Below are positions 1-64,000 of a stretch of 64,000 nucleotides of DNA, piece by piece. The position numbers were made by a program, and so were the translations under genes. The stretch lies in contig CANQJT010000001.1 in NCBI GenBank assembly GCA_947624325.1, positions 124,001 through 188,000 of the forward strand. Reading direction: 5' to 3'. The notes beneath the pieces were generated by a model. It had not been told where the DNA came from. It searched no databases and was given only the letters and a program-made list of their open reading frames with translations. Source of the stretch: Candidatus Gastranaerophilales bacterium. GTDB lineage: Bacteria > Cyanobacteriota > Vampirovibrionia > Gastranaerophilales > Gastranaerophilaceae. Every line of letters begins with the position of its first letter. Positions within the stretch are counted from its first letter, which is position 1.

Positions 1-70
1 CCGTAGCTTAACAGGATAGAGCAAAGATCTCCGAAGTCTTTAGATGTGGGTTCAACTCCCATCGGGCACA
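1..70 (+). tRNA. tRNA-Arg(CCG), 5' end cut by window edge
   Basis: The window opens inside a tRNA gene. From tRNA position 5 onward the D stem (gctt/gagc), anticodon stem (aagat/gtctt), 7-nt anticodon loop ctccgaa and T arm (gtggg, ttcaact, cccat) all fold. The loop places CCG at positions 34-36, which reads the Arg codon CGG. The 3' acceptor strand cgggcac implies that the missing 5' bases are gtgc. The discriminator base is A and no CCA is encoded, unlike the tRNA-Phe gene at 61171. Confidence 0.93.
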
Positions 71-146
71 AATTAAATTTTTTAAATTTCTGGTATTTAT
101 TTGAATTATATAATATAATTTTTACATAGATTGAAAAAGGTAAATA

Positions 147-494
147 ATGACTAAAGAAATAGATACAGTTCCAATAGAAGTAATAATACTTACGGCAGAT
201 CATGAAATAAAAGGTACTGTTCATGTCTCAAAATATACAAAGACAAACAGAGAGTTGACAGATTTGCTAAACGATAAAGAAAAAAGATTTCTTGCCGTTA
301 CTAATGCGGAAATTCTTGAAAGGAATTCTAATGTTCCGCCAAGAAGGTATAACTTTTTGGAAATACATATTGACTGTATTATGATGGTACATCCTTCAAG
401 CCAAGTAGTATTTAGAGATACGGGTAAAGCGCAGGAAGATATCGCCCGTTTCAGAGAACTTCGTAAAAAATTAAATCAGACAAAACCTTTTTAG
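147..494 (+). CDS. conserved-looking small hypothetical protein, 115 aa
   Basis: I do not recognise this protein. It is soluble, with no signal peptide or membrane segment. The N-terminal half alternates short hydrophobic strands (VEVIILT, KGTVHVS) with charged turns, suggesting a small beta-rich fold; the C-terminus is a basic helix. The ATG follows an AAAAAGG ribosome site and an AT-rich upstream region containing TATAAT-like sequence. It ends one base before the next gene, so it is probably co-transcribed with the GT9 glycosyltransferase. No function is assigned. Confidence 0.7.
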   Translation: MTKEIDTVPIEVIILTADHEIKGTVHVSKYTKTNRELTDLLNDKEKRFLAVTNAEILERNSNVPPRRYNFLEIHIDCIMMVHPSSQVVFRDTGKAQEDIARFRELRKKLNQTKPF

Positions 495-495
495 T

Positions 496-1485
496 ATGAA
501 ACAGTTTAAAAATATTTTATTAATTAATTTCGGAGGAATCGGTGATGAAATATTATTCCTTCCTGTTATTCAGTGTTTAAGAAAAACATATCCTAATGCT
601 AAAATTACATTGTGCCTTGAAGGGCGAAGCAAGAGTTTTGTTAATCTTACCGATTTAATAAATGATTACTTTTGTGTCGATATTAAGACAAAAAATAAAT
701 ATCTGCAAATGATTAAACTCTATTTTAAAGCGCTTTTTGGAAAGTATGATTTGGTTATATCTTCAGGTGCTAATTCGTTAATTCCAGTTTTGCTTTTTTT
801 AACAGGGATTAAAACCAGAATAGGCTATAAATCATCAAAATTAAGTGAAAAATTATTAACATATGCAGTAAATTTAAATAAATATCAATATGCTGCAAAT
901 ATGTATTTTGATTTGGTAAAACCTGTTTCTGATTTACCGTTTGAATTTCCTTGTATTAAATCTGTTGAATGTGAAAAATTTCCGGAGTCTGTTTTAATTC
1001 ATCCCGGGGTCAGTAAAATAAGTGTAAATAAAAAAATTGTGAAAACTGTTAGTGCGGAAATATGGGCAGAAATCATAAAAAAGTTGCTGTTAAAAGGTAA
1101 AAAAGTATATTTGGCAGGCGGCCCGGATGACTATGATATTATAGATAAAATAAAGAAAAACTTATTAAATTATGATTTGACAAATTTTTTCGATATGTAC
1201 GGTAAGACTAAAAATATTTATGATTTGGCAAAGTTAATAAAGAGTTCTGAAATATTAATATGTTCTGACTCTGCACCAATGCATATTTCAGTTGCACTTA
1301 ATACCAAAACAATTGCTATATTCGGTCCGACTGATGAAAATAAACTTTTACCCAAATCAAATAATTTTATTGCGATAACTAATAATTGTGATTGTCGTCC
1401 TTGTTTGTGGGATAAAAGAAATACCACCTGTGAAAAACTTGATTGTTTAAATCTTAATATAGAAAATATATTAAAATTAATTTGA
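496..1485 (+). CDS. glycosyltransferase family 9 (heptosyltransferase-like)
   Basis: This 329-aa protein has the two-Rossmann GT-B layout of the GT9 family (WaaC/WaaF/WaaQ), which adds ADP-heptose or related sugars to the lipopolysaccharide core on the cytoplasmic face of the inner membrane. The N-terminal glycine-rich strand-turn (LLINFGGIGDEILFLPV, residues 7-23) is typical. So are a mid-protein VLIHPGVS strand and the C-terminal nucleotide-sugar region CSDSAPMHISVALN followed by AIFGPTDENK. The C-terminus carries a Cys-rich tail (CDCRPC...C...C) common in GT9 proteins. The acceptor and sugar cannot be told from sequence. It sits directly upstream of the SGNH array, which also looks like envelope-polysaccharide modification. 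Confidence 0.85.
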   Translation: MKQFKNILLINFGGIGDEILFLPVIQCLRKTYPNAKITLCLEGRSKSFVNLTDLINDYFCVDIKTKNKYLQMIKLYFKALFGKYDLVISSGANSLIPVLLFLTGIKTRIGYKSSKLSEKLLTYAVNLNKYQYAANMYFDLVKPVSDLPFEFPCIKSVECEKFPESVLIHPGVSKISVNKKIVKTVSAEIWAEIIKKLLLKGKKVYLAGGPDDYDIIDKIKKNLLNYDLTNFFDMYGKTKNIYDLAKLIKSSEILICSDSAPMHISVALNTKTIAIFGPTDENKLLPKSNNFIAITNNCDCRPCLWDKRNTTCEKLDCLNLNIENILKLI

Positions 1486-1588
1486 TTTTTTATTGTTATA
1501 ATTCTTTACGATTAGTCAAAATTTATATACTATTTTGTATAATATTTTCTGTATATTAATAAAATAATAAATTTTAGGAGGAAATATA

Positions 1589-2515
1589 ATGACTAAGTTT
1601 AGTAAAATACTTATTTTATCTGTTTTGGCTTTAATATTGGTAATTGGTGCTTTTTTCTTATTTGATCACTTTGTTTATATATCAAATTTTAAGAAATCTG
1701 ATTTTTGCCAAACTACTGAATATTGTAGAAAAAAATATGCGTGGTCTAATCCTTATGTTTATGGTTCTTTCTTCTATAACTATGGAAAAAAAGATGATAA
1801 TGACATTAAAGCCGAAAATTCTATATTATTATTGGGTGGTGCGGCTGCTAATACTACTGTTAATGCTTCCGGGGCATCTTTTGCAAAATTATACTCAAAA
1901 TATACTCACAGGCATGTAATTGATCGTTCTTTGGCAGGCGGCTGCGTTTCTAATGCTTATTTTTTAAGCACAAACGAAGAATTTTATAATACTATGCGCC
2001 CTGTTAATGAAGTTATATACATTTTAGAAAATCAAGATGCTGAAATTTTATATTCGCCCACTGCCAGATTGATTCCGGGTGAAGCTTTTAATCTTCATTA
2101 TTATGTTAAGAATAATCAAATAAAAATGAGTAATTATAATAATTACTTACTGAATTTCATCAGATCATTATATACATCTAAATTATTAGCAGATAATTAT
2201 GTTAAAAATTACATAACTAACTATTCTCATGTAGATAAAATTACAAATGATCAAGTCTTATTCTTAAAAGAAGCAAAAAAGAATATGGAAGAACATTGGA
2301 ATAATAAAATTAAATTTACTGTTTTAATCTATGGCCCAATTTTGTACCAAGATGAATTAACGGAAAAATTAATTGATGAAGGATTTAATGTAATAGATAT
2401 GGATTCCCTTACAGATGAAGAAATACATTCTTCAAAATATATGCAGTACGGTGTTCCTAACGAACAACTTTGGAATTTACTAATTCCTTTAATTGCTAGT
2501 GAAATTAGTAAATAA
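1589..2515 (+). CDS. SGNH-hydrolase paralogue 1, catalytically degenerate
   Basis: First of four tandem paralogues, 308 aa, with one N-terminal membrane segment (about residues 7-27) and a predicted extracytoplasmic domain. It aligns along its length with the next three proteins. Where they have the nucleophile block GCSFAYG or GCSYAYG, it reads GGAAANT, so the serine is alanine. Where they end in an Asp/His-Pro motif (for example DNHPTEAAW), it reads YGVPNEQLW, without the His. It keeps the strand after block I (HVIDRSLAGG) and the WxNPxVY region. I infer a pseudoenzyme or binding subunit. The start follows a good TAGGAGG site, the strongest in this array. Confidence 0.8.
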   Translation: MTKFSKILILSVLALILVIGAFFLFDHFVYISNFKKSDFCQTTEYCRKKYAWSNPYVYGSFFYNYGKKDDNDIKAENSILLLGGAAANTTVNASGASFAKLYSKYTHRHVIDRSLAGGCVSNAYFLSTNEEFYNTMRPVNEVIYILENQDAEILYSPTARLIPGEAFNLHYYVKNNQIKMSNYNNYLLNFIRSLYTSKLLADNYVKNYITNYSHVDKITNDQVLFLKEAKKNMEEHWNNKIKFTVLIYGPILYQDELTEKLIDEGFNVIDMDSLTDEEIHSSKYMQYGVPNEQLWNLLIPLIASEISK

Positions 2516-2541
2516 ATATTACTTCCGGGAAATCAACAAAC

Positions 2542-3465
2542 ATGCGAAAAAATAAAATATTAATAATCATAATTAATATTGTAGTTTTTATAAGTTTGTT
2601 TTTTGTAATAGATGATTTAATATATAGGTTTTTTAATAATGTAACATATAAATATCTGAAATCGGAAAAAGAATATTTATGGAAAAATCCTCCGGTATAT
2701 TTTCTTGATTATAATTTAGCAGGAAGACAAGTTAAGAATCCTGAAAATATAAATATTAAATATAAGAATAATCCTATTGTATTGTTTGGCTGTTCTTTTG
2801 CTTACGGTCAAAATTTAGATGATAATCAGACATTTGGATATAAACTGTCTGCCGGTTTAAAAAGACCTGTTATTAACAGAGCTATTAAAGCCGGCAGTTT
2901 ACAGCATATGTATTATCAATCTACTTTAGAACAATTTTATAAAGATATTCCTTTTTCCGATAATGTTGTTTATATAATGATTGACGATCAGACTCGCAGA
3001 ACTTTCATATATTCTTTTTATATTAATATAAAGTCATTTTATTTACATTATTCTGTTAAAAATAATGAATTAATTATGGATAATTATTCTAATCCTATAT
3101 TAAATTTTTTAAAATCATTATATATAGTAAAAGTATTTAATCATTTTTATGTAAATCTGTTCATAAAAAATGTTTTTACTGCAGATAAGCTTACTGATAT
3201 TGAACTGTTATACTTTATAAAAACAAGAGAAAATCTTGAAAAACATTGGAAAACAAAAGTCAAATTTACTGTGATAATTTATAATTGGATTCCGTGGGAA
3301 AGTATATTAGTTAAAAAATTAAAGAAAAATGGTTTTAATGTTATTGTATTCAGAGATTTAAAGAATATTGATATTAAATCCAATGAATATATGTCTGAAG
3401 ATTTTCATCCTAAAGAAGCAGCTTGGAATGTTTATGTGGATTTATGTAAGGATTTAATAAAATGA
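2542..3465 (+). CDS. membrane-anchored SGNH/GDSL-type hydrolase, paralogue 2
   Basis: 307 aa with an N-terminal transmembrane anchor (about residues 5-24) and a periplasm-facing domain. SGNH-like blocks are visible: I, VLFGCSFAYG with Ser85; II, glycine in AGSLQHM; III, YIMIDDQ; V, EDFHPKEAAW. Families with this layout (single anchor plus SGNH domain) often add or remove acetyl groups on polysaccharides, but the substrate here is unknown. It begins 26 nt after paralogue 1 without a clear ribosome-binding site and overlaps paralogue 3 by 4 nt, which implies co-transcription. Confidence 0.75.
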   Translation: MRKNKILIIIINIVVFISLFFVIDDLIYRFFNNVTYKYLKSEKEYLWKNPPVYFLDYNLAGRQVKNPENINIKYKNNPIVLFGCSFAYGQNLDDNQTFGYKLSAGLKRPVINRAIKAGSLQHMYYQSTLEQFYKDIPFSDNVVYIMIDDQTRRTFIYSFYINIKSFYLHYSVKNNELIMDNYSNPILNFLKSLYIVKVFNHFYVNLFIKNVFTADKLTDIELLYFIKTRENLEKHWKTKVKFTVIIYNWIPWESILVKKLKKNGFNVIVFRDLKNIDIKSNEYMSEDFHPKEAAWNVYVDLCKDLIK

Positions 3466-4427
3466 AAAAAATAATTATTTGTATAATTTTAAATATATGT
3501 ATTTTTTTATTTTTATTTTTTTATTTGGATAATTTAGTTTATAAGACTCAAAATAAAATATATGATTGGAAAACAAATAAACATTATGAATTTTTTAATC
3601 CGGATGTTTTTGAATTGAATTATAATTCATACGGAAGAGAAATATCTAAGTACGAGTTAAATTTGTATTACCCCCCCCCATCTGCGAAGTTTAATATAAA
3701 AGTAAAAGAAACGGATAATTATAAAATAAGTCCTATAATATTATTCGGCTGTTCTTTTGCATATGGTGTAAATTTATTTTATCAGCAAACTTTCGGATAT
3801 AAATTATCTTGTTTATTAAACAGAAAAGTTATAAACAGAGCTATAGGTGCAGGCAGTTTACAACATATGTATTATCAAACATCTCTGGATACATTTTATA
3901 AAAAAATACCAAAAACAAATAATGTTATTTATATTTTTATCAATGATCAGGTTAGAAGACCTTTAGTATATACCTTCCATCCAAATTCAGGGTTCTTTTA
4001 TCTTCATTATTCTCTAAAAAATAATGAATTAATTATGGATAATTATAAAAATCCGTTTGTTAATTTCTTAAAATCATTATATATTGTTAAATTGTTTCAT
4101 CATAAATATGTTTATTTTTTTATAAATGATAAGAAAAATACAGAATTTTTAACCGATCTTTTGGTTTTGTATTTTATAAAAATCAGAGAAAATCTTGAAA
4201 CACATTGGCAAACTAAAATAAATTTTAATGTTGTTATATATGATAATTTTAAATATAAAGACATTTTAATAAATAAATTAAAAAAAGAAAAATTTAATGT
4301 TATAGATGTTGCTGAACTTTCTGATAAATTGATGTTTGACGAAAAATATTTTAAAGATAACCATCCGACAGAAGCTGCCTGGGATTTATTAACTCCGTTA
4401 ATAGCGAAGAAACTGCTGTTGGACTAA
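3462..4427 (+). CDS. membrane-anchored SGNH/GDSL-type hydrolase, paralogue 3 with C8 tract
   Basis: 321 aa, with an N-terminal anchor (about residues 3-22) and the same blocks as its neighbour: ILFGCSFAYG (Ser98), AGSLQHM, YIFINDQ and KDNHPTEAAW. It overlaps paralogue 2 by an ATGA junction. Compared with its paralogues it has an insertion before the catalytic block, and this insertion contains a run of eight C (3671-3678) encoding YYPPPS. The frame is open as sequenced, but loss or gain of one C would truncate the protein before the catalytic serine, so it is a candidate contingency gene. Enzymatic substrate unknown. Confidence 0.75.
   Translation: MKKIIICIILNICIFLFLFFYLDNLVYKTQNKIYDWKTNKHYEFFNPDVFELNYNSYGREISKYELNLYYPPPSAKFNIKVKETDNYKISPIILFGCSFAYGVNLFYQQTFGYKLSCLLNRKVINRAIGAGSLQHMYYQTSLDTFYKKIPKTNNVIYIFINDQVRRPLVYTFHPNSGFFYLHYSLKNNELIMDNYKNPFVNFLKSLYIVKLFHHKYVYFFINDKKNTEFLTDLLVLYFIKIRENLETHWQTKINFNVVIYDNFKYKDILINKLKKEKFNVIDVAELSDKLMFDEKYFKDNHPTEAAWDLLTPLIAKKLLLD
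3671..3678 (+). repeat. C8 mononucleotide tract inside SGNH paralogue 3
   Basis: Eight consecutive C in a coding region that is otherwise AT-rich. The tract lies upstream of the catalytic Ser98 codon. Slippage by one base would switch the gene off. Confidence 0.9.
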
Positions 4428-4458
4428 TAATTTAGAATATAAAATATTTTATTTGAAA

Positions 4459-4480
4459 TTTACTATTTGTATATAGTAAA
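4459..4480. promoter_or_regulatory. 8-bp inverted repeat between SGNH paralogues 3 and 4
   Basis: TTTACTAT and ATAGTAAA flank a 6-nt centre. The dyad lies 32 nt before the start of paralogue 4 and inside the only sizeable gap (84 nt) of the array. It could be an operator or a weak attenuator; AT-rich chance is also possible. Confidence 0.3.
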
Positions 4481-4511
4481 ATAAGTATAAATAAAAAATT
4501 AAATTAGAAGT

Positions 4512-5444
4512 ATGGATAAATTAAAAGACATATTTACGATATTTGCAGTCAATTTTTGTATAATTATATTAATTTTATTTGTATTTGATTTTTTTGTATA
4601 TAGAAATTTAATTGATGAAAATACACTTAAAATCCAAGATTCAAATAATTCTTTTAAATATATGGTTTTTAATCCCAAAGTTTATTCATTAGACATCAAT
4701 AAATTCGGCAGAATTTCAACTGATAATAAATATATAAACGATGCAAAACCAATAATATTGATGGGCTGTTCTTATGCATACGGTATGAATTTAGAGAACG
4801 GACAAACATTTGAATATAAAATATCAGAATTATTAAAAAGAAATGTAATAAATAAAGCCATATTGGCAGGTGGAATTCAGCATATGTATTATTTGTCCTC
4901 AAATGAAGATTTTTATAAAAAAACAAAAAAATCTAATGATATTATATACATTTTAATAGAGGATCAATACAGAAGAATTCTGGTTTATACTTTTTTTAAA
5001 TTCCATAATATATTTTATTTGCATTACACAAAAAAAAATAATGAATTAATTATGGATAATTATAAAAATCCGTTTATTAATTTATTTAAGTCCTTATATA
5101 TATCAAAACTAATGAATCATATATGGGTATATAAATACATAAATAATGAAAAAAATGCTGATAAACTGACTGATTTAGAACTTTTATATTTTGAAAAAAT
5201 AAAAAATAATCTTGAAAAGCATTGGGGGGGGGTAAATTTCAATATTATTATATACGGTAATTATAAGTATTCTGATATGATAGCTAAAAAGCTAAAAAAT
5301 AAAGGGTTTAATGTAATCAAATGCCAAGATTTGACAAATGAAGACATTATGCAGGGTAAGTATATATCTGATGATAACCATCCGACAGAAGCAGCTTGGG
5401 ATTTATTAACTCCATTGATAGCTAAAAAGCTTGTATTAAACTAG
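4512..5444 (+). CDS. membrane-anchored SGNH/GDSL-type hydrolase, paralogue 4 with G8 tract
   Basis: 310 aa, with an N-terminal anchor (about residues 9-29), then ILMGCSYAYG (Ser87), AGGIQHM, YILIEDQ and DDNHPTEAAW. The C-terminal 15 residues are almost identical to paralogue 3, pointing to recent duplication or gene conversion. A run of eight G (5224-5231) encodes part of HWGGVNF, where the paralogues have HW-x-TK-x-x-F and are one residue longer. A slip here would remove the catalytic His. This copy is separated from paralogue 3 by 84 nt that may hold its own promoter. Confidence 0.75.
   Translation: MDKLKDIFTIFAVNFCIIILILFVFDFFVYRNLIDENTLKIQDSNNSFKYMVFNPKVYSLDINKFGRISTDNKYINDAKPIILMGCSYAYGMNLENGQTFEYKISELLKRNVINKAILAGGIQHMYYLSSNEDFYKKTKKSNDIIYILIEDQYRRILVYTFFKFHNIFYLHYTKKNNELIMDNYKNPFINLFKSLYISKLMNHIWVYKYINNEKNADKLTDLELLYFEKIKNNLEKHWGGVNFNIIIYGNYKYSDMIAKKLKNKGFNVIKCQDLTNEDIMQGKYISDDNHPTEAAWDLLTPLIAKKLVLN
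5224..5231 (+). repeat. G8 mononucleotide tract inside SGNH paralogue 4
   Basis: Eight consecutive G at a position where the paralogues have no G run. In-frame as sequenced. Indels would remove the C-terminal His-Pro block. Confidence 0.9.
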
Positions 5445-5506
5445 TATGTTATCTTTTTTATGTTTAGATTATAATTTTTATGTGAACAGTTAGGGAGAGA
5501 TTTATA

Positions 5507-7993
5507 GTGCTAAAGGACAAGTATTTTCCGCAGGAAATTGAAAAAAAATGGCAAAATCACTGGGATGAAACAAAGTTAAATAAAGTATATAATGACAAAG
5601 ATAAAGAAAAATATTATGTTTTGTCAATGCTTCCGTATCCTTCAGGTAAGCTGCATATGGGACATGTAAGAAATTATACAATTTCTGACGTTATTGCCCG
5701 TTATAAAAGAATGAACGGATATAATGTACTTCATCCTATGGGGTGGGACAGCTTCGGGCTACCTGCGGAAAATGCAGCAATTCAGCATGGTGCTAATCCG
5801 AAAAAATGGACTCTTGATAATATTGCATATATGAAAAAACAATTAAAAGAACTTGGATTAATGGTAGATTGGGATAGAGAAGTAACGACTTGTCTGCCTG
5901 AATACTATAAGTGGACACAATATTTCTTTATACAAATGTTTAAAAAAGGCTTGGCTTATAAAAAGGAAGCGGCTGTTAACTGGTGTAACAACTGTGCAAC
6001 CGTTTTAGCCAACGAACAGGTTATTGACGGTAAATGCTGGCGCTGTGACGGAGAAGTTGAAAAAAAATACTTATCTCAATGGTTTTTGAAGATAACTGAC
6101 TATGCACAAGAACTTTTGGATGATATATCAAAGCTCGGCGGCTGGCCGGATAGTGTTAAAACTATGCAAAGAAATTGGATTGACCGCTCAACCGGTGCTA
6201 TTTTAAGATTTAAAGTTAAAGAAATAGATGGCTTAGAAGTCCCTGTATATACAACAAGACCTGATACCGCATATGGTATTACATACCTTGTTGTAGCACC
6301 CGAATATAAGGATATTGAAAAATTAACAACTCCTGCGAATAAAAAAGCGGTTGAAGCATACAGACAAAACGCAAGAAAAATGTCTGAAATAGAAAGACTT
6401 TCTACTGAAAGGATTAAAACAGGTGTTCCTTTGGGTACTCACTTAATAAATCCCTTAAATGGTGAGGAATTTCCTGTATGGACTGCTGATTATGCACTTG
6501 CAGAATACGGTACAGGTGCTGTTATGGCTGTTCCTGCACATGATGAGAGAGACTTCGCTTTCGCTAAAAAATACAATCTTCCAATAAAAATTGTAATTCA
6601 AAATCCTGAAAATACTTTAACTGAATTAAAAGAAGCATATACAGATAAAGGTGTGCTTGTAAATTCACTTGATTGCAACGGATTAGATAATGAAAAAGCA
6701 AAACAAGTTATTATAGATAAAGCAGTTAAAGGCGGTTTTGGTGAAGCAAAGGTTCAATTCAGACTTCGTGACTGGTTGATTTCAAGACAAAGGTACTGGG
6801 GAACACCAATTCCTATTGTTTATTGTCCTAAATGCGGAACAGTTCCTGTCGATGAAAAAGACCTTCCCGTACTGCTGCCTGAAGATGTTGATTTTAGTGT
6901 AAAAGGGATGTCACCAGTTAAAACATCCGAAAGCTTTAAGTATACAACTTGTCCTATTTGCGGCGGCAGAGCGGAAAGAGAAACGGATACTATGGATACA
7001 TTTATGTGCTCAAACTGGTATTTCTACCGTTATACCGATGCAAGAAACCAAGATGCCCCTTTTGATAAAGATATTCTTCACTATTGGGCTCCTGTTGACC
7101 AGTATGTTGGAGGTATTGAACATGCAATACTTCACTTATTATATTCAAGATTTTTTACTAAAGCATTAAGAGATTTAGGCATAATTAATATTGATGAACC
7201 GTTTAAAAACTTGTTAACTCAAGGTATGGTACTAAAAGACGGGTCAAAAATGTCAAAATCAAAAGGAAATACAGTTGACCCTGATGAAATATTTGCAAAT
7301 TACGGAGCAGATACGGCAAGACTGTTCATTTTATCAGACTCACCGCCGAATAGAGATTTTGATTGGTCAGATGCAGGTGTTGAAGGCTGCTATAAATTTT
7401 TAAATCGTTTGTGGCGCTTGTATTCTGAACATCAGAACGATATTACTTTGAACTATAATCTTCCTGATATTAATTCGTTATCTAAGGATAATAATAACTT
7501 AGTAAGAGAAGTTCATATGACAATAAAAAAAGTTTCACAGGATATTTCAAATGAATTTCAATTTAACACTGTAATATCAAAATACAGAGAATTTGCAAAC
7601 TACATAAGCGATTATCTTAATAAGAAAACTGAATTGAATGACGAAGATAAAAATGTTTTAAGTTTTGCATTGATAAGTTACTTAAAAATGCTTGCTCCCG
7701 TATTACCTCATATGACTGAAGAAATCTATGAAGGCATAGGTGGAAGTGATTCAGTGCATAAGCTGAATTGGCCGAAATATGATGAAAACCTTGCAAAAAC
7801 AAGTTCAATAACTTTAGTAGTTCAAATTAACGGTAAAGTTAAAGAAAAAATAGAAGTTGATGCTGAAGCTTCAAAAGAGGAACTTGAAAAAACAGCATTA
7901 AACAGTACAAGAATAAAGGAACTTACATCAGGTAAAGAGATAGTAAAAGTTATAGTTGTTCCTTCAAAGCTTGTTAATATTGTAGTTAAGTAA
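5507..7993 (+). CDS. leuS: leucyl-tRNA synthetase
   Basis: 828-aa class I aminoacyl-tRNA synthetase charging tRNA-Leu in the cytoplasm. The HIGH-type motif is HMGH (residues 50-53, in PYPSGKLHMGH) and the KMSKS loop is intact (about residues 581-586, GSKMSKSKGN). The CP1 editing domain contains the conserved TRPDTAYG and AVPAHDERD stretches, and a zinc-knuckle-like CNNC...CWRC is present. Length is normal for bacteria. The start is GTG at 5507, eight bases after an AGGGAGAGA ribosome site, and the MLKDKYFPQEIE N-terminus fits the family. The gene runs into the radical SAM gene with a 12-nt gap. Confidence 0.97.
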   Translation: MLKDKYFPQEIEKKWQNHWDETKLNKVYNDKDKEKYYVLSMLPYPSGKLHMGHVRNYTISDVIARYKRMNGYNVLHPMGWDSFGLPAENAAIQHGANPKKWTLDNIAYMKKQLKELGLMVDWDREVTTCLPEYYKWTQYFFIQMFKKGLAYKKEAAVNWCNNCATVLANEQVIDGKCWRCDGEVEKKYLSQWFLKITDYAQELLDDISKLGGWPDSVKTMQRNWIDRSTGAILRFKVKEIDGLEVPVYTTRPDTAYGITYLVVAPEYKDIEKLTTPANKKAVEAYRQNARKMSEIERLSTERIKTGVPLGTHLINPLNGEEFPVWTADYALAEYGTGAVMAVPAHDERDFAFAKKYNLPIKIVIQNPENTLTELKEAYTDKGVLVNSLDCNGLDNEKAKQVIIDKAVKGGFGEAKVQFRLRDWLISRQRYWGTPIPIVYCPKCGTVPVDEKDLPVLLPEDVDFSVKGMSPVKTSESFKYTTCPICGGRAERETDTMDTFMCSNWYFYRYTDARNQDAPFDKDILHYWAPVDQYVGGIEHAILHLLYSRFFTKALRDLGIINIDEPFKNLLTQGMVLKDGSKMSKSKGNTVDPDEIFANYGADTARLFILSDSPPNRDFDWSDAGVEGCYKFLNRLWRLYSEHQNDITLNYNLPDINSLSKDNNNLVREVHMTIKKVSQDISNEFQFNTVISKYREFANYISDYLNKKTELNDEDKNVLSFALISYLKMLAPVLPHMTEEIYEGIGGSDSVHKLNWPKYDENLAKTSSITLVVQINGKVKEKIEVDAEASKEELEKTALNSTRIKELTSGKEIVKVIVVPSKLVNIVVK

Positions 7994-8005
7994 CGGGGAC
8001 GTTTA

Positions 8006-9043
8006 ATGAAGTATAAGTTTTGTCAGCAAATAGACAGACACTTGTGTTTTAACATAAATAATATATATAGCTGTACTGTTGGAAATAATACCAGAGGACA
8101 TTCTTTGCCGTTAATTTATGAAAATTATAACGGCGAATTAATTGATTGGGATAAATTTTTTGAGGAAAGAGAACAAATCAAACAAAATTTTAAAGAAGGA
8201 AAGCAGCTTGAAAATTGTAAGGATTGTTTTTTCCTTCATGAAATGGAGTGGGATTATATAAATCAAAAGAGAGAATTTAAATACATTCAATTTTCTCACT
8301 GGCTTATGTGTAATTCCAAGTGCATATATTGTACAAATCATACGGAATATGACAGGTCTAAAAAGTCTGATACATTTGATTCCGTTCCTGTTTTAGCTGA
8401 TTTGATTAAGCGAGGTTATGTTAATGAAAGGACTAAAATTGACTTCGCCGGTGGAGAACCTACTTTATATTACCATTTTAATGAATTACTAAAGTTGTTA
8501 ATTGATAATAATATAAGAGATATTATTGTCCACTCAAACGTAATCAATTATTCTAAGACAATTGAGGATGGAATTAAAAAAGGCTTTGTAAGTCTTTGTG
8601 TATCTGTCGATGCAGGTTCAAAAAAAGTTCATGAAAAAGTTAAAGGAGTAAAATCATACAATAAAGTATGGAAGCATATTAAAAAGTATGCATCAAAGAA
8701 AAATCCTTTATCAAAAAATGAAATATCATTAAAATATATTATTATACCCGGTGTTAATGATACGGAAAATGAAATTGAATTATGGCTTCAAAAATCAATT
8801 AATGCAGGCATAAATAAAGTTGTTTTAAATGCTGATAATAATATTTTTATAAAGTCTAAGTGGGATGAAGAACATCATAAACAAAGCTTGCTTGAGATGC
8901 AAAAAGTAGTTGATTTATCTGAGTATTTTGTTAAAAGAGTTAGAGAATTAAATCTTCATGCCTTTTTAGAGTTTAATGTTACAGCCTCTTACAAAACATT
9001 AAACAAGGAAATTCCAAATTTAGATTATTATTATTACATATAA
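8006..9043 (+). CDS. radical SAM protein of unknown substrate, copy A
   Basis: 345 aa. The CxxxCxxC radical SAM cluster site is CNSKCIYC (about residues 102-109), followed by the SAM-binding glycine motif FAGGEPTLY and a TIM-barrel body (SVDAGSKKVHEKVKG, KYIIIPGVND). An N-terminal segment with a GELIDW turn and a second CKDC motif followed by EW precedes the core and may bind an auxiliary cluster. The protein is paralogous over its whole length to the one encoded at 10205-11185 on the other strand. It lies 12 nt after leuS and is followed by a strong terminator. The substrate is unknown. Confidence 0.85.
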   Translation: MKYKFCQQIDRHLCFNINNIYSCTVGNNTRGHSLPLIYENYNGELIDWDKFFEEREQIKQNFKEGKQLENCKDCFFLHEMEWDYINQKREFKYIQFSHWLMCNSKCIYCTNHTEYDRSKKSDTFDSVPVLADLIKRGYVNERTKIDFAGGEPTLYYHFNELLKLLIDNNIRDIIVHSNVINYSKTIEDGIKKGFVSLCVSVDAGSKKVHEKVKGVKSYNKVWKHIKKYASKKNPLSKNEISLKYIIIPGVNDTENEIELWLQKSINAGINKVVLNADNNIFIKSKWDEEHHKQSLLEMQKVVDLSEYFVKRVRELNLHAFLEFNVTASYKTLNKEIPNLDYYYYI

Positions 9044-9072
9044 AAAATACCGCATATATAATGCGGTATTTT
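9044..9072. terminator. bidirectional intrinsic terminator
   Basis: A 12-bp perfect stem (aaaataccgcat/atgcggtatttt) with a 5-nt loop separates the convergent radical SAM (+) and aquaporin (-) genes. A/T runs flank both sides. Confidence 0.85.
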
Positions 9073-9088
9073 TATGATTTTAAACTAA

Positions 9089-9733
9089 TTATTCTTCTGT
9101 ATAAGTTAATTTAAAAGCAATAGCAGCACAAACAGCGCCTATAAGATTTGCTCCGATTGTGTACCATACTAATGAGAACGGAATAATTCCGAGCATTCCT
9201 ACAGAAACGGCAACGGCAGGGTTAAAAGCACCTGCACATAAGCTTCCGCCAACTGCAAATGCGCCTGTTAAAACGGTAAAACCAATAGCTAATCCGTAAT
9301 AGGAGTTTCCTTGAGTATTCTTTGTTGTTGCAGTTTGAAGAACAACATAACAAAGTGCAAAGGTAAATAAGAATTCAGCTATTAATAAACCTTTTAGGTT
9401 AAAGTTTGTACCGTCAACAATCATAATTGAGTCTTTAGCCATCATTGTAAATATCCAAACAGCTAAAACACCGCCTAAAATTTGAGCTATAGCATAAGGA
9501 ACAAATTGTTTCCAAGGTAAAGCACCTCTAATGGCAGCAGCTAAGGAAACTGCAGGATTATAATGGCCTCCCGAAATATGTCCTCCGGCATATACCATAA
9601 TCATTAATGCCGATGCAATAGCTAAAGGAGCAATAACTCCGTCAGCTCCAAGCAACCCCGTACAAGCAACCGTAAGAACAAGGAAAAATGCTCCTATCAG
9701 TTCAACTAAGTATTTTTTCAAATTTGCTTTCAT
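9089..9733 (-). CDS. aquaporin/MIP family channel with atypical second NPA loop
   Basis: 214 aa, six predicted membrane helices and two half-helix loops. The first NPA lies in SGGHYNPAVSLAAA and the second in CAGAFNPAVAVSVG. In classical aquaporins and GlpF the second NPA is followed by Arg, which forms the aromatic/arginine selectivity filter; here it is followed by Val, so the second loop resembles the first. Selectivity for water, glycerol or another small neutral solute cannot be predicted safely. A strong AAGGAGG site precedes the ATG. Divergence from known MIP subfamilies is likely. Confidence 0.88.
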   Translation of the reverse strand: MKANLKKYLVELIGAFFLVLTVACTGLLGADGVIAPLAIASALMIMVYAGGHISGGHYNPAVSLAAAIRGALPWKQFVPYAIAQILGGVLAVWIFTMMAKDSIMIVDGTNFNLKGLLIAEFLFTFALCYVVLQTATTKNTQGNSYYGLAIGFTVLTGAFAVGGSLCAGAFNPAVAVSVGMLGIIPFSLVWYTIGANLIGAVCAAIAFKLTYTEE

Positions 9734-9795
9734 TTAATATCCTCCTTTTGAAAAAGACCATATTTAGTTTAGCATTTTTCCTCGTTATTGTAAAT

Positions 9796-10146
9796 TTATG
9801 CTTTTTTAAATAGTGTAATTTTATCTATAAACGGATAAATTACGGATAATATTAAAGCACCGAAAAATCCGCTCCAAAATCCTTCAATTTGAAATCCGGG
9901 TGAGAATTTAGCTACTAATAAGAATAACAATGCGTTTATAATTAAACTGAATATTCCGAGTGTTAAAACATTTAAAGGTAAGGATATAAGTTGAACCAGC
10001 GGTCTTATAAGTAAATTTACAATACTAAGTACCAGAACAACAATCATTGCACTTAAAAATCCTGAAATAGTAATGCCCGGAATTACCCAAGCAATAAGCA
10101 TTATAAGTAATGCCAACAGCACCCATTTTACTAACATATTCATCAT
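9796..10146 (-). CDS. small membrane protein, phage-holin-4 superfamily type
   Basis: 116 aa made almost wholly of four hydrophobic helices. The IRPLVQLISLPLNVLTLGIF stretch is characteristic of the widespread bacterial family named after phage holin 4_2. Despite the name, these proteins are usually chromosomal and not phage-borne, and no phage genes surround it. The function of the family is not established. An AAAGGAG ribosome site precedes the ATG. It lies between the aquaporin and the recJ-radical SAM operon on the same strand. Confidence 0.8.
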   Translation of the reverse strand: MMNMLVKWVLLALLIMLIAWVIPGITISGFLSAMIVVLVLSIVNLLIRPLVQLISLPLNVLTLGIFSLIINALLFLLVAKFSPGFQIEGFWSGFFGALILSVIYPFIDKITLFKKA

Positions 10147-10204
10147 AGTTTTTCTCCTTTTTATTCAAATTAACTCTTTTTTTGGAGAAAAAAATTAACC
10201 GCAG

Positions 10205-11185
10205 CTATATTCTGTTTAACTGTTCAAGTTTCTTTGAAATTATAAATCCTCTGTCTATTAATTCCAAAGCCAGCCCCTGTGATTTTATTTCTTTTATTGT
10301 ATATTCAAATAAATCGTAAAGATATTGGGGAATATTATTTTTATTTGCATCGTAGTACATCATTTCCAAATCAAGAGTTAAGTGTTTAATGCCTGTTTCT
10401 TTTGATTTATTAATCCAAGCATTAATTTCCTCCTTATTATCGTTTATTTCGGGAATAACAATATATTTAGTTTTAACCCTGTCTCCTTGAGGCTGTACTT
10501 GAGCATATTTTCTTAAATTTTCCCAGACTTTGTCATAAAAATCTCTTCTTTTTATCTTTAAAAATGTTTCTTTTGTTCCGGAATCAACGGAAACAGCAAT
10601 ATTAATTCTGCCTTCTTTAATTCCTTGTTCAACAATCGGACTGTATAATGTTGCATTTGTTAGTATTCTTATGTTTGATAAATCATATTTAATAAACAAT
10701 TTAATTAAATCATTAAATTCAGGTGCACTACAAGGCTCGCCGCCTGCTATTGTTATGTGACCACCCTTTTTTAAATAGCCTTTTTCCGCCATGTCTTCTA
10801 TTGCTTTATATATATTATATTGTTTTGTTTTTGGTCCGCCCCAATCGTTTAAATCGCAATATATACAGTGTTCATTGCAAGTAACCCAATTATTAAAATT
10901 CATATATGTTATGTAATTTTCATTATCCCATTCTTTTTCTTCTAAATATATACAATTTTTACATTGAGGTATTACTTTCCCTTTTTTCATTAAAGTTCGA
11001 TATTTATTTTTGATTGAAAAGTATTCTTTCCAATTTATAAGTTCGCCTTTATAGTTATCAATTAACTTTATATATTCATCAGGTATCATTCTGCAGCATA
11101 AATTTATGCTTGTTGAATTAAAATCTATTCCGTGTTCAATTAAATTACAGCTTGTATATTTTTTAGGTTTATTGAAAAATAACAT
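10205..11185 (-). CDS. radical SAM protein of unknown substrate, copy B
   Basis: 326 aa, paralogue of the protein at 8006-9043. It has CNEHCIYC (CxxxCxxC), then IAGGEPCSAPEF, SVDSGTKETFLKIK and KYIVIPEINDN, each matching the other copy in order. The N-terminal module GELINW...CKNC...EEKEW is shared too. It starts 3 nt after the recJ stop and is probably translated from the recJ message. The adjacent residues CDLNDWGGPK differ from copy A (CTNHTEYD), so substrates may differ. No precursor peptide gene or partner enzyme is visible nearby. Confidence 0.85.
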   Translation of the reverse strand: MLFFNKPKKYTSCNLIEHGIDFNSTSINLCCRMIPDEYIKLIDNYKGELINWKEYFSIKNKYRTLMKKGKVIPQCKNCIYLEEKEWDNENYITYMNFNNWVTCNEHCIYCDLNDWGGPKTKQYNIYKAIEDMAEKGYLKKGGHITIAGGEPCSAPEFNDLIKLFIKYDLSNIRILTNATLYSPIVEQGIKEGRINIAVSVDSGTKETFLKIKRRDFYDKVWENLRKYAQVQPQGDRVKTKYIVIPEINDNKEEINAWINKSKETGIKHLTLDLEMMYYDANKNNIPQYLYDLFEYTIKEIKSQGLALELIDRGFIISKKLEQLNRI

Positions 11186-11188
11186 TTT

Positions 11189-13591
11189 TTATCCTTGTAT
11201 TAATTCTTTTATTTCATCAGTCGTTGATTGCAGGTAAAACCTTCTGAAATTATTTATCTCTTTTATTTTTTCATCAGCCGTGTAATATAAATCATCTTGT
11301 TTAATCTTTGATAATTCAACGGGATGTATGTAGGTAATAGTAGCTGTGTTTTCATTAGTTTTATTATAGTCCGTAAGATTGCAGTTATCAAATAAATTTA
11401 AAATACAGTCAAGTGTTTCTATATCAATATATAAAGCATTTGCTAATTTTAATAAATTTATTTCCCCGTTTAAGTTAGAAAGTGCATATTTCAGCATTCC
11501 TGATAGCTTAATTATAACATTATCAGTATTTATTACGGAAATATTAAAGTTCATAAGATGAACGATTTTTGCATTGGAATCTTTTATTATTTTATTAAAT
11601 TCGCTTTCGCAGTTTGGACAATCAAAAAACATTATTTGTTCCGTATCAGAGGGGATATTTTCAGATGTAAACAATTTATTTTCAATCGTATTAGGTAAAT
11701 TTAGCTGAGTTTTCAGTGCGGAATTTTCTATAAATATTCCCGTTCTCTTTTTTGTTGTGTTTATAAAATCCAGAACCTGCATTATTATATTTTTCTTATT
11801 TCTGTGATCTAATATTTTTATTTCATTCTGCTGCTCTTGTTTATCAAGTAATTCGGATTTTAGGTCTGAAATTATAAGCTGAATATTTGATTCTCCGTTA
11901 AAGATATTGACGGATGGTGAAAACAGTATATCTATTTTAGAGTTTAACGGAAGGTTAAAATCGGGATAATTCCATTTTACACATTCTATAGGTTTTGAAT
12001 TATTTTTGGAAAGAAATAATTTAAGATGATTATTATTTTGTCCCATTAATCTGAAGTTTTCTAAACACATATCTTTAATTACAAATAGCGGAGCTGGATT
12101 TGCCTGTCCAAAAGGTCTGAGTTTATTTATTGTTTCAATGGTTTCAAATGTTAAGTCATCCGTTTGAAGCTCCATATCAGCTTCGATTTTTGCCGTTGTA
12201 AAATCAACATCTTGGGTATATTCATCTATAGTTTCAGCGAGTATTAATTTAAATTTATCAAAAGAGATTTTAGTTTTATCAAAAGAAAATCCGGCTGCCA
12301 TTTTATGTCCGCCGAAACCTTCATATAAATTTTTATGTTCAGATAATATGGAATGAATATTAACCCCTTGAATACTTCTTGAGGAACATCTTATTATATC
12401 AGGATTATTTTCATCTGAAGTCATTAAGAATACGGGTTTATTAAATTCTTCAACAAGCTTTGATGCGGCAATTCCAATTATTCCTAAGTGCCAGGAGGGT
12501 GAATATAATATTATACTTTTTTTATTTTCGTTTGGTTTTGCCAAATACATTGATTTTGCTTCATTATATACTTCGTTGCATAAATCCTGTCTTTTTTGGT
12601 TTAATTCGTTTAATATTTTAGCGGAAGTATTAATTTGTTCTTCATCATCAGATATTAAAAGGTTTATGGCTGAAATCGGGTTATCAAGCCGTCCTGCCGC
12701 ATTTAGTCTGGGTACTATTGTAAAAGCTATTGTTTCTGATGTTACAGCTTCAAAATCGTTAACACCTGCGGATAATAAAAGTTGTGATATACCTTTATGC
12801 AGTCCTTTTTTTATGAGTTCAATTCCCATTGCGGCAATTGTTCTGTTTTCACCAAGTAACTCCACTACATCACCTATAGTACCAATAGCAGCGAGCGAAA
12901 GAATTTTATAAACAAAATCTTCTTTTTTAAAGTGATTAAGAAGAGCACATGCCAGTTTAAAGGCGACACCAGCGCCTGAGAGGTAATTTAAGCTTTCAAG
13001 TTCTTCAAGAGATAAATCTTGTTTTAATGAGTCAGGGGCTTTCGGATTAATAATTGCAAAAGCATCAGGCAGTATTTCAGGTGCTTCATGGTGGTCTGTT
13101 ATAATTACATCAGCTTTAAATCCTTTTGCAAAATTAACTTCATCTTTGTTTGATATTCCGCAGTCGACAGTAATTATTAATTTTGATTTTCTTTTTGATA
13201 TTATGTTTACAAGCGCCTTCGTATTAAGTCCGTGGCTTTCAGTCATTCTGTCAGGCAGGTAATAACTTACATTCGCTCCTAATTCTTTAAGGGTTAAGTA
13301 TAAAATTGAAGTTGACGTAATTCCGTCGGCATCAAAATCTCCGTATATTGTAATGTTTTCATTATTATCAATTGCTTGTTTTATTCTTTGTACGGATTTA
13401 TCCATATCTGTAAACACTTCAGGTGAGGACAGATGTGTCTTTAGCGGATTAAGGAAATTATTAATTTTTTCTTCCGTATTAATCCCTCTGTTTAAGAGCA
13501 GGACGGCAAGAATACGGTTATATCCGCACAGTTTTAATATATTCTCATTAGGTTCGGTTGTTTTTATATCCCAAATCTTGCGCACTCGCAT
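11189..13591 (-). CDS. recJ: single-stranded-DNA-specific exonuclease RecJ
   Basis: 800 aa, close to the length of long Gram-positive-type RecJ proteins. The DHH phosphoesterase motifs are present: YGDFDADG (residues 83-90), VDCGIS (142-147), ITDHHEAP (164-171) and, in the DHHA1 half, GFGGHKMAAGF (about 420-430). It degrades ssDNA 5' to 3' during recombination and mismatch or base-excision repair. The C-terminal region after about residue 560 is an accessory domain also found in long RecJ forms. It lies in an operon downstream of a 140-aa unknown and upstream of radical SAM copy B. Confidence 0.95.
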   Translation of the reverse strand: MRVRKIWDIKTTEPNENILKLCGYNRILAVLLLNRGINTEEKINNFLNPLKTHLSSPEVFTDMDKSVQRIKQAIDNNENITIYGDFDADGITSTSILYLTLKELGANVSYYLPDRMTESHGLNTKALVNIISKRKSKLIITVDCGISNKDEVNFAKGFKADVIITDHHEAPEILPDAFAIINPKAPDSLKQDLSLEELESLNYLSGAGVAFKLACALLNHFKKEDFVYKILSLAAIGTIGDVVELLGENRTIAAMGIELIKKGLHKGISQLLLSAGVNDFEAVTSETIAFTIVPRLNAAGRLDNPISAINLLISDDEEQINTSAKILNELNQKRQDLCNEVYNEAKSMYLAKPNENKKSIILYSPSWHLGIIGIAASKLVEEFNKPVFLMTSDENNPDIIRCSSRSIQGVNIHSILSEHKNLYEGFGGHKMAAGFSFDKTKISFDKFKLILAETIDEYTQDVDFTTAKIEADMELQTDDLTFETIETINKLRPFGQANPAPLFVIKDMCLENFRLMGQNNNHLKLFLSKNNSKPIECVKWNYPDFNLPLNSKIDILFSPSVNIFNGESNIQLIISDLKSELLDKQEQQNEIKILDHRNKKNIIMQVLDFINTTKKRTGIFIENSALKTQLNLPNTIENKLFTSENIPSDTEQIMFFDCPNCESEFNKIIKDSNAKIVHLMNFNISVINTDNVIIKLSGMLKYALSNLNGEINLLKLANALYIDIETLDCILNLFDNCNLTDYNKTNENTATITYIHPVELSKIKQDDLYYTADEKIKEINNFRRFYLQSTTDEIKELIQG

Positions 13592-13615
13592 AATAATTAA
13601 ACAATTACCTTCTTA

Positions 13616-14038
13616 TTATATTTCATTATCAGAGTCATCAAAAAAATGTTCTTGTTCAAGTTCTTTTTTTAACTCTTCAATATCTTTATCTTCTTTAATT
13701 TTATCTATAACAATTTTAGCCATTTCTTTTGCTAAGATTTTTTGAGTATCCGGTGGTGAATTCTGCAGCATATTTATGGCTGTTCTGACGGTTCTGTCTA
13801 TATCGTACCATCTTGAGTTTGCTCTTTCATCCATACCTTCTTCAACAGCTTCTATTATTTCGTTAACATCGGTATATTCACTAAATGCTATATTATGTTC
13901 AACAATTATTTTTATTAGGTTTAATGCAACTTTAATTTGAGTTTCATCATCAGAAGCTTCAAGAGTTTTCATTGATTTTGATAAAATCGGATCTTTATCG
14001 TACCATCTTCTTTGTTTATTATTGTATTCTTCTTTCAT
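13616..14038 (-). CDS. hypothetical protein with an internal duplication, 140 aa
   Basis: I do not recognise this protein. It is soluble, acidic and probably helical. Two segments of about 40 residues align with each other: one starting RRWYDKDPILSKSMKTLEA, the other SRWYDIDRTVRTAINML. Each is followed by SxxxTQ, an Ala-rich helix and KIIV/KIVI, so the protein looks like two copies of one helical hairpin. A good GGAGGGAG site precedes the ATG. It is encoded between fixX-like and recJ genes with small gaps (16 and 24 nt), consistent with one operon, which does not by itself indicate function. Confidence 0.75.
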   Translation of the reverse strand: MKEEYNNKQRRWYDKDPILSKSMKTLEASDDETQIKVALNLIKIIVEHNIAFSEYTDVNEIIEAVEEGMDERANSRWYDIDRTVRTAINMLQNSPPDTQKILAKEMAKIVIDKIKEDKDIEELKKELEQEHFFDDSDNEI

Positions 14039-14054
14039 AAACTCCCTCCTCTAT

Positions 14055-14342
14055 CTAACCGTTTTTAAATTTAACACCGTATTCGGTTTTAGGGTATTCC
14101 CATTTTATATTTTTCTTTTCGCAGGCAATTTTGCATGCTCCGCATTCAAGACAATTTTCGTATCTTATTGTCATTATACATTTTTTATCATTCCATTCAT
14201 ATACGTTTGCAGGACAAATATATGTGCAGAATTTTTCACTACACCTCATACATATGTCGTTATCAACCGAAAGATGGCTTTCATTTGATTTATTAAATTT
14301 TAACAGTGCTAATTTCTCATCTATATTCATTTTTTTATACAT
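14055..14342 (-). CDS. fixX: FixX-like ferredoxin
   Basis: 95 aa with two four-Cys iron-sulfur motifs, CMRCSEKFCTYICP and CLECGACKIACE. The spacing and the conserved ending (IKWEYPKTEYGVKFKNG) are those of the FixX ferredoxin-like partner of FixC, equivalent to the C-terminal Fe-S domain of ETF:quinone oxidoreductase. It would carry electrons between an ETF-type flavoprotein and FixC. It overlaps the upstream FixC-like gene by 16 nt, supporting a shared complex. No ETF (FixA/FixB) genes are present in this window. Confidence 0.88.
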   Translation of the reverse strand: MYKKMNIDEKLALLKFNKSNESHLSVDNDICMRCSEKFCTYICPANVYEWNDKKCIMTIRYENCLECGACKIACEKKNIKWEYPKTEYGVKFKNG

Positions 14343-15622
14343 CTTTCCATAGCAAATATACCCAGCGGAATACTTTTTTGAATAACACCGCTTCTTAATA
14401 CAGTTGATACAAATCTTCTATATTTTGCTCTTTTGGGTATTTCATCGGCAATTGTAAGAACATCAAAAAATTGTTCCGCTAAATTCGGGTATAAATCCGT
14501 GATTGTATTTATATGTTTTTTTATAAACGGAATTGTATCTTTATGAGTTTTCAGGTCTTTAAGTATAATACTGTTTTTAAGCTTTTTATAATAAAGAGCT
14601 AAAACAGAAGCTGAGCAATCGCCTTTTTCGAGTGCAAATATTGCTGTCTCGGCAGCCAGCTTTCCGCTTAGCATAGCAAGATTTGTACCTTCCATATGTA
14701 TGTTATCAACCAGCATCGCCGCATCACCTATTATCATTACACGGTTATCATATATTTTCGGCATAGAGTTAAATCCGCCTTCAGGTATTAAATGTGCCGA
14801 ATATTCTATTGAAACTCCGTCTTTAATGTATCTTTGTATGGAAGGATGAGATTTTAAATCTTCCAAAAGCTCATATGGCTTTATCTTTTTTTCTTTTAGT
14901 TCATCCAAACCTATGCCGAAGCCGAGAGTAATTGTTTCTTTATTTGTGAACATAAAACCCAGTGCAAGTGAATTTTTTAATGGGCCGCCTATTATTTTGC
15001 ATGCACAGCCTTCATCATCAGCAATATTAAATCTGTCTTCAATTACATTTTTAGGAAGCTTTATAACTTCTTTTACATTTACGGTTACATCAGTATCTTT
15101 GTGCTCGTTCCTTAAACCGAGTTGTTTTGCAAGTTTTGAATTTACACCGTCTGCTATTATAACTATATCTGAATAAAAGTTTTCATATTCTGTTTTTATT
15201 CCTAATATTTTCCCGTTTTCAGTTAATATTTCTTTGACACATGTTTTAGGAGCATAATACACACCTTCTTTTTCGGCTTGTTCCACGCACCATCTGTCCC
15301 ATTTTGAACGGTTAACGGTAAATGCTTTGTATGCCGCTTTTGAAGAATTATTATTTTCTATTATTGTTGAATTAAAATCTGTAAGCATGAATATTTTCTG
15401 GTTATTTACGGGTCTTTCAATGGGAGCCGTTTCCCAAAATTTTGGAAATATAACTGCGGTTTGTTTTGCATAAATACAACCGCCAAACATATTTTTATCC
15501 CCGGCATTATCGCCTCTTTCAACAAGCAGTACTTTTTTACCTGCTCTTGCCAGTGTAATTGCACAACTGACTCCTGCAGGGCCTGCACCTATAACTATTA
15601 CTTCTGTTTTATTATCGTTCAT
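14327..15622 (-). CDS. fixC: FixC-like FAD-dependent oxidoreductase (ETF-quinone oxidoreductase family)
   Basis: 431 aa. The N-terminus has the dinucleotide-binding fold VIGAGPAGVSCAITLARAG (residues 9-27) and an ERGD ribose-binding acid. A second FAD motif, VMIIGDAAMLVDNIHMEGTN, lies near residue 300. Length and the tight link to a FixX-like ferredoxin make FixC/ETF-QO the best call over geranylgeranyl reductase, a close relative. In other bacteria FixABCX bifurcates electrons from NADH to ferredoxin and quinone. Whether that happens here depends on an ETF encoded elsewhere. Confidence 0.85.
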   Translation of the reverse strand: MNDNKTEVIVIGAGPAGVSCAITLARAGKKVLLVERGDNAGDKNMFGGCIYAKQTAVIFPKFWETAPIERPVNNQKIFMLTDFNSTIIENNNSSKAAYKAFTVNRSKWDRWCVEQAEKEGVYYAPKTCVKEILTENGKILGIKTEYENFYSDIVIIADGVNSKLAKQLGLRNEHKDTDVTVNVKEVIKLPKNVIEDRFNIADDEGCACKIIGGPLKNSLALGFMFTNKETITLGFGIGLDELKEKKIKPYELLEDLKSHPSIQRYIKDGVSIEYSAHLIPEGGFNSMPKIYDNRVMIIGDAAMLVDNIHMEGTNLAMLSGKLAAETAIFALEKGDCSASVLALYYKKLKNSIILKDLKTHKDTIPFIKKHINTITDLYPNLAEQFFDVLTIADEIPKRAKYRRFVSTVLRSGVIQKSIPLGIFAMERCIKK

Positions 15623-15728
15623 TTTTCCTCAATATTTGTATTATACTATGTATTTATTACTTATAGCAAAGGCGGTTAAGTTTGTTAAGTAATTTGATTA
15701 TAATATTTTTATATTTTAAACTTATTTT

Positions 15729-17138
15729 ATGATTAGAAACATTTTAATAACATTATCTTTGTTACTATCTTTTGGGCTATATTCATATGCGTATGTCGAT
15801 ATTGTATATCCTTCAGATAAAAATTTAACAATAAATTCAGATGTAATGTTTTTTTCGGGTAATACTGACGGAAGTGTAACAATTAATTCGACCCCCGTTA
15901 AATTGTGGGAAAATAAATTTTTTGTACATACTATTCCGCTAAATTACGGTAAAAATATAATTAAAGTTACATCAGATAAAAACGGAAAAATTGACGAAAA
16001 AATTTATACGGTTACAAGAAATAAACCTATTAAAAGTAATTCTTCAAAATCTGAAATTCAATATGTATCTTTCCCTGACGGGGTTTTATATTCAAAAACC
16101 GTAAAAAATAATTCAACAATTCGTGATTATCCTTCAACCAAAGGAAACAGAATTATTGATTTACCAAAAGATGTTATTTTGTATTTTGAGGGGAAAAAAG
16201 GGGATTACTATAAAATAAAAGAAATTTCAGATACGCAATTGTGGATTCATAAATCGAATATAGAAAATCCCGTAAAACTTGAAAGTAAATTAAAAACTGT
16301 AATTAAAAATATAGAAACCTGCTCTGATAAGCATTATAATTATAAAAAATTTTATTTATCCTTCCCTGTAATGTACACACTTAAACAAACAGATAATAAG
16401 TTGAAACTTACATTATTTGGAATTAGTGATGAAAAGACTCAAGATACAGTAAATCGTGAATTTATATTTGACTATAATTTTCCTCAGTTGGGTTATGACT
16501 GTTATTATGATGGAAGCACACTTGTTTTCAAAATGGCTAAACTGCCTGAATATATTGATGAAGTCCACCCTTTAAATGGAATAAATATTTTTGTTGATGC
16601 AGGACATGGAGGTGAAGATAAAGGAACAATAGGGCCTGAAAGGATTTATGAAAAAGATATTAATCTTGATATTGCTTTGGATTTAATAGATATGCTTAAG
16701 TCAGCAGGTGCAAATGTTTCATATTCTCGTTCACACGATACAAAAGTCGGACTTTATGACAGGGTCGAGTCTGCCAAAAAAAATAATGCATTAATTTCAA
16801 TCAGCATTCATTGTAATTCTCTTCCTTTGGGGAAAAATCCTTATGAAAAGCATGGTACTGAAGTTCATTATTACAATGATAATGCTAAAATTCTTGCGGA
16901 TATAATTAACAAAAATATGGCAAATGATTTGAGTATAAAATTAAACGGCATACATAAATCAAGTTTTGCCTTAACAAGACCAACTAATCCTGTTTCAGTG
17001 TTAATTGAAACAGCATATATGATTTATCCGAGTGAATACATATTATTGAAAAATAAATATTTTAGGAAAAATGTTGCGAAATCTGTAAAAAAAAGCTTGG
17101 AAGAATATATATTATTCCTAAGAAATAATAAGTCATGA
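15729..17138 (+). CDS. secreted N-acetylmuramoyl-L-alanine amidase (Amidase_3) with SH3-like domain
   Basis: 469 aa with a signal peptide (about residues 1-22, ending SYAYVD). A beta-rich region and a probable bacterial SH3 domain (about 115-180, TIRDYPSTKGNRIIDLPKD) precede the catalytic domain. The Amidase_3 zinc site is complete: His in FVDAGHGGEDKG (about 289), Glu in YEKDINLDIAL, His in SISIHCNS, and the catalytic Glu in LIETAYM. It cleaves the bond between N-acetylmuramic acid and the peptide stem during cell separation. The start has no clear Shine-Dalgarno; a TATAAT lies at 15699-15704. It is divergent from the fixC-like gene. Confidence 0.92.
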   Translation: MIRNILITLSLLLSFGLYSYAYVDIVYPSDKNLTINSDVMFFSGNTDGSVTINSTPVKLWENKFFVHTIPLNYGKNIIKVTSDKNGKIDEKIYTVTRNKPIKSNSSKSEIQYVSFPDGVLYSKTVKNNSTIRDYPSTKGNRIIDLPKDVILYFEGKKGDYYKIKEISDTQLWIHKSNIENPVKLESKLKTVIKNIETCSDKHYNYKKFYLSFPVMYTLKQTDNKLKLTLFGISDEKTQDTVNREFIFDYNFPQLGYDCYYDGSTLVFKMAKLPEYIDEVHPLNGINIFVDAGHGGEDKGTIGPERIYEKDINLDIALDLIDMLKSAGANVSYSRSHDTKVGLYDRVESAKKNNALISISIHCNSLPLGKNPYEKHGTEVHYYNDNAKILADIINKNMANDLSIKLNGIHKSSFALTRPTNPVSVLIETAYMIYPSEYILLKNKYFRKNVAKSVKKSLEEYILFLRNNKS

Positions 17139-17181
17139 TATAATTAATAATTGAAAAAGATAAAGGAAGTGTGGATTACAT

Positions 17182-18534
17182 ATGTCGAAATATTTAAATG
17201 ATGTATTGAATTTTGTTAAAGAAAAGTATAATAATGAACCTGAATATGTTCAGGCAGTTACAGAGGTATTATTATCCTTAGAGCCTGTTATATCAAAGAA
17301 TGAAGAATATTACAGAAAAAATGCTCTCTTGGAACGGCTTGTTGAACCTGAAAGAATAATATCTTTCAGAGTTCCTTGGGTTAATGATAAAGGTGAAATC
17401 GTAGTAAACAGAGGATATAGAGTTCAATTTAACGGAACACTCGGTCCATATAAAGGCGGTTTAAGATTTCATCCTACTGTAAATCAAAGCATAATGAAAT
17501 TTTTGGCATTTGAACAGGTATTTAAAAATGCACTTACGTGTCTGCCTATAGGCGGAGGAAAAGGCGGAAGTGATTTTGACCCTAAAGGTAAATCAGATAT
17601 GGAAATAATGAAATTCTGCCAAAGTTTTATGAATGAACTTCAAAAACATATTGGTGCGGATGTCGATGTGCCTGCAGGTGATATTGGTGTCGGAGCAAGA
17701 GAAATAGGTTATTTGTTCGGACAGTACAGAAAAATCAGAAATATGTATGAAGCAGGTGTTTTAACAGGTAAAGCTCTTGAATATGGCGGATCTTTGGTTA
17801 GAAAAGAGGCAACAGGCTACGGCTTAATGTATTTCATGCGTGAAATGCTTAATGCTAACGGTATTGACATTAAAGGTAAACGAATAATTATTTCAGGTTC
17901 GGGAAATGTTGCTATTTATGCTTGCGAAAAGGCACTGCAAATGGGTGCTAATGTTGTCGCAATGAGTGATTCATCAGGATGCGTATACGATGAAAACGGA
18001 ATAAAACTTGATTTGGTCAAAGAAATAAAAGAAGTCAGAAGAGGTAGAATTAAAGAATATTTAAATTCTGTTCCGAGTGCAAAATATATTGAAAATTCAT
18101 CAAATATTCCTGCAATATATAACATTAAGGCAGATATAGTTCTTCCTTGTGCAACGCAAAATGATATTAATTTGGAAAGTGCAAAAATTCTTCTTCAAAA
18201 CGGTGTAATTGCAGTTGGTGAAGGAGCTAATATGCCTTGTACATATGAGGCGGCTACATATTTAATTGAAAATAAAGTATTGCTTGCTCCGGGCAAAGCT
18301 GCCAATGCAGGCGGTGTCGCAACATCTGCTCTTGAAATGAGCCAAAACTCAATGAGATATTTCTGGTCTTTTGAAGAAGTTGATAATAAACTTGAAAAAA
18401 TTATGATTAATATCTTTAAATTGTGTAAAGATGCTGCAAAAGAATATAATTGCGGAATTAATTACCTTGCAGGTGCAAACATAGCATCATTTAACAAGGT
18501 GGCGGATGCAATGATAGAACAAGGTGTTATTTAA
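17182..18534 (+). CDS. gdhA: glutamate dehydrogenase (NADP-type, hexameric)
   Basis: 450 aa, the normal length for the hexameric bacterial enzyme. The substrate-binding stretch GPYKGGLRFHP and the catalytic loop PIGGGKGGSDFDPKGKSD are intact. The Rossmann glycines follow (IISGSGNVAIYACEKA) with an Asp/Ser-containing AMSDSSG, consistent with NADP preference. It interconverts 2-oxoglutarate plus ammonium and glutamate. An AAAGGAAGTG ribosome site and a nearby TATAAT (about 17141) precede it, and an intrinsic terminator follows directly, so it is probably monocistronic. Confidence 0.96.
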   Translation: MSKYLNDVLNFVKEKYNNEPEYVQAVTEVLLSLEPVISKNEEYYRKNALLERLVEPERIISFRVPWVNDKGEIVVNRGYRVQFNGTLGPYKGGLRFHPTVNQSIMKFLAFEQVFKNALTCLPIGGGKGGSDFDPKGKSDMEIMKFCQSFMNELQKHIGADVDVPAGDIGVGAREIGYLFGQYRKIRNMYEAGVLTGKALEYGGSLVRKEATGYGLMYFMREMLNANGIDIKGKRIIISGSGNVAIYACEKALQMGANVVAMSDSSGCVYDENGIKLDLVKEIKEVRRGRIKEYLNSVPSAKYIENSSNIPAIYNIKADIVLPCATQNDINLESAKILLQNGVIAVGEGANMPCTYEAATYLIENKVLLAPGKAANAGGVATSALEMSQNSMRYFWSFEEVDNKLEKIMINIFKLCKDAAKEYNCGINYLAGANIASFNKVADAMIEQGVI

Positions 18535-18537
18535 CAG

Positions 18538-18562
18538 AAAAGCCCTAAACGGGCTTTTTTAT
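18538..18562. terminator. bidirectional intrinsic terminator after gdhA
   Basis: Stem aaaagccc/gggctttt with a 5-nt loop and a T run lies 4 nt after the gdhA stop and touches the stop codon of the convergent DUF1292 gene. Confidence 0.85.
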
Positions 18563-18828
18563 TATTCAATTTCGTCTTCAAGTTCTTCTATATACTCTGC
18601 AATTCGATTAAATTCGTCATCGTCATCAATAGCTTCAAAGGAAAATTCTTCGCCGTCTTTTTTTAGTCTCATAACAAGAATTTCACCCTCATCATCCTTT
18701 TTATCCTTTACGGGGAGTAAAAGAGCATATTCAATGTTATCTACCGTAACGATGTCAATAAGTTCAAAAGAAACTTTGTTTCCTTCTTCATCTAATGTTT
18801 CAATTAACTGTTCATTTTTTTCTGCCAT
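18562..18828 (-). CDS. DUF1292 family small acidic protein
   Basis: 88 aa, strongly acidic. The pattern LxDEEGNxVxFELIDIVxVDNxEYALLLP followed by ILVMRL and an acidic tail is that of DUF1292 (YrzB-like) proteins, which often lie next to yqgF/ruvX in Firmicutes. Here too it is 6 nt downstream of ruvX on the same strand. The biochemical role of the family is unknown. The ATG is preceded by an AAAGTGAG-type site. Confidence 0.85.
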   Translation of the reverse strand: MAEKNEQLIETLDEEGNKVSFELIDIVTVDNIEYALLLPVKDKKDDEGEILVMRLKKDGEEFSFEAIDDDDEFNRIAEYIEELEDEIE

Positions 18829-18834
18829 AAGAAC

Positions 18835-19239
18835 TCACTTTCTATCAAGAAATTGTTGTAAAATAATACACGCACTTTTTAAATCAACAAGCTGTTTATT
18901 TTTTGTATATTTTCTGCCTGTTTGAGCAAGGATATATTCAGCTTGGCGGCTTGTTAATCTTTCATCTTCAAAAATAATTTCATATTCATTTTCAAAATTT
19001 TTAGCAAAATTAATACAGTCTTGGGCTTGTTCACCTATTGTGTTATTCATGTTTTTAGGTAAGCCTGCTACTATTTTTTTTACATCATTATCTTTACAAA
19101 TTTGTTTGATTTTTTCAATTGCTATACTTTCTGGCTCTCTGGATATTGTTTCAACAGGATGCGCTATTATACCCATAATATCGCTGATTGATATACCTAT
19201 TCGCTTTTTCCCTATATCAAGACCAAGTATTTTATTCAT
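18835..19239 (-). CDS. ruvX: RuvX/YqgF-family RNase H-fold protein
   Basis: 134 aa. The RNase H-like fold motifs are present: LGLDIGKKRIGIS (residues 5-17), the DERLTSRQAE strand-helix (about 93-102) and a late Asp in VDLKSACIILQ. The family includes the pre-16S rRNA 5'-maturation nuclease and was first described as a putative Holliday junction resolvase. It overlaps the upstream unknown gene by 8 nt and is followed by DUF1292. Confidence 0.93.
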   Translation of the reverse strand: MNKILGLDIGKKRIGISISDIMGIIAHPVETISREPESIAIEKIKQICKDNDVKKIVAGLPKNMNNTIGEQAQDCINFAKNFENEYEIIFEDERLTSRQAEYILAQTGRKYTKNKQLVDLKSACIILQQFLDRK

Positions 19240-20851
19240 TTATCCATTTACTCTTTAATATTTCAAGTATTTCATCAATTTTTTTTGTATTGAATTTTAT
19301 TTCATTCAGAGTTTTTCTTTTAAATATATTTATTGTTTTATTTTCATCCTTTTTGGCATCTTTTATTATTGAAAGATTATTTACAATGCTCCTTTGTAAA
19401 ATTATTTCGGTAAAGGTTTTAAAGAAATCTTCATTATTTGCTATGCATAAAAATTTATCTGCCGTTTCTTCTTTTTTATTTATATTTAAAATATATGAAA
19501 GTTCATACAAGCGATTTTTCCATATTGTTTTTATTTCTTCCGTAAATATCGCATCTTTTGTATTTACTATCAGATTATTAATAGTTTTAATATCAGGTGT
19601 TTCCAAATTATAAATTTTATCAATTAACTCTGAAAGTATTTTATTTTCATCCTTCATAATATACCATCTGTATGTATATTTTAGAGTTAATACAGTTAGT
19701 ATTTCATCTTTTGTATATGTTTTTTTGTTATTTATATCAAAATTTTTATTTGGTGTAATATCTGCCAAAAGTGTGTTCCAGGAAATAAATTCATAAGGAA
19801 TAGTCTTTTTTAAAGTTTCAGATAATTTAAAAGCCTTGTTTGTTTGATATTTTATATATTCGGGACTTACTTCATATCTGCCTTCCGTGTTAAAAAATTT
19901 ATCCGTTATTTTGTTAAATTCTGATTGCGGAATATTATAAAATCCGAAACAGTCTATAATCCCCGAGATATCATTTATAACGACGGCAGAGAAGGTGTAT
20001 TTACCTTCTTTATTTATTCTTGAACTTAAAAGAGCTTGATTTCCGCTTCCGTCAGGGATTGTTGTATAAAATTCACATGGCTTTGAATCTTTAATTATAT
20101 TCTTAAAATATTCATGAGCTTTTTCTTCCGTAGCACCTGCAAGCTGCAGCTTTTTTAAAGCTAAATTACAAGCTTGGATTACTTTATCATTATTTGTGAT
20201 ATTTATTAAATATTTTATGGCAGGTATAGCAACAGATGATTTAGAATCACTTAGCAGTTCTACTGACAGAATTTTAAAATCATCATCAAAATCAGCATAT
20301 AATATCGGATATACTATATTAGAAAGGAAGTCGCCTTTATAATCTTCTTTTATGGAGGATAGCAGTAATTGTTTATCTTTATCTGAAACTGTATACATAA
20401 AATCAAGAAAATCCAGCATTGATTCGGGATTAAAAACTGCATTTTCCATCAGCTTTTGTGTTTCTAAATCAATAACTTCATCAGGATTTTCAAAGTATTT
20501 AGGAATTGCATCAACTGCATCGGTAGAACCAATCGCTCTTAATAATTGAACAAATTTGTATTTCGTTTCATCTGAATATGAGTTTGATTTTAATTCTTCA
20601 TATACTTTATCTTGTATGTATTCCTTAGGAATAAGTGAATTTAATATATAAGAGGAAAACATATATTCCTCTTCTTCCATCTTAGTAAATTCTTTTATAA
20701 AGATATCAAATAATGTGTTTGTATCTTTAATTTCTTTTAAATCATTAACTATTTTTATGAATAAATCTTCATTAAATTTTTGAGCAGATTTAATTTCAGA
20801 AACTGCACAAAGAACTTTAGCTCTGATTTGGAGTTTAGATAGTTCTGCCAT
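19232..20851 (-). CDS. large hypothetical protein, helical-repeat-like, 539 aa
   Basis: I do not recognise this protein. It is soluble and mostly helical. The first about 250 residues show repeated helix pairs with patterns such as SVELLSDSKSSVAIPAIKYL, consistent with degenerate HEAT/ARM-type repeats. The middle contains beta-rich sequence (GKYTFSAVVINDISGIIDC) and the C-terminus is again helical and Lys-rich. It overlaps the ClpX-zinc-finger gene by 1 nt and ruvX by 8 nt, so translation is coupled across the operon. The repeats suggest a protein- or nucleic-acid-binding scaffold; this is inference only. Confidence 0.7.
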   Translation of the reverse strand: MAELSKLQIRAKVLCAVSEIKSAQKFNEDLFIKIVNDLKEIKDTNTLFDIFIKEFTKMEEEEYMFSSYILNSLIPKEYIQDKVYEELKSNSYSDETKYKFVQLLRAIGSTDAVDAIPKYFENPDEVIDLETQKLMENAVFNPESMLDFLDFMYTVSDKDKQLLLSSIKEDYKGDFLSNIVYPILYADFDDDFKILSVELLSDSKSSVAIPAIKYLINITNNDKVIQACNLALKKLQLAGATEEKAHEYFKNIIKDSKPCEFYTTIPDGSGNQALLSSRINKEGKYTFSAVVINDISGIIDCFGFYNIPQSEFNKITDKFFNTEGRYEVSPEYIKYQTNKAFKLSETLKKTIPYEFISWNTLLADITPNKNFDINNKKTYTKDEILTVLTLKYTYRWYIMKDENKILSELIDKIYNLETPDIKTINNLIVNTKDAIFTEEIKTIWKNRLYELSYILNINKKEETADKFLCIANNEDFFKTFTEIILQRSIVNNLSIIKDAKKDENKTINIFKRKTLNEIKFNTKKIDEILEILKSKWINE

Positions 20852-21123
20852 TATTTAATTTTGCTCCAGAATATATCTAATATTTTTTGAGCTTCGGCTG
20901 ATGGAATTTTATCTTCTAAAATTAAATATTGAACGGCAATCATGGTGCATTCTGAGCAAATATTAACACCCGGACCTTGAACCATTTTAACAACCTGTGT
21001 ATTGGGTCTTCCGCAGAAACTGCAATATACCGGTTCTTGTATATTTGTTTTTTCTTCTTTTTTTATTTCTTTTGTTTTATTTCTTGCGCTTTTCAGCGAA
21101 ACGATTTTTTCTGAATCACTCAT
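20851..21123 (-). CDS. ClpX-type C4 zinc-finger protein, 90 aa
   Basis: The centre of the protein carries CSFCGRPNTQVVKMVQGPGVNICSEC in C-x2-C...C-x2-C form (residues 34-59), like the N-terminal zinc-binding domain of ClpX, which binds substrates and adaptors. No AAA+ domain follows; the protein stops after a short helix (YLILEDKIPSAEAQKILD). It may be a free-standing adaptor. It is first in an operon with the 539-aa unknown, ruvX and DUF1292, and is divergent from the TPR lipoprotein gene with a shared promoter region. Confidence 0.82.
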   Translation of the reverse strand: MSDSEKIVSLKSARNKTKEIKKEEKTNIQEPVYCSFCGRPNTQVVKMVQGPGVNICSECTMIAVQYLILEDKIPSAEAQKILDIFWSKIK

Positions 21124-21153
21124 TTTATATCTCTTATTACTAATACTCTAAAT

Positions 21154-21204
21154 ATTGTATAATATTTTAAAAATATTGCAAAATTTTCAAATTAAGTTTA
21201 TATT
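21154..21204. promoter_or_regulatory. divergent promoters sharing one palindromic -35 box
   Basis: TTGCAA at 21176-21181 is its own reverse complement. On the plus strand it is followed by a 17-bp spacer and TATATT (21199-21204), driving the TPR lipoprotein. On the minus strand a 16-bp spacer leads to TACAAT (21154-21159), driving the zinc-finger operon. Spacing and sequence fit sigma-70-type promoters. Confidence 0.6.
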
Positions 21205-21229
21205 GTAATAAGTATTTGGGGAGAATTAA

Positions 21230-21871
21230 ATGAAAAAAGTATTGTTATTATTTACAATATTGTTTGTATCGGTAATAACAACTGCATGTATTAATAATTT
21301 AGCCGTACAAGAATTAAACAATAAAGCAGCAGCCTACATGGATAAAGGCGATACGGAAACTGCTATTTGCAGATTAAAATCCAGTCTTGATTTGGATGAA
21401 GAAATATATCAAACACACTATAATCTTGCTGTTGCTTATAATAATGTTGGTGATTTTCAAGGTGCTGTTAATGAAGCAAAAAGAACATTGGAAATTAATC
21501 CTGAATTTTATGACGCATACTACACAATGGCAGTTGCAAAAGAAGCTCTTGCTTATCAAATTATAGATAAACAGCCGGATGAAAACGGCAATATTCCTGA
21601 TTTAACAAACGAAGAAATTTCTATGTTTAATTCTTCCGCTCAAGATACAATAGATACATATAATGAATATATAGTTAAAAAAGTTGATGCAGAAGAGACT
21701 GAACAGGTTAATAACAAAATCGCAGAACTTAATGCAAAAATAAAAGAGTTTACTCAAAGACTTGAATCGGCTCCGCAGGCTCAAAATGAACAGCCTTTAG
21801 AATCTCAGCCGGATGAGTCTCAGCCTGAAGACATTCAGCCTCCGCAAAATGAACAACCATTGGAACAGTAA
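21230..21871 (+). CDS. TPR-containing probable lipoprotein
   Basis: 213 aa. The N-terminal signal ends VITTACINN, with Cys20 as the likely lipidated residue; the lipobox is imperfect. Two or three tetratricopeptide motifs follow (for example AAAYMDKGDTETAICRLKSS and THYNLAVAYNNVGDFQGAVN, about residues 32-100). The C-terminus is a Gln/Pro/Glu-rich tail built from the repeated words EQPLE, SQPDE and SQPED. TPRs mediate protein contacts, so this may be an envelope assembly factor. A GGGGAGA site precedes the ATG, and lgt, the enzyme that would lipidate it, starts 3 nt downstream. Confidence 0.82.
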   Translation: MKKVLLLFTILFVSVITTACINNLAVQELNNKAAAYMDKGDTETAICRLKSSLDLDEEIYQTHYNLAVAYNNVGDFQGAVNEAKRTLEINPEFYDAYYTMAVAKEALAYQIIDKQPDENGNIPDLTNEEISMFNSSAQDTIDTYNEYIVKKVDAEETEQVNNKIAELNAKIKEFTQRLESAPQAQNEQPLESQPDESQPEDIQPPQNEQPLEQ

Positions 21872-21874
21872 TGA

Positions 21875-22666
21875 ATGTTTAAGTCCCCGGGTAGTATCGC
21901 TTTTAGTATTGGTTTAATTGATGTGCATTTTTACGGCATTATTATGTCTTTGTCAATTTTACTGGGAATATTTGTAATTTTTCTTATTGCAAAAAGGTAT
22001 TTTAAAGATATTTCCGCAGATACTATATGTGATATTTCCTTTTTATTGATTGTTTTCGGGATAATTTTTGCAAGACTCTATTATGTTATATTGGATTACA
22101 AGTATTTTATAAAATATCCTTTGGAAATACCTGCAATATGGAACGGCGGTATTGCAATCCAAGGTGCAATAATTGGCGGTGTTTTAATAGGGTATTGTTA
22201 TGTTAAAGATAATAATTTAAACTTTTTAAGACTTGCAGATTTATTTACTTTCGGGCTTGTTATCGGTCAGGTTATAGGAAGATGGGGAAATTTCTTTAAT
22301 TCTGAGGCATTCGGACTTCCGACCAATTTGCCTTGGAAGTTATATATTCCTTACAATTTCAGACCTCTTGAATACAGAAATTTTGACTTTTTTCATCCTG
22401 CTTTTTTATATGAGTCCATACTTAATCTTATTGTATTTTTTATACTTTTTTATATTCTTAAAAGGTCAGGTATTGAAAGAAAGAACGGAATAATATTCTT
22501 TACATACTTAATTTTGTACTCGATTGTAAGAATCATTGTTGAAACAATAAGAGTTGACAGTGTTTTAAATATTTCAGTATTACATATTGCTCATATTGCT
22601 TCTTTAATATTTTTAATTATCGGAATTTTAGGTTTAAGAATAATATTAAATCAAAAAACTTCATAA
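21875..22666 (+). CDS. lgt: prolipoprotein diacylglyceryl transferase
   Basis: 263-aa integral membrane enzyme with about seven hydrophobic segments. The family signature GRWGNFFNSEAFG is present (about residues 134-146), as are the conserved YGIIMSLSILLG N-terminus and the HPAFLYESILN region. It transfers diacylglycerol from phosphatidylglycerol to the lipobox Cys of prolipoproteins, the first step of lipoprotein maturation. The ATG at 21875 lies 3 nt after the stop of the preceding lipoprotein gene, indicating coupled expression. Confidence 0.95.
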   Translation: MFKSPGSIAFSIGLIDVHFYGIIMSLSILLGIFVIFLIAKRYFKDISADTICDISFLLIVFGIIFARLYYVILDYKYFIKYPLEIPAIWNGGIAIQGAIIGGVLIGYCYVKDNNLNFLRLADLFTFGLVIGQVIGRWGNFFNSEAFGLPTNLPWKLYIPYNFRPLEYRNFDFFHPAFLYESILNLIVFFILFYILKRSGIERKNGIIFFTYLILYSIVRIIVETIRVDSVLNISVLHIAHIASLIFLIIGILGLRIILNQKTS

Positions 22667-22669
22667 TTT

Positions 22670-22697
22670 TTGTAATAAATTTGATTTGTTTTATAAT
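22670..22697 (+). promoter_or_regulatory. promoter placing the transcript start at the mce ATG
   Basis: TTGTAA (22670-22675), 16-bp spacer, TATAAT (22692-22697). The expected transcription start, 6-7 nt after the -10 box, coincides with the ATG at 22704, and no Shine-Dalgarno sequence is present. A leaderless mRNA is implied. Confidence 0.55.
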
Positions 22698-22703
22698 ATC
22701 TGT

Positions 22704-23384
22704 ATGAAGAAAAAATATATTTGGCTTACAGAACTGATATTATGGCTTGTTATTTTAGTATTGGGGTTTTACTTTTTTATTTATAATACAACTGTAAAAG
22801 AAAGTACTAAAAATGTATATTATATGTTTGTCGATGATGCGGCCGGGCTTGTCAAGGGTTCACCTGTCAGAATAATGGGAATAAATGTCGGCTATATCAG
22901 GTTAGTTAAAATTTTTGATAATAAAGTGTTTGTGTCCTTTTTAGTAACTGAAGACGGTGTAAAAGTTCCTCACAGAGCTACGGCAACAATTGAATTTTAC
23001 GGTCTCGGCGGTTCTACCTCGCTTGAGCTTAATCCGTCTACATCTACAAATACCGATGAAAAAGAAGCTTTATTAATCGGCAAATCATACAGAGTGCAAG
23101 ATTTCTGGCAGGGTAATGCTCAAGTATCAGATGTTTTAATTAACATTTACGGAAGTTTTGGCAGAATGATTAAGAAAACAGATTTACTTAATCACAAAGA
23201 TTGGCTCAAACAAAATAAACTTATTGAGTCAATTATTAATCAAACCGATAATATTAATACCGAGCAGTCCGTTATTATTTATAAATTGACCGAAAATGAT
23301 TTAAAAAGATTAAAGGATAATACATTTGAATTTCCCGATGAATTGCCTGATGATAAACTTGAAGAGGAAGAAAGTAATGAATAA
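22704..23384 (+). CDS. MCE (MlaD-like) family protein
   Basis: 226 aa from the chosen ATG; an in-frame TTG at 22686 would add six residues but lies inside the -10 box. One N-terminal transmembrane helix (about residues 5-26) is followed by an MCE domain beginning YMFVDDAAGLVKGSPVRI and including GINVGYI and FYGLGGSTSLEL. MCE proteins form hexameric rings or tubes that carry lipids between the two membranes. The C-terminus is acidic. No MlaE/MlaF homologues are in the window. The 3' end overlaps upp by 8 nt. Confidence 0.87.
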   Translation: MKKKYIWLTELILWLVILVLGFYFFIYNTTVKESTKNVYYMFVDDAAGLVKGSPVRIMGINVGYIRLVKIFDNKVFVSFLVTEDGVKVPHRATATIEFYGLGGSTSLELNPSTSTNTDEKEALLIGKSYRVQDFWQGNAQVSDVLINIYGSFGRMIKKTDLLNHKDWLKQNKLIESIINQTDNINTEQSVIIYKLTENDLKRLKDNTFEFPDELPDDKLEEEESNE

Positions 23385-24039
23385 TTATAAGAATGTTTTT
23401 GTTGTAAATCATCCGTTATGCTGTCACAACCTTAGTATAATAAGAGATAAAAACACAACTGCAGAAGTATTCAGAAATGCAATAAGAAGAATTACATATT
23501 TATTGTTTTATAAAGCAACAGAAGATTTGGAGCTTGAAGACTGTTCTGTTGAAACTCCGCTTGAGTGTTGTAATTGCAAAAAATTAAATACAAAAAAGGA
23601 AATTATAATTGCTCCTATTTTAAGGGCAGGTTTAATATTTTCGGATATTGCAAATGAAATTATGCCCTTTGCAACAGTAAGGCATATAGGTATGTATAGA
23701 GATGAAGATACATTAACTCCTGTATGGTATTATAATAAAATCCCCGTTGAATTTGATAATCCGCAGGATAAAATAATTCTTATTCTTGACCCTATGCTTG
23801 CGACGGGAAATTCCGCAATAGATGCAATTAAACTGTTTGCAAATAAAAAAGTTCCTCATAAGAACATTCGTTTTGTCAGTTTAATAAGTGCACCTGAAGG
23901 TTTGGAAAAAGTTCAGAGTTTATACCCTGATGTCAAAATTATTACGGCAAGTATTGATAACTGCTTAAATTCATCAGGCTATATAAGACCAGGACTTGGG
24001 GATGCAGGTGACAGAATATTTAATACGGTTGAAAATTAA
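23377..24039 (+). CDS. upp: uracil phosphoribosyltransferase
   Basis: 220 aa from ATG 23377, preceded by GAGGAAGAAAG; an upstream in-frame start would add a non-homologous tail. It converts uracil and PRPP to UMP in pyrimidine salvage. The PRPP loop is ILDPMLATGNSAIDA. Family stretches include PILRAGLIFSD, RHIGMYRDE and the C-terminal uracil-binding YIRPGLGDAGDRIFNT. An unusual short Cys-rich insertion (CCNCKK) precedes the ILRAG strand. It overlaps the mce gene (8 nt) and pgeF (1 nt). Confidence 0.94.
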   Translation: MNNYKNVFVVNHPLCCHNLSIIRDKNTTAEVFRNAIRRITYLLFYKATEDLELEDCSVETPLECCNCKKLNTKKEIIIAPILRAGLIFSDIANEIMPFATVRHIGMYRDEDTLTPVWYYNKIPVEFDNPQDKIILILDPMLATGNSAIDAIKLFANKKVPHKNIRFVSLISAPEGLEKVQSLYPDVKIITASIDNCLNSSGYIRPGLGDAGDRIFNTVEN

Positions 24040-24767
24040 TGTTTTATTTTGATAATTTCTTTGGGAAAAAAATATTAAAATCCTCAATATTGAGTGACAT
24101 AGACTGCTTCTTTACCACAAGAGAATTTGTACTTACATATTCTTCAAGAGAAGATTTAAAGGAGGTTAGCGAAAAAAATCGAATTTTTTTACTTGATAAA
24201 TTAAATTCGGAAAAATTGGTAACAGCAAAGCAAATTCACAGCTCAAATATAGAAACGGTAAAAGACGGGGTGTTTTTTTACGATAATACTGATGCTCTGA
24301 TTTCAAATATAAAAGATACAGTATTATTGTTAAATTTTGCAGATTGTATTCCGATTATATTATATTCAAAACAGAATAAAACAGGTGCATTAATTCATGC
24401 CGGCTGGAGGGGAAGTGCAAGTGAAATTGCAAAAAAAACCGTTCTTAAAATGACTAATGATTTAAATATTAAAACTAAAACAATTACGGCATTAATCGGC
24501 CCCGGGATTGGCAAATGTTGTTTTGAAACGGATGCAGATGTTTTTGAGAAATTAATTTCAGATAAATCAAACAAAAATTTATACGAAAAAAAAGGAAATA
24601 AATATTTTATAGATTTGAAGTTATTAAATGCTAACCAATTGTCAGAATGCGGAATAGAAAATATAGACATTTGTAACTATTGCACATGCTGTATGTCTGA
24701 TATATTTTTTTCATATAGAAAAGAAAACGGTATTACCGCACGGCATTCTGCCGTGATAAAAATATAA
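24039..24767 (+). CDS. pgeF: YfiH/LACC1-family purine nucleoside phosphorylase/deaminase
   Basis: 242 aa. The family signature residues are present: FADCIPIILY, HAGWRGSASEIA and GPGIGKCCFE, which supply the Cys/His zinc ligands, plus the C-terminal CTCCMSDIFFSYRKEN. Members were once called polyphenol oxidases; LACC1/YfiH proteins are now known as multifunctional purine nucleoside enzymes, and bacterial PgeF has been linked to peptidoglycan editing. The start shares a TAATG junction with upp. Confidence 0.92.
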   Translation: MFYFDNFFGKKILKSSILSDIDCFFTTREFVLTYSSREDLKEVSEKNRIFLLDKLNSEKLVTAKQIHSSNIETVKDGVFFYDNTDALISNIKDTVLLLNFADCIPIILYSKQNKTGALIHAGWRGSASEIAKKTVLKMTNDLNIKTKTITALIGPGIGKCCFETDADVFEKLISDKSNKNLYEKKGNKYFIDLKLLNANQLSECGIENIDICNYCTCCMSDIFFSYRKENGITARHSAVIKI

Positions 24768-24778
24768 AGGGGATAGTT

Positions 24779-26089
24779 ATGTCAGTAATTGAAAAATTAG
24801 CGGTTATTTCAGATACAATTACAAAATTAATGGATTTTGTTGCTTCTGATGAATTGGTTAAGCCTGATTTTGAAGAATATTTAAAGACTGTTTCTTCAAA
24901 TAATCCGTCAGGAGGCGGAATTCAAGCTTTATTAATTCCGTATATATTTGAAAGAAGATTAACAAAAGAAAGAAAAACAATAATTGAACTGTACCAAAAT
25001 TCTATACAAGATATTTCAAGTGAAGAAAAAGAAATTTTAGCCTGCCTTTCTAAATCCTTAAATTCGGTTTTTGAAATAAGAAGGGTATTAAGTAACGGTT
25101 TTGAACTATATAATTTACTTAATGAAAAAATGTATAAAGTTTTATCTTTGGTTAAAATGAATAACTTTAGAGGTATTACACCCGGGCAGTTTGCCATGTG
25201 CAGAATATTCCCGATGAAGGATGAGTATTATCTTTTGGAAGTATCTAATGTTATATCCAGTTACAATAAAGATGAAGTTTATAAGTATGTTATTGCCAAA
25301 ATTATTGAAGAACCTGAAACGGGATATGAAGGAAATCTTAAAAAACAAGAGCAAATTGAACTGCTTGTTGCTGATTTTGGCAGAAAATTTTTGGAATGTT
25401 TTGGCTCTGATGAAGTTATAACTACAAATCAGTATGCTGATAACCTTATAAATATGTTTAATGCTTATTGTGAAGAAGATGGACAAAAACCTTCCAAAGA
25501 TGACATTGCTGCAAATATTAAAACAGTTGAATGCAACCGTTATTTTACGGTTTCTGATTTTAAAAATTCCTATTCTAATTTTATGGAAAAATCCTTGGAA
25601 GGGTTTGCTTCTCATTCTTCCGTATATGATATTGGTATTGTATATGATATGGAGCTTGGATTATTTGTTATTCCGTTTTATCAAACATTTTGTAAAATAT
25701 ATGAAGTTGATGATTATAAATCTATTCAAGGCTATAAAGACTGCGTAAAAAACTTTCTTGAAAATGATAAAATTCCTGCAAATATTATTAAAAAAATTGC
25801 GGAAAAATACGGTAATTTTATTGAAAGAACTAATGAAATTATGCAAACTTCTTATAGCTTAGATGAATTGTTAAATTACTATAAAGCAGATTCCGTTGAT
25901 AAAAAAATCTATTCTTCATCTAATGTTTTGTATGCATCAAAAGTATTTGAACAAATGATGAGACTCGTTACTCAAAAGGAAGAACATAAACCTAAAGAAG
26001 GTGCTGATTATTCTCATGTCGGAAGAAATGACAAATGTCCATGCGGAAGCGGTAAAAAATATAAAAATTGCTGTATGTTAAAAGAGTAA
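24779..26089 (+). CDS. hypothetical protein with C-terminal SEC-C zinc motif
   Basis: 436 aa. Only the last 25 residues are recognisable: VGRNDKCPCGSGKKYKNCC, the SEC-C metal-binding motif found at the end of SecA and many unrelated proteins. The rest is helical and soluble, with no signal peptide and no family I recognise. An AAAGGGGAT site precedes the ATG 11 nt after pgeF, so it is likely the last gene of the upp-pgeF run. The motif suggests binding to a partner protein or ribosome. Confidence 0.75.
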   Translation: MSVIEKLAVISDTITKLMDFVASDELVKPDFEEYLKTVSSNNPSGGGIQALLIPYIFERRLTKERKTIIELYQNSIQDISSEEKEILACLSKSLNSVFEIRRVLSNGFELYNLLNEKMYKVLSLVKMNNFRGITPGQFAMCRIFPMKDEYYLLEVSNVISSYNKDEVYKYVIAKIIEEPETGYEGNLKKQEQIELLVADFGRKFLECFGSDEVITTNQYADNLINMFNAYCEEDGQKPSKDDIAANIKTVECNRYFTVSDFKNSYSNFMEKSLEGFASHSSVYDIGIVYDMELGLFVIPFYQTFCKIYEVDDYKSIQGYKDCVKNFLENDKIPANIIKKIAEKYGNFIERTNEIMQTSYSLDELLNYYKADSVDKKIYSSSNVLYASKVFEQMMRLVTQKEEHKPKEGADYSHVGRNDKCPCGSGKKYKNCCMLKE

Positions 26090-26158
26090 AATATTCTTTA
26101 ATATGTTAAATATAATTACATAAAAATGCTATATTTTTCATTAAAATGTAAAAATTAT

Positions 26159-26256
26159 GTTATAATTTATTTAAAAAAATAATATCCTTATAAGGACAAT
26201 TTTGTCTTTATATTTAATTCCAACTAAGCAGAACGATAGTTCTGCTGTTTTCTTTT
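26159..26256 (+). ncRNA. candidate small RNA between convergent genes
   Basis: An extended -10 (TG-T-TATAAT, 26158-26166) without a good -35 precedes a region with no open frame. It contains a 12-bp palindrome (TCCTTATAAGGA, 26185-26196) that overlaps an alternative hairpin gacaa/ttgtc. It ends in an 8-bp stem with a GATA loop and a T-rich tract (26227-26256). A transcript of about 84 nt is possible. It could equally be just the 3' terminator of the SEC-C gene. Confidence 0.3.
26227..26256 (+). terminator. intrinsic terminator
   Basis: Perfect 8-bp stem agcagaac/gttctgct with a 4-nt loop followed by gttttctttt. Oriented for plus-strand transcription, 138 nt after the SEC-C gene stop. Confidence 0.7.
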
Positions 26257-26264
26257 AAAATTAA

Positions 26265-26900
26265 TCAGCATTTGTATGATTTGCAGCAATCAGTAAGTTT
26301 GCACTTATTGCAGTTTGGATTTACGGGTTTACAAATATTCTGGCCGAGAGTCACAAACAATGTATTTATTTCACTCCAGCAATCTTTTGGCAGATTTGCT
26401 TTTAGTGCAAATTCAGTTTCTTCGGGGGTTGTTGTATTAACAATTCCGAGCCTGTTAGAAATTCTGTGTACATGAACATCCACACAAATACTTGGAAGTC
26501 CGTAGCCTTTTGATTGGACTAAGTTTGCGGTTTTCCTGCCTACTCCTTTAAACTTTATAAGTTCATCAATTTCTTTCGGAACAATGTTGTTGTATTTATG
26601 ATAAAGTTCATTAGCAATATCAAGTATTTGTTTGGCTTTATTTTTATAAAATCCTACGGGATATATTGCCTTTTCTAAATCTTCAAGTGATACGGAAAGA
26701 AAATCTTTTGGAGTTTTACCAAGTTTCAGCATACGCATAGTTGCAGGATATGTTGTTTTGTCGTTTGTCCTTAATGATAATATACAGGCAATTAATACTA
26801 TAAATGGGTCATTAATATCCTCCATAAATTTTACAAAATCCGTTTGCGGAAGATTCATATCTTTAATTTTGCCGATTATTTTTTTAAAGTTTTTTATCAT
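26265..26900 (-). CDS. nth: endonuclease III
   Basis: 211 aa, normal length. The helix-hairpin-helix with the catalytic Lys is FKGVGRKTANLV and the catalytic Asp lies in CVDVHVHR. The C-terminal [4Fe-4S] cluster ligands follow the canonical C-x6-C-x2-C-x5-C spacing (CKPVNPNCNKCKLTDCC). It removes oxidised pyrimidines from DNA and cleaves the abasic site. It is divergent from the aminotransferase gene. Confidence 0.95.
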   Translation of the reverse strand: MIKNFKKIIGKIKDMNLPQTDFVKFMEDINDPFIVLIACILSLRTNDKTTYPATMRMLKLGKTPKDFLSVSLEDLEKAIYPVGFYKNKAKQILDIANELYHKYNNIVPKEIDELIKFKGVGRKTANLVQSKGYGLPSICVDVHVHRISNRLGIVNTTTPEETEFALKANLPKDCWSEINTLFVTLGQNICKPVNPNCNKCKLTDCCKSYKC

Positions 26901-26975
26901 ATCTGAAAATTTAATATTTTTGGTATATTATAAATTATAGAATAAAAACTGAAAACTGGGATAGAGGAAATAGTT

Positions 26976-28157
26976 ATGTTTAATAGATTTTTTTCAAAAA
27001 GAATAAAAAATACACCGCCTTCATTTATAAGGGAAATTTTAAAAGTAACTCAAAACCCTGAAATAATATCGTTTGCAGGCGGTCTGCCAAATCCTGTATC
27101 ATTTCCTCAAGAAGAATTGAAAATTTCCATGAACAGAATTGCAGATAAATATGGTGCAAAAATTTATCAATATTCGACTACAATGGGCTTAGACAGTTTA
27201 AGACAATATATTGCAGACCGATATAAAAAACTCTGGGGTATGGATATTACAATTGAAAACGTGATAATAACTACGGGTTCACAACAGGCTTTAGATTTAA
27301 TAGGTAAAGTTTTTGTTGATGAAGGTGATAATGTTATGGTTGAAAAGCCTTCATATCTTGGCTTGCTTCAGGCCTTTTGCCTATATCAGGCAAATTTTGT
27401 TCCGGTCTCTCTTAATGATGACGGACTTGATATTGATGATTTAAAAAGAGTTATATCTGAATATAAGCCTAAAGTTGCTTATTTAATTCCCAACTTTCAA
27501 AATCCGACCGGGCTTACATATACCTTGGAAAACAGAGAAAAAGTTTTTGATGTAATTAAAGATGAAGATTTAATTTTAGTTCAGGATGATCCTTATGGAG
27601 AATTAAGATTTGAAGATGCTGAAAGAATTCCTTATATCGGTTTAAATAAATCTGATAAAAATATTTATTTGGGCTCTTTTTCTAAAATTGTTACTCCCGG
27701 TATGAGGCTTGGTTATATTATTGCCAATAAGGAAATTATTAAAATGCTTGAAACCGCAAAACAAGCTTCTGACCTGCATTCTAATATATTCGGTCAATAT
27801 TTAATTTCTGATTATCTGTACAATAATGATTTAGACAAACATATTGAAAAAATTAAGAAATTATATAAAACTCAAGCAGCAGCAATGGTCGGTGCTATGG
27901 AAGAATATTTTCCTAAAGAAGTTAAATTTACAAGACCAAAAGGCGGAATGTTCAGCTGGGTAACATTAAAAGAAGGAACAGATGTTCTTAAGCTTTTTGA
28001 TAGAGCTATAGAAAAGAAAGTTGCATTTGTTCCGGGGCATCCTTTTTATGTTAATCCGCAAAGTGTAAATACTTTACGTTTAAACTATACCAATGCTGAT
28101 GAAAATACAATTAAAACAGGTATTATTCGCCTTGCTGAAGCACTTGGGGAAGTGTAA
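26976..28157 (+). CDS. PLP-dependent aminotransferase, fold type I (2-aminoadipate/aromatic type)
   Basis: 393 aa. The PLP-binding Lys is in LGSFSKIVTPGMRLGYI (about residue 235). The N-terminus PSFIREILKVTQNPEIISFAGG, the TTGSQQALDLIGKV loop and PNFQNPTG are characteristic of the LysN/ARO8-like class I subgroup, related to the catalytic half of MocR regulators but here without the DNA-binding domain. The amino-donor specificity (2-aminoadipate, branched-chain or aromatic) is uncertain. A GGGATAGAGG region precedes the ATG. Confidence 0.88.
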   Translation: MFNRFFSKRIKNTPPSFIREILKVTQNPEIISFAGGLPNPVSFPQEELKISMNRIADKYGAKIYQYSTTMGLDSLRQYIADRYKKLWGMDITIENVIITTGSQQALDLIGKVFVDEGDNVMVEKPSYLGLLQAFCLYQANFVPVSLNDDGLDIDDLKRVISEYKPKVAYLIPNFQNPTGLTYTLENREKVFDVIKDEDLILVQDDPYGELRFEDAERIPYIGLNKSDKNIYLGSFSKIVTPGMRLGYIIANKEIIKMLETAKQASDLHSNIFGQYLISDYLYNNDLDKHIEKIKKLYKTQAAAMVGAMEEYFPKEVKFTRPKGGMFSWVTLKEGTDVLKLFDRAIEKKVAFVPGHPFYVNPQSVNTLRLNYTNADENTIKTGIIRLAEALGEV

Positions 28158-28205
28158 TTTTAATTTAGATGATATAATTCTTAAAAACGAAATTCTGAGG
28201 TAAAT

Positions 28206-29402
28206 ATGTCTAGAAATAAAAAAATTATAATATTAATATTATGTTTAATCGGCTTAGGGCTTTCATTTGAGTTGTGCAGGGTTTTTTATAATGCTAACTT
28301 TTCTGAAAATCCCGTAAAAAGTATTTGTGCAATAAACGATATGTTTGATTGTGATGCCGTTGCAAAAACCTCATATTCTCAGTTTTTGGGTATTCCGCTT
28401 TCATTATGGGGTGTTATATTATATTTATTTGTTTTATTTATGTTATTTGTTGATAAAATTAAGAATATAAAAGGTTTAGGGTTTTTAGCTGTATTTAAAA
28501 ATCCTCTTTCTTATATATTTTGTGTTTCTCTTTTATCTTTTTGTATTTCCATGGTGCTGGGGTGTATTTCTGTTTTTAAAATAAATTCCGTTTGTATATT
28601 TTGTTTTATGACATATTTGATTGATTTCTTAATAGCAGTTACCGCCAAAGACTGGAAAAACGGTATATTTTATGAAATAAAAAATTCTGTTAGTGATTTT
28701 CTTGAAGCAATTAAAGTAAGACGATATGCATTCTGGTTTATATTAGTTATGATGTTATTTGCCTCTGTACTGGTTTATACTTCACAATCCAATGTATTAT
28801 CTCCGCAAATCTTAAAAAGAAATATGATGATTAAAGAGTTTAGTCAATATAAAAATATTGTTAATAATAATGTAATGGGGCCTTCTGATGCGGATGTTGT
28901 AATAGATGAATTTATTGATTTTAATTGCGGAGGATGTTTTATTGCTAACTTATATCTGCATAGAATAGTTAGTGAATTTGAAAATGTTAAAGTTGTTCAG
29001 CATAATGTACCTTTAGATATTACCTGTAATCCTAAAATGCAATATGAGGGACATAAAAACTCTTGTTTAAAATCAAAATATGTAATTGCAGCAGGAAAAC
29101 AGAATAAATATTGGCAAATGTCTGACATTTTATTTTTACAAGGTCCCGAAAATGAAAAAGAAATATTGGAAAAAGCCAGATTAGTTGATTTTGATATAAA
29201 AAAATTAAAAGAAGATGCTAATAGTGAAGAAGTTAATGAAGAAATTAAAAAATCTTTAAAACTTGCCGAAGAAAAAGATATTTCAGGTACACCGACAATA
29301 TATATAGGAATGAAGAAATTTTTGGGTGTAAATTCATATCCTGATTTTAAAAATATAGTAAAAGAAGCAGGCGGAAGGTTAAAACCGGGAGCAGATGAAT
29401 AA
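28206..29402 (+). CDS. VKOR-DsbA-like fusion for disulfide bond formation
   Basis: 398 aa. The N-terminal half is a vitamin K epoxide reductase domain: Cys pair in CAINDMFDCDAVAKTSYS, the GIPLSLWG loop, and the quinone-side CIFC in KINSVCIFCFM. A fifth membrane helix (about residues 175-195) leads to a periplasmic thioredoxin-like domain with active site FNCGGC and the cis-Pro loop SGTPTIYIG. The protein would oxidise exported proteins and pass electrons to a quinone. Such fusions are typical of cyanobacteria and several anaerobes. The 3' end overlaps queH by 8 nt. Confidence 0.92.
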   Translation: MSRNKKIIILILCLIGLGLSFELCRVFYNANFSENPVKSICAINDMFDCDAVAKTSYSQFLGIPLSLWGVILYLFVLFMLFVDKIKNIKGLGFLAVFKNPLSYIFCVSLLSFCISMVLGCISVFKINSVCIFCFMTYLIDFLIAVTAKDWKNGIFYEIKNSVSDFLEAIKVRRYAFWFILVMMLFASVLVYTSQSNVLSPQILKRNMMIKEFSQYKNIVNNNVMGPSDADVVIDEFIDFNCGGCFIANLYLHRIVSEFENVKVVQHNVPLDITCNPKMQYEGHKNSCLKSKYVIAAGKQNKYWQMSDILFLQGPENEKEILEKARLVDFDIKKLKEDANSEEVNEEIKKSLKLAEEKDISGTPTIYIGMKKFLGVNSYPDFKNIVKEAGGRLKPGADE

Positions 29403-29934
29403 AAATGTACTTGTACATGCCTGCTGTGCTGTCTGCAGTGCATATCCAATAGAAAAATTAAGAGAAGACGGATATAATCCTGTTTTATATTTTTTTAATC
29501 CGAATATATATCCTAAAGAAGAGTATGAAAGACGACTTAACGAACTGGTTAATTATGCAAAGAAAAAAGATGTTAAATTAATAATTGATAATCAAGACCC
29601 TGAAGGATGGTATAACTGTATTATCGGGCTTGAAAATGAACCCGAACGTGGTAAAAGATGTTTAAGGTGTTTTGAATACAGACTGTTATTTACTGTATTA
29701 CAGGCTTTTAAATTGGAGTATAATTATTTCACTACAACATTAACGGTAAGTCCTCATAAAAATTCCAAGGATATTTTTAAAATTGCCGAGGAACTTGCTA
29801 GAAAATATGAGCTTACATTTTTAGATTATGATTTTAAGAAAAATGACGGGTTTCTTAAAACAATGAATATTGCTAAGGAAGAAGGATTTTATCGTCAAAA
29901 GTACTGCGGATGTGAGTTTAGTATTAATAATTAG
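29395..29934 (+). CDS. queH: epoxyqueuosine reductase QueH
   Basis: 179 aa. The QueH (former DUF208) motifs are present: HACCAVCSAYPIE at the N-terminus, FFNPNIYP, and the RCLRCFEYRL and YCGCEFS Cys clusters that bind iron-sulfur and zinc. It performs the last step of queuosine synthesis, reducing epoxyqueuosine in the anticodon of Tyr, His, Asn and Asp tRNAs, as an oxygen-independent replacement for QueG. The start overlaps the VKOR fusion by 8 nt, probably for compact packing rather than shared function. Confidence 0.92.
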   Translation: MNKNVLVHACCAVCSAYPIEKLREDGYNPVLYFFNPNIYPKEEYERRLNELVNYAKKKDVKLIIDNQDPEGWYNCIIGLENEPERGKRCLRCFEYRLLFTVLQAFKLEYNYFTTTLTVSPHKNSKDIFKIAEELARKYELTFLDYDFKKNDGFLKTMNIAKEEGFYRQKYCGCEFSINN

Positions 29935-29947
29935 TGACAAATTTATG

Positions 29948-30229
29948 TTAGCAGGGAAAAATTTCATCGCAAGGTAAATTAATAAGTTTTTCTTTTTGTT
30001 TTCTTGTTAATTGTTTAATTCTGTATTCTTCTTTTTGAGCTTCTTGTTTAGTATTGAATTCTTTCGTATAAACAAGTTTAAGCGGTTTATTCGCTTTGGT
30101 AAATTTTGCGCCTTTTCCTTCTTTATGCAGTTTGTATCTTCTGTCTGTGTCATCAGTATAACCGCAGTAAAGTTTATTATTTACCGTTAAAATTATATAA
30201 ACATAGTATTTTTTATTCTTGTCGTGCAT
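29948..30229 (-). CDS. GIY-YIG domain protein (YhbQ/UPF0213-like)
   Basis: 93 aa, a single GIY-YIG nuclease domain. The signature appears as YYVYIILTVNNKLYCGYTDD, followed by RRYKLHKEGKGAKFTKAN with the catalytic Arg, and EEYRIKQLTRKQK. Free-standing members of this size are widespread; some have weak nuclease activity, but the physiological role is unknown. It overlaps dusB by 17 nt at its 5' end and is convergent with queH. Confidence 0.88.
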   Translation of the reverse strand: MHDKNKKYYVYIILTVNNKLYCGYTDDTDRRYKLHKEGKGAKFTKANKPLKLVYTKEFNTKQEAQKEEYRIKQLTRKQKEKLINLPCDEIFPC

Positions 30230-31205
30230 TTATAGCAATCTCGTTAAGTATGTTAATAATATTATTATAGTTTAATTCTGTTACAAGCCGATGTCGATAT
30301 TCACTTCCGCCTCTTATATATTTTATGTAGCAGGGATAAAATTTTCTAAAAAATTTAATTCCGTTTTCTTCGCCTCTAAATGCAATTTCCATATCTAAGT
30401 GTTTTTTCAGCATAGAAATTTTTTGATTTAAATCAGGTTCGGGAAGTAGAATACCGTCATTTAGGTATTTTTCAATTCTGCTTAGTAATGATAAGTCACC
30501 CATAGATGCTCTGCCTACGGAGATTCCGTCTGCTTTAGAAATTTCAAGACATTTTAAAGCAGTTTGGGGACTTGTAATATCTCCGTTGGCATAATAAGGA
30601 ATATCTATTTCCCCTCTTAATTTTGATAATTCAAGCCAATCGGCAGTGCCTGAATATAATTGGGAACGGGTTCTTGCGTGCACCATAACGGCAGATGCCC
30701 CTGCCTCCTGCATTGCTTGAGCGAATTCTATAAAATTTTTATCATCTTGACTCCATCCCAATCTGAATTTACAGGTAATCGGAATTTTCACTGCTTCCTT
30801 TACTGCTGTTACAATTTCGCTTGCAAGTTTTGGGTTTCGCATTAGAGAACAGCCATCTTGACCTTTAACAATTTTATTTATCGGGCATCCCATGTTTATA
30901 TCTATTATTGATGCTCTATTTTCAAGAATTTTTGCTGCTTTTGCCATTAACTCGGGCTTATGACCTTCTATCTGAAAGGAAACAGGGCTTTCAGATTTGT
31001 CTGTCATAATAATATTGCAGTCGTTGTTTTGTACAAGAGCCTCGGAAGATATCATTTCTGTCATCAGCAGTGTTGTTTTTGATTCTTCTCTTATTAGTTT
31101 TCTTAAAACATAATCTGTAATTCCGGCGAGCGGTGCAAGTGCAGTAATGCTGTTTATTGTTATATTGCCTATTTTTATTTTATTATGGGCTTTTATTTCC
31201 TGCAT
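30213..31205 (-). CDS. dusB: tRNA-dihydrouridine synthase (DusB-like)
   Basis: 330 aa, normal length. FMN-dependent TIM barrel reducing uridines in the tRNA D-loop. Visible motifs are APLAGITDYVLRKL at the N-terminus, NMGCPINKIVKGQDGCSLM with the catalytic Cys, ITCKFRLGW, MVHARTR, and the FMN-phosphate loop ANGDITSP with GISVGRASMGD. It starts directly at the stop of the upstream TPR gene, so the two are probably co-transcribed, as dus genes often are with unrelated neighbours. Confidence 0.93.
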   Translation of the reverse strand: MQEIKAHNKIKIGNITINSITALAPLAGITDYVLRKLIREESKTTLLMTEMISSEALVQNNDCNIIMTDKSESPVSFQIEGHKPELMAKAAKILENRASIIDINMGCPINKIVKGQDGCSLMRNPKLASEIVTAVKEAVKIPITCKFRLGWSQDDKNFIEFAQAMQEAGASAVMVHARTRSQLYSGTADWLELSKLRGEIDIPYYANGDITSPQTALKCLEISKADGISVGRASMGDLSLLSRIEKYLNDGILLPEPDLNQKISMLKKHLDMEIAFRGEENGIKFFRKFYPCYIKYIRGGSEYRHRLVTELNYNNIINILNEIAINARQE

Positions 31206-33332
31206 TTATTTAATCTCATCAATTCTTGCCTGAGCATATTTTTTATAGTCGTTATCTTCTTGAGTATTTTTTACATATTTTATGTAATTTTCTTTAGCAC
31301 ATTTAAAATCATTGATTGAATCATAATCAACAGCAAGAGAGTAATATGCTATTGCCATATCCGGTGCATATTTAAGAGTCATTTTATAATCATTTATTGC
31401 TTTTTCATAATTATTTAAAGCATCATATGCCATTGCTCTGTAGTAATATGCCGTAGAATTTTTTGCATCAGAATTAATAATTTCATTTAATTTAGTAATA
31501 GCTTCATTATATTTTTTATTGTCATAGAAATTTATTGCTTGGGTTAATTTAGTTTCAGAATCTTTTTGCAATATATATGTATTAAGTTCTTTCGCCTGCT
31601 TATGGTTTGGATTTTTACTTAGGGCCATTTGTATATATGGTTTTGCTTTTTCAGTATCATTAAGGTTAATGTATATAGAAGCAATATAGTATGGTAAATC
31701 TGCATTGTTAGGACTTAATTCCATAGCTTTTTTATAGTAGTTAATTGCTTCATTATTATTATTTAATGATTGATATGCCGCAGCAATTCCCATACAGCTT
31801 TCTAATGTAGGAGGATTAATTTTTTTATATTCCTCAACAGCCTTATTATAATCACCGCTTTCAAATGCATTAGAAGCAAGATTATAGCTGTTTGCAGTGT
31901 AATCTTTGGAAATGGTCTCAAATTGTTTTTTTATAAGTTCATTTTCGGGTGCTATTGCTTTTGCTTTATTTATAACATCATAAGCCTTTGCATAATCTTG
32001 TTTTTGTCTGTAAGCTTGAGCTAAATTAATATAAGCATCAGTCTTTTTATTATCAAGTTTAATTGTTTCGTTATAATATGTTATTGCATCATCAAGTTTA
32101 TTTGCTTTATGAAGTTCATATGCAAATTCATAATAAGAGTCTGCATTCATGGGACTATTTTGAACATTTTTATATAAGAAAGCAAGTACATCTTCAGTCG
32201 GCATAGTATTTTTCATAAGCTCAAATAAATTTGTTTTTATGGCTGTATTTTTAGGGTCAAGACTTAAAGCTGTTTTATAAATATCAACCGCGTCGTCATT
32301 TCTGCCTAATTCTTTAAGGCACTCTGCTTTATATGTGAGAACATTTATATTATGAGGCTGTGATGACAGTATATTGTCATATACTCCGATTGCTGCATTA
32401 TAGTTTTTCTGCTCCTGGTAAAGTGTACCAATATTTACTTTTGTATTTATATTAGCAGGATTTAAAGCCTCGGCTTTCCTATATTCATCTAATGCTTCTT
32501 GGTATCTTTTTTCTTTTTGGTATATAACCCCCAGATTTGCATGTGTTTCTGCATCATTTGGGCTTTCATCAACTTTTTTCTGCCAGATTCTTTCCAGAGA
32601 ATTTAAAATATCTGCTTTTTCGGAAGAGTTATCTAAAGCACTGCTGTATTCTTTAAGTGCTGTATTAAAGTCGTTTGTTACTTCATAAGTTCTTGCAAGT
32701 TTAAGATGTAATTCTGTATCAGAGGGATTAACGGTAATTGCTGTTTGATACATTTTAAGAGCGGCATCAGGTCTGTTAAAAATAGTATAAATATCTCCTA
32801 AGGCAGTTGCCGCTTGTGCTTTGTATGTAGGATTTGAAAGTAATTTATGGTAATCATATCCGGCTGCACCAAATTCACCTTTTGTTCTAAGTATTTTTGC
32901 TTCATTAAGTCTGTCTGCCGGGGTTTGTGCAATCTTTTGCGAAGTCTCAAGGATTGATAAATTCTTTTCCATTGCAGATATTGATTGAGTTAAAGAAGTA
33001 TCATTTGATGAGTTATAAAAATATTTTAAAAAGAATATTGCTGATTTTAAATCCGAAATGGCATTTTGAGGCAATTTTGCAGTGTTGTTATAGTATTGTG
33101 CTCTCATGTTATAGGCATTAGAAAGTCCTATTAATGCGGATTTATCTTCTGCATTTGCTCTTATGGCTTTTTTAAATTCGTTAATTGCGCTTGAATATTG
33201 TGAATTTTCCAAATATGTTCTGCCTTGAACATAATTAGGATTTTCAACATAATTATCATCATAAACAGTTTCAGCAAAAACTGCCGAATTAATTAACAAT
33301 AATATTGCCGTTAATATATATTTTTTTTTCAT
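31206..33332 (-). CDS. secreted/periplasmic TPR-repeat protein, 708 aa
   Basis: A signal peptide (MKKKYILTAILLLINSAVFA, cut before ETV) leads to a continuous array of about 16-18 tetratricopeptide repeats running to the C-terminus. Clear examples are ALDEYRKAEALNPANINTKV, AINYYKKAMELSPNNADLPY and AINDYKMTLKYAPDMAIAYY. No enzymatic domain is present. Such proteins scaffold envelope complexes. A CAAGGAG site precedes the ATG. It is divergent from another TPR protein. Confidence 0.85.
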   Translation of the reverse strand: MKKKYILTAILLLINSAVFAETVYDDNYVENPNYVQGRTYLENSQYSSAINEFKKAIRANAEDKSALIGLSNAYNMRAQYYNNTAKLPQNAISDLKSAIFFLKYFYNSSNDTSLTQSISAMEKNLSILETSQKIAQTPADRLNEAKILRTKGEFGAAGYDYHKLLSNPTYKAQAATALGDIYTIFNRPDAALKMYQTAITVNPSDTELHLKLARTYEVTNDFNTALKEYSSALDNSSEKADILNSLERIWQKKVDESPNDAETHANLGVIYQKEKRYQEALDEYRKAEALNPANINTKVNIGTLYQEQKNYNAAIGVYDNILSSQPHNINVLTYKAECLKELGRNDDAVDIYKTALSLDPKNTAIKTNLFELMKNTMPTEDVLAFLYKNVQNSPMNADSYYEFAYELHKANKLDDAITYYNETIKLDNKKTDAYINLAQAYRQKQDYAKAYDVINKAKAIAPENELIKKQFETISKDYTANSYNLASNAFESGDYNKAVEEYKKINPPTLESCMGIAAAYQSLNNNNEAINYYKKAMELSPNNADLPYYIASIYINLNDTEKAKPYIQMALSKNPNHKQAKELNTYILQKDSETKLTQAINFYDNKKYNEAITKLNEIINSDAKNSTAYYYRAMAYDALNNYEKAINDYKMTLKYAPDMAIAYYSLAVDYDSINDFKCAKENYIKYVKNTQEDNDYKKYAQARIDEIK

Positions 33333-33447
33333 AACCTATGAAACTCCTTGTTAATTTTATTTTATATCAATTAAATAAATATTAATATAGTAAAACTGAA
33401 TATTTTTATGTTTAAATAAATCTGTAATATTCATATGGAGTTTATAT

Positions 33448-34587
33448 ATGAAAAAATTAATTTTTACCGTATTTTTACTTATTTTCTCATTAAGTGCACA
33501 AGCGGTTGGAACAATCGATTATATTTTAAAGTCTGATTATGAAATGGCATATAAGACAGCAGAGTCTGAGCTTATGAAAGAAAAGAGTGCTCAAAATTAT
33601 TATAATATGTGTACTGCGGTTTTTTATTTTCATGATTTCAAACAGGCAAAAGCATATTGTAACAGCGCATTAAATATTCTAGATGCCCAAAAGCATCCGG
33701 ATAAAGAGTTAAAGTCAGATATAATTATGCAAATGGGGAATATTTATTCAGATTATTACAAAAATACTGATGTGACATTTGATTATTACAAGCTTGCTAA
33801 AGACTTAAAAGAGACTAATCCTGATACAGACAGATTTTCATTGGCAGGATTATATACTTCAATGGGTTATATATATTATCAAACAGGTAAAAGAGATATT
33901 GCTGAATCTTTTTATGACAAAGCTTTAAAATTATGCAGCGATGATAATAAAAAATTTAATTTTATAAAAGCGGATGTTTATTCAAAAAAGGCAAAAATAT
34001 ATTTTGATGAAAAAAATTATAATAAAGCGAAAGAATATTATCTGCTTGCCTTAAATGAACTTAAATTTTCAGGCGGATATAAAAATATAATACTTGAGGC
34101 ATCTTTAAATGAAAATATGGCAAAAGTATGCGAAAAAATCGGTAACAACAAGTCAGAAATAAAAGAATACTATCAAAAATCTTATGAATTATATAAAACA
34201 TACCCTAAAATAGAATTTTCGGGAAAAAATGAAAAAGAAATTACAATGTCATTAAAAAGCTATCCTTATGATGTGGGACTTAATATAGAGCTCGGCGAAA
34301 TTATGTTAAAAAACAGGGAAGATAATCCAAAAGTATATTTTGATAAGGCAATCGGAATAAATCCTAAGAATGCAGACATTTACTTGAAGATAGCAGAAGC
34401 CTATGCTAATAATTATTCAAAAGAAATGTATTTTTTTAAAATTGAAGCTCAGAGATATATAAAAACAGCAATAGAAATTGCTCCATACTCTAAGGAAGTA
34501 TTTATTAAGTCCGCACAGATATATAAGCTGTTAAAAATGGAAAAAGAATCACAAGAGATGCTTAAAAAAGCAAAGACTTTAACTTAA
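33448..34587 (+). CDS. secreted/periplasmic TPR-repeat protein, 379 aa
   Basis: An N-terminal signal peptide (about residues 1-19, SLSAQAVGT) is followed by TPR-like repeats, for example AGLYTSMGYIYYQTGKRDIA and ADVYSKKAKIYFDEKNYNKA. The repeats are longer and more degenerate than in the divergently encoded 708-aa protein and resemble the Rapsyn/MalT-type spacing. No catalytic domain. ATATGGAG lies upstream of the ATG. Function unknown. Confidence 0.82.
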   Translation: MKKLIFTVFLLIFSLSAQAVGTIDYILKSDYEMAYKTAESELMKEKSAQNYYNMCTAVFYFHDFKQAKAYCNSALNILDAQKHPDKELKSDIIMQMGNIYSDYYKNTDVTFDYYKLAKDLKETNPDTDRFSLAGLYTSMGYIYYQTGKRDIAESFYDKALKLCSDDNKKFNFIKADVYSKKAKIYFDEKNYNKAKEYYLLALNELKFSGGYKNIILEASLNENMAKVCEKIGNNKSEIKEYYQKSYELYKTYPKIEFSGKNEKEITMSLKSYPYDVGLNIELGEIMLKNREDNPKVYFDKAIGINPKNADIYLKIAEAYANNYSKEMYFFKIEAQRYIKTAIEIAPYSKEVFIKSAQIYKLLKMEKESQEMLKKAKTLT

Positions 34588-34637
34588 GAAAAATTTACAA
34601 TTTTTTAAAATAAAAAATTTAAGAAAAAATTTGTGAA

Positions 34638-34646
34638 TGGTATAAT
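34638..34646 (+). promoter_or_regulatory. extended -10 promoter of the hydrogenase operon
   Basis: TGG-TATAAT (34638-34646) with no convincing -35 box lies 37 nt before the chosen hydC start. A perfect TTGACA at 34659 is too close to the gene to be its -35. Confidence 0.45.
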
Positions 34647-34682
34647 TTTATTAATAGTTTGACAGATAACAGGAGAGAGAGA

Positions 34683-35174
34683 ATGACAACATCAACTCCC
34701 GTAATAGATAAAGGGAAATTGGATGAGATTATCCAAAGTTATGACGGTGAAAAGTCATATTTAATTGCAATGCTTCAAAAAGTACAGGAAATATATAAGT
34801 ACCTGCCTGAAGAAGCAATGACATACATAGGTTCAAAGGTAGAAGGTTTATCGCCTGCTACGGTATTTGGTGTGGCAACTTTTTATGCACAGTTTTCCTT
34901 AGAACCGAAAGGAAAATACGAAATAAAGGTATGCGACGGAACTGCTTGCCATGTCAGAGGTTCCATGCCAGTGTTGGAAGCCGTAAAAAAGAAAATTCAA
35001 TTAAAAAACGGCAAAATGACTACGGAAAACGGAATGTTTTCACTTGAAACAGTCAGCTGTTTAGGTGCTTGCAGTTTAGCACCTGCTATGGTTATAAACG
35101 GTAAAATTTATCCCAAAATGACACCCGATGCCGTTGAAATTGTTATTGACGCAATATTGAAAGAGAACGTGTAA
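34683..35174 (+). CDS. hydC: [FeFe]-hydrogenase NuoE-like subunit (HydC)
   Basis: 163 aa from ATG 34683, 8-10 nt after an AGGAGAGAG site; an in-frame TTG at 34659 would start upstream of the ribosome site and is rejected. Thioredoxin-like [2Fe-2S] protein of the NuoE family: ligands are in CDGTACHVRGS and SCLGACSLAPAMVING. It is the small electron-relay subunit of the NAD-dependent HydABC hydrogenase. The next two genes complete the complex. Confidence 0.93.
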   Translation: MTTSTPVIDKGKLDEIIQSYDGEKSYLIAMLQKVQEIYKYLPEEAMTYIGSKVEGLSPATVFGVATFYAQFSLEPKGKYEIKVCDGTACHVRGSMPVLEAVKKKIQLKNGKMTTENGMFSLETVSCLGACSLAPAMVINGKIYPKMTPDAVEIVIDAILKENV

Positions 35175-35175
35175 T

Positions 35176-37035
35176 ATGGAAAAAGTAAAATTAAATATTG
35201 ATATAAAACAAGAGCAGGCAAAAGCTCAGGAATTAATAAAAAAACAGGGCAGAAGAATTCTTGTATGTGCATCAACAGGTTGTATTGCAAACGGTGCTTT
35301 GGAATTAATTGAAGAATTCAAAAAATTAGGTGCTGATGCAGGTGTTTTGACTAATGATGTCAAAATGAGTGTTATACCTACAGGTTGTATCGGATTTTGT
35401 GAACAAGGCTGTCTTGTTGTTGTACCTGATAAAAAACTTACATATGTTCATGTAAAAAAAGAAGATGTTAAAGAAATATATGAATCACTAAAAAATGATA
35501 CTATAGTTGAACGTCTTTTATATGTTGACCCTGCATTAAACAAAAAAATTGTAAACAATGAAGAAATGAACTTCTATGCAAAACAAACAAGAACTGCAAT
35601 GAAAAACTGCGGTATTATTAACCCCGAAAGTTTAGATGAAGCTATTGCAGTAGGTGCATACAGCGCTTTAGCTAAAGTTCTTGAAATAAATGACCAAGAG
35701 TATGTAATAAAAGAAATAGAAGATTCAGGCTTAAGAGGAAGAGGCGGCGGCGGATTTGCTACGGGCAAAAAATGGCGCAGTGTTTATAGACACCAAGGCG
35801 GAAAATCTTATGTCATTTGTAACGGGGATGAAGGTGACCCCGGTGCTTTCATGGATAGAAGTGTTATGGAAGATGACCCCAATAAACTCTTGGAAGGTAT
35901 GGCAATAGCTGCATTCGCAGTAGGTGCTGATGAAGGTTACATCTACGTAAGAGCAGAATATCCTTTAGCAATCAAAAGATTAAAAATGGCAATTAAGGCT
36001 GCGGAAGAAAGAAATCTTTTAGGCTCAAATATAATGGGAAGCAATTTCAGCTTCCATATACATATTAAAGAAGGTGCAGGCGCATTTGTCTGCGGTGAAT
36101 CATCCGCTTTAATCGCTTCTATTGAAGGCGAAAGAGGAATGCCAAGACCAAAGAATATCCACATGGCAGAATGCGGTTTATTTAAACGTCCTACACTTTT
36201 AAACAATGTAGAAACCTTTGCCAATGTTCCTTTAATTATATTAAACGGTTCTAAATGGTTTGCATCTATGGGAACGGAAACTTCAAAAGGTACAAAAACC
36301 TTTGCACTAACAGGCGAAGTAAATAACACGGGCTTAATCGAAGTTCCTATGAATACAACTTTAAGACAAATTGTATTTGACTTGGGCGGCGGAATTAGAA
36401 ACGGTAAAAAATTTAAAGCCGTCCAAATAGGCGGACCTTCAGGAGGATGTTTGACGGAAGAACACCTTGATATGCCCATGGACTATGACCAATTAACAAA
36501 AGTAGGTGCAATGGTCGGTTCAGGCGGACTTGTTGTAATGAACGAAGATACCTGCATTGTTGAAGTTGCAAGGTTTTTCATGAACTTTACTCAGCACGAA
36601 AGCTGCGGCAAATGTACTCCCTGCCGTGAAGGTACGAAACAGATGTTAGCTATTTTGGAAAGAATAGTTAAAGGACAAGGAAAAATGGAAGACCTTGATA
36701 TGCTTGAAGAACTCGGGCATGTAATAAAAACAGGTTCACTTTGCGGACTGGGTAAATCCGCTCCAAACCCTGTTCTTTCTACATTAAAATATTTTAGAGA
36801 TGAATATATTGCTCATATTAGAGACAAAAAATGTCCTGCAGGTGTTTGCAGCGCTTTAAAACATTATGAAATTGAAGCAGATAAGTGCAAAGGTTGTACA
36901 AAATGTGCAAGAAACTGCCCTGTCGGAGCTATTGAAGGCACAATAAAAGAACCGCATAAAATTAATCAGGAAAAATGTATTAAATGCGGAGCTTGCAAAG
37001 ACAATTGTCCGTTTAAGGCAATAGTAACAAAATAG
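35176..37035 (+). CDS. hydB: [FeFe]-hydrogenase NuoF-like NADH/FMN subunit (HydB)
   Basis: 619 aa. Domains in order: thioredoxin-like [2Fe-2S] (about residues 28-85, CASTGCIANG and GCIGFCEQGC); NuoF core with the NADH/FMN glycine loop GLRGRGGGGFATGKKW (about 183-198) and CNGDEGDPGAFMDR; the N3-type cluster site HESCGKCTPCREGT; and a C-terminal pair of [4Fe-4S] motifs (CKGCTKCARNCP and CIKCGACKDNCP). This architecture is that of HydB of electron-bifurcating hydrogenases and HndC. It starts 1 nt after hydC. Confidence 0.94.
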   Translation: MEKVKLNIDIKQEQAKAQELIKKQGRRILVCASTGCIANGALELIEEFKKLGADAGVLTNDVKMSVIPTGCIGFCEQGCLVVVPDKKLTYVHVKKEDVKEIYESLKNDTIVERLLYVDPALNKKIVNNEEMNFYAKQTRTAMKNCGIINPESLDEAIAVGAYSALAKVLEINDQEYVIKEIEDSGLRGRGGGGFATGKKWRSVYRHQGGKSYVICNGDEGDPGAFMDRSVMEDDPNKLLEGMAIAAFAVGADEGYIYVRAEYPLAIKRLKMAIKAAEERNLLGSNIMGSNFSFHIHIKEGAGAFVCGESSALIASIEGERGMPRPKNIHMAECGLFKRPTLLNNVETFANVPLIILNGSKWFASMGTETSKGTKTFALTGEVNNTGLIEVPMNTTLRQIVFDLGGGIRNGKKFKAVQIGGPSGGCLTEEHLDMPMDYDQLTKVGAMVGSGGLVVMNEDTCIVEVARFFMNFTQHESCGKCTPCREGTKQMLAILERIVKGQGKMEDLDMLEELGHVIKTGSLCGLGKSAPNPVLSTLKYFRDEYIAHIRDKKCPAGVCSALKHYEIEADKCKGCTKCARNCPVGAIEGTIKEPHKINQEKCIKCGACKDNCPFKAIVTK

Positions 37036-37049
37036 GTAAGGATAAGAAA

Positions 37050-38804
37050 ATGAGCGATAAGAAAACATTATTTATAAACAACGTTGAAGTTGAATATACA
37101 AACGAGAAAACAGTATTGGAGGTCATCCGCAATAACGGTTTTGATGTCCCGACCTTCTGCCATCGTCCCGATTTAACACAATTCGGTGCTTGCAGAATGT
37201 GTATTATAGAACAAGACGGTAAATGGATTCAAGCCTCTTGCACAATGCCTCCAAAAGAAGGCATAAGAATTGAAACAAATTCAGAAAAAGTTCGTAAAAT
37301 AAGAAAAACCATTCTTGAATTATTACTTGCTAATCATAAAAGAGAATGTTTAACCTGTAATAAATCAGGAAATTGCGAACTTCAAAAATATGCGGCAGAA
37401 TACGGAATAGAAGAAATAAGATTTCCTAAACTTGAAGAAAAAGATTATCTTCCCGTGGACAATATGAACCCATCTTTAGTTCGTGACCCTTCAAAGTGTA
37501 TACTTTGCGGTGCTTGTGTTCGAGCTTGCAGTGAGTTCCAAGGTCACAGTGTATTAGGATTTGTAAACAGAGGTTCTAATACAAGAGTTGAACCTATGAA
37601 CGGAAGATGTTTATCTCAGGTTGACTGTGTATTTTGCGGACAATGTCAGGCAGTTTGCCCGACAGGTGCTATTTCAATAAAATCATCAATTGATGAAGTT
37701 TGGAAAAAAATTAATGACCCCGATAAAAAGGTTGTTGTTCAATTTGCACCTTCTGTAAGAGTAGCACTCGGCGAAGAATTTAACTTGGAACCGGGGGAAA
37801 ATACAATAGGTAAAATCTATGCAGCTGCAAGAAGATTAGGTTTTGACTTGATATTTGATACAAACTTTTCTGCTGATTTAACCATAACGGAAGAAGCAAA
37901 TGAATTCGTTGAAAGACTAACAAAAGGCGGAGTTTTACCGATGTTTACATCTTGCTGTCCTGCTTGGGTAAGATATATAGAAACTCAGCACCCTGAATTA
38001 ATAAAACACTTATCAAGCTGTAAATCACCTCAAGGTATGATGTCGCCTGTTATGAAAGAATTTTTGCCAAAATACTATGAAGGTTATACAAAAGAAAATA
38101 TAGTTGTAGTCTCTGTAATGCCTTGTACTGCTAAAAAGTATGAAGCAATAAGAGAACAGCTCTATGGCGAAACTGACTATGTATTAACAACTCAAGAATT
38201 TGCAAAAATGATTAAGGCTGCAGGTATTAACTTTAAAGCATTAAAAGAAGAACAGGCAAATTCACCGTTTGGTCAGTATTCAGGTGCAGGCACAATCTTC
38301 GGTGCTTCGGGTGGTGTTGCAGAAGCTGCAGTAAGAACTGCATATTATTATGTAACAGGCGAAGAACTTTCTAACATTGATGTAACTCCATTGAGAGGTG
38401 TTGATGCTAATTCAAGGACAAAAGATACTATTATTGATATTAAAGGTAAACAGGTAAAAGTAAGAGTTGTATCAACTTTGAAAGAGGCTGAAAAATCTCT
38501 AAAAGCATTAAAGGAAGGTAAGGCAGATTTTCATATAATGGAAGTTATGGCATGCCCGGGCGGATGTGTAAACGGAGGCGGACAGCCTACAAGCTGCTTA
38601 GATGCAACTATAAAAGAAAAACGTGCTCAAGGTTTGTATGAAGAAGATAAAAACCTTGAATACAGAAAATCGCATACAAATCCTGATATTAAAAAACTGT
38701 ATGCTGAATGTCTCGGCGGAAAACCGGGAAGCGAAATAGCTCATCATTTATTGCATACAACATATATGGACAGATTCACGGGTTCATATAAAGATATTAA
38801 ATAA
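37050..38804 (+). CDS. hydA: [FeFe]-hydrogenase catalytic subunit (HydA)
   Basis: 584 aa. The N-terminus has a [2Fe-2S] domain (CHRPDLTQFGACRMC), a His-Cys cluster site (HKRECLTCNKSGNC) and two [4Fe-4S] motifs (CILCGACVRAC and CVFCGQCQAVC). The three H-cluster signatures are complete: TSCCPAW (about 299), MPCTAKKYE (about 355) and MACPGGCVNGGGQP (about 499). With hydC and hydB it forms the trimeric NAD-linked type that, in Thermotoga and acetogens, makes H2 from NADH and reduced ferredoxin together. Maturation genes hydEFG are not in this window. Confidence 0.97.
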   Translation: MSDKKTLFINNVEVEYTNEKTVLEVIRNNGFDVPTFCHRPDLTQFGACRMCIIEQDGKWIQASCTMPPKEGIRIETNSEKVRKIRKTILELLLANHKRECLTCNKSGNCELQKYAAEYGIEEIRFPKLEEKDYLPVDNMNPSLVRDPSKCILCGACVRACSEFQGHSVLGFVNRGSNTRVEPMNGRCLSQVDCVFCGQCQAVCPTGAISIKSSIDEVWKKINDPDKKVVVQFAPSVRVALGEEFNLEPGENTIGKIYAAARRLGFDLIFDTNFSADLTITEEANEFVERLTKGGVLPMFTSCCPAWVRYIETQHPELIKHLSSCKSPQGMMSPVMKEFLPKYYEGYTKENIVVVSVMPCTAKKYEAIREQLYGETDYVLTTQEFAKMIKAAGINFKALKEEQANSPFGQYSGAGTIFGASGGVAEAAVRTAYYYVTGEELSNIDVTPLRGVDANSRTKDTIIDIKGKQVKVRVVSTLKEAEKSLKALKEGKADFHIMEVMACPGGCVNGGGQPTSCLDATIKEKRAQGLYEEDKNLEYRKSHTNPDIKKLYAECLGGKPGSEIAHHLLHTTYMDRFTGSYKDIK

Positions 38805-38828
38805 AAAGAGGGCATTAAGCCCTCTTTT
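38805..38828 (+). terminator. intrinsic terminator of the hyd operon
   Basis: 9-bp stem aaagagggc/gccctcttt, 5-nt loop, followed by a short T-rich stretch; begins one base after the hydA stop. Confidence 0.85.
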
Positions 38829-38874
38829 ATTCTTGCAAATATTTTTTTGAGGAATAAAATATAAATAGACGCAT

Positions 38875-38946
38875 AGCGGTATCGTCTAGGGGTCAGGATA
38901 GCAGATTCTCATTCTGTTGACACGGGTTCAAATCCCGTTACCGCCG
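38875..38946 (+). tRNA. tRNA-Glu(CTC)
   Basis: Cloverleaf with D stem gtc/gat, anticodon stem gcaga/tctgt, loop ttctcat giving anticodon CTC, and T arm acggg/cccgt around ttcaaat. The acceptor stem pairs from position 2 to 7 (gcggta/taccgc), but positions 1 and 72 are A and C, a mismatch. Discriminator base G73 fits glutamate identity. CCA is not encoded. Confidence 0.93.
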
Positions 38947-38966
38947 TTTATTTTTCTCTGATTTTT

Positions 38967-40205
38967 TTATAAATACTTTAAGTTTTGTCCGGCACAAATA
39001 AAATTATTAGCCCATTTTGCGCATTTGTTTTTATCTAATGTTTGAGTACTTCCGCCTGCACGATTAGGGTGTCCGCCGGCCTTTAACGGACTGTAGTATT
39101 CTTCTTTAATTAAATCTATTATTCTAAAAGCATAATCTTTATTTGAGTGCATACTTACTCTGTATCTGCCTGATTTTGTATCAGGATAAAATACTGCAAT
39201 AGCTTGAACATCTTGTATTCTTTTCAGCAAATCATTATCAATAAACTCATCAGTTTGCTTATGTTCAAGTATTCTTGTTCTGAAATCTCTTAAAATTTTA
39301 CTTGCAGTGGGTGTATCACCGCCTATTCTTTTCCAGTTTCTGTCATCAGGTTGTATTATTACATATGCAAATTTTTTATTTGGAGTGATTTTTATATTTT
39401 TATACAAACTCATTCTGAAAGCTTTTTCTTTTGGTTTAAGTCTTGATAAAATATCAAGATGAGACAAAATTTCTGTTTTTTTATCTTGTGAAATTGAGTT
39501 TTCAATATATTCAAAAATATCTTTTGCGTTAGTATCATCTTCATATTTAGAAGATTTTATTATTTGGCCGTTTGATATATCAATCAGTTTTTCTTTATTC
39601 ATATCATCGGCCATTGCACAATAAGCTGATGCTTTTTGATTTTCAGTCATTGGTATTTTTAAAGCTTCAAAAAATCTGACAAGTATTGATGCCGCTGATT
39701 TTGCGGTTGTGTCCAAATAACCGTTTTTAACTTCTTCAATATGCGGCTCATTTACTTCGGATGTGCTTATTATGTTTGAATTTATTATTGGGTTAGCTGT
39801 TTCGTGGTGGTCAATACAAATTACCTCTGATTGCGGAAATGATTTTAAATATTCTAAAGCTTTGCCTCTTATTCTTATAGAGTCGCTAAAATCAAGACAA
39901 AGAGCAGTGTCTGCTCTTTGTAAATCCGTTTTATTTTTGTTTATATCTATAATATCGTATTTTTTATTGTTATATCCGTAATTTTCTGATGCGTTGCTGC
40001 ATATAATTCGAGGTTTTATTCCATTTGAATTTAAATAATCATACATGATTTTTGCACTGTTAAACGCATCTTCGTCCGTTGCAACATGGCAGAATATGTC
40101 TACCGTGTCAGAAAATAAAAGTTTATTATTGAAATATTCCGCCTGACACTTCGGCATTTTATTTGCTTTAAAACTTAATATTGAATTTATTTTGTTGATT
40201 TTCAT
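38967..40205 (-). CDS. DHH-family phosphoesterase (NrnA/oligoribonuclease-like)
   Basis: 412 aa. DHH superfamily motifs are present: HVATDEDAFNSAKI (motif I, DxD), LDFSDS (motif II), IDHHETANP (motif III) and GGHPNRAGGSTQ of the DHHA1 domain. The layout resembles NrnA-type nanoRNases/pAp phosphatases, which degrade short RNA or cyclic-dinucleotide products. Before the core is an extension of about 20 residues, MKINKINSILSFKANKM, not usual in NrnA. Substrate assignment within the DHH group is uncertain. It is convergent with tRNA-Glu. Confidence 0.82.
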   Translation of the reverse strand: MKINKINSILSFKANKMPKCQAEYFNNKLLFSDTVDIFCHVATDEDAFNSAKIMYDYLNSNGIKPRIICSNASENYGYNNKKYDIIDINKNKTDLQRADTALCLDFSDSIRIRGKALEYLKSFPQSEVICIDHHETANPIINSNIISTSEVNEPHIEEVKNGYLDTTAKSAASILVRFFEALKIPMTENQKASAYCAMADDMNKEKLIDISNGQIIKSSKYEDDTNAKDIFEYIENSISQDKKTEILSHLDILSRLKPKEKAFRMSLYKNIKITPNKKFAYVIIQPDDRNWKRIGGDTPTASKILRDFRTRILEHKQTDEFIDNDLLKRIQDVQAIAVFYPDTKSGRYRVSMHSNKDYAFRIIDLIKEEYYSPLKAGGHPNRAGGSTQTLDKNKCAKWANNFICAGQNLKYL

Positions 40206-40335
40206 ATATTTATTTTAGAAAAAAAATAATTTTTTTATAAGTCATTTTGTTACATTTTTAAATATTTTTTTCCTATTTGTAAATTTAAGATTAAAAAAAC
40301 TTAATTAGATTGTATAGACATTGGAGGAATGTAAT

Positions 40336-40435
40336 ATGGCAATGAATTCAATTCAGGGGTTTTTAATCAATCAGGGCAGGCAAGACCGGATGCATATACA
40401 CAAGTATTTTTTATAATAATTGTAAATTATTAATA
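40336..40435 (+). pseudogene. frameshifted, truncated copy of the small repeat protein at 42282
   Basis: A GGAGGAAT ribosome site and ATG open a 26-codon frame (to 40416). Its start, MAMNSIQGF, resembles the intact protein, but after a run of five T the matching sequence continues in the next frame as FNQSGQARPDAYTQVF, against SFNQVRQDPDAYAQEY in the gene at 42282. Adding one T restores the frame, but that frame stops soon after, at 40435, so the rest of the gene has been lost. It lies just upstream of the histidine kinase. Confidence 0.65.
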
Positions 40436-40466
40436 CATTTAAATAAATATAATTTATTATATTATT

Positions 40467-41540
40467 ATGAAAAGGATTACTGTTAAAATTTTAATTTTGT
40501 TTGTTTTTACAATTTCTGTTTTATTTTTTTCGTTAATTTTATTTCAAAAAAATACGATGCAAAGGGAACAATATATGCAAATGCCGCATAATTATGACTT
40601 TTTTATGCAGCAGCAGATACCCCCTCCGCCAAAACCTAAGGAACCGCCTCTTTTTATTCCTTTTATATTGATTGTTTTATTAAGTTCAAGTTTTGTATAT
40701 GTTATACTTAAATATTTGGATAAAAATTTTATTGCTCCGCTGATTACTATTCAGGATAAATTAATTAAAGTAAAAAACGGAGATTATAATGTTGAATTTA
40801 ATACAAAAAGTGAAAACAATACTCTGGTTAATACTTTTAACACGTTAAACATAATGGTTTCAGGCTTAGCAGAAAAAAAGAAACTTCAGGAAAATTTTAT
40901 ACAAAGTCTTGTTCATGACCTAAGAGCTCCAATACATGCGCAAGAAAGAGCTATTAATATACTTAAGGATGAATTTAAAAATCATGAATTACTTGAAGGT
41001 CTTTCGGAAAACAATGAAACTTATATAAAAATGATTAATCTTATATTAGAAGTGTATTCTGATAAAGCAGTTAAAATTGAAAAAATGAATTTTAACTTAT
41101 ATGATTTGGCAGAAACTGTAATTCATGTTTTAAAACCTTCTGCTGACAGTAAAAAAATAAAGATTATTAATTCGATAGATAGAAAAATGACTATCTGTGC
41201 AGACTATATTTCTGTTAACAGAATAATTACAAATCTTGTAGCAAATGCAGTTGAAAATATTGATGTCAATTGTTCTATTGAAATAAAAGCATATAAAAAT
41301 TCTAAAAATTCAGTGTTAATTATCGAAGATAACGGTAAAGGAATTAAAAAGGAAAATATTCAACACATATTTGAAAAATACTCATCAAATAACAGCAGAA
41401 CAAATAAAATTATTTCGGGTTTGGGCTTGTATATTGTTAAGAATTTGGTTGAACAAAATGGCGGAAATATTAAAGTAGAATCAGAGGAAAATCAATATAC
41501 CCGTTTCATTATTGAAATACCGAAGAATACGGAGGTATAA
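40467..41540 (+). CDS. sensor histidine kinase
   Basis: 357 aa. Two transmembrane helices (about residues 8-26 and 62-81) enclose a short, Pro/Gln-rich extracytoplasmic loop of about 35 residues (QQQIPPPPKPKEPP), too small for a classic ligand domain. A HAMP-like linker follows, then the H box SLVHDLRAPIHAQE with His150, the N box NRIITNLVANAVENI, and G boxes EDNGKGI and SGLGLYIVKNL. It phosphorylates the response regulator encoded next, with which it shares a TAATG junction. It has no clear ribosome-binding site. Signal unknown. Confidence 0.92.
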   Translation: MKRITVKILILFVFTISVLFFSLILFQKNTMQREQYMQMPHNYDFFMQQQIPPPPKPKEPPLFIPFILIVLLSSSFVYVILKYLDKNFIAPLITIQDKLIKVKNGDYNVEFNTKSENNTLVNTFNTLNIMVSGLAEKKKLQENFIQSLVHDLRAPIHAQERAINILKDEFKNHELLEGLSENNETYIKMINLILEVYSDKAVKIEKMNFNLYDLAETVIHVLKPSADSKKIKIINSIDRKMTICADYISVNRIITNLVANAVENIDVNCSIEIKAYKNSKNSVLIIEDNGKGIKKENIQHIFEKYSSNNSRTNKIISGLGLYIVKNLVEQNGGNIKVESEENQYTRFIIEIPKNTEV

Positions 41541-42205
41541 TGGACAATTATAAATTATTAATAGTCGAAGATGATAATTTTACAAGACAGACACTTGTAT
41601 ATGAATTTAAGAAACAGAATTTTATTACATTATTAGGTGCGGTTGATAACGGTGAAAGTGCGGTAGAGTTTGTAAACTCCAATAAACCTGATATTATTTT
41701 TATGGATATAGATATGCCTATAATGAACGGTATTGATGCTACTAAAAAAATTAAAAGTTTATATCCCGATATTATGATAATAATGCTGACTGCTTATACT
41801 GAAAAACAAAAAGTTTTAGGTGCTTTTTCTTCCGGTGCTAATGCATATTGCGTTAAAGATGTTAAAATTGATGAGTTAGTAAAAGTCATTACTATTGTTA
41901 ATGACGGAGGAATATGGTTTGATACTAAAATTGCAAAATTTGTATTTGAAATATTAACAAATTACAGAGAAGACAAAATTAAAAGTCAAATGAAAGATGA
42001 TTTTAATATATCTGAAAGAGAAATTGAAATTATCGGATTGATTTCAGAAGGATTGTCAAATATTGAAATTGCTGAAAAGTTATTTATTTCAAAGCATACG
42101 GTTAGAAATCACGTTTCAAATATTATAGAAAAACTTTCTGTTAAAGACAGAACACAAATTGCTGTATTTGCTATGAAAAATAACTTATTAAACAATACTA
42201 AATAA
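41540..42205 (+). CDS. NarL/LuxR-type response regulator
   Basis: 221 aa. An N-terminal receiver has acidic residues ED-D (10-12), the phospho-acceptor Asp56 in IIFMDIDMP, the Thr/Lys switch (LTAYTEKQ, CVKD) and a C-terminal LuxR helix-turn-helix (ISEREIEIIGLISEGLSNIE...TVRNHVSNI). It would be phosphorylated by the kinase encoded immediately upstream and activate or repress target genes. The small repeat-protein gene 76 nt downstream is a plausible target. Confidence 0.94.
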   Translation: MDNYKLLIVEDDNFTRQTLVYEFKKQNFITLLGAVDNGESAVEFVNSNKPDIIFMDIDMPIMNGIDATKKIKSLYPDIMIIMLTAYTEKQKVLGAFSSGANAYCVKDVKIDELVKVITIVNDGGIWFDTKIAKFVFEILTNYREDKIKSQMKDDFNISEREIEIIGLISEGLSNIEIAEKLFISKHTVRNHVSNIIEKLSVKDRTQIAVFAMKNNLLNNTK

Positions 42206-42281
42206 AAATAGTACTAATGTCCTATTAATTTTGAAAATAAAAAAAACTTTATTAATGAGTAGATATAATAGGAGAGAATAT

Positions 42282-42803
42282 ATGACAAACATTGGTACAA
42301 TTTCAAATTACTCATTTAATCAAGTTAGACAAGATCCTGATGCATACGCACAAGAATATGCAAATAAAAACGGGATGACATTAGAGGAAGCAAAAGCTGA
42401 ACTTAAATCAAAATATGGTGACCCTAAAAAACCTGAAGAAACAGCCGGTGCAAATAGTTCAGTTTTCGGTCAATATGGTACGGGTTTTAATAATAATGCC
42501 ACATCGCAAATTGATGCTGAAACCGATATATCTGAAACATTTAATAATTTAAAAAATCCTGATGAATTTGCACAGTTTTATGCTGATGAAAATGGTATTT
42601 CACTTGAAGAAGCAAAGGCTGAACTTAAAGAATTAAAAGGTGAACCTCAAGCTCCTGAGATGAATACTAATGCAAATAACATTGAAGATTTTATTAAAGA
42701 ATTAGTTGCACGAATTCTTGATTTTTTAAGAGGCGGTAACGGGCCTCAACAAGAGGGCGATCCTGAACATCATAAAAATGATGTTGAAACAGATGTAGAT
42801 TAA
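42282..42803 (+). CDS. small two-repeat protein of unknown function
   Basis: 173 aa from ATG 42282, placed after a good AGGAGAGA site; an in-frame start at 42231 lies upstream of that site. No signal peptide. Two repeats of about 35 residues (17-51 and 91-125) share the pattern D/NPDxxAQxYAxxNGxxLEEAKAELK, ending G-D/E-P-xx-PE. The C-terminus is an amphipathic helix (IEDFIKELVARILDFLRGG) and a charged tail. I do not recognise the family. A broken relative lies at 40336, on the other side of the two-component genes. A strong terminator follows. Confidence 0.78.
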   Translation: MTNIGTISNYSFNQVRQDPDAYAQEYANKNGMTLEEAKAELKSKYGDPKKPEETAGANSSVFGQYGTGFNNNATSQIDAETDISETFNNLKNPDEFAQFYADENGISLEEAKAELKELKGEPQAPEMNTNANNIEDFIKELVARILDFLRGGNGPQQEGDPEHHKNDVETDVD

Positions 42804-42845
42804 TTATAGAATAAGTCGAAGAGAGAGCAACATTGGATTATATTT

Positions 42846-42877
42846 AAAATACTTCCGCAAATCTGCGGAAGTATTTT
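42846..42877. terminator. bidirectional intrinsic terminator
   Basis: 14-bp perfect stem (aaaatacttccgca/tgcggaagtatttt) with a 4-nt loop between the small repeat-protein gene and the convergent rph; it overlaps the rph stop codon region by two bases. Confidence 0.9.
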
Positions 42878-43577
42878 AGTATAAAGATATTATTTTTTGT
42901 ATTGCATCATTTGCAATGTTATATATTTCGTCAAGTTGAGATTTTTCAAAAGGTGCGCCTTCTGCAGTTGTTTGAAATTCAATAATTTTGCCTGATTTTG
43001 TCATAACAACATTTGAATCTACTTGTGCATGTGAGTCTTCAGAGTAATCCAAATCAAGTTTTACTTCGCCATCGATAAGTCCTACTGATACTGCCCCAAT
43101 AGGTTCAATTATCGGATTTTCACTTAGTAATCCTTGCTCAATGAGTTTATTAAATGCGGTATTCATTGCAATGAAACCTCCGCAGATAGAAGCACATCTT
43201 GTTCCGCCGTCTGCTTGGATTACATCTGCATCAATGGTAACGGTTCTATCTCCCAGCTTTTCTAAATCAACACAAGATCTTAGACTTCTGCCTATAAGCC
43301 TTTGGATTTCTTGTGTTCTGCCTGAAATTTTTGTTCTTTCTCTCTGACATCTCGTATGAGTAGCGGAAGGTAAAAGAGAATATTCGGCGGTTACCCAGCC
43401 TCTTTTATCTTCTTTATCCATCCATTTGGGTTTACCATCATCTACAGATGCGGTTACAATAACTTTTGTATCGCCAAACTCAATTAAAACAGAGCCTAAA
43501 GCATGTTTTGTATAATCCTTTGTTATTGTTATATTCCTTAATTCGTTATTTTTTCTGTTATTAAATCTCGTGCTCAT
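42876..43577 (-). CDS. rph: ribonuclease PH
   Basis: 233 aa. Phosphorolytic 3'-5' exoribonuclease that trims tRNA precursors. Family stretches are RGWVTAEYSLLPSATHTR, RTQEIQRLIGRSLR, the phosphate-binding IQADGGTRCASICGGF and LDLDYSEDSHA. Length is normal for bacteria. An AAAAAGGGAT site precedes the ATG. The gene is divergent from metG. Confidence 0.95.
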   Translation of the reverse strand: MSTRFNNRKNNELRNITITKDYTKHALGSVLIEFGDTKVIVTASVDDGKPKWMDKEDKRGWVTAEYSLLPSATHTRCQRERTKISGRTQEIQRLIGRSLRSCVDLEKLGDRTVTIDADVIQADGGTRCASICGGFIAMNTAFNKLIEQGLLSENPIIEPIGAVSVGLIDGEVKLDLDYSEDSHAQVDSNVVMTKSGKIIEFQTTAEGAPFEKSQLDEIYNIANDAIQKIISLY

Positions 43578-43650
43578 ATTAATCCCTTTTTTTAGTAATA
43601 TATTTGTGTTAGATTTATTTTATCATATTTATTTAAAGGTGTATAAATTT

Positions 43651-45219
43651 ATGCAGGAAAAATTTTATCTTACAACGGCTATAGATTATGTAAACGGTGA
43701 GCCTCATATAGGTCACGCATATGAAAAAATATTATCTGATGTAATAATCAGACATAAAAGGCAAATTATTGACAATGCGTTTATGCTGACAGGTACTGAT
43801 GAACACGGTATTAAAATTCAAAAAACGGCAGCATCAAAAGGTATTACTCCTAAGGAATTATGTGACGAAAATTTTTCAAAGTTTGAAGCTGCATGGAAAG
43901 AGCTTGAAATAAGCTATGATAAGATTATAAGAACAACTGATTTACAGCATACAAAAACAGTAAAAAAAATCTTTTCAAAATTACTTGAAAATGGTGATAT
44001 ATATAAACATTCATATACAGGATTATATTGCAGCGGTTGTGAATCTTTTTTAAGTCCTAAAGATTTAACAGAGGATGGACTCTGCCCTGATCACATGAAA
44101 AAGCCTGAAGAAATTACGGAAGAAAATTACTTCTTTAAATTAACTAAGTATAAAGATAAAATTGCAGAATATATTAAGTCTCATCCTGAATTTATTCAGC
44201 CCTCATCAAGAGTTAATGAACTTTTAAATCAGCTTGAAAATATAGAAGATATTTCTGTATCAAGGACAAAATCTTCTGTTCAATGGGGAATTGATGTAGA
44301 CGGTGATGAAAGCCAAACAATATATGTATGGATTGATGCACTTTCAAATTATATTACGGCAATCGGTTATGATATTGACAACCCAGATGAACAATTTAAA
44401 AAGTTATGGCCTGCTGATGTTCATGTTATTGGTAAAGATATTATTAAATTTCACTCTATTTATTGGATTGCAATTTTGATGTCTTTAGGACTTCCGCTTC
44501 CAAAAACAATATATGCTCACGGATGGATTACAATTGACCAGTCTAAAATGAGTAAATCCATAGGTAATGTAATTGCTCCTCATGATGTTTTAATGGCATT
44601 TAATCTTGATAAACCTGATGCATTCAGATATTATATGGCTTCTGCTGCACTTATCGGTAAAGACGGTAATTATTCGGATGAAGATTTCAAAGAAAAAGTT
44701 AATGCGGATTTAGCTAATAATATAGGAAATCTTTTAAATCGTACATTAAATATGCTTGTTAAATATTTTGACGGCGAAATTAAAAACGAATTTATTACAG
44801 ACAAGACTTCTAAAATTGCAATACTGGCAGAAAATACAAAAACTCAAATTATAGAGGCATTTAATAAGTACGAAATAGCAGAAGCTTCAAACTTGATAGT
44901 CTCATTTGCTGATTTTGTAAATAAATATGTTACGGAAACAGCTCCATGGTCGCTGGCTAAAGAGGGCAAAATGCTTGAAACAGGGAAAGTATTATATAAT
45001 GTTCTTGAAGCAATGAGGCATATAGCAATTTTGTTATATCCGTATTGTCCTAATATTTCTGCTGATATTTTAACTCAACTTTCGCAAAATACAGACTTTA
45101 AATATACAAATCTTGTTTGGGGTAAACTTCAAGCAGGTAAAATAACTGAAAAAGATAAAATTAAACCCGTATTTTTAAGACTTGATTCTGAATTCGCAAC
45201 TGATAAAAAGAAAGGTTAA
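43651..45219 (+). CDS. metG: methionyl-tRNA synthetase
   Basis: 522 aa from ATG 43651, chosen because YLTTAIDYVNGEPHIGHAYE begins at the usual distance; upstream in-frame codons would add a hydrophobic tail overlapping rph. The HIGH motif is HIGH in EPHIGHAYEK, and the KMSKS loop is SKMSKSIGNV. A knuckle (CSGC...CPDH) is the single zinc-binding insertion. It lacks the C-terminal tRNA-binding extension found in some MetRS. It ends six bases before prfB. Confidence 0.96.
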   Translation: MQEKFYLTTAIDYVNGEPHIGHAYEKILSDVIIRHKRQIIDNAFMLTGTDEHGIKIQKTAASKGITPKELCDENFSKFEAAWKELEISYDKIIRTTDLQHTKTVKKIFSKLLENGDIYKHSYTGLYCSGCESFLSPKDLTEDGLCPDHMKKPEEITEENYFFKLTKYKDKIAEYIKSHPEFIQPSSRVNELLNQLENIEDISVSRTKSSVQWGIDVDGDESQTIYVWIDALSNYITAIGYDIDNPDEQFKKLWPADVHVIGKDIIKFHSIYWIAILMSLGLPLPKTIYAHGWITIDQSKMSKSIGNVIAPHDVLMAFNLDKPDAFRYYMASAALIGKDGNYSDEDFKEKVNADLANNIGNLLNRTLNMLVKYFDGEIKNEFITDKTSKIAILAENTKTQIIEAFNKYEIAEASNLIVSFADFVNKYVTETAPWSLAKEGKMLETGKVLYNVLEAMRHIAILLYPYCPNISADILTQLSQNTDFKYTNLVWGKLQAGKITEKDKIKPVFLRLDSEFATDKKKG

Positions 45220-45225
45220 CTCAAA

Positions 45226-46335
45226 TTGCTGTATGATGATATTAAACAGAGTTATAATCCCGTTAAAACAATGTTTGATAAAGCATTAAAGGTATTTGAT
45301 GTTGACTCTTTGAAAAACTCAATAAATGAAAATGAAAAAAAACTCCAGCAGAGTGATATCTGGTCAAATCCTGATATTTCTTCTAAAATTTCTCAGGAAA
45401 TAAAGGAAGATAAAGATAATCTTGAAAAAATATCTCACTGGAAAAATTTATCAAGCGATATAGAAACATTATTTGAATTGTATGAAGAAACAAAAGATGA
45501 AACACTGCTTGAAGAAGTAGATAAAACAATCAAAACATTAAAATCAGAACTTGAAATATGGGAAATAGAATCAACTTTAAGCGGTGAATATGATAAATCA
45601 GATGCAATAATAACAATAAATGCAGGTGCAGGCGGAACGGATGCTCAAGATTGGGCGCAAATATTATTAAGAATGTATATGCGCTACTCTGAATCCAAAC
45701 ATTGGAAAACTGATTTAATTGAGCATTCTGACGGTGAAGAAGCCGGAATTAAATCTGCAACAATAAAAATATGCGGTAAATATGCTTATGGGCTTTTAAA
45801 AGCAGAAAAGGGTGTTCACAGGCTTGTCAGAATTTCACCGTTTAATGCAAACGGAAAAAGACAGACAAGTTTTGCCAGTCTGGAGGTCAGCCCTGTTATT
45901 GAAGATTTCAGTAAAAAAATTGAAATTCCGCCTGAAGATATTACGGTTGATACAATGCGCTCAGGCGGTGCAGGCGGTCAAAACGTAAATAAAGTTGAAA
46001 CAGCAGTAAGAATACTTCATAAACCGACAGGTATTGTAGTAAGATGCCAGCAGCAGCGCTCTCAATTGCAAAATAAAGAAACAGCAATGCAAATATTGGC
46101 TTCTAAGCTACTTGCTATAAAACAAGCAGAACATGAAGAAAAACTGATGAAGCTCAAAGGTCAGAATGTAGATATAAATTTTGGCTCTCAAATCCGCTCT
46201 TATGTATTTCATCCTTATAAAATGGTTAAAGATCACAGAACAAATTATGAAGTCGGTAATGTAGATTCTGTTATGGACGGAAATCTTGACGGGTTTATTG
46301 AAGCTTATCTAAAACAAGATATAAAAATTGAATAA
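45226..46335 (+). CDS. prfB: peptide chain release factor 2, no programmed frameshift
   Basis: 369 aa. The stop-codon anticodon loop [14 protein letters not shown] contains the RF2 SPF tripeptide, and the peptidyl-hydrolysis motif [10 protein letters not shown] holds GGQ. It terminates translation at UGA and UAA. The start is TTG at 45226, in the same frame as and 6 nt after the metG stop, with a weak AAAGG upstream. Unlike most bacterial prfB genes, it is one continuous frame. At the position of the usual +1 frameshift, residues VFDVD align with YLDYD of E. coli and the DNA reads AAGGTATTTGAT. Confidence 0.93.
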
Positions 46336-46336
46336 A

Positions 46337-47269
46337 TTATTCTAATTCTTTAATTTTATCTGCAAGTTTTGGTGCAATTAATGACCAAGCATAATTGCTG
46401 GGGTGGAAATTATCTTCTATTTTATCCTCAGGTTTATTAAGGTATCTGCCTATTAAATCTTTTGTTGATATTATAATGAAACCATTCTTTTTTAAGTCAT
46501 CAACTTCAATATTTTCCATTATTGAATTATTAAACTCGTTTTCATCATATAATAAAATAATAAATTTGTAGTTTTTCCAATGTTTATCAAATTCTGCTTT
46601 TGTTTCAATAAAATATTCATTTAACAGTTTATAGTCAAAATGTTTTAATATTGAATTTGCCCTTAGTATTGTATATGATTTAAACATATATAAGTTATAT
46701 CGGGATTGAAATTTTTCTCTTTCAAGTCTGCCGTTTTTATAAATATATCTTAAATGAGGTACGTAAAATACCGGAGTAATATTGCTTGCAGAAATTCTGT
46801 TAATATGATCAGTAATAAAAACATAAATAACATAACTTGGTTCGGGAACTTCTTTATAAAAGTCTTCTCTTCTTGCTTGATAAAGCATTGTATGTAGTCC
46901 CCAAAGCCATTCAAAAGCTCTGTTATATACAGGTCTATTTAATAATTTTGATAATTTATATCCTAAATTTTCATCCTCATTTAGTCCGTAGCCATAAGCA
47001 AAAGAACATCCCATTAATAAAATCGGTTTCTTTTTATAATTTAGTCCGATTGGTTTTCTTAATTTTTCATTTTTTATATATTCATATTCACTATCAAAAT
47101 TCTTAAATTGATTCCATTTATAGGGGTATTCTTTTATTTTGTTTAAAAAACCGTTATAATTTTTATCTGCTGAAAAAATACAGCTTAAGTAACAAGCCAT
47201 TTCAGCCAGTATAATTAAAACTATTAAATTTATTAATGTAATAAAAAAATATTTAATTAATTTTTTCAT
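46337..47269 (-). CDS. membrane-anchored SGNH/GDSL-type hydrolase, dispersed paralogue 5
   Basis: 310 aa from ATG 47269; a GTG at 47320 would add 17 residues. An N-terminal anchor (about residues 6-24) precedes the SGNH blocks LLMGCSFAYG (Ser89), YVFITDH and EDNFHPSNYAW, the last a textbook DxxH-P. It is clearly related to the four tandem genes at 1.6-5.4 kb but more divergent and longer before block I. It is convergent with prfB. The chosen ATG has no ribosome-binding site, like several other genes here. Substrate unknown; envelope glycan O-acyl chemistry is the leading guess. Confidence 0.75.
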   Translation of the reverse strand: MKKLIKYFFITLINLIVLIILAEMACYLSCIFSADKNYNGFLNKIKEYPYKWNQFKNFDSEYEYIKNEKLRKPIGLNYKKKPILLMGCSFAYGYGLNEDENLGYKLSKLLNRPVYNRAFEWLWGLHTMLYQARREDFYKEVPEPSYVIYVFITDHINRISASNITPVFYVPHLRYIYKNGRLEREKFQSRYNLYMFKSYTILRANSILKHFDYKLLNEYFIETKAEFDKHWKNYKFIILLYDENEFNNSIMENIEVDDLKKNGFIIISTKDLIGRYLNKPEDKIEDNFHPSNYAWSLIAPKLADKIKELE

Positions 47270-47380
47270 AAGTTTGTTCCGATAATATGCCAATAACAAA
47301 ATTATAACATTTAATGTCACATTTTAAAATAATTTTTTTTTTGATAAAATTAATTTGAATATACACTAGGAGAGGAAAAC

Positions 47381-48706
47381 ATGGAACATTTTTACGGGAT
47401 TGTGCAAAATTATAATATTGCAATTTCTGCAAGTATATTAATTTTAGCATATATTTTTATAGCACTTGAAAAAATACCTAAAGTTACAATCGCACTTTTA
47501 GGTGCTGCTGTTGTTGTTTTTTCAGGACTTGTAAGTCAGGAAAAAACGGTGGAAACAGGCTTAAATGCACATTATTTTATTAATTTTGTTGATTTTAATG
47601 TAATATTTTTACTTGTTTCTATGATGATAATAGTAAATATTACAACAAGATGCGGAGTATTTAACTGGCTGGCTATTGAACTTTTAAAAATGACAAAAGG
47701 TAAGCCGTTATTGGTTTTAATTGTTTTATCATTCTTTACGGCAGTTTTATCAGCATTCTTGGATAATGTAACAACGGTTATATTAATTATGCCTATTACT
47801 TTTGTTGTTGCAAGTCAGTTAGGAATAAATTCGGTTCCTTTATTAATTGCTGAAATCTTTGCTTCAAATATCGGCGGTACGGCTACATTAATAGGTGACC
47901 CGCCAAACATAATAATCGGCAGTGCCGCTAATTTTTCATTTATGGACTTTATAAGTGAACTTACGATTATATGTTTTGTTATTATGTGTGTTGTTATTGC
48001 ATTTTTATATTTATGCTTCAAAAAACAGCTTATTACTACACAAGAAAAAATGGATAGTATTCAAAATATAGATAATTCAAAAACGATTACTGATTTTTCA
48101 TTATTAAAAAGAAGTTTAACAGTTTTGGCACTTGTTATTTTAGGATTTATAACGCATGATATTACTCATATTGCAACCTGCATAATAGCTTTTATTGGTG
48201 CAAGCATATTATTATTATTTGAAAATCCCGAAGATACCTTTAAAGATGTTGAATGGAATACAATTTTCTTCTTTATCGGATTATTTATAATTATCGGTGC
48301 ATTTGAAGCGGCAGGCGGTATTCAATTAATGGCTGATTGGCTGTTGAAAGTTACGGCAGGCTCACAAAAGATTGCTTCATTCGTAATTTTATGGGCATCA
48401 GGTATTTTATCGGGGATTATTGATAATATTCCGTATACAGCTACTATGGCTCCTATGATATCAGCTATGGAGGTTGAAAAGGGAAGAGAATTTGTTCTGC
48501 CTATGTGGTGGTGCTTATCTTTAGGCGCTTGCCTCGGCGGTAATTTAACCATAATCGGTGCTGCAGCAAACGTTATTGTTTCCGAAAACTCAGCTAAACA
48601 CGGACATGTAATTAAATTCTTGGAATTTATGAAATACGGTGTTGTTGTTGTATGTATTTCGCTTACATTATCATCAGTTTATATCTGGATAAGACATTTT
48701 ATGTAA
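47381..48706 (+). CDS. ArsB/NhaD-type ion transporter superfamily permease
   Basis: 441 aa, 11-12 membrane helices in two repeated halves. Conserved stretches AFLDNVTTVILIMPITF and NIGGTATLIGDPPNIIIG in the first half, with GIIDNIPYTATMAPMI and GACLGGNLTIIGAAANVI in the second, are the paired re-entrant signatures of the ArsB/NhaD branch of the IT superfamily. Substrate could be Na+/H+, arsenite or an organic anion; there is no ars context, so antiport or anion transport is more likely. TAGGAGAGG precedes the ATG and a terminator follows. Confidence 0.88.
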   Translation: MEHFYGIVQNYNIAISASILILAYIFIALEKIPKVTIALLGAAVVVFSGLVSQEKTVETGLNAHYFINFVDFNVIFLLVSMMIIVNITTRCGVFNWLAIELLKMTKGKPLLVLIVLSFFTAVLSAFLDNVTTVILIMPITFVVASQLGINSVPLLIAEIFASNIGGTATLIGDPPNIIIGSAANFSFMDFISELTIICFVIMCVVIAFLYLCFKKQLITTQEKMDSIQNIDNSKTITDFSLLKRSLTVLALVILGFITHDITHIATCIIAFIGASILLLFENPEDTFKDVEWNTIFFFIGLFIIIGAFEAAGGIQLMADWLLKVTAGSQKIASFVILWASGILSGIIDNIPYTATMAPMISAMEVEKGREFVLPMWWCLSLGACLGGNLTIIGAAANVIVSENSAKHGHVIKFLEFMKYGVVVVCISLTLSSVYIWIRHFM

Positions 48707-48715
48707 TATATATTT

Positions 48716-48747
48716 AAAAAAGCAGTTATTATTTATACTGCTTTTTT
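48716..48747 (+). terminator. intrinsic terminator
   Basis: 11-bp stem aaaaaagcagt/actgctttttt with a 10-nt loop, just after the transporter gene; ends in a T run. Confidence 0.8.
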
Positions 48748-48756
48748 ATTTTTTAT

Positions 48757-48762
48757 TATAAT
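48757..48762 (+). promoter_or_regulatory. -10 box placing the transcript start at the ATG
   Basis: TATAAT ends 6 nt before the ATG at 48769 and no Shine-Dalgarno sequence intervenes. It lies directly after the upstream terminator, so a new, probably leaderless transcript starts here. Confidence 0.5.
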
Positions 48763-48768
48763 TTTACT

Positions 48769-50181
48769 ATGAATTATTTAAAAATTTTTTTCAAAAATCA
48801 TTCCTTAAATATAATATTGACTTTTATTTGGTCATTGTTTGTTATTATAGCTTTAATCCACCATGAATTATGGGCAGATTCCATTAGAGCTTTTTATCTT
48901 ATTTATAAGAATGATTTTATTCGTATGATATTGGATATTGCATTTGACGGACATCCTTATCTTTGGTATTGTCTAACTTATCCGTTTGTTAAACTTGGTT
49001 TTGATGTAAACTCAATTAAAATAGTAAGTTTTACGGCAGTTTTAATTTCAGTTATATTTGTTCTTGAAAAATCTCCTCTTAATATAATTCAAAAAATTTT
49101 ATTTATTTTTTCTGCAGGTATGTTATATTATTTACCTGTTATTCCGAGAAATTATTCTTTAATACCAATAACTCTTTTTATTTGTGCTTATTTATACCCA
49201 AAGAGAAATGAAAAACCTCTTTTATACTATTTATCACTAATATTGATTTCTCAAACACAATCTTACATGTATGGGTTTTTCCTAATATCTTCATTATTTT
49301 TTATTTTTGAAAGATTTAAAACTTATTTTGCTTATAAGAAACAAAACTGTATCATTTTATTTTCATTTATTATCTATAATTTAGTTAATATAATGCTTTA
49401 TAAGAAATGTTTTTATTCCGAATATTGGATTCCGAAACTTGATACTTTATTAAGAATAGATAATATTCATTTTTTGACCTTAAGAAATTTATTTAATTAT
49501 TCTATGGACATTGATTCACTAAAATATTATATATTACTTACGGCTTTTATTGTTTACATGATATTTTTGTTAAAACAAAATCTTAAAGTATTTCTAATAA
49601 CCTTAATATCATTTTTATTTATATATTTAATGTTTGTCAAAATATGGTTTGCCGGTGTTCCGTATCAAAAAGTTTATATATTTATTTTAATTATAATTTA
49701 TTCATATTGGTTATTACAAAATAAAAAAGACATATATTATAAAATAAGCAGCATATCACTCACTTGCATTCTTTTTATAATGTTTTTATGTCCTTTAAAT
49801 ATTTCTATACTAAAAGATGAAGTTAATAATTCTTTTTCTGATTATATGGATATTAAAAACTTTGTATATTCTCACTTGGCAGAAAATAATGGTGCTGCAG
49901 ATAATAATAAAATTATATTTGTAGGTTCTTGGTTACATTCTTTTTTAGAAGAAAATGTTGTAAATCAAATTATTATTCCCGAAGATAAAGTAATTGATAA
50001 TAATACTCTTGATTTCTACATAAAAAAAGATAATTATCTAAATTCCAAATATATAATTATTGATGAGTCCTATAAAATAAATTTAAATTATCCTTATAAA
50101 CAAATAAATAAAAACAAAAAGAAAAGATTTCAGCATTTTGATTCTAGAGAATTTTATAATATTTATGAAAAAATTGAATAA
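48769..50181 (+). CDS. multi-pass membrane protein, GT-C glycosyltransferase-like
   Basis: 470 aa with about 10-11 hydrophobic helices, then a soluble C-terminal domain of about 100 residues. The first extracytoplasmic loop carries ALIHHELWADSIRAF, with the acidic residue pattern expected of the catalytic loop of GT-C enzymes (ArnT/PMT-like), followed by FDGHPYLWYCLTYPF. I infer a polyprenyl-phosphate-sugar-dependent glycosyltransferase modifying an envelope glycan or protein. There is no closer family match I can name. It is monocistronic between two terminators. Confidence 0.65.
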   Translation: MNYLKIFFKNHSLNIILTFIWSLFVIIALIHHELWADSIRAFYLIYKNDFIRMILDIAFDGHPYLWYCLTYPFVKLGFDVNSIKIVSFTAVLISVIFVLEKSPLNIIQKILFIFSAGMLYYLPVIPRNYSLIPITLFICAYLYPKRNEKPLLYYLSLILISQTQSYMYGFFLISSLFFIFERFKTYFAYKKQNCIILFSFIIYNLVNIMLYKKCFYSEYWIPKLDTLLRIDNIHFLTLRNLFNYSMDIDSLKYYILLTAFIVYMIFLLKQNLKVFLITLISFLFIYLMFVKIWFAGVPYQKVYIFILIIIYSYWLLQNKKDIYYKISSISLTCILFIMFLCPLNISILKDEVNNSFSDYMDIKNFVYSHLAENNGAADNNKIIFVGSWLHSFLEENVVNQIIIPEDKVIDNNTLDFYIKKDNYLNSKYIIIDESYKINLNYPYKQINKNKKKRFQHFDSREFYNIYEKIE

Positions 50182-50210
50182 AAAAAGAGGGTTTTTAAAC
50201 CCTCTTTTTT
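50181..50210. terminator. bidirectional intrinsic terminator
   Basis: Symmetric stem aaaaaagagggttt/aaaccctctttttt centred at 50195-50196 separates the convergent GT-C-like gene and nifJ; A and T runs serve both directions. Confidence 0.85.
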
Positions 50211-50227
50211 TATCTTTGTATTGATTT

Positions 50228-53200
50228 TTATTTAATCAATTCTCCGACTGCTTTAAATACACCCATTCTTGCTTGAGCATCTTTTTCAGCTTGGCTGTAA
50301 AGTTCTTCAGCAGCTTCAGGATTTGTCTTAAGAAGTGATTTATATCTGCCTTCACTTCTGATAAAGTCTTGGTAGCTGCCTTTAGGATCTTTAGCATCCC
50401 AAGTGAACGGCTGTTCATTAGCAGGATTATATCTGTATAACGGATAATAACCAGCTTCAACCGCACGTTTTTGTTCGGTTTGAGTCTTAGCCATATCAAT
50501 ACCGTGAGCGATACAAGGAGCATAAGCAAAGATGATAGATGGTCCGTTATAAGCTTCAGCTTCTTGTATAGCTTTTAGAGTTTGACCTCTATCGGCACCA
50601 AGTGCAACTGATGCAACATAGACATATCCGTATGACATACTCATTAAGCCCATGTTCTTCTTGTATGTTCTTTTACCGCCTGTAGCAAATTTAGCAACTG
50701 CGCCTGTTGGTGTTGATTTAGAAGCTTGACCGCCTGTGTTTGAATAAACTTCGGTATCAAGAACCAGTATATTAACGTTTTTATTTTGAGCTAATACGTG
50801 GTCAATACCGCCGTATCCGATATCGTTTGCCCAGCCGTCACCGCCTATAATCCAGATTGATTTATCCGTGAAGTAGTCTTGCAATTCTCTTACTTTTGCC
50901 AAGTTCGGGCATGGTGCATCAGCATATTTCTTAAGAAGTTCTTTTGCTTTATTTTGAGCTTCTAATGCTTCAGGTGTCTTTGAGTTATCAAAGTATGAAA
51001 TAGCATTTTGAAGTGCTTCTTTTAAATCAGCAGGTGCTTTTTCATCAGCTACAACTTTTTCAACATAAGTTTTTAAAGTGTCTCTGTTTTGGTCTACAGC
51101 GAGTCTCATACCGAAACCGAATTCAGCATTATCTTCAAATAATGAGTTAGCCCAAGCAGGTCCTCTTCCTTCTTTTGTGGTTGTATAAGGAATAGTAGGA
51201 AATGTGCCTGAGTATATTGAAGAACAACCTGTTGCGTTAGCGATAATCATATTTTCGCCGAACAGTTGAGAAACTAATTTAACATAAGGTGTTTCACCGC
51301 AGCCAGCACAAGCGCCCGAGAATTCAAATAAAGGAGTTCTTAACATTGCACCTTTAATTGTCTTAGGTGAATTTTTACCTAAGTAGTTATCAGGCAATTC
51401 ATCAAAGTATTTTTCGTTAACAAATTCGCAAGCTTCTTCTTCTTTTTCAATTGTTGACCAAGTAAGAGCTTGTTTTTCTGGATTTTTGTTTGCTAAACAT
51501 TGGTCGATACATACTCCGCAGCCCGTGCAATCTTTGCAGTAAACTTGAACTTTGAATTGTTCGCCGTCGCCCGGTTTTGCAGGTATTGTTGTAAATGACT
51601 CGGGTTTATTTGCTAAATCTTCAGGTTTAGCAATTTTTGTTCTGATTGCTGCATGAGGACAAGCAGAAGCACATATTCCGCATTGTACACAGTTCTCGGG
51701 ATTCCATTTCGGTACACGAGGAGCAATACCACGTTTTTCAAGTTTTGCTGTACCTGTCGGTATAACACCATCTATACTCATAGCGCTGACGGGAATATCA
51801 TCGCCCTTTTGTCTCATTGAAGGCTCAATGATTTTCTTAGCGAAATCATCAGCATTATCATCAATTAACTTAACGTCATCAGCTGCGCAAACTCCGTCTA
51901 ATGAAGCAGGGATAACTACTTCTTCAGTTGCGTTAACAGCTGCATCGATTAAAGCTAAGTTCATATTAACAACATCGTCGCCTTTTTTTTTGAAGGTTTT
52001 CTTTGTCATTTCTCTCATACCTTCTAAAGCTTGTTCAAAAGGAATAATGCCTGATACTTTGAAGTATGCAACCATCATAACGGTATTTGCACCTTTTCCT
52101 CTTAAGCCGGGCTGTTCTTTGATAAGTCTTTCCGCATCAACATTGTAGAATTTAATTTTCTTATCAATGATTGTTTTTTGCATATCTCTTGTTAAGTGAG
52201 CAAATGCTTCATCTTTTGTATAAGGGCTGTTTAATAAGAAGGTTCCGTCTTCTTTAATGCCTTTTAATAAGTCATATCTGCCGATATATGCGTGAGCAGA
52301 GCAAGATACAAAATCGGGTGCAGTGATTAAGTATGTTGATTTAATCGGTTTATCGCCAAATCTTAAGTGAGAAACGGTTACTCCGAATGATTTTTTAGAG
52401 TCATAAGCAAAATATGCCTGTGCATCCTTATCCGTATATTGACCTATAATTTTAATAGAGTTTTTGTTAGCGCCGACCGTACCGTCTGAACCTAAGCCCC
52501 AGAACATACAGTTTGTTGTGCCCTCGGGTTCTGTTACAATGTGTTCATCTACTTTTAAAGATTTATTTGTAACGTCATCTTCAATACCAACGGTAAATCC
52601 GTGGAAACCGTTATTTTCAGCATGTTTGTAAACAGCAAATACCATTGAAGGAGTAAATTCTTTGGATGATAAACCGTATCTTCCTCCGATTACTCTGATA
52701 TCTTTATTTTCTAATGCTGCAACAACATCCAAGTATAATGGTTCACCGATTGAACCGGGTTCTTTTGTTCTGTCTAAAACAGTAATTCTTTTAACTGTCT
52801 TAGGTAGAGCCGCATTGAAACGAGTTACATCGAACGGTCTATAAAGTCTTACTTTAACTAAACCGTATTTTTTACCTCTTTGAGCGTTTAAGTATTCAAT
52901 TGTTTCTTCAATAGTTTCACAGCCTGAACCCATTGCAACGATTACATCAGTAGCATCAGGTGCGCCGACATAATCAAACGGATGATATTGTCTGCCTGTT
53001 ACTTTTGCTACTTTATCCATATATTCTTGAACGATATCGGGAACTGCGTTGTAGTATTTATTAACTGTTTCTCTGCCTTGGAAGTAAACATCTGTATTTT
53101 GTGCGCCTACTTTACAAACGGGTGCTTCCGGCCTTAAAGCTCTATTTCTGAATTCTTCAATATATTTAGGTTCAACAAGTGAAGCGATATCTTCATATGA

Positions 53201-53758
53201 GATTTCTTCAATTTTGTGAACTTCATGTGATGTTCTGAAACCGTCAAAGAATTGTAAGAAAGGAACTTTTGCTTTATATGTTGATAAGTGAGCAACTAAA
53301 GCTAAATCCATTTCTTCCTGAACTGAATTTGCTGCGAGCATTGCATAACCTGTATTACGGCAGCCCATAACGTCTGTGTGGTCGCCAAATATTGCCAAAG
53401 ATTGAGCAGCTAAAGCTCTTGCTGCAACGTGAATAACAGAAGGAAGCATTTCCCCTGCTACTTTATGCATAACAGGAATCATTAATAATAACCCTTGTGA
53501 TGCTGTATATGTAGAAGTTAAAGCACCTGCTGCTAGTGAACCATGTACGGCACCTGCTGCGCCTGCTTCTGATTGCATTTCTGCAACTCTTACTTCTTTA
53601 CCCCATATGTTTTGTTTGTGTTGTGATGCCCATTCATCAATCCATTCACCCATTGTTGATGACGGAGTGATAGGGTAGATTGCGGATACTTCACTTAGTG
53701 CATACGCAATATGCGCAGCTGCGTAGTTTCCGTCAACCGTAATTGTCTTTTTTGACAT
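50228..53758 (-). CDS. nifJ: pyruvate:ferredoxin (flavodoxin) oxidoreductase
   Basis: 1176 aa, the single-chain homodimeric enzyme. Domain I begins with the pyruvate-binding YPITPSSTMGEWIDEWA. The mid-protein ferredoxin domain has CVQCGICASACP and CKDCTGCGVCIDQC. The TPP domain carries the proximal-cluster cysteines (CAGCGETPY, ATGCSSIYSG) and the GDGWANDIGYGG motif with SNTGGQASKSTP. It decarboxylates pyruvate to acetyl-CoA and CO2 and reduces ferredoxin, feeding the hydrogenase at 34.7-38.8 kb. A perfect GGAGGTAGT site precedes the ATG. High expression is likely. Confidence 0.97.
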   Translation of the reverse strand: MSKKTITVDGNYAAAHIAYALSEVSAIYPITPSSTMGEWIDEWASQHKQNIWGKEVRVAEMQSEAGAAGAVHGSLAAGALTSTYTASQGLLLMIPVMHKVAGEMLPSVIHVAARALAAQSLAIFGDHTDVMGCRNTGYAMLAANSVQEEMDLALVAHLSTYKAKVPFLQFFDGFRTSHEVHKIEEISYEDIASLVEPKYIEEFRNRALRPEAPVCKVGAQNTDVYFQGRETVNKYYNAVPDIVQEYMDKVAKVTGRQYHPFDYVGAPDATDVIVAMGSGCETIEETIEYLNAQRGKKYGLVKVRLYRPFDVTRFNAALPKTVKRITVLDRTKEPGSIGEPLYLDVVAALENKDIRVIGGRYGLSSKEFTPSMVFAVYKHAENNGFHGFTVGIEDDVTNKSLKVDEHIVTEPEGTTNCMFWGLGSDGTVGANKNSIKIIGQYTDKDAQAYFAYDSKKSFGVTVSHLRFGDKPIKSTYLITAPDFVSCSAHAYIGRYDLLKGIKEDGTFLLNSPYTKDEAFAHLTRDMQKTIIDKKIKFYNVDAERLIKEQPGLRGKGANTVMMVAYFKVSGIIPFEQALEGMREMTKKTFKKKGDDVVNMNLALIDAAVNATEEVVIPASLDGVCAADDVKLIDDNADDFAKKIIEPSMRQKGDDIPVSAMSIDGVIPTGTAKLEKRGIAPRVPKWNPENCVQCGICASACPHAAIRTKIAKPEDLANKPESFTTIPAKPGDGEQFKVQVYCKDCTGCGVCIDQCLANKNPEKQALTWSTIEKEEEACEFVNEKYFDELPDNYLGKNSPKTIKGAMLRTPLFEFSGACAGCGETPYVKLVSQLFGENMIIANATGCSSIYSGTFPTIPYTTTKEGRGPAWANSLFEDNAEFGFGMRLAVDQNRDTLKTYVEKVVADEKAPADLKEALQNAISYFDNSKTPEALEAQNKAKELLKKYADAPCPNLAKVRELQDYFTDKSIWIIGGDGWANDIGYGGIDHVLAQNKNVNILVLDTEVYSNTGGQASKSTPTGAVAKFATGGKRTYKKNMGLMSMSYGYVYVASVALGADRGQTLKAIQEAEAYNGPSIIFAYAPCIAHGIDMAKTQTEQKRAVEAGYYPLYRYNPANEQPFTWDAKDPKGSYQDFIRSEGRYKSLLKTNPEAAEELYSQAEKDAQARMGVFKAVGELIK

Positions 53759-53849
53759 TTTATACTACCTCCATTCTCATAATACATAAGTCTAGTCTAT
53801 TAAAAATGTACTCTAAACATACCTTAATTACAAGTTAATTTTGATATAA

Positions 53850-53872
53850 AAAAGCCCCTGTCAGGGGCTTTT
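53850..53872 (-). terminator. intrinsic terminator of the 496-aa acidic protein gene
   Basis: 10-bp stem aaaagcccct/aggggctttt with a 3-nt loop and a T run on the minus strand, a few bases after the stop codon; it isolates nifJ from the gene upstream. Confidence 0.9.
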
Positions 53873-53875
53873 ATT

Positions 53876-55366
53876 TTATAACTCTATTTTGTTTTGCATT
53901 TCAATGATATTATTTCCGGGTATTATATATTCATCAGAACCGGGTTTTATTGTGCTTGGAGCTTCCTTTTTTGGTGCTATACCCGAAGGGTTAAATTCTA
54001 CCCAGCTACTTGGGTCATGTATATTTGCTTCATCATGATTATATAATATATCTAATGCTTTGTTTGAATTCCCGTTAAGCAGATATTCTAACGCAGAAAG
54101 ATTTCTGTCTGATCCCGGGAATACGTTATATTCTTTTTTATAATAATCTAAAATTGCTTTTTTATCACTGTCTGATAGAAGTTTATCTAATCTTACCAGT
54201 GTGTTTACATCTATATCTTTGCCGGAATCTGCAAGTAATTCGTTAAATAGCTTGCTGACTAATTCTTCCATACCGCCGTCTTCATCATTAACATAGTCAT
54301 ATGCCTGTAAAAATGAAGCTAATTCTTCATCTGAAAGTCCGTCCATAAACTCAAATATGGCATCATAAACATTTTCACCATCTTCAAGATTGTCTATAAC
54401 TGATTGATATTGTGCATAAACGGCTGCTTCCGTTTCGTTCAGATTATTTATTCTTTCCTGTTTTATTCTTTCGTTGGTTGAAGAGTTAATTCCGTCATCA
54501 TCATTATTATTTTCTTCTTCTTTAGGAGCTAAGAAAATTTCGGGATCTAATACTTCCCAAGTACTGGGAGATGATGATATTCCGCTTATTTCACCATTTA
54601 TACTGCCGTCATCATGATTAAATAATATATCTTTTGCTTTATTTGAATTTCCGTTAATCAGATATTCCAGAGCGGATAGGTTTCTGTCTAATACCGGCGA
54701 ATGTTCATTTTGTTTTTCGTAATAATCTAAAATTGATTGTTTATCATTATCTGATAAGAGCTTATCTAATCTTGATAATGTATTCATATCTATATCTTTA
54801 CATTCATCAACAATACATTCGTTAAACAGCTTGCTGATTAATGCTTCCATGCCGCCGTCCCCATCATTAACGTAGTCATATGCCTGTAAGAAGGAAGCTA
54901 ATTCTTCATCTGAAAGCCCGTCCATAAACTCAAATATAGCATCGTTGACATTTTCGCCATCTTCAAGATTATCTATAACTGATTGATATTGAGCATAAAC
55001 TGCAGCTTCCGTTCCATCAAGATTGTTTATTCTTTCCTGTCTTTGTCTTTCATTTGTAGTGCTGTTTATTCCGCCGTCATCTTCATTTGCTTCGTTATCG
55101 TCAATTGTACCCATTAATTTGTTATAAAAGTCGTCTAGGTCACCTTCTATTAAGTTTGGTCTTTCAAATATGAGCGGTAAAGTATGTGGCTCTTCTATAA
55201 TTTTAGGGGATAAAGTAATATTATCCGAGTTAAGATTATCAGCCCCGTTGCCTTCAAAAAATTCAATTAATTTTTCATCATTTATTTTTTCTTTATCCGT
55301 AAAGTCTTTTTTATCCAAATTTAAATTTTTTAACTCAAAATTATTGTTAATTTTTCCGTCTGACAT
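53876..55366 (-). CDS. acidic two-repeat protein of unknown function, 496 aa
   Basis: The start at 55366 follows a clear AAAGGAG site; an upstream ATG at 55399 precedes that site. No signal peptide and no membrane segment. Two near-identical modules of about 190 residues (NERxxQERINNL ... NGNSNKAxDIL) contain EAAVYAQYQSVIDNLEDGEN, IFEFMDGLSDEELASFLQAY and DKLLSDxDKxxILDYY. Modules are joined by acidic linkers ending EEENNNDDDG. The same domain, more diverged, occurs twice in the next protein (55513-57243). I do not recognise it. A sigma-28-like promoter lies about 38 nt upstream. Confidence 0.8.
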   Translation of the reverse strand: MSDGKINNNFELKNLNLDKKDFTDKEKINDEKLIEFFEGNGADNLNSDNITLSPKIIEEPHTLPLIFERPNLIEGDLDDFYNKLMGTIDDNEANEDDGGINSTTNERQRQERINNLDGTEAAVYAQYQSVIDNLEDGENVNDAIFEFMDGLSDEELASFLQAYDYVNDGDGGMEALISKLFNECIVDECKDIDMNTLSRLDKLLSDNDKQSILDYYEKQNEHSPVLDRNLSALEYLINGNSNKAKDILFNHDDGSINGEISGISSSPSTWEVLDPEIFLAPKEEENNNDDDGINSSTNERIKQERINNLNETEAAVYAQYQSVIDNLEDGENVYDAIFEFMDGLSDEELASFLQAYDYVNDEDGGMEELVSKLFNELLADSGKDIDVNTLVRLDKLLSDSDKKAILDYYKKEYNVFPGSDRNLSALEYLLNGNSNKALDILYNHDEANIHDPSSWVEFNPSGIAPKKEAPSTIKPGSDEYIIPGNNIIEMQNKIEL

Positions 55367-55403
55367 ACAAAACTCCTTTACACATTCATATACATACATT
55401 TTT

Positions 55404-55431
55404 ATATCGGTATAAGTTATTATTTTCTTTA
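55404..55431 (-). promoter_or_regulatory. weaker sigma-28-like promoter of the 496-aa gene
   Basis: On the minus strand, a TAAAGAAA -35-like octamer (55424-55431), 12-bp spacer and ACCGATAT (55404-55411). The -10 box fits the FliA consensus GCCGATAA; the -35 half and spacing are imperfect. Confidence 0.45.
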
Positions 55432-55469
55432 GTTAAAATTTATTAAATTTTACAAATATTAACAATAAT

Positions 55470-55506
55470 TAAAAGGCAGACAATAAATTTCTGTCTGCCT
55501 TTTAAT
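55470..55506 (-). terminator. intrinsic terminator of the 576-aa acidic protein gene
   Basis: Stem aaaaggcagac/gtctgcctttt with a loop of about 10 nt, ending in a T run on the minus strand close to the stop codon at 55513. Confidence 0.88.
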
Positions 55507-55512
55507 TTAGTT

Positions 55513-57243
55513 TTAATGTATACCCGGTGATATAAAGTCAAAATAACCGTTTGTTATAAACATTGCACCTAGAGGTGCTCTTGTTCCTCTGTCATCTATA
55601 ACATGTGAGATATCATAGAACAAACTAACTTTAGTATTTAATTTGATTCTGGCTGAATTTACATCACCGCTTAGGATATATTCTAATGCTTCCTTCTGAA
55701 TTTTAAATACTTTTTTATATTCGTTTTGTTGAGATGTATTAATATATTTAGTTGGTACTCCGTCTTTATCTAAATAGTACATTGAATCCAGTTTTTCTTG
55801 TACAATTTCATCAAACTTTTTCATAACTGCTTCTTTTTGTTCTTGATTTAGCATTGAAGAGAGTCTGTTTAATAAATTCAAATCCAGATTATTTTTATTG
55901 TCTGAACCGCTTTTAATCATTGTTGAGAAAGCATCACACATTAAATCTGATATTCCGCCGACAGAAGATTTTGCTTTATCATAAGCTTGTAGAAATACTT
56001 TTAAATCTTCATCACTAAGTTCACTCATAAATTCAAATGTAGCTTGATTATCAATTGCTCTATTGTATGTACCGTCCATCTTTTCTTCAAGCATTTCTTT
56101 GTATCTGCCGTATATTTCAGATTCCGCATCATTTAAATTTTCTAAATTTTCGTTGTCAGGTGTATTTATTTTTTTATTCTGTTCATCTAAATACTCCTTA
56201 AACCTTGGGCTCACCGGCGGTAATTTATCAGATGGTATACTTTCATCTTTTGGTGTACTTTCCTCTTTTGGAGCTTCTTTACCTGCACTCACTGGAACCA
56301 TCCTGCCAAACCCATCGACTACTATTTGTGTCCAATGTTCTTCAATCCAATATCCATCCGGTCCGACAATGTGACCAATGTCAAATTCAAGAACATATTC
56401 TTTGTTAAGTATTTTCATTGCACCTTCAGTATCGCCGTCACCTAACAATAATTTAAATGCGTCAAGCTGTTTGTCAAATAATTGTCTATACTGATTTTGT
56501 TCTGTTTTATTTGGTACATCTGTTTTAGACCATTTATCGCCATTTTTGCGCATGTAAGTCATTTTACTGATGTTTTCATCCATTTTTTCATTGAGTTTGT
56601 CATATATGGCTTCTTTTTCTTCATCGGAAAGTAAATTTGATAATCTTGTAAATGCGGTTAAATCAACATCACCTTTTTTATTTAATAATGTTTGATACAT
56701 ATCACTTACAAGTTCTTCCATACCGCCGTCTTTATCATTCATGACATCATATGCAGACAAAAAATTCATAAGTTCATCATCGCTTAATTCACCGATGAAT
56801 TCATACATATCAAGCTTTTCATTTCCATCCAGTTCACTCAGTGCTTGTTCGTACTTTTCATAAACTTCTTTTTCTTCTTCTGATAAATTTATTTTTGCAT
56901 TTTCATCAACACTATTACCCGGTTCAATTTCTTCATCGGGATAAATGGGTATAGCATAAAGATCATCCGTATTATCCGGAATTATATTATCTTCTTCCGT
57001 ATCAATTCCGTCAGTATTAATAAATTCAATATCTGGTTTATTTATTAGAGGCAAAGTATTAATAATTGTTTTTTTCGGTTTGGGATTTAAAATTATATAT
57101 TGTTGATTTGCCGTATCGCCTGTTGTTTTCTTCTTTAAAAATATTGATTCATCATCATTTTGTTTTAGTTTGAAAGATTCAGAATCAAGATTTTTTAAAT
57201 CCTTCGGATTTAAATTTAACTCATTTGTTTTCTTAATAAACAT
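55513..57243 (-). CDS. acidic repeat protein of unknown function, 576 aa
   Basis: No signal peptide or membrane segment. After a hydrophilic N-terminus (LNLNPKDLKNLDSESFKL) and an acidic linker come two modules of about 180 residues related to the 496-aa neighbour. In the first: EKYEQALSELDGNEKLDMYE, FIGELSDDELMNFLSAYD and RLSNLLSDEEKEAIYDKL. In the second: FEFMSELSDEDLKVFLQAYD and LSSMLNQEQKEAVMKKFDE. Each module ends in a beta-like DIGHIVG/DISHVID segment. A Ser/Pro/Lys-rich spacer (KEESTPKDESIPSD) separates them. Own AAGGAGT site, sigma-28-type promoter and terminator. Function unknown. Confidence 0.8.
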   Translation of the reverse strand: MFIKKTNELNLNPKDLKNLDSESFKLKQNDDESIFLKKKTTGDTANQQYIILNPKPKKTIINTLPLINKPDIEFINTDGIDTEEDNIIPDNTDDLYAIPIYPDEEIEPGNSVDENAKINLSEEEKEVYEKYEQALSELDGNEKLDMYEFIGELSDDELMNFLSAYDVMNDKDGGMEELVSDMYQTLLNKKGDVDLTAFTRLSNLLSDEEKEAIYDKLNEKMDENISKMTYMRKNGDKWSKTDVPNKTEQNQYRQLFDKQLDAFKLLLGDGDTEGAMKILNKEYVLEFDIGHIVGPDGYWIEEHWTQIVVDGFGRMVPVSAGKEAPKEESTPKDESIPSDKLPPVSPRFKEYLDEQNKKINTPDNENLENLNDAESEIYGRYKEMLEEKMDGTYNRAIDNQATFEFMSELSDEDLKVFLQAYDKAKSSVGGISDLMCDAFSTMIKSGSDNKNNLDLNLLNRLSSMLNQEQKEAVMKKFDEIVQEKLDSMYYLDKDGVPTKYINTSQQNEYKKVFKIQKEALEYILSGDVNSARIKLNTKVSLFYDISHVIDDRGTRAPLGAMFITNGYFDFISPGIH

Positions 57244-57305
57244 ACAACACTCCTTAACTTTTCTACCATTTTTTATGAAAATACAATAGTAAATTCATAT
57301 ATGAA

Positions 57306-57332
57306 GTATCGGTATGTTTTTTTTAAACTTTA
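57306..57332 (-). promoter_or_regulatory. sigma-28 (FliA/SigD)-type promoter of the 576-aa gene
   Basis: On the minus strand, TAAAGTTT (57325-57332), exactly 11 bp, then ACCGATAC (57306-57313). Seven of the eight bases of the -35 box or more match the consensus TAAAGTTT-N11-GCCGATAA. It gives a leader of about 55 nt. Confidence 0.75.
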
Positions 57333-57392
57333 ACTTTAAACTTGTTTTTATATAATATTGTAAAAAATATTTACAAAGAATAAAAAACGATA

Positions 57393-57425
57393 AAAAAGAA
57401 ACTGAATAATTCAGTTTCTTTTTTA
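57393..57425 (-). terminator. intrinsic terminator of the 275-aa acidic protein gene
   Basis: 15-bp near-perfect stem aaaaaagaaactgaa/ttcagtttctttttt with a 3-nt loop, just after the stop codon at 57446 on the minus strand. Confidence 0.88.
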
Positions 57426-57445
57426 ATTCATTCAAATATGATATT

Positions 57446-58273
57446 TTATAATTCCGGATTTGGATTTATTTTTATTGGTTCCGGTGGTACAGGTGTTTCT
57501 TGGGTAGGACCTGTTGAACCTATAGTCGGTGCATTCGGTTTATAAGGCTCAGGTGTTATTGTTATTGTAATGGAGGTAGGTTCTGTTGGTTCTTGTGTCT
57601 CCGGTTCATTTGTAACACTCGGCTCGTGGAATTCAGGTTCTGTTGGTTCATTTGAAACACTTGGTTCTTCAGTCCCCGGTTCTATTATTACATCAGGGCC
57701 TACAGGTTCAGTCTTGTTTGTGAAATCAGGTAATAATTTTGTAATTTCATCAGGTAGATATTCTTCTAAAGCACCTATTATTTCTTTTACACCATCAGGT
57801 AAATTTTCAAAAAAGTCTTTCGGTAATTCATTTATAATATCGGGAAGCCTATCCATTAGCCATTCGGGAATTTGTTTCGCTATATCAGCAGCTTGATTAC
57901 ATATGTTTTGCAAAGTTTCCTCGTCAAATTCAGGCAGATTATCAATAAAATTCGTTACTATATCTGCTATATTTTCATCGGGAAGATTTTTTATAAAGTC
58001 AGGGATATTAATTGTAATATCCTTTGGTAAATTTTCATTATCATCTTTTGGTTTTATGAAATCAATAATTTTTTGAATAATATCAGGTTTTTGCTGAATA
58101 TCATATAAATTCCCCGGAGCCATGTTATCTAATATATTTTCAAATTCAGGCTCAGAATTATCATTTATTTCAAAAATAGATACTTCTTTTTCTTTCTGAA
58201 TTTCATCATCAAGTTTTTTTAAATCTACTTGGTTAAATTTTACATCGCCCGTTTTGTTAATGTTATTGAACAT
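57446..58273 (-). CDS. acidic protein with LPD-rich helices and Pro/Glu/Thr tail, 275 aa
   Basis: No signal peptide. The N-terminus (KFNQVDLKKLDDE) resembles those of the other two cluster proteins. Residues 85-190 repeat short helices punctuated by LP or LPD (IPDFIKNLPDENIADIV, FIDNLPEFDEETL, RLPDIINELPKDFFENLP). Residues 190-275 form a low-complexity Pro/Glu/Thr tail (EPTEPEFHEPSVTNEPETQ). The domain of the two larger proteins is absent. It has its own AGGAGT site, the best sigma-28-like promoter of the three and its own terminator. Function unknown; the tail could be a spacer or surface-exposed stalk. Confidence 0.78.
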   Translation of the reverse strand: MFNNINKTGDVKFNQVDLKKLDDEIQKEKEVSIFEINDNSEPEFENILDNMAPGNLYDIQQKPDIIQKIIDFIKPKDDNENLPKDITINIPDFIKNLPDENIADIVTNFIDNLPEFDEETLQNICNQAADIAKQIPEWLMDRLPDIINELPKDFFENLPDGVKEIIGALEEYLPDEITKLLPDFTNKTEPVGPDVIIEPGTEEPSVSNEPTEPEFHEPSVTNEPETQEPTEPTSITITITPEPYKPNAPTIGSTGPTQETPVPPEPIKINPNPEL

Positions 58274-58340
58274 TTAGTACTCCTATCTTAATATTACTAA
58301 CATGCTAAAAAAATATGTAAAACTAATTTACATATTTTTT

Positions 58341-58367
58341 ATATCGGCAATATTTTTATTAACTTTA
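58341..58367 (-). promoter_or_regulatory. sigma-28 (FliA/SigD)-type promoter of the 275-aa gene
   Basis: On the minus strand, TAAAGTTA (58360-58367), exactly 11 bp, then GCCGATAT (58341-58348). Each box differs from the FliA consensus only at its last base. It gives a leader of about 60 nt. Confidence 0.8.
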
Positions 58368-58405
58368 GTAGATTTTATTTTTTTGTAATAAATGTTAATA
58401 ATTAT

Positions 58406-59356
58406 TTATAAGGAATTACCGCCCAAATTAGGAATTGTTGATTTTACATTTCCTTCGGCTTTAAAATCTTTAGGATTCATTGTAATAGATATTCTGTCTG
58501 CTTCTATTGTTCTGCCTTTTGTTTCTATTTTTGAACGACCGACAAATATTGCTTCGTTTAATTTTTTTGTATTTTTATCTGCAAACACATTTACTTTTGG
58601 ACCTGTTGCAAGATAGTCCTGATATTTTATTTTGGTTTCACCTGATGCTGTTATAAAGTTTGATTTTTTATCATAAGATTGATATTTTGACCAAACCTCA
58701 ATTCTTGTATTATCTTCTGTCGTTATATCCGTATAAACATTTCCGAGTGCAACGGCTTCTTCTTTTTGATTATCGTATGTTAACTTATTGGCATTTATTA
58801 TGCTTTTATCTTGTTTTAATTTTGCTTTGCCGATTAATTGTATTTTTTTCACATCGTTATCTTTATTTAAATCAACAATGGCTTGATTTGATAATGTATC
58901 TATATTTTTATATATTATATTTACATTACCGTAAGCCATCATTTGATTTGTGTTTTTATGATATTCTTGTTTGTCGGCTGTTACTATAACAACAGGTCTT
59001 TCATTTTCGGTTATTGTAGATATGGAATTTCCTTCTGCCGTAAATATTTTATTTAAAAGTGAAACTTCAAGTATTTGTGCTTTTATTTCATGCTTCTTTC
59101 CTGATTCCATTTGATAGGAATATGCATTATCTTTAAACTCAACTTTATCCACTTTATTGCTCTTGGGATCAACTTCAACAACGGCACGGGGGCTTAGTAC
59201 ATTTGCACTGCCTGACTTTACTTTTACATTTCCTTCCAAATATATTTTATTATCACTGTCTTTAAATTCCTGTGTATCCGATTCAACAGTCATAGATGCA
59301 CCGTATGCAATCCCTGAAATTATAATCAAAATAAATATTAATATATGTTTTTTCAT
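58406..59356 (-). CDS. LptA/OstA-like LPS transport protein
   Basis: 316 aa with a signal peptide (about residues 1-20, ISGIAYGASM). The body is repeated beta strands of the OstA/LptA type with the recurring pattern YLEGNVKVKSGSANV, AYGNVNIIYK, ALGNVYTDIT and KAEGNVKST. It is about twice the length of E. coli LptA, enough for two jellyroll modules. It would form part of the periplasmic bridge carrying lipopolysaccharide to the outer membrane. It follows the LptC-like gene by 14 nt on the same strand; LptB/F/G/D are not in view. Confidence 0.85.
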   Translation of the reverse strand: MKKHILIFILIIISGIAYGASMTVESDTQEFKDSDNKIYLEGNVKVKSGSANVLSPRAVVEVDPKSNKVDKVEFKDNAYSYQMESGKKHEIKAQILEVSLLNKIFTAEGNSISTITENERPVVIVTADKQEYHKNTNQMMAYGNVNIIYKNIDTLSNQAIVDLNKDNDVKKIQLIGKAKLKQDKSIINANKLTYDNQKEEAVALGNVYTDITTEDNTRIEVWSKYQSYDKKSNFITASGETKIKYQDYLATGPKVNVFADKNTKKLNEAIFVGRSKIETKGRTIEADRISITMNPKDFKAEGNVKSTIPNLGGNSL

Positions 59357-59370
59357 TGCTTATCCCCTTT

Positions 59371-59949
59371 TTACATATAGAATTGAGTTTGTGTTCTGCC
59401 TTCTATATGAAAATCTGAAAAATCACCTTTTAATACGGCTTCATTACCCATTATAATTGCCTCGTTCGGTTTTTCAATGCGTACATTACCGCTTGCTTTT
59501 ATGTCTTCGTTTTTTCCTGCATATTTAATTCTGTCACATTGGATATTTGTGCCATCATCATATACTATTAATACATTACCATATAATATTATTTCTTTCT
59601 TTATTGAATGATATGTACCGCTATCCGATTTAAAACTGGATTTAACTTTTTTATCTTTATAAAAATTTCCGAGAACTTTTTCTAAAAATACAATATTATC
59701 GGTATCACTATATCTTCCGACTTCGGAATAAAGCTCCCATAACTTGTCACCATCCTTAGTTTCGGTAACAAGTAAATTTTCAATATTTGCTTCTTTATTT
59801 TGATAAGTTTGGTCTATTATCTTATTCTTAAATGATTTTGTTATTATACCGGCATATATAAATGCCCATAGACATGCTATAGCTATTATTGAAAATGTAA
59901 TTATATATGCAAGATTTTTTTTATCTTTTAATATTTTTTCTAATTTCAT
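59371..59949 (-). CDS. lptC: LptC-like LPS export protein
   Basis: 192 aa with one N-terminal transmembrane helix (about residues 16-36) and a periplasmic beta-strand domain containing GDKLWELYSEVGRYSD, GTYHSIKKEIILYGNVLIVY and GNVRIEKPNEAIIMGNEA. Size and topology match LptC, which docks on the LptB2FG ABC transporter and passes LPS to LptA, encoded directly downstream. It is divergent from the Fe-S protein gene. Confidence 0.83.
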   Translation of the reverse strand: MKLEKILKDKKNLAYIITFSIIAIACLWAFIYAGIITKSFKNKIIDQTYQNKEANIENLLVTETKDGDKLWELYSEVGRYSDTDNIVFLEKVLGNFYKDKKVKSSFKSDSGTYHSIKKEIILYGNVLIVYDDGTNIQCDRIKYAGKNEDIKASGNVRIEKPNEAIIMGNEAVLKGDFSDFHIEGRTQTQFYM

Positions 59950-60021
59950 AACTAATAATTATCATATAATATTTTTTAAATTGCAATTGTTGTATTTTAA
60001 ATTTTATTAGATAATTATTAT

Positions 60022-61137
60022 ATGAATTTTTATACTGACAGCGAATTAAAGGAAGAAATATATAAATGTTCAAAGTGCGGACTTTGTAAAAGTGTCTGTC
60101 CATTGTATTTGTTGACAAAAAATGAAATGTATTCGCCAAGAGGCAGGTTTATCTTATTAAATAATATTCTAAGTAATAATCTTAGACCGTCTAAATCTTT
60201 TATAAAAAATTTGGATTTTTGTCTAAATTGCAATTTGTGCAAAGACTTTTGCCCGAGCAATATTGATACGGTCAAAATTTTAACTTCATTAAAAAATAAG
60301 TATAAATATAAATATTCTTTTTTAAGTTTTCACTTTATTTACTTTTTATATTTAAATTTATTGCGGATATTTAAATTATTTTATTTTGTTTTTCCTTTTA
60401 AAAATGAATACCTGAATAAATTATTTACTGTTAATGTTAAAAGAAAAAGTTTTAGTGAAAAAAAATCCGAAACAGTTTTACTTTTTGAAGGATGCTTCAA
60501 TAAGTATATTAATACTTCTGATAAAAATGCTGCATCAAATATTATTGAAGCAATGGGATTTAATGTGAAATGTATTCATAATTGCTGCGGATATCCATAT
60601 CTTTCTGACGGAAATATTGATTTATACAAAAAAAATATAGAAAAAATAGCTGATTTTATAAAAAATAAAGATTATAAATATATAGTTTGCACTTGTGACA
60701 GTTGTTATAATAATCTTTTAAATGCTTCAGAATATTGTTCTTTTGATAAAAGTTTATTTAAAAATTTAATTACATTTGATAAATTCTTAGAATTAAATAA
60801 TTATCAAACACCTGATTGTTCAAAAATTAAATATTTTAAACCATTAATAAGAAAAATTAGTTTGAATTCAGATAAAAATTTTGAAATTGTAAATCAAAAA
60901 GGAACTTGTTCTTTAATGGAAAATTTTCTGATGTTCAAGTATTCAAAAGCATTAAAAAATATTTCCGAAAACAGCTGTCGAACTCTTGATTTTCTATCTG
61001 ATAAAATAGTTACAACATGTCAAATTACTAAATGGGGTATTATAAAAGAATTATCAAACATTAATATGTCTAATAATGTTATGTCATATGCTGAATTTAT
61101 TGAGAAAGAATTTGAAAATAAAAAACATATTGACTAA
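60022..61137 (+). CDS. GlcF/HdrD-like iron-sulfur oxidoreductase subunit
   Basis: 371 aa. The N-terminus has two [4Fe-4S] motifs, CSKCGLCKSVCPLY and CLNCNLCKDFCPSN. One CCG domain is well formed (NCCGYPYLSDGN, then CTCDSCYNNLL); the second is degenerate (GTCSLMENF, TTCQITKWGI). The layout is that of the glycolate-oxidase iron-sulfur subunit GlcF and relatives that pass electrons from flavoprotein 2-hydroxyacid dehydrogenases. No GlcD-like flavoprotein is adjacent, so the partner is unknown. The ATG lies close to a TAGATAAT box and has no Shine-Dalgarno. Confidence 0.82.
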   Translation: MNFYTDSELKEEIYKCSKCGLCKSVCPLYLLTKNEMYSPRGRFILLNNILSNNLRPSKSFIKNLDFCLNCNLCKDFCPSNIDTVKILTSLKNKYKYKYSFLSFHFIYFLYLNLLRIFKLFYFVFPFKNEYLNKLFTVNVKRKSFSEKKSETVLLFEGCFNKYINTSDKNAASNIIEAMGFNVKCIHNCCGYPYLSDGNIDLYKKNIEKIADFIKNKDYKYIVCTCDSCYNNLLNASEYCSFDKSLFKNLITFDKFLELNNYQTPDCSKIKYFKPLIRKISLNSDKNFEIVNQKGTCSLMENFLMFKYSKALKNISENSCRTLDFLSDKIVTTCQITKWGIIKELSNINMSNNVMSYAEFIEKEFENKKHID

Positions 61138-61170
61138 AAGTTTTGAATTGGTATTATAAATACATTGGAT

Positions 61171-61246
61171 GCCACAATAGCTCAGTTGGTAGAGCAAGGG
61201 ACTGAAAATCCCTGTGTCCTTGGTTCGATTCCGAGTTGTGGCACCA
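61171..61246 (+). tRNA. tRNA-Phe(GAA)
   Basis: Complete cloverleaf: acceptor gccacaa/ttgtggc, D stem gctc/gagc, anticodon stem aggga/tccct with loop ctgaaaa (anticodon GAA), T arm cttgg/ccgag around ttcgatt, A73 and an encoded CCA. Its last 14 bases are repeated downstream twice in 127-bp units. Confidence 0.97.
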
Positions 61247-61507
61247 TTTTTTTTGACTGTGTAATTTTAAGTCTCGGAATCTCACAGGTTGTTTTCATTG
61301 AAAACAACGGTTCTTCCCTCTCCTCAAAAGATGCACCGTATCTTTTTCGTCGGCAGAGTGAGTTGTGGCACCATTTTTTTTGACTATGTAATTTTAAGTT
61401 TCGGAATCTCACAGGTTGTTTTCTTTGAAAACAACGGTTCTTCCCTCTCCTCAAAAGATACACCGTATCTTTTTCGTCGGCAGAGTGAGTTGTGGCACCA
61501 TTTTTTT
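61233..61507 (+). repeat. 127-bp tandem repeats starting in the tRNA-Phe 3' end
   Basis: Two full units (61233-61359 and 61360-61486) and the start of a third (from 61487). Each begins with GAGTTGTGGCACCA, the last 14 bases of tRNA-Phe, followed by a T run. The full units differ at about four positions. Each contains a 9-bp hairpin (GTTGTTTTC/GAAAACAAC, 61288-61308 in unit 1) and a second, AAAAGATA/TATCTTTT (61453-61473 in unit 2). Repeated tRNA 3' ends are typical of attachment sites of integrative elements. Confidence 0.85.
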
Positions 61508-61524
61508 ATTGTATAAATCTTGTA

Positions 61525-61631
61525 AATTGACAGGCTTACCTGAAAAAGTTGGGACACATACGTTAAGAAAACTTTCGGGTATCATCATTACCAAAAGTTC
61601 AAGGATGTTGTTATTTGCAAAAGATTTTTAA
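61525..61631 (+). pseudogene. remnant of a tyrosine recombinase (integrase)
   Basis: A fragment reads LTGLPEKVGTHTLRK in one frame and, after loss of one A in an A run, TFGYHHYQKFKDVVICKRFL in the next. Together this resembles the catalytic HxLR box region of phage-type integrases (GTHTLRKTFGYH...). The upstream domains and the catalytic Tyr are missing. Its place beside the tRNA-Phe repeats fits a former integrated element. Confidence 0.7.
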
Positions 61632-61862
61632 ACCGAAAATTCCATATTCTTTTGTCTTTCCGTATTCTTTTTTGTAAAATATTTTCATTTAACTTCCTTT
61701 TTATTCTTGATTTGTATTTCTATTACTATTCCATTTGCCGTTCTTTTTGTGTAATAGCATTATTATATAGGGTTAAATGCGATTTTTTATTATAAGAAGA
61801 TGCGAATTTTTCGCTCCAAAATAATGTTCACGCACCAAAATCTAAAATTGGATAAGATAAAT
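61632..61862. other. non-coding stretch between integrase remnant and UbiA gene
   Basis: AT-rich, with no credible open frame, hairpin terminator or RNA gene visible. It is probably residual sequence of the former integrated element or the 3' region of the minus-strand UbiA operon. Confidence 0.5.
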
Positions 61863-62754
61863 TTACTTAAACGGTAAAGTTAAAATTATTCCAAGGACTA
61901 TCAAATAAAACAAAAACATTATTTTTAAAGTTTTGTCATTTTCCAAAAAATGTATCGGGTCATCGTTTATTTTTGAGGTCATTATAAGATAAAGTAATCT
62001 GAAAACTATAAGTGAAAAAGGAATTACACTCCAAAACAGATATTCAGATCCGGCTCTTTCCATGGTAGTTTTATCTAACATATAGGTAAAATAAAACGCA
62101 ATCGATAAAACGGCATTAATTATAATAAATTGATTTATTGTTGAAATATCAAATCCTTGTAGTGATTTGCGACTGTTATTGGTTCTTCCCCCCCCCTTCT
62201 AAAAGCATTTGAAACTCAAGTTTTCTTTTTGCACTTGTAAAAAACATGGATGCAAAAAATGTCAATATGATAATTAAAGGCGAAGGATTTACGGAAATTA
62301 CTGCACAACCTGCAATTACTCTTAATATAAATCCCAAAGCAATAGATGCCATATCAACGATGGGAATATTTTTTAAATATAGTGAATAAAAAATATTTAA
62401 AACAAAATAGCCTGCAATTGCAAATAAACAATACATGTTTGTAAAAAATAATGAAGTCGCTATACACAATGCCAAAAGAATAAACAATATGAACAGCGCA
62501 AATGGTTTAGAAATTCTTCCGCTTGCAATCGGACGATTGCATTTTATCGGATGAAGTCTGTCTTTTTCAATATCTATAATATCATTCATAATATATACTG
62601 CTGATGAGGCAAAACAAAATACCACAAAAGCAATAAGGCTCATTAAGCATGATTTTATATCCAAAAATTCCGTGCTTAGAATTAAAGGAATAATAACCAC
62701 CAGATTTTTTATGTAATGATTTATTTTACACGTTTTTAATATATCATTTATCAT
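61863..62754 (-). pseudogene. UbiA-family prenyltransferase, frame broken at a G9 tract
   Basis: Membrane prenyltransferase with the motif NDIIDIEKDRLHPIKCNRP followed by IASG, typical of decaprenyl-phosphate phosphoribosyltransferase (DPPR synthase)-like UbiA proteins, which move phosphoribose onto polyprenyl phosphate. The frame from 62754 runs to a run of nine G (62188-62196 on the plus strand as C) and stops at 62176. With eight G it continues through RTNNSRKSLQGFDIS to a C-terminal membrane domain ending at 61863. So the gene is off as sequenced, by phase variation, mutation or sequencing error. The start overlaps the upstream glycosyltransferase gene. Confidence 0.8.
62188..62196 (-). 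repeat. G9 mononucleotide tract breaking the UbiA-family gene
   Basis: Nine consecutive G on the coding strand. Loss of one base would restore a single long frame across the whole UbiA-family gene. Confidence 0.92.
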
Positions 62755-64000
62755 TTGTGATTTCTTCATAGTTCCAATAGCCGACTCCGAGATGTTTAGG
62801 TTCAGTAAAAGAATTTTTATGTTCTTCAAAGTATTCTTTGCTTACCGTTTCATAGTAAATATTTTTTTCTCTTAATTTTTCATAAATGGCAACATCAAAC
62901 ATTCCGTATACCAGTAGTTTTTGGGGTGAGTTTTTTATATTATTGCATATTCTCTTTATTCTTATCTTATGTTTATGTTCAGCTTTCCAAGAATTAAAAG
63001 TTTGTATTCCGGAATTTGCAATCATAACAAATATTAAAAAATATACGCATATTAAATCCGGTTTATTTAAATGTTTTTCTTTAATTCTATATAACATCAC
63101 AAATATCGGAATAGCCCAAAGATGGGGACAATATCTTGCCCACCATGCATAAGGGTTTAAAAACAGAAGAACAAATAATATAGAGAATGTTAAAAAGGCA
63201 ATGTTTCTGTCTTCTTTGTTTTCAAAATTTATTTTTATAAATGCAGTCAAAGAAAGTTTTTCTTTGTCTGTTTTTATTCCCATAGCTAAAAATAATGCAA
63301 GTAAAATTATGCCGCTCCATAAAACTCCAAAACCGCATACTCTCGTATCAGTAGCACGTAATATCCCAAATTCGCTTTTATACATACTGAAAGGAATTTT
63401 CAGTTGATGTCTTTTGTCCGATGACATTATAAGATTATCCGCTCTTGAAAATGTGGAAGCTAAAAATTTATACATTGGACATTTATTATAAAAAGAATGA
63501 GGGGTGTTTGCTGTGATAATATCAATTTTATCTTTGCCTGCAAGCGGATAAAAAGGATTTCTTCCCTGCCAAACATTCGTAAAGTATGGATTTATGCCTG
63601 AAATTAATCCTAATAAAATTGTTATGATAAATACAACCCCGAGAGTTTTGATTTTATCTTTTGATTTTTTAAATAATAAATAAATTGCATATACCGTCAT
63701 TGATGCAACTAAATAAAGAATTCCGCCAAATTTGATATTAATAAGGCAAACAGCGCTTAAAAGAATTATAATCCAGCTTAATTTATTGGTTTCCTTGTTT
63801 GTTTCTATGCTAATTATTCCCAATAAAATAAACATAAAAAATATGTACACAAAACCATCAATATAGAATGTCATTATTTGTGCCATAATAACAGGATTAA
63901 AAACAATTAAAAAAGAAATAATTCCTGCATATATATTACGAGATGCATTTTTTAAAAAACCTGCACTCAAAACATAAAATGAATAACAAAACAGGGCAAA
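62744..64000 (-). CDS. multi-pass membrane glycosyltransferase-like protein, 5' end beyond window
   Basis: The frame is open to the right edge, so the N-terminus is missing; at least 418 residues are visible. It has about nine hydrophobic helices and extracytoplasmic loops such as NPYFTNVWQGRNPFYPLAGKD, resembling GT-C proteins of the ArnT/PMT group that use polyprenyl-phosphate sugars. The C-terminal soluble tail (LLVYGMFDVAIYEKLREKNI) is about 80 residues long. It overlaps the UbiA-family gene, whose product could make its lipid-linked pentose donor; that link is an inference from gene order. Confidence 0.72.
   Translation of the reverse strand, partial: FALFCYSFYVLSAGFLKNASRNIYAGIISFLIVFNPVIMAQIMTFYIDGFVYIFFMFILLGIISIETNKETNKLSWIIILLSAVCLINIKFGGILYLVASMTVYAIYLLFKKSKDKIKTLGVVFIITILLGLISGINPYFTNVWQGRNPFYPLAGKDKIDIITANTPHSFYNKCPMYKFLASTFSRADNLIMSSDKRHQLKIPFSMYKSEFGILRATDTRVCGFGVLWSGIILLALFLAMGIKTDKEKLSLTAFIKINFENKEDRNIAFLTFSILFVLLFLNPYAWWARYCPHLWAIPIFVMLYRIKEKHLNKPDLICVYFLIFVMIANSGIQTFNSWKAEHKHKIRIKRICNNIKNSPQKLLVYGMFDVAIYEKLREKNIYYETVSKEYFEEHKNSFTEPKHLGVGYWNYEEITNDK

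What the first reader, a model, noticed from the sequence alone, without database searches (positions are those of the whole stretch)
55404..58367. Sigma-28-type promoters in front of three adjacent genes of unknown function
Two of three consecutive genes have TAAAGTTW, exactly 11 bp, then a CCGATA box (57306-57332 and 58341-58367), which is the FliA/SigD consensus TAAAGTTT-N11-GCCGATAA. The third (55404-55431) has the -10 box with a weaker -35 and a 12-bp spacer. I saw no such arrangement at other gene starts in the window. Sigma-28 normally drives late flagellar and flagellum-associated genes, yet no flagellar gene is nearby.
Basis: partly seen in the sequence, partly recalled or inferred. 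Interest (0 to 1): 0.75.

Follow-up and report, generated by a model that had tools for sequence, protein, structure and literature searches.

The report
Sigma-28 genes of a second flagellum-type secretor
Three genes of unknown function in a gut bacterium related to cyanobacteria carry genuine flagellar-type (sigma-28) start signals although the bacterium has no flagellin; together with the rest of their regulon they look like cargo of a second, filament-less flagellum-type secretion machine that nearly every sampled relative keeps and that has been read as a decaying flagellum.

Summary
The three sigma-28-type sites are at the stated positions on the minus strand and rank 1-3 in the window under a weight matrix trained only on other species' promoters. 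The genome (Candidatus Gastranaerophilales, 1.98 Mb) encodes a FliA/WhiG sigma factor and has 36 such sites against 3 reversed controls. It has no flagellin. All 145 sampled genomes of the order have FliA; only 48 have flagellin. What nearly all share is a second flagellum-type type III secretion system: 46 of the 48 flagellin-positive genomes carry two FliP, no flagellin-negative genome does, and FlhA scores are bimodal in the same way. The regulon consists mainly of acidic proteins with polar N-termini and no signal peptide, and of a family present in 145/145 genomes (up to 20 copies) whose predicted fold matches flagellin/HAP proteins and which carries the same promoter in diverse species. 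Best reading: the window genes are species-specific substrates of this filament-less system, switched on by sigma-28. Promoters are well supported; secretion is inferred. "Flagellum-associated" is right only in this altered sense.

The parts
58341..58367 (-). sigma-28-type promoter of gene 3: TAAAGTTA-N11-GCCGATAT, 68 nt before the ATG
   Evidence: 25.1 bits, best in window
57446..58273 (-). gene 3, 275 aa, polar N-terminus, no signal peptide, acidic helical part and Pro/Thr/Glu-rich tail; no confident Pfam or NCBIfam match
57396..57422 (-). inverted repeat followed by T-run on the minus strand (terminator-like) after gene 3, so gene 3 looks monocistronic
   Evidence: read directly; not scored by a program
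57306..57332 (-). sigma-28-type promoter of gene 2: TAAAGTTT-N11-ACCGATAC, 63 nt before the ATG
   Evidence: 19.0 bits
55513..57243 (-). gene 2, 576 aa, two copies of a helical repeat domain, no signal peptide
56344..56907 (-). repeat domain, first copy in gene 2
55564..56163 (-). repeat domain, second copy in gene 2
55471..55504 (-). terminator-like inverted repeat (GGCAGAC...GTCTGCC) after gene 2
   Evidence: read directly; not scored by a program
55404..55431 (-). sigma-28-type promoter of gene 1: TAAAGAAA-N12-ACCGATAT
   Evidence: 14.2 bits; spacer 12 is common in the order
53876..55366 (-). gene 1, 496 aa from the ATG at 55366; the upstream ATG at 55399 lies only 5 nt after the -10 box. 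Two copies of the same repeat domain
54581..55042 (-). repeat domain, first copy in gene 1 (AlphaFold2 model mean pLDDT 89.6, all helical; no significant Foldseek match in the PDB)
53999..54445 (-). repeat domain, second copy in gene 1 (76% identical to the first)
53850..53872 (-). terminator-like inverted repeat (AGCCCCTGACAGGGGCT + T-run) after gene 1
   Evidence: read directly; not scored by a program

Best explanation
The three genes are members of a large regulon driven by the genome's FliA/WhiG (sigma-28-type) sigma factor. In this order that sigma factor is kept whether or not the cell makes a flagellum, because it also serves, or mainly serves, a second flagellum-type type III secretion system. 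That system has an MS ring, proximal-rod-type proteins, a SpoA C-ring protein, an ATPase complex and the FlhA/FliOPQR gate, but no flagellin. Sigma-28 switches on its late, exported proteins: a conserved, multi-copy flagellin/HAP-like coiled-coil protein (N-terminus MGxAASQAR), probably an axial or surface component, and a changing set of species-specific cargo such as the three window proteins. Shown here by sequence comparison: the promoters, the sigma factor, the lack of flagellin, the second apparatus and its near-universality, and promoter conservation in front of the flagellin-like family. Inferred: that the window proteins are exported by this apparatus, where they go, and what they do.
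For: FliA/WhiG present and over cut-off in own genome and in 145/145 genomes, 36/36 genera; flagellin in 48/145, none in own genus. Regulon pattern 36 vs 3 control and above control in nearly all relatives. Promoter footprint upstream of the MGLAASQ gene in diverged orthologues, mostly 33-39 nt before the ATG, scores 11-16 of 16 against shuffled means near 10; repeated in an overlapping but order-wide sample of 41 genes: 26 score 14 or more, against 4 of 600 random stretches. Two FliP in 46 of 48 flagellin+ genomes and in none of 97 flagellin-less ones; FlhA bimodal, 817-889 bits only in flagellin+ genomes vs about 711-736 bits in nearly all; second-type FliPs 72-89% identical to one another but 37-39% to the flagellar FliP of relative G127, which groups with solved flagellar FliPs at support 1.0; G127 encodes both systems. 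Apparatus genes by profile: FliE, FlgB, FlgC, FlgF/G, FliI; FlhA, FliH, FliO, FliP, FliQ, FliR, SpoA protein; FliF and a lytic transglycosylase. MGLAASQ model: long N and C helices around a beta domain; the 27 best VIA-align 2 rows are all flagellar axial proteins, best Z 9.2. Regulon proteins against 139 others: no hydrophobic N-terminus, Asn/Ser/Asp-rich first 25 residues, acidic, Cys-poor (p from 6e-9 to 5e-5).
Against: No transcript, secretion or deletion data. The window proteins have no clear relatives outside this genome, so their own promoters cannot be footprinted. At least one regulon gene encodes a Sec signal peptide (L072) and one an intracellular-looking GAF/HD-GYP protein (L063), so not every target is export cargo. 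The structural match of the MGLAASQ protein is weak in Foldseek (best E 0.025) and long helices inflate Z. FliA could also act on flagellins in flagellated relatives: 3 of 11 flagellins have a similar element 322-347 nt upstream. Hook, stator, FlhB and FlgM genes were not searched for in the whole genome.
Confidence: 0.66

Rival explanations
1. Relic regulon: the flagellum is being lost, and FliA, its promoters and the basal-body genes are leftovers.
For: Published readings of incomplete flagellar gene sets in Gastranaerophilales as reduction or loss (PMC3787301, PMC4040986). Own genome lacks flagellin.
Against: The retained gate genes are not the flagellar ones: they belong to a second system also present in nearly all flagellated relatives. 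FliA is in 145/145 and FliP in 144/145 genomes, not a pattern of decay. Own genome has 36 promoter sites, among the highest counts of those sampled, with long intact reading frames behind many of them.
Confidence: 0.08
2. The promoters are real sigma-28 promoters, but the products act inside the cell or reach the surface by another route; co-regulation with the secretion system is only shared timing.
For: The regulon includes a GAF/HD-GYP protein and a Sec-signal protein (L072). Sigma-28 factors control non-secreted proteins elsewhere (general knowledge).
Against: Most regulon products share substrate-like features, and some carry lipase-like or EF-hand-like segments. No signal peptide in the three window proteins.
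Confidence: 0.22
3. Chance or another sigma factor: AT-rich sequence imitates the consensus.
For: The third site alone (14.2 bits) is near the mean best score of random sequence (13.1). HMMER finds further sigma-70-family factors in the genome.
Against: Genome-wide excess 36 vs 3, position before gene starts, conservation in front of orthologues of another regulon gene, top three ranks in the window.
Confidence: 0.04

Closest known systems
FliA/SigD/sigma-28 regulons of flagellated bacteria (E. coli FliA)
   Same: Sigma factor of the FliA/WhiG family over the curated cut-off; TAAAGTTT-N11-GCCGATAA consensus
   Different: No flagellin in the genome; spacer 12 as common as 11; targets are mostly uncharacterised proteins with export-like features
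Campylobacter jejuni non-flagellar proteins exported by the flagellar export system (PMC5223770, PMC2764114; abstracts only)
   Same: Non-flagellar proteins thought to leave through a flagellum-type export apparatus; from memory, some are sigma-28-controlled (not checked here)
   Different: There the exporter is the motility flagellum itself; here a second, filament-less system appears to be used
Lysobacter enzymogenes flagellar T3SS homologues in a non-flagellated cell (PMC7277350; abstract only)
   Same: Flagellum-type export genes kept without a flagellum
   Different: There linked to control of twitching motility; a sigma-28 regulon and a flagellin-like family are not mentioned in what I read
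Injectisome type III secretion systems (SctRSTUV)
   Same: Export gate, ATPase complex, SpoA ring; no flagellin
   Different: FliP and FlhA are closer to flagellar than to injectisome proteins; rod-type FlgB/C/F/G proteins present
Flagellin/FlgL/FliD axial proteins
   Same: Predicted architecture of the MGLAASQ family (long terminal helices, beta middle); sigma-28 promoter; multi-copy
   Different: No flagellin Pfam or NCBIfam match; weak Foldseek score

Membership tests
sigma-28 (FliA/SigD) promoter | TAAAGTTT-like -35, spacer 11 (12), GCCGATAA-like -10 | tested here: met
sigma-28 (FliA/SigD) promoter | cognate FliA-family sigma factor in the genome | tested here: met
   245 bits, cut-off 189.6
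sigma-28 (FliA/SigD) promoter | transcript start 6-8 nt after the -10 box, lost without FliA | not testable with these tools
   needs RNA-seq and a mutant
motility flagellum | flagellin filament protein | tested here: not met
   no PF00669 match in a 98.9% complete genome; none in the sampled members of the own genus
motility flagellum | canonical (long, high-scoring) FliP/FlhA pair | tested here: not met
   only the second type is present in own genome
motility flagellum | hook FlgE, stator MotA/B, L and P rings, FlgM | not tested
flagellum-type type III export apparatus | FlhA, FliP, FliQ, FliR, FliI, FliH, FliF homologues | tested here: met
flagellum-type type III export apparatus | FlhB | not tested
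   not searched for in own genome
injectisome (non-flagellar T3SS) | export-gate proteins closer to Sct than to Fli/Flh | tested here: not met
   FlhA lies below both curated cut-offs but nearer the FlhA model
injectisome (non-flagellar T3SS) | outer-membrane secretin | not tested
   not searched for
type III secreted protein | no Sec signal, polar Ser/Asn-rich N-terminus | tested here: met
   (regulon as a group; the three window proteins lack a hydrophobic N-terminal stretch)
type III secreted protein | secretion dependent on the apparatus | not testable with these tools
   needs a secretion assay
flagellin-like axial protein (MGLAASQ family) | fold of flagellin/HAP proteins | tested here: inconclusive
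   first 27 rows all flagellar axial proteins, Z up to 9.2; best E 0.025

The most novel reading that the evidence does not exclude
Gastranaerophilales carry, throughout the order, a second flagellum-derived secretion organelle with its own flagellin-like multigene family (up to 20 copies) and species-specific cargo under sigma-28, and the organelle was kept while the motility flagellum was lost repeatedly.
Probability: 0.5. Interest if true: 0.88.

Novelty: new variant of a known kind. Interest (0 to 1): 0.74.

Why it matters
Gut relatives of cyanobacteria were described as having incomplete, presumably decaying flagella. If the nearly universal genes are a separate secretion machine with its own sigma-28 regulon, then the published gene lists need to be split into two systems, the group gains a testable way to act on its surroundings, and FliA loses its status as a marker of motility. 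The promoter motif gives a simple way to list candidate cargo in any of these genomes.

Tried and rejected
Order-wide profile of the window repeat: only own genome plus one borderline hit, E 9e-4 with an internal stop, ignored. Fold search of the repeat domain: nothing significant by Foldseek. Weak Pfam/NCBIfam hits of the window proteins (FliH E 0.12 for gene 3, KH and PDI-like hits for gene 1) lie far below cut-offs and were discarded. HD-GYP promoter, identical in five species of the genus: the leader around it is also strongly conserved (27 of 27 promoter columns invariant, 117 of 340 outside it), so it is not used as specific evidence. Whether flagellins of relatives have the same promoter: none close to the gene, 3 of 11 have a similar element 322-347 nt upstream; left open. 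Sigma-54 sites before those flagellins: at background. The 86-aa regulon protein (L074) was considered as a FlgM-like anti-sigma factor: no family support. A FlgM-sized gene in the flagellar cluster of G127 did not match Pfam FlgM, so a genome search for FlgM was not spent.

Full report
Observation. The window lies in a 1.98-Mb, 98.9% complete genome (C1:124001-188000). Orthologues of a regulon gene place it with Candidatus Gastranaerophilales, the gut Melainabacteria/Vampirovibrionia. A weight matrix trained on 36 promoters of a different gene in other genomes ranks them 1, 2 and 3 in the window (25.1, 19.0, 14.2 bits). The third site's 12-nt spacer is ordinary in this order: 21 of those 36 promoters have it. 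By inspection, each of the three genes is followed by a terminator-like hairpin, so each appears to be its own transcription unit. The likely start of the first gene is the ATG at 55366, not 55399, which would lie only 5 nt after the -10 box.

The sigma factor and its regulon. The genome has one FliA/WhiG factor well over the curated cut-off. The pattern TAAAGN{14,16}CCGATA occurs 36 times against 3 for the reversed control; by my count, 23 sites lie directly upstream of a co-oriented ORF, most 24-39 nt before it. Downstream genes include, besides the window three, an Mbeg1/lipase-like protein, EF-hand-like proteins with Pro/Thr-rich tails, two repeat-rich paralogues (L043, L045), a GAF/HD-GYP protein and the MGLAASQ protein. 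Compared with 139 other proteins of the same genome, the regulon proteins lack hydrophobic N-termini, are rich in Asn/Ser/Asp at the N-terminus, acidic and Cys-poor. These are features expected of type III substrates, but they do not prove export.

No flagellin, yet FliA is everywhere. PF00669 finds no flagellin in the genome. Over 145 genomes of the order (36 genera), FliA is present in all and flagellin in 48; the promoter pattern is above control in nearly all.

Two export systems. FliP (PF00813) is present in 144 of 145. Comparing the lists, 46 of the 48 flagellin-positive genomes have two or more FliP (the exceptions are G085 and G008), and none of the 97 flagellin-negative genomes does. 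The extra FliP is the long, higher-scoring one; the short one (open frames mostly 213-225 aa) is nearly universal. FlhA scores fall into two groups, 817-889 bits (only in flagellin-positive genomes) and about 711-736 bits (own genome 711). In relative G127 both systems were read: a flagellar cluster with FlgK-, FlgL-, FlgH- and FlgI-like genes on C5, and a SpoA-FliO-FliP-FliQ-FliR operon on C1 (gene names there are partly by inspection). The own genome has only the latter type, in the same order. Second-type FliPs are 72-89% identical to each other and 37-39% to G127's flagellar FliP, which groups with solved flagellar FliPs (support 1.0), so the two are not a recent duplication. The own apparatus also includes FliE, FlgB, FlgC, two FlgF/G-like proteins, FliI, FlhA and FliH, FliF and a transglycosylase, and a separate FlhA C-terminal-domain protein. 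The 330-aa gene at the FliG position has no clear match. FlhA lies below the curated cut-offs of both FlhA and SctV. By sequence FliP and FlhA are nearer flagellar than injectisome proteins.

The conserved target. A profile of the MGLAASQ protein finds it in 145 of 145 genomes, with 4 copies in the own genome and often 11-20 in other flagellin-negative genera. Its promoter is the same sigma-28 motif in the close orthologues, and in an order-wide sample of 41 genes 26 score at least 14 of 16, against 4 of 600 random stretches. No Pfam or NCBIfam family describes it. The AlphaFold2 model (pLDDT 89, pTM 0.55) has long terminal helices around a beta domain. All of the first 27 VIA-align 2 matches are flagellar axial proteins (Z 9.2 to about 6), although Foldseek alone is weak (E 0.025). 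I read it as a likely axial or surface component of the second system; this is an inference.

The window proteins. Genes 1 and 2 are paralogues with two copies each of one helical domain, modelled with confidence (pLDDT 89.6) but without a significant Foldseek match. Gene 2 has no relative in the genome-contig scan, and the shared domain none in the order at the sensitivity used. Gene 3 is different in sequence and was not searched for by itself. All three have polar, signal-less N-termini. Species-specific, acidic, sigma-28-driven proteins, two of them paralogous, fit variable cargo.

Literature. Di Rienzi et al. 2013 (PMC3787301) and Soo et al. 2014 (PMC4040986) report incomplete flagellar gene sets in several Gastranaerophilales and read them as reduction or loss. 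Di Rienzi list two flhA in ACD20, in line with two systems. I found no paper in the held library that describes a second type III system here (searched by terms, and hits judged by title and abstract); the library lacks most subscription journals.

Uncertainty. Promoter identity is close to settled by comparative evidence. The existence of a second, nearly universal apparatus rests on two gate genes over 145 genomes and on gene order in four of them. That the window genes are its cargo is a reasoned inference (about 0.65). Destination and function are unknown.

Noticed in passing
window 61171-61486: A tRNA-Phe gene at 61171-61246 is followed by two tandem 127-nt repeats (61233-61359, 61360-61486, 97% identical) that begin inside the tRNA 3' end, as repeated integration events or att-site duplication could leave.
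   Followed up: partly
L063:7496-8959 (G000:C7): A separate 487-aa protein carries only the C-terminal (substrate-docking) domain of FlhA; two or more FHIPEP matches in nearly all flagellin-negative genomes suggest that it is kept across the order.
   Followed up: partly
window 1589-5444: Four neighbouring genes of about 310 aa with similar membrane-anchored N-termini look like a tandem paralogue array.
   Followed up: no
L081, L082, L083 and L147: Flagellin genes of flagellated relatives lack a close sigma-28 promoter; in three of 11 a similar element lies 322-347 nt upstream, suggesting long leaders.
   Followed up: partly
L043 and L045 (G000:C3): Two paralogous regulon genes with beta-roll-like repeats (GGxGxD-type motifs), about 4.8 kb apart, have nearly identical N-termini and similar promoters.
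   Followed up: no
L142:10478-11701: The SpoA (C-ring) protein of the second system is about 400 aa with a FliN-like domain in its C-terminal half, SctQ-like in layout, and lies next to FliO.
   Followed up: partly
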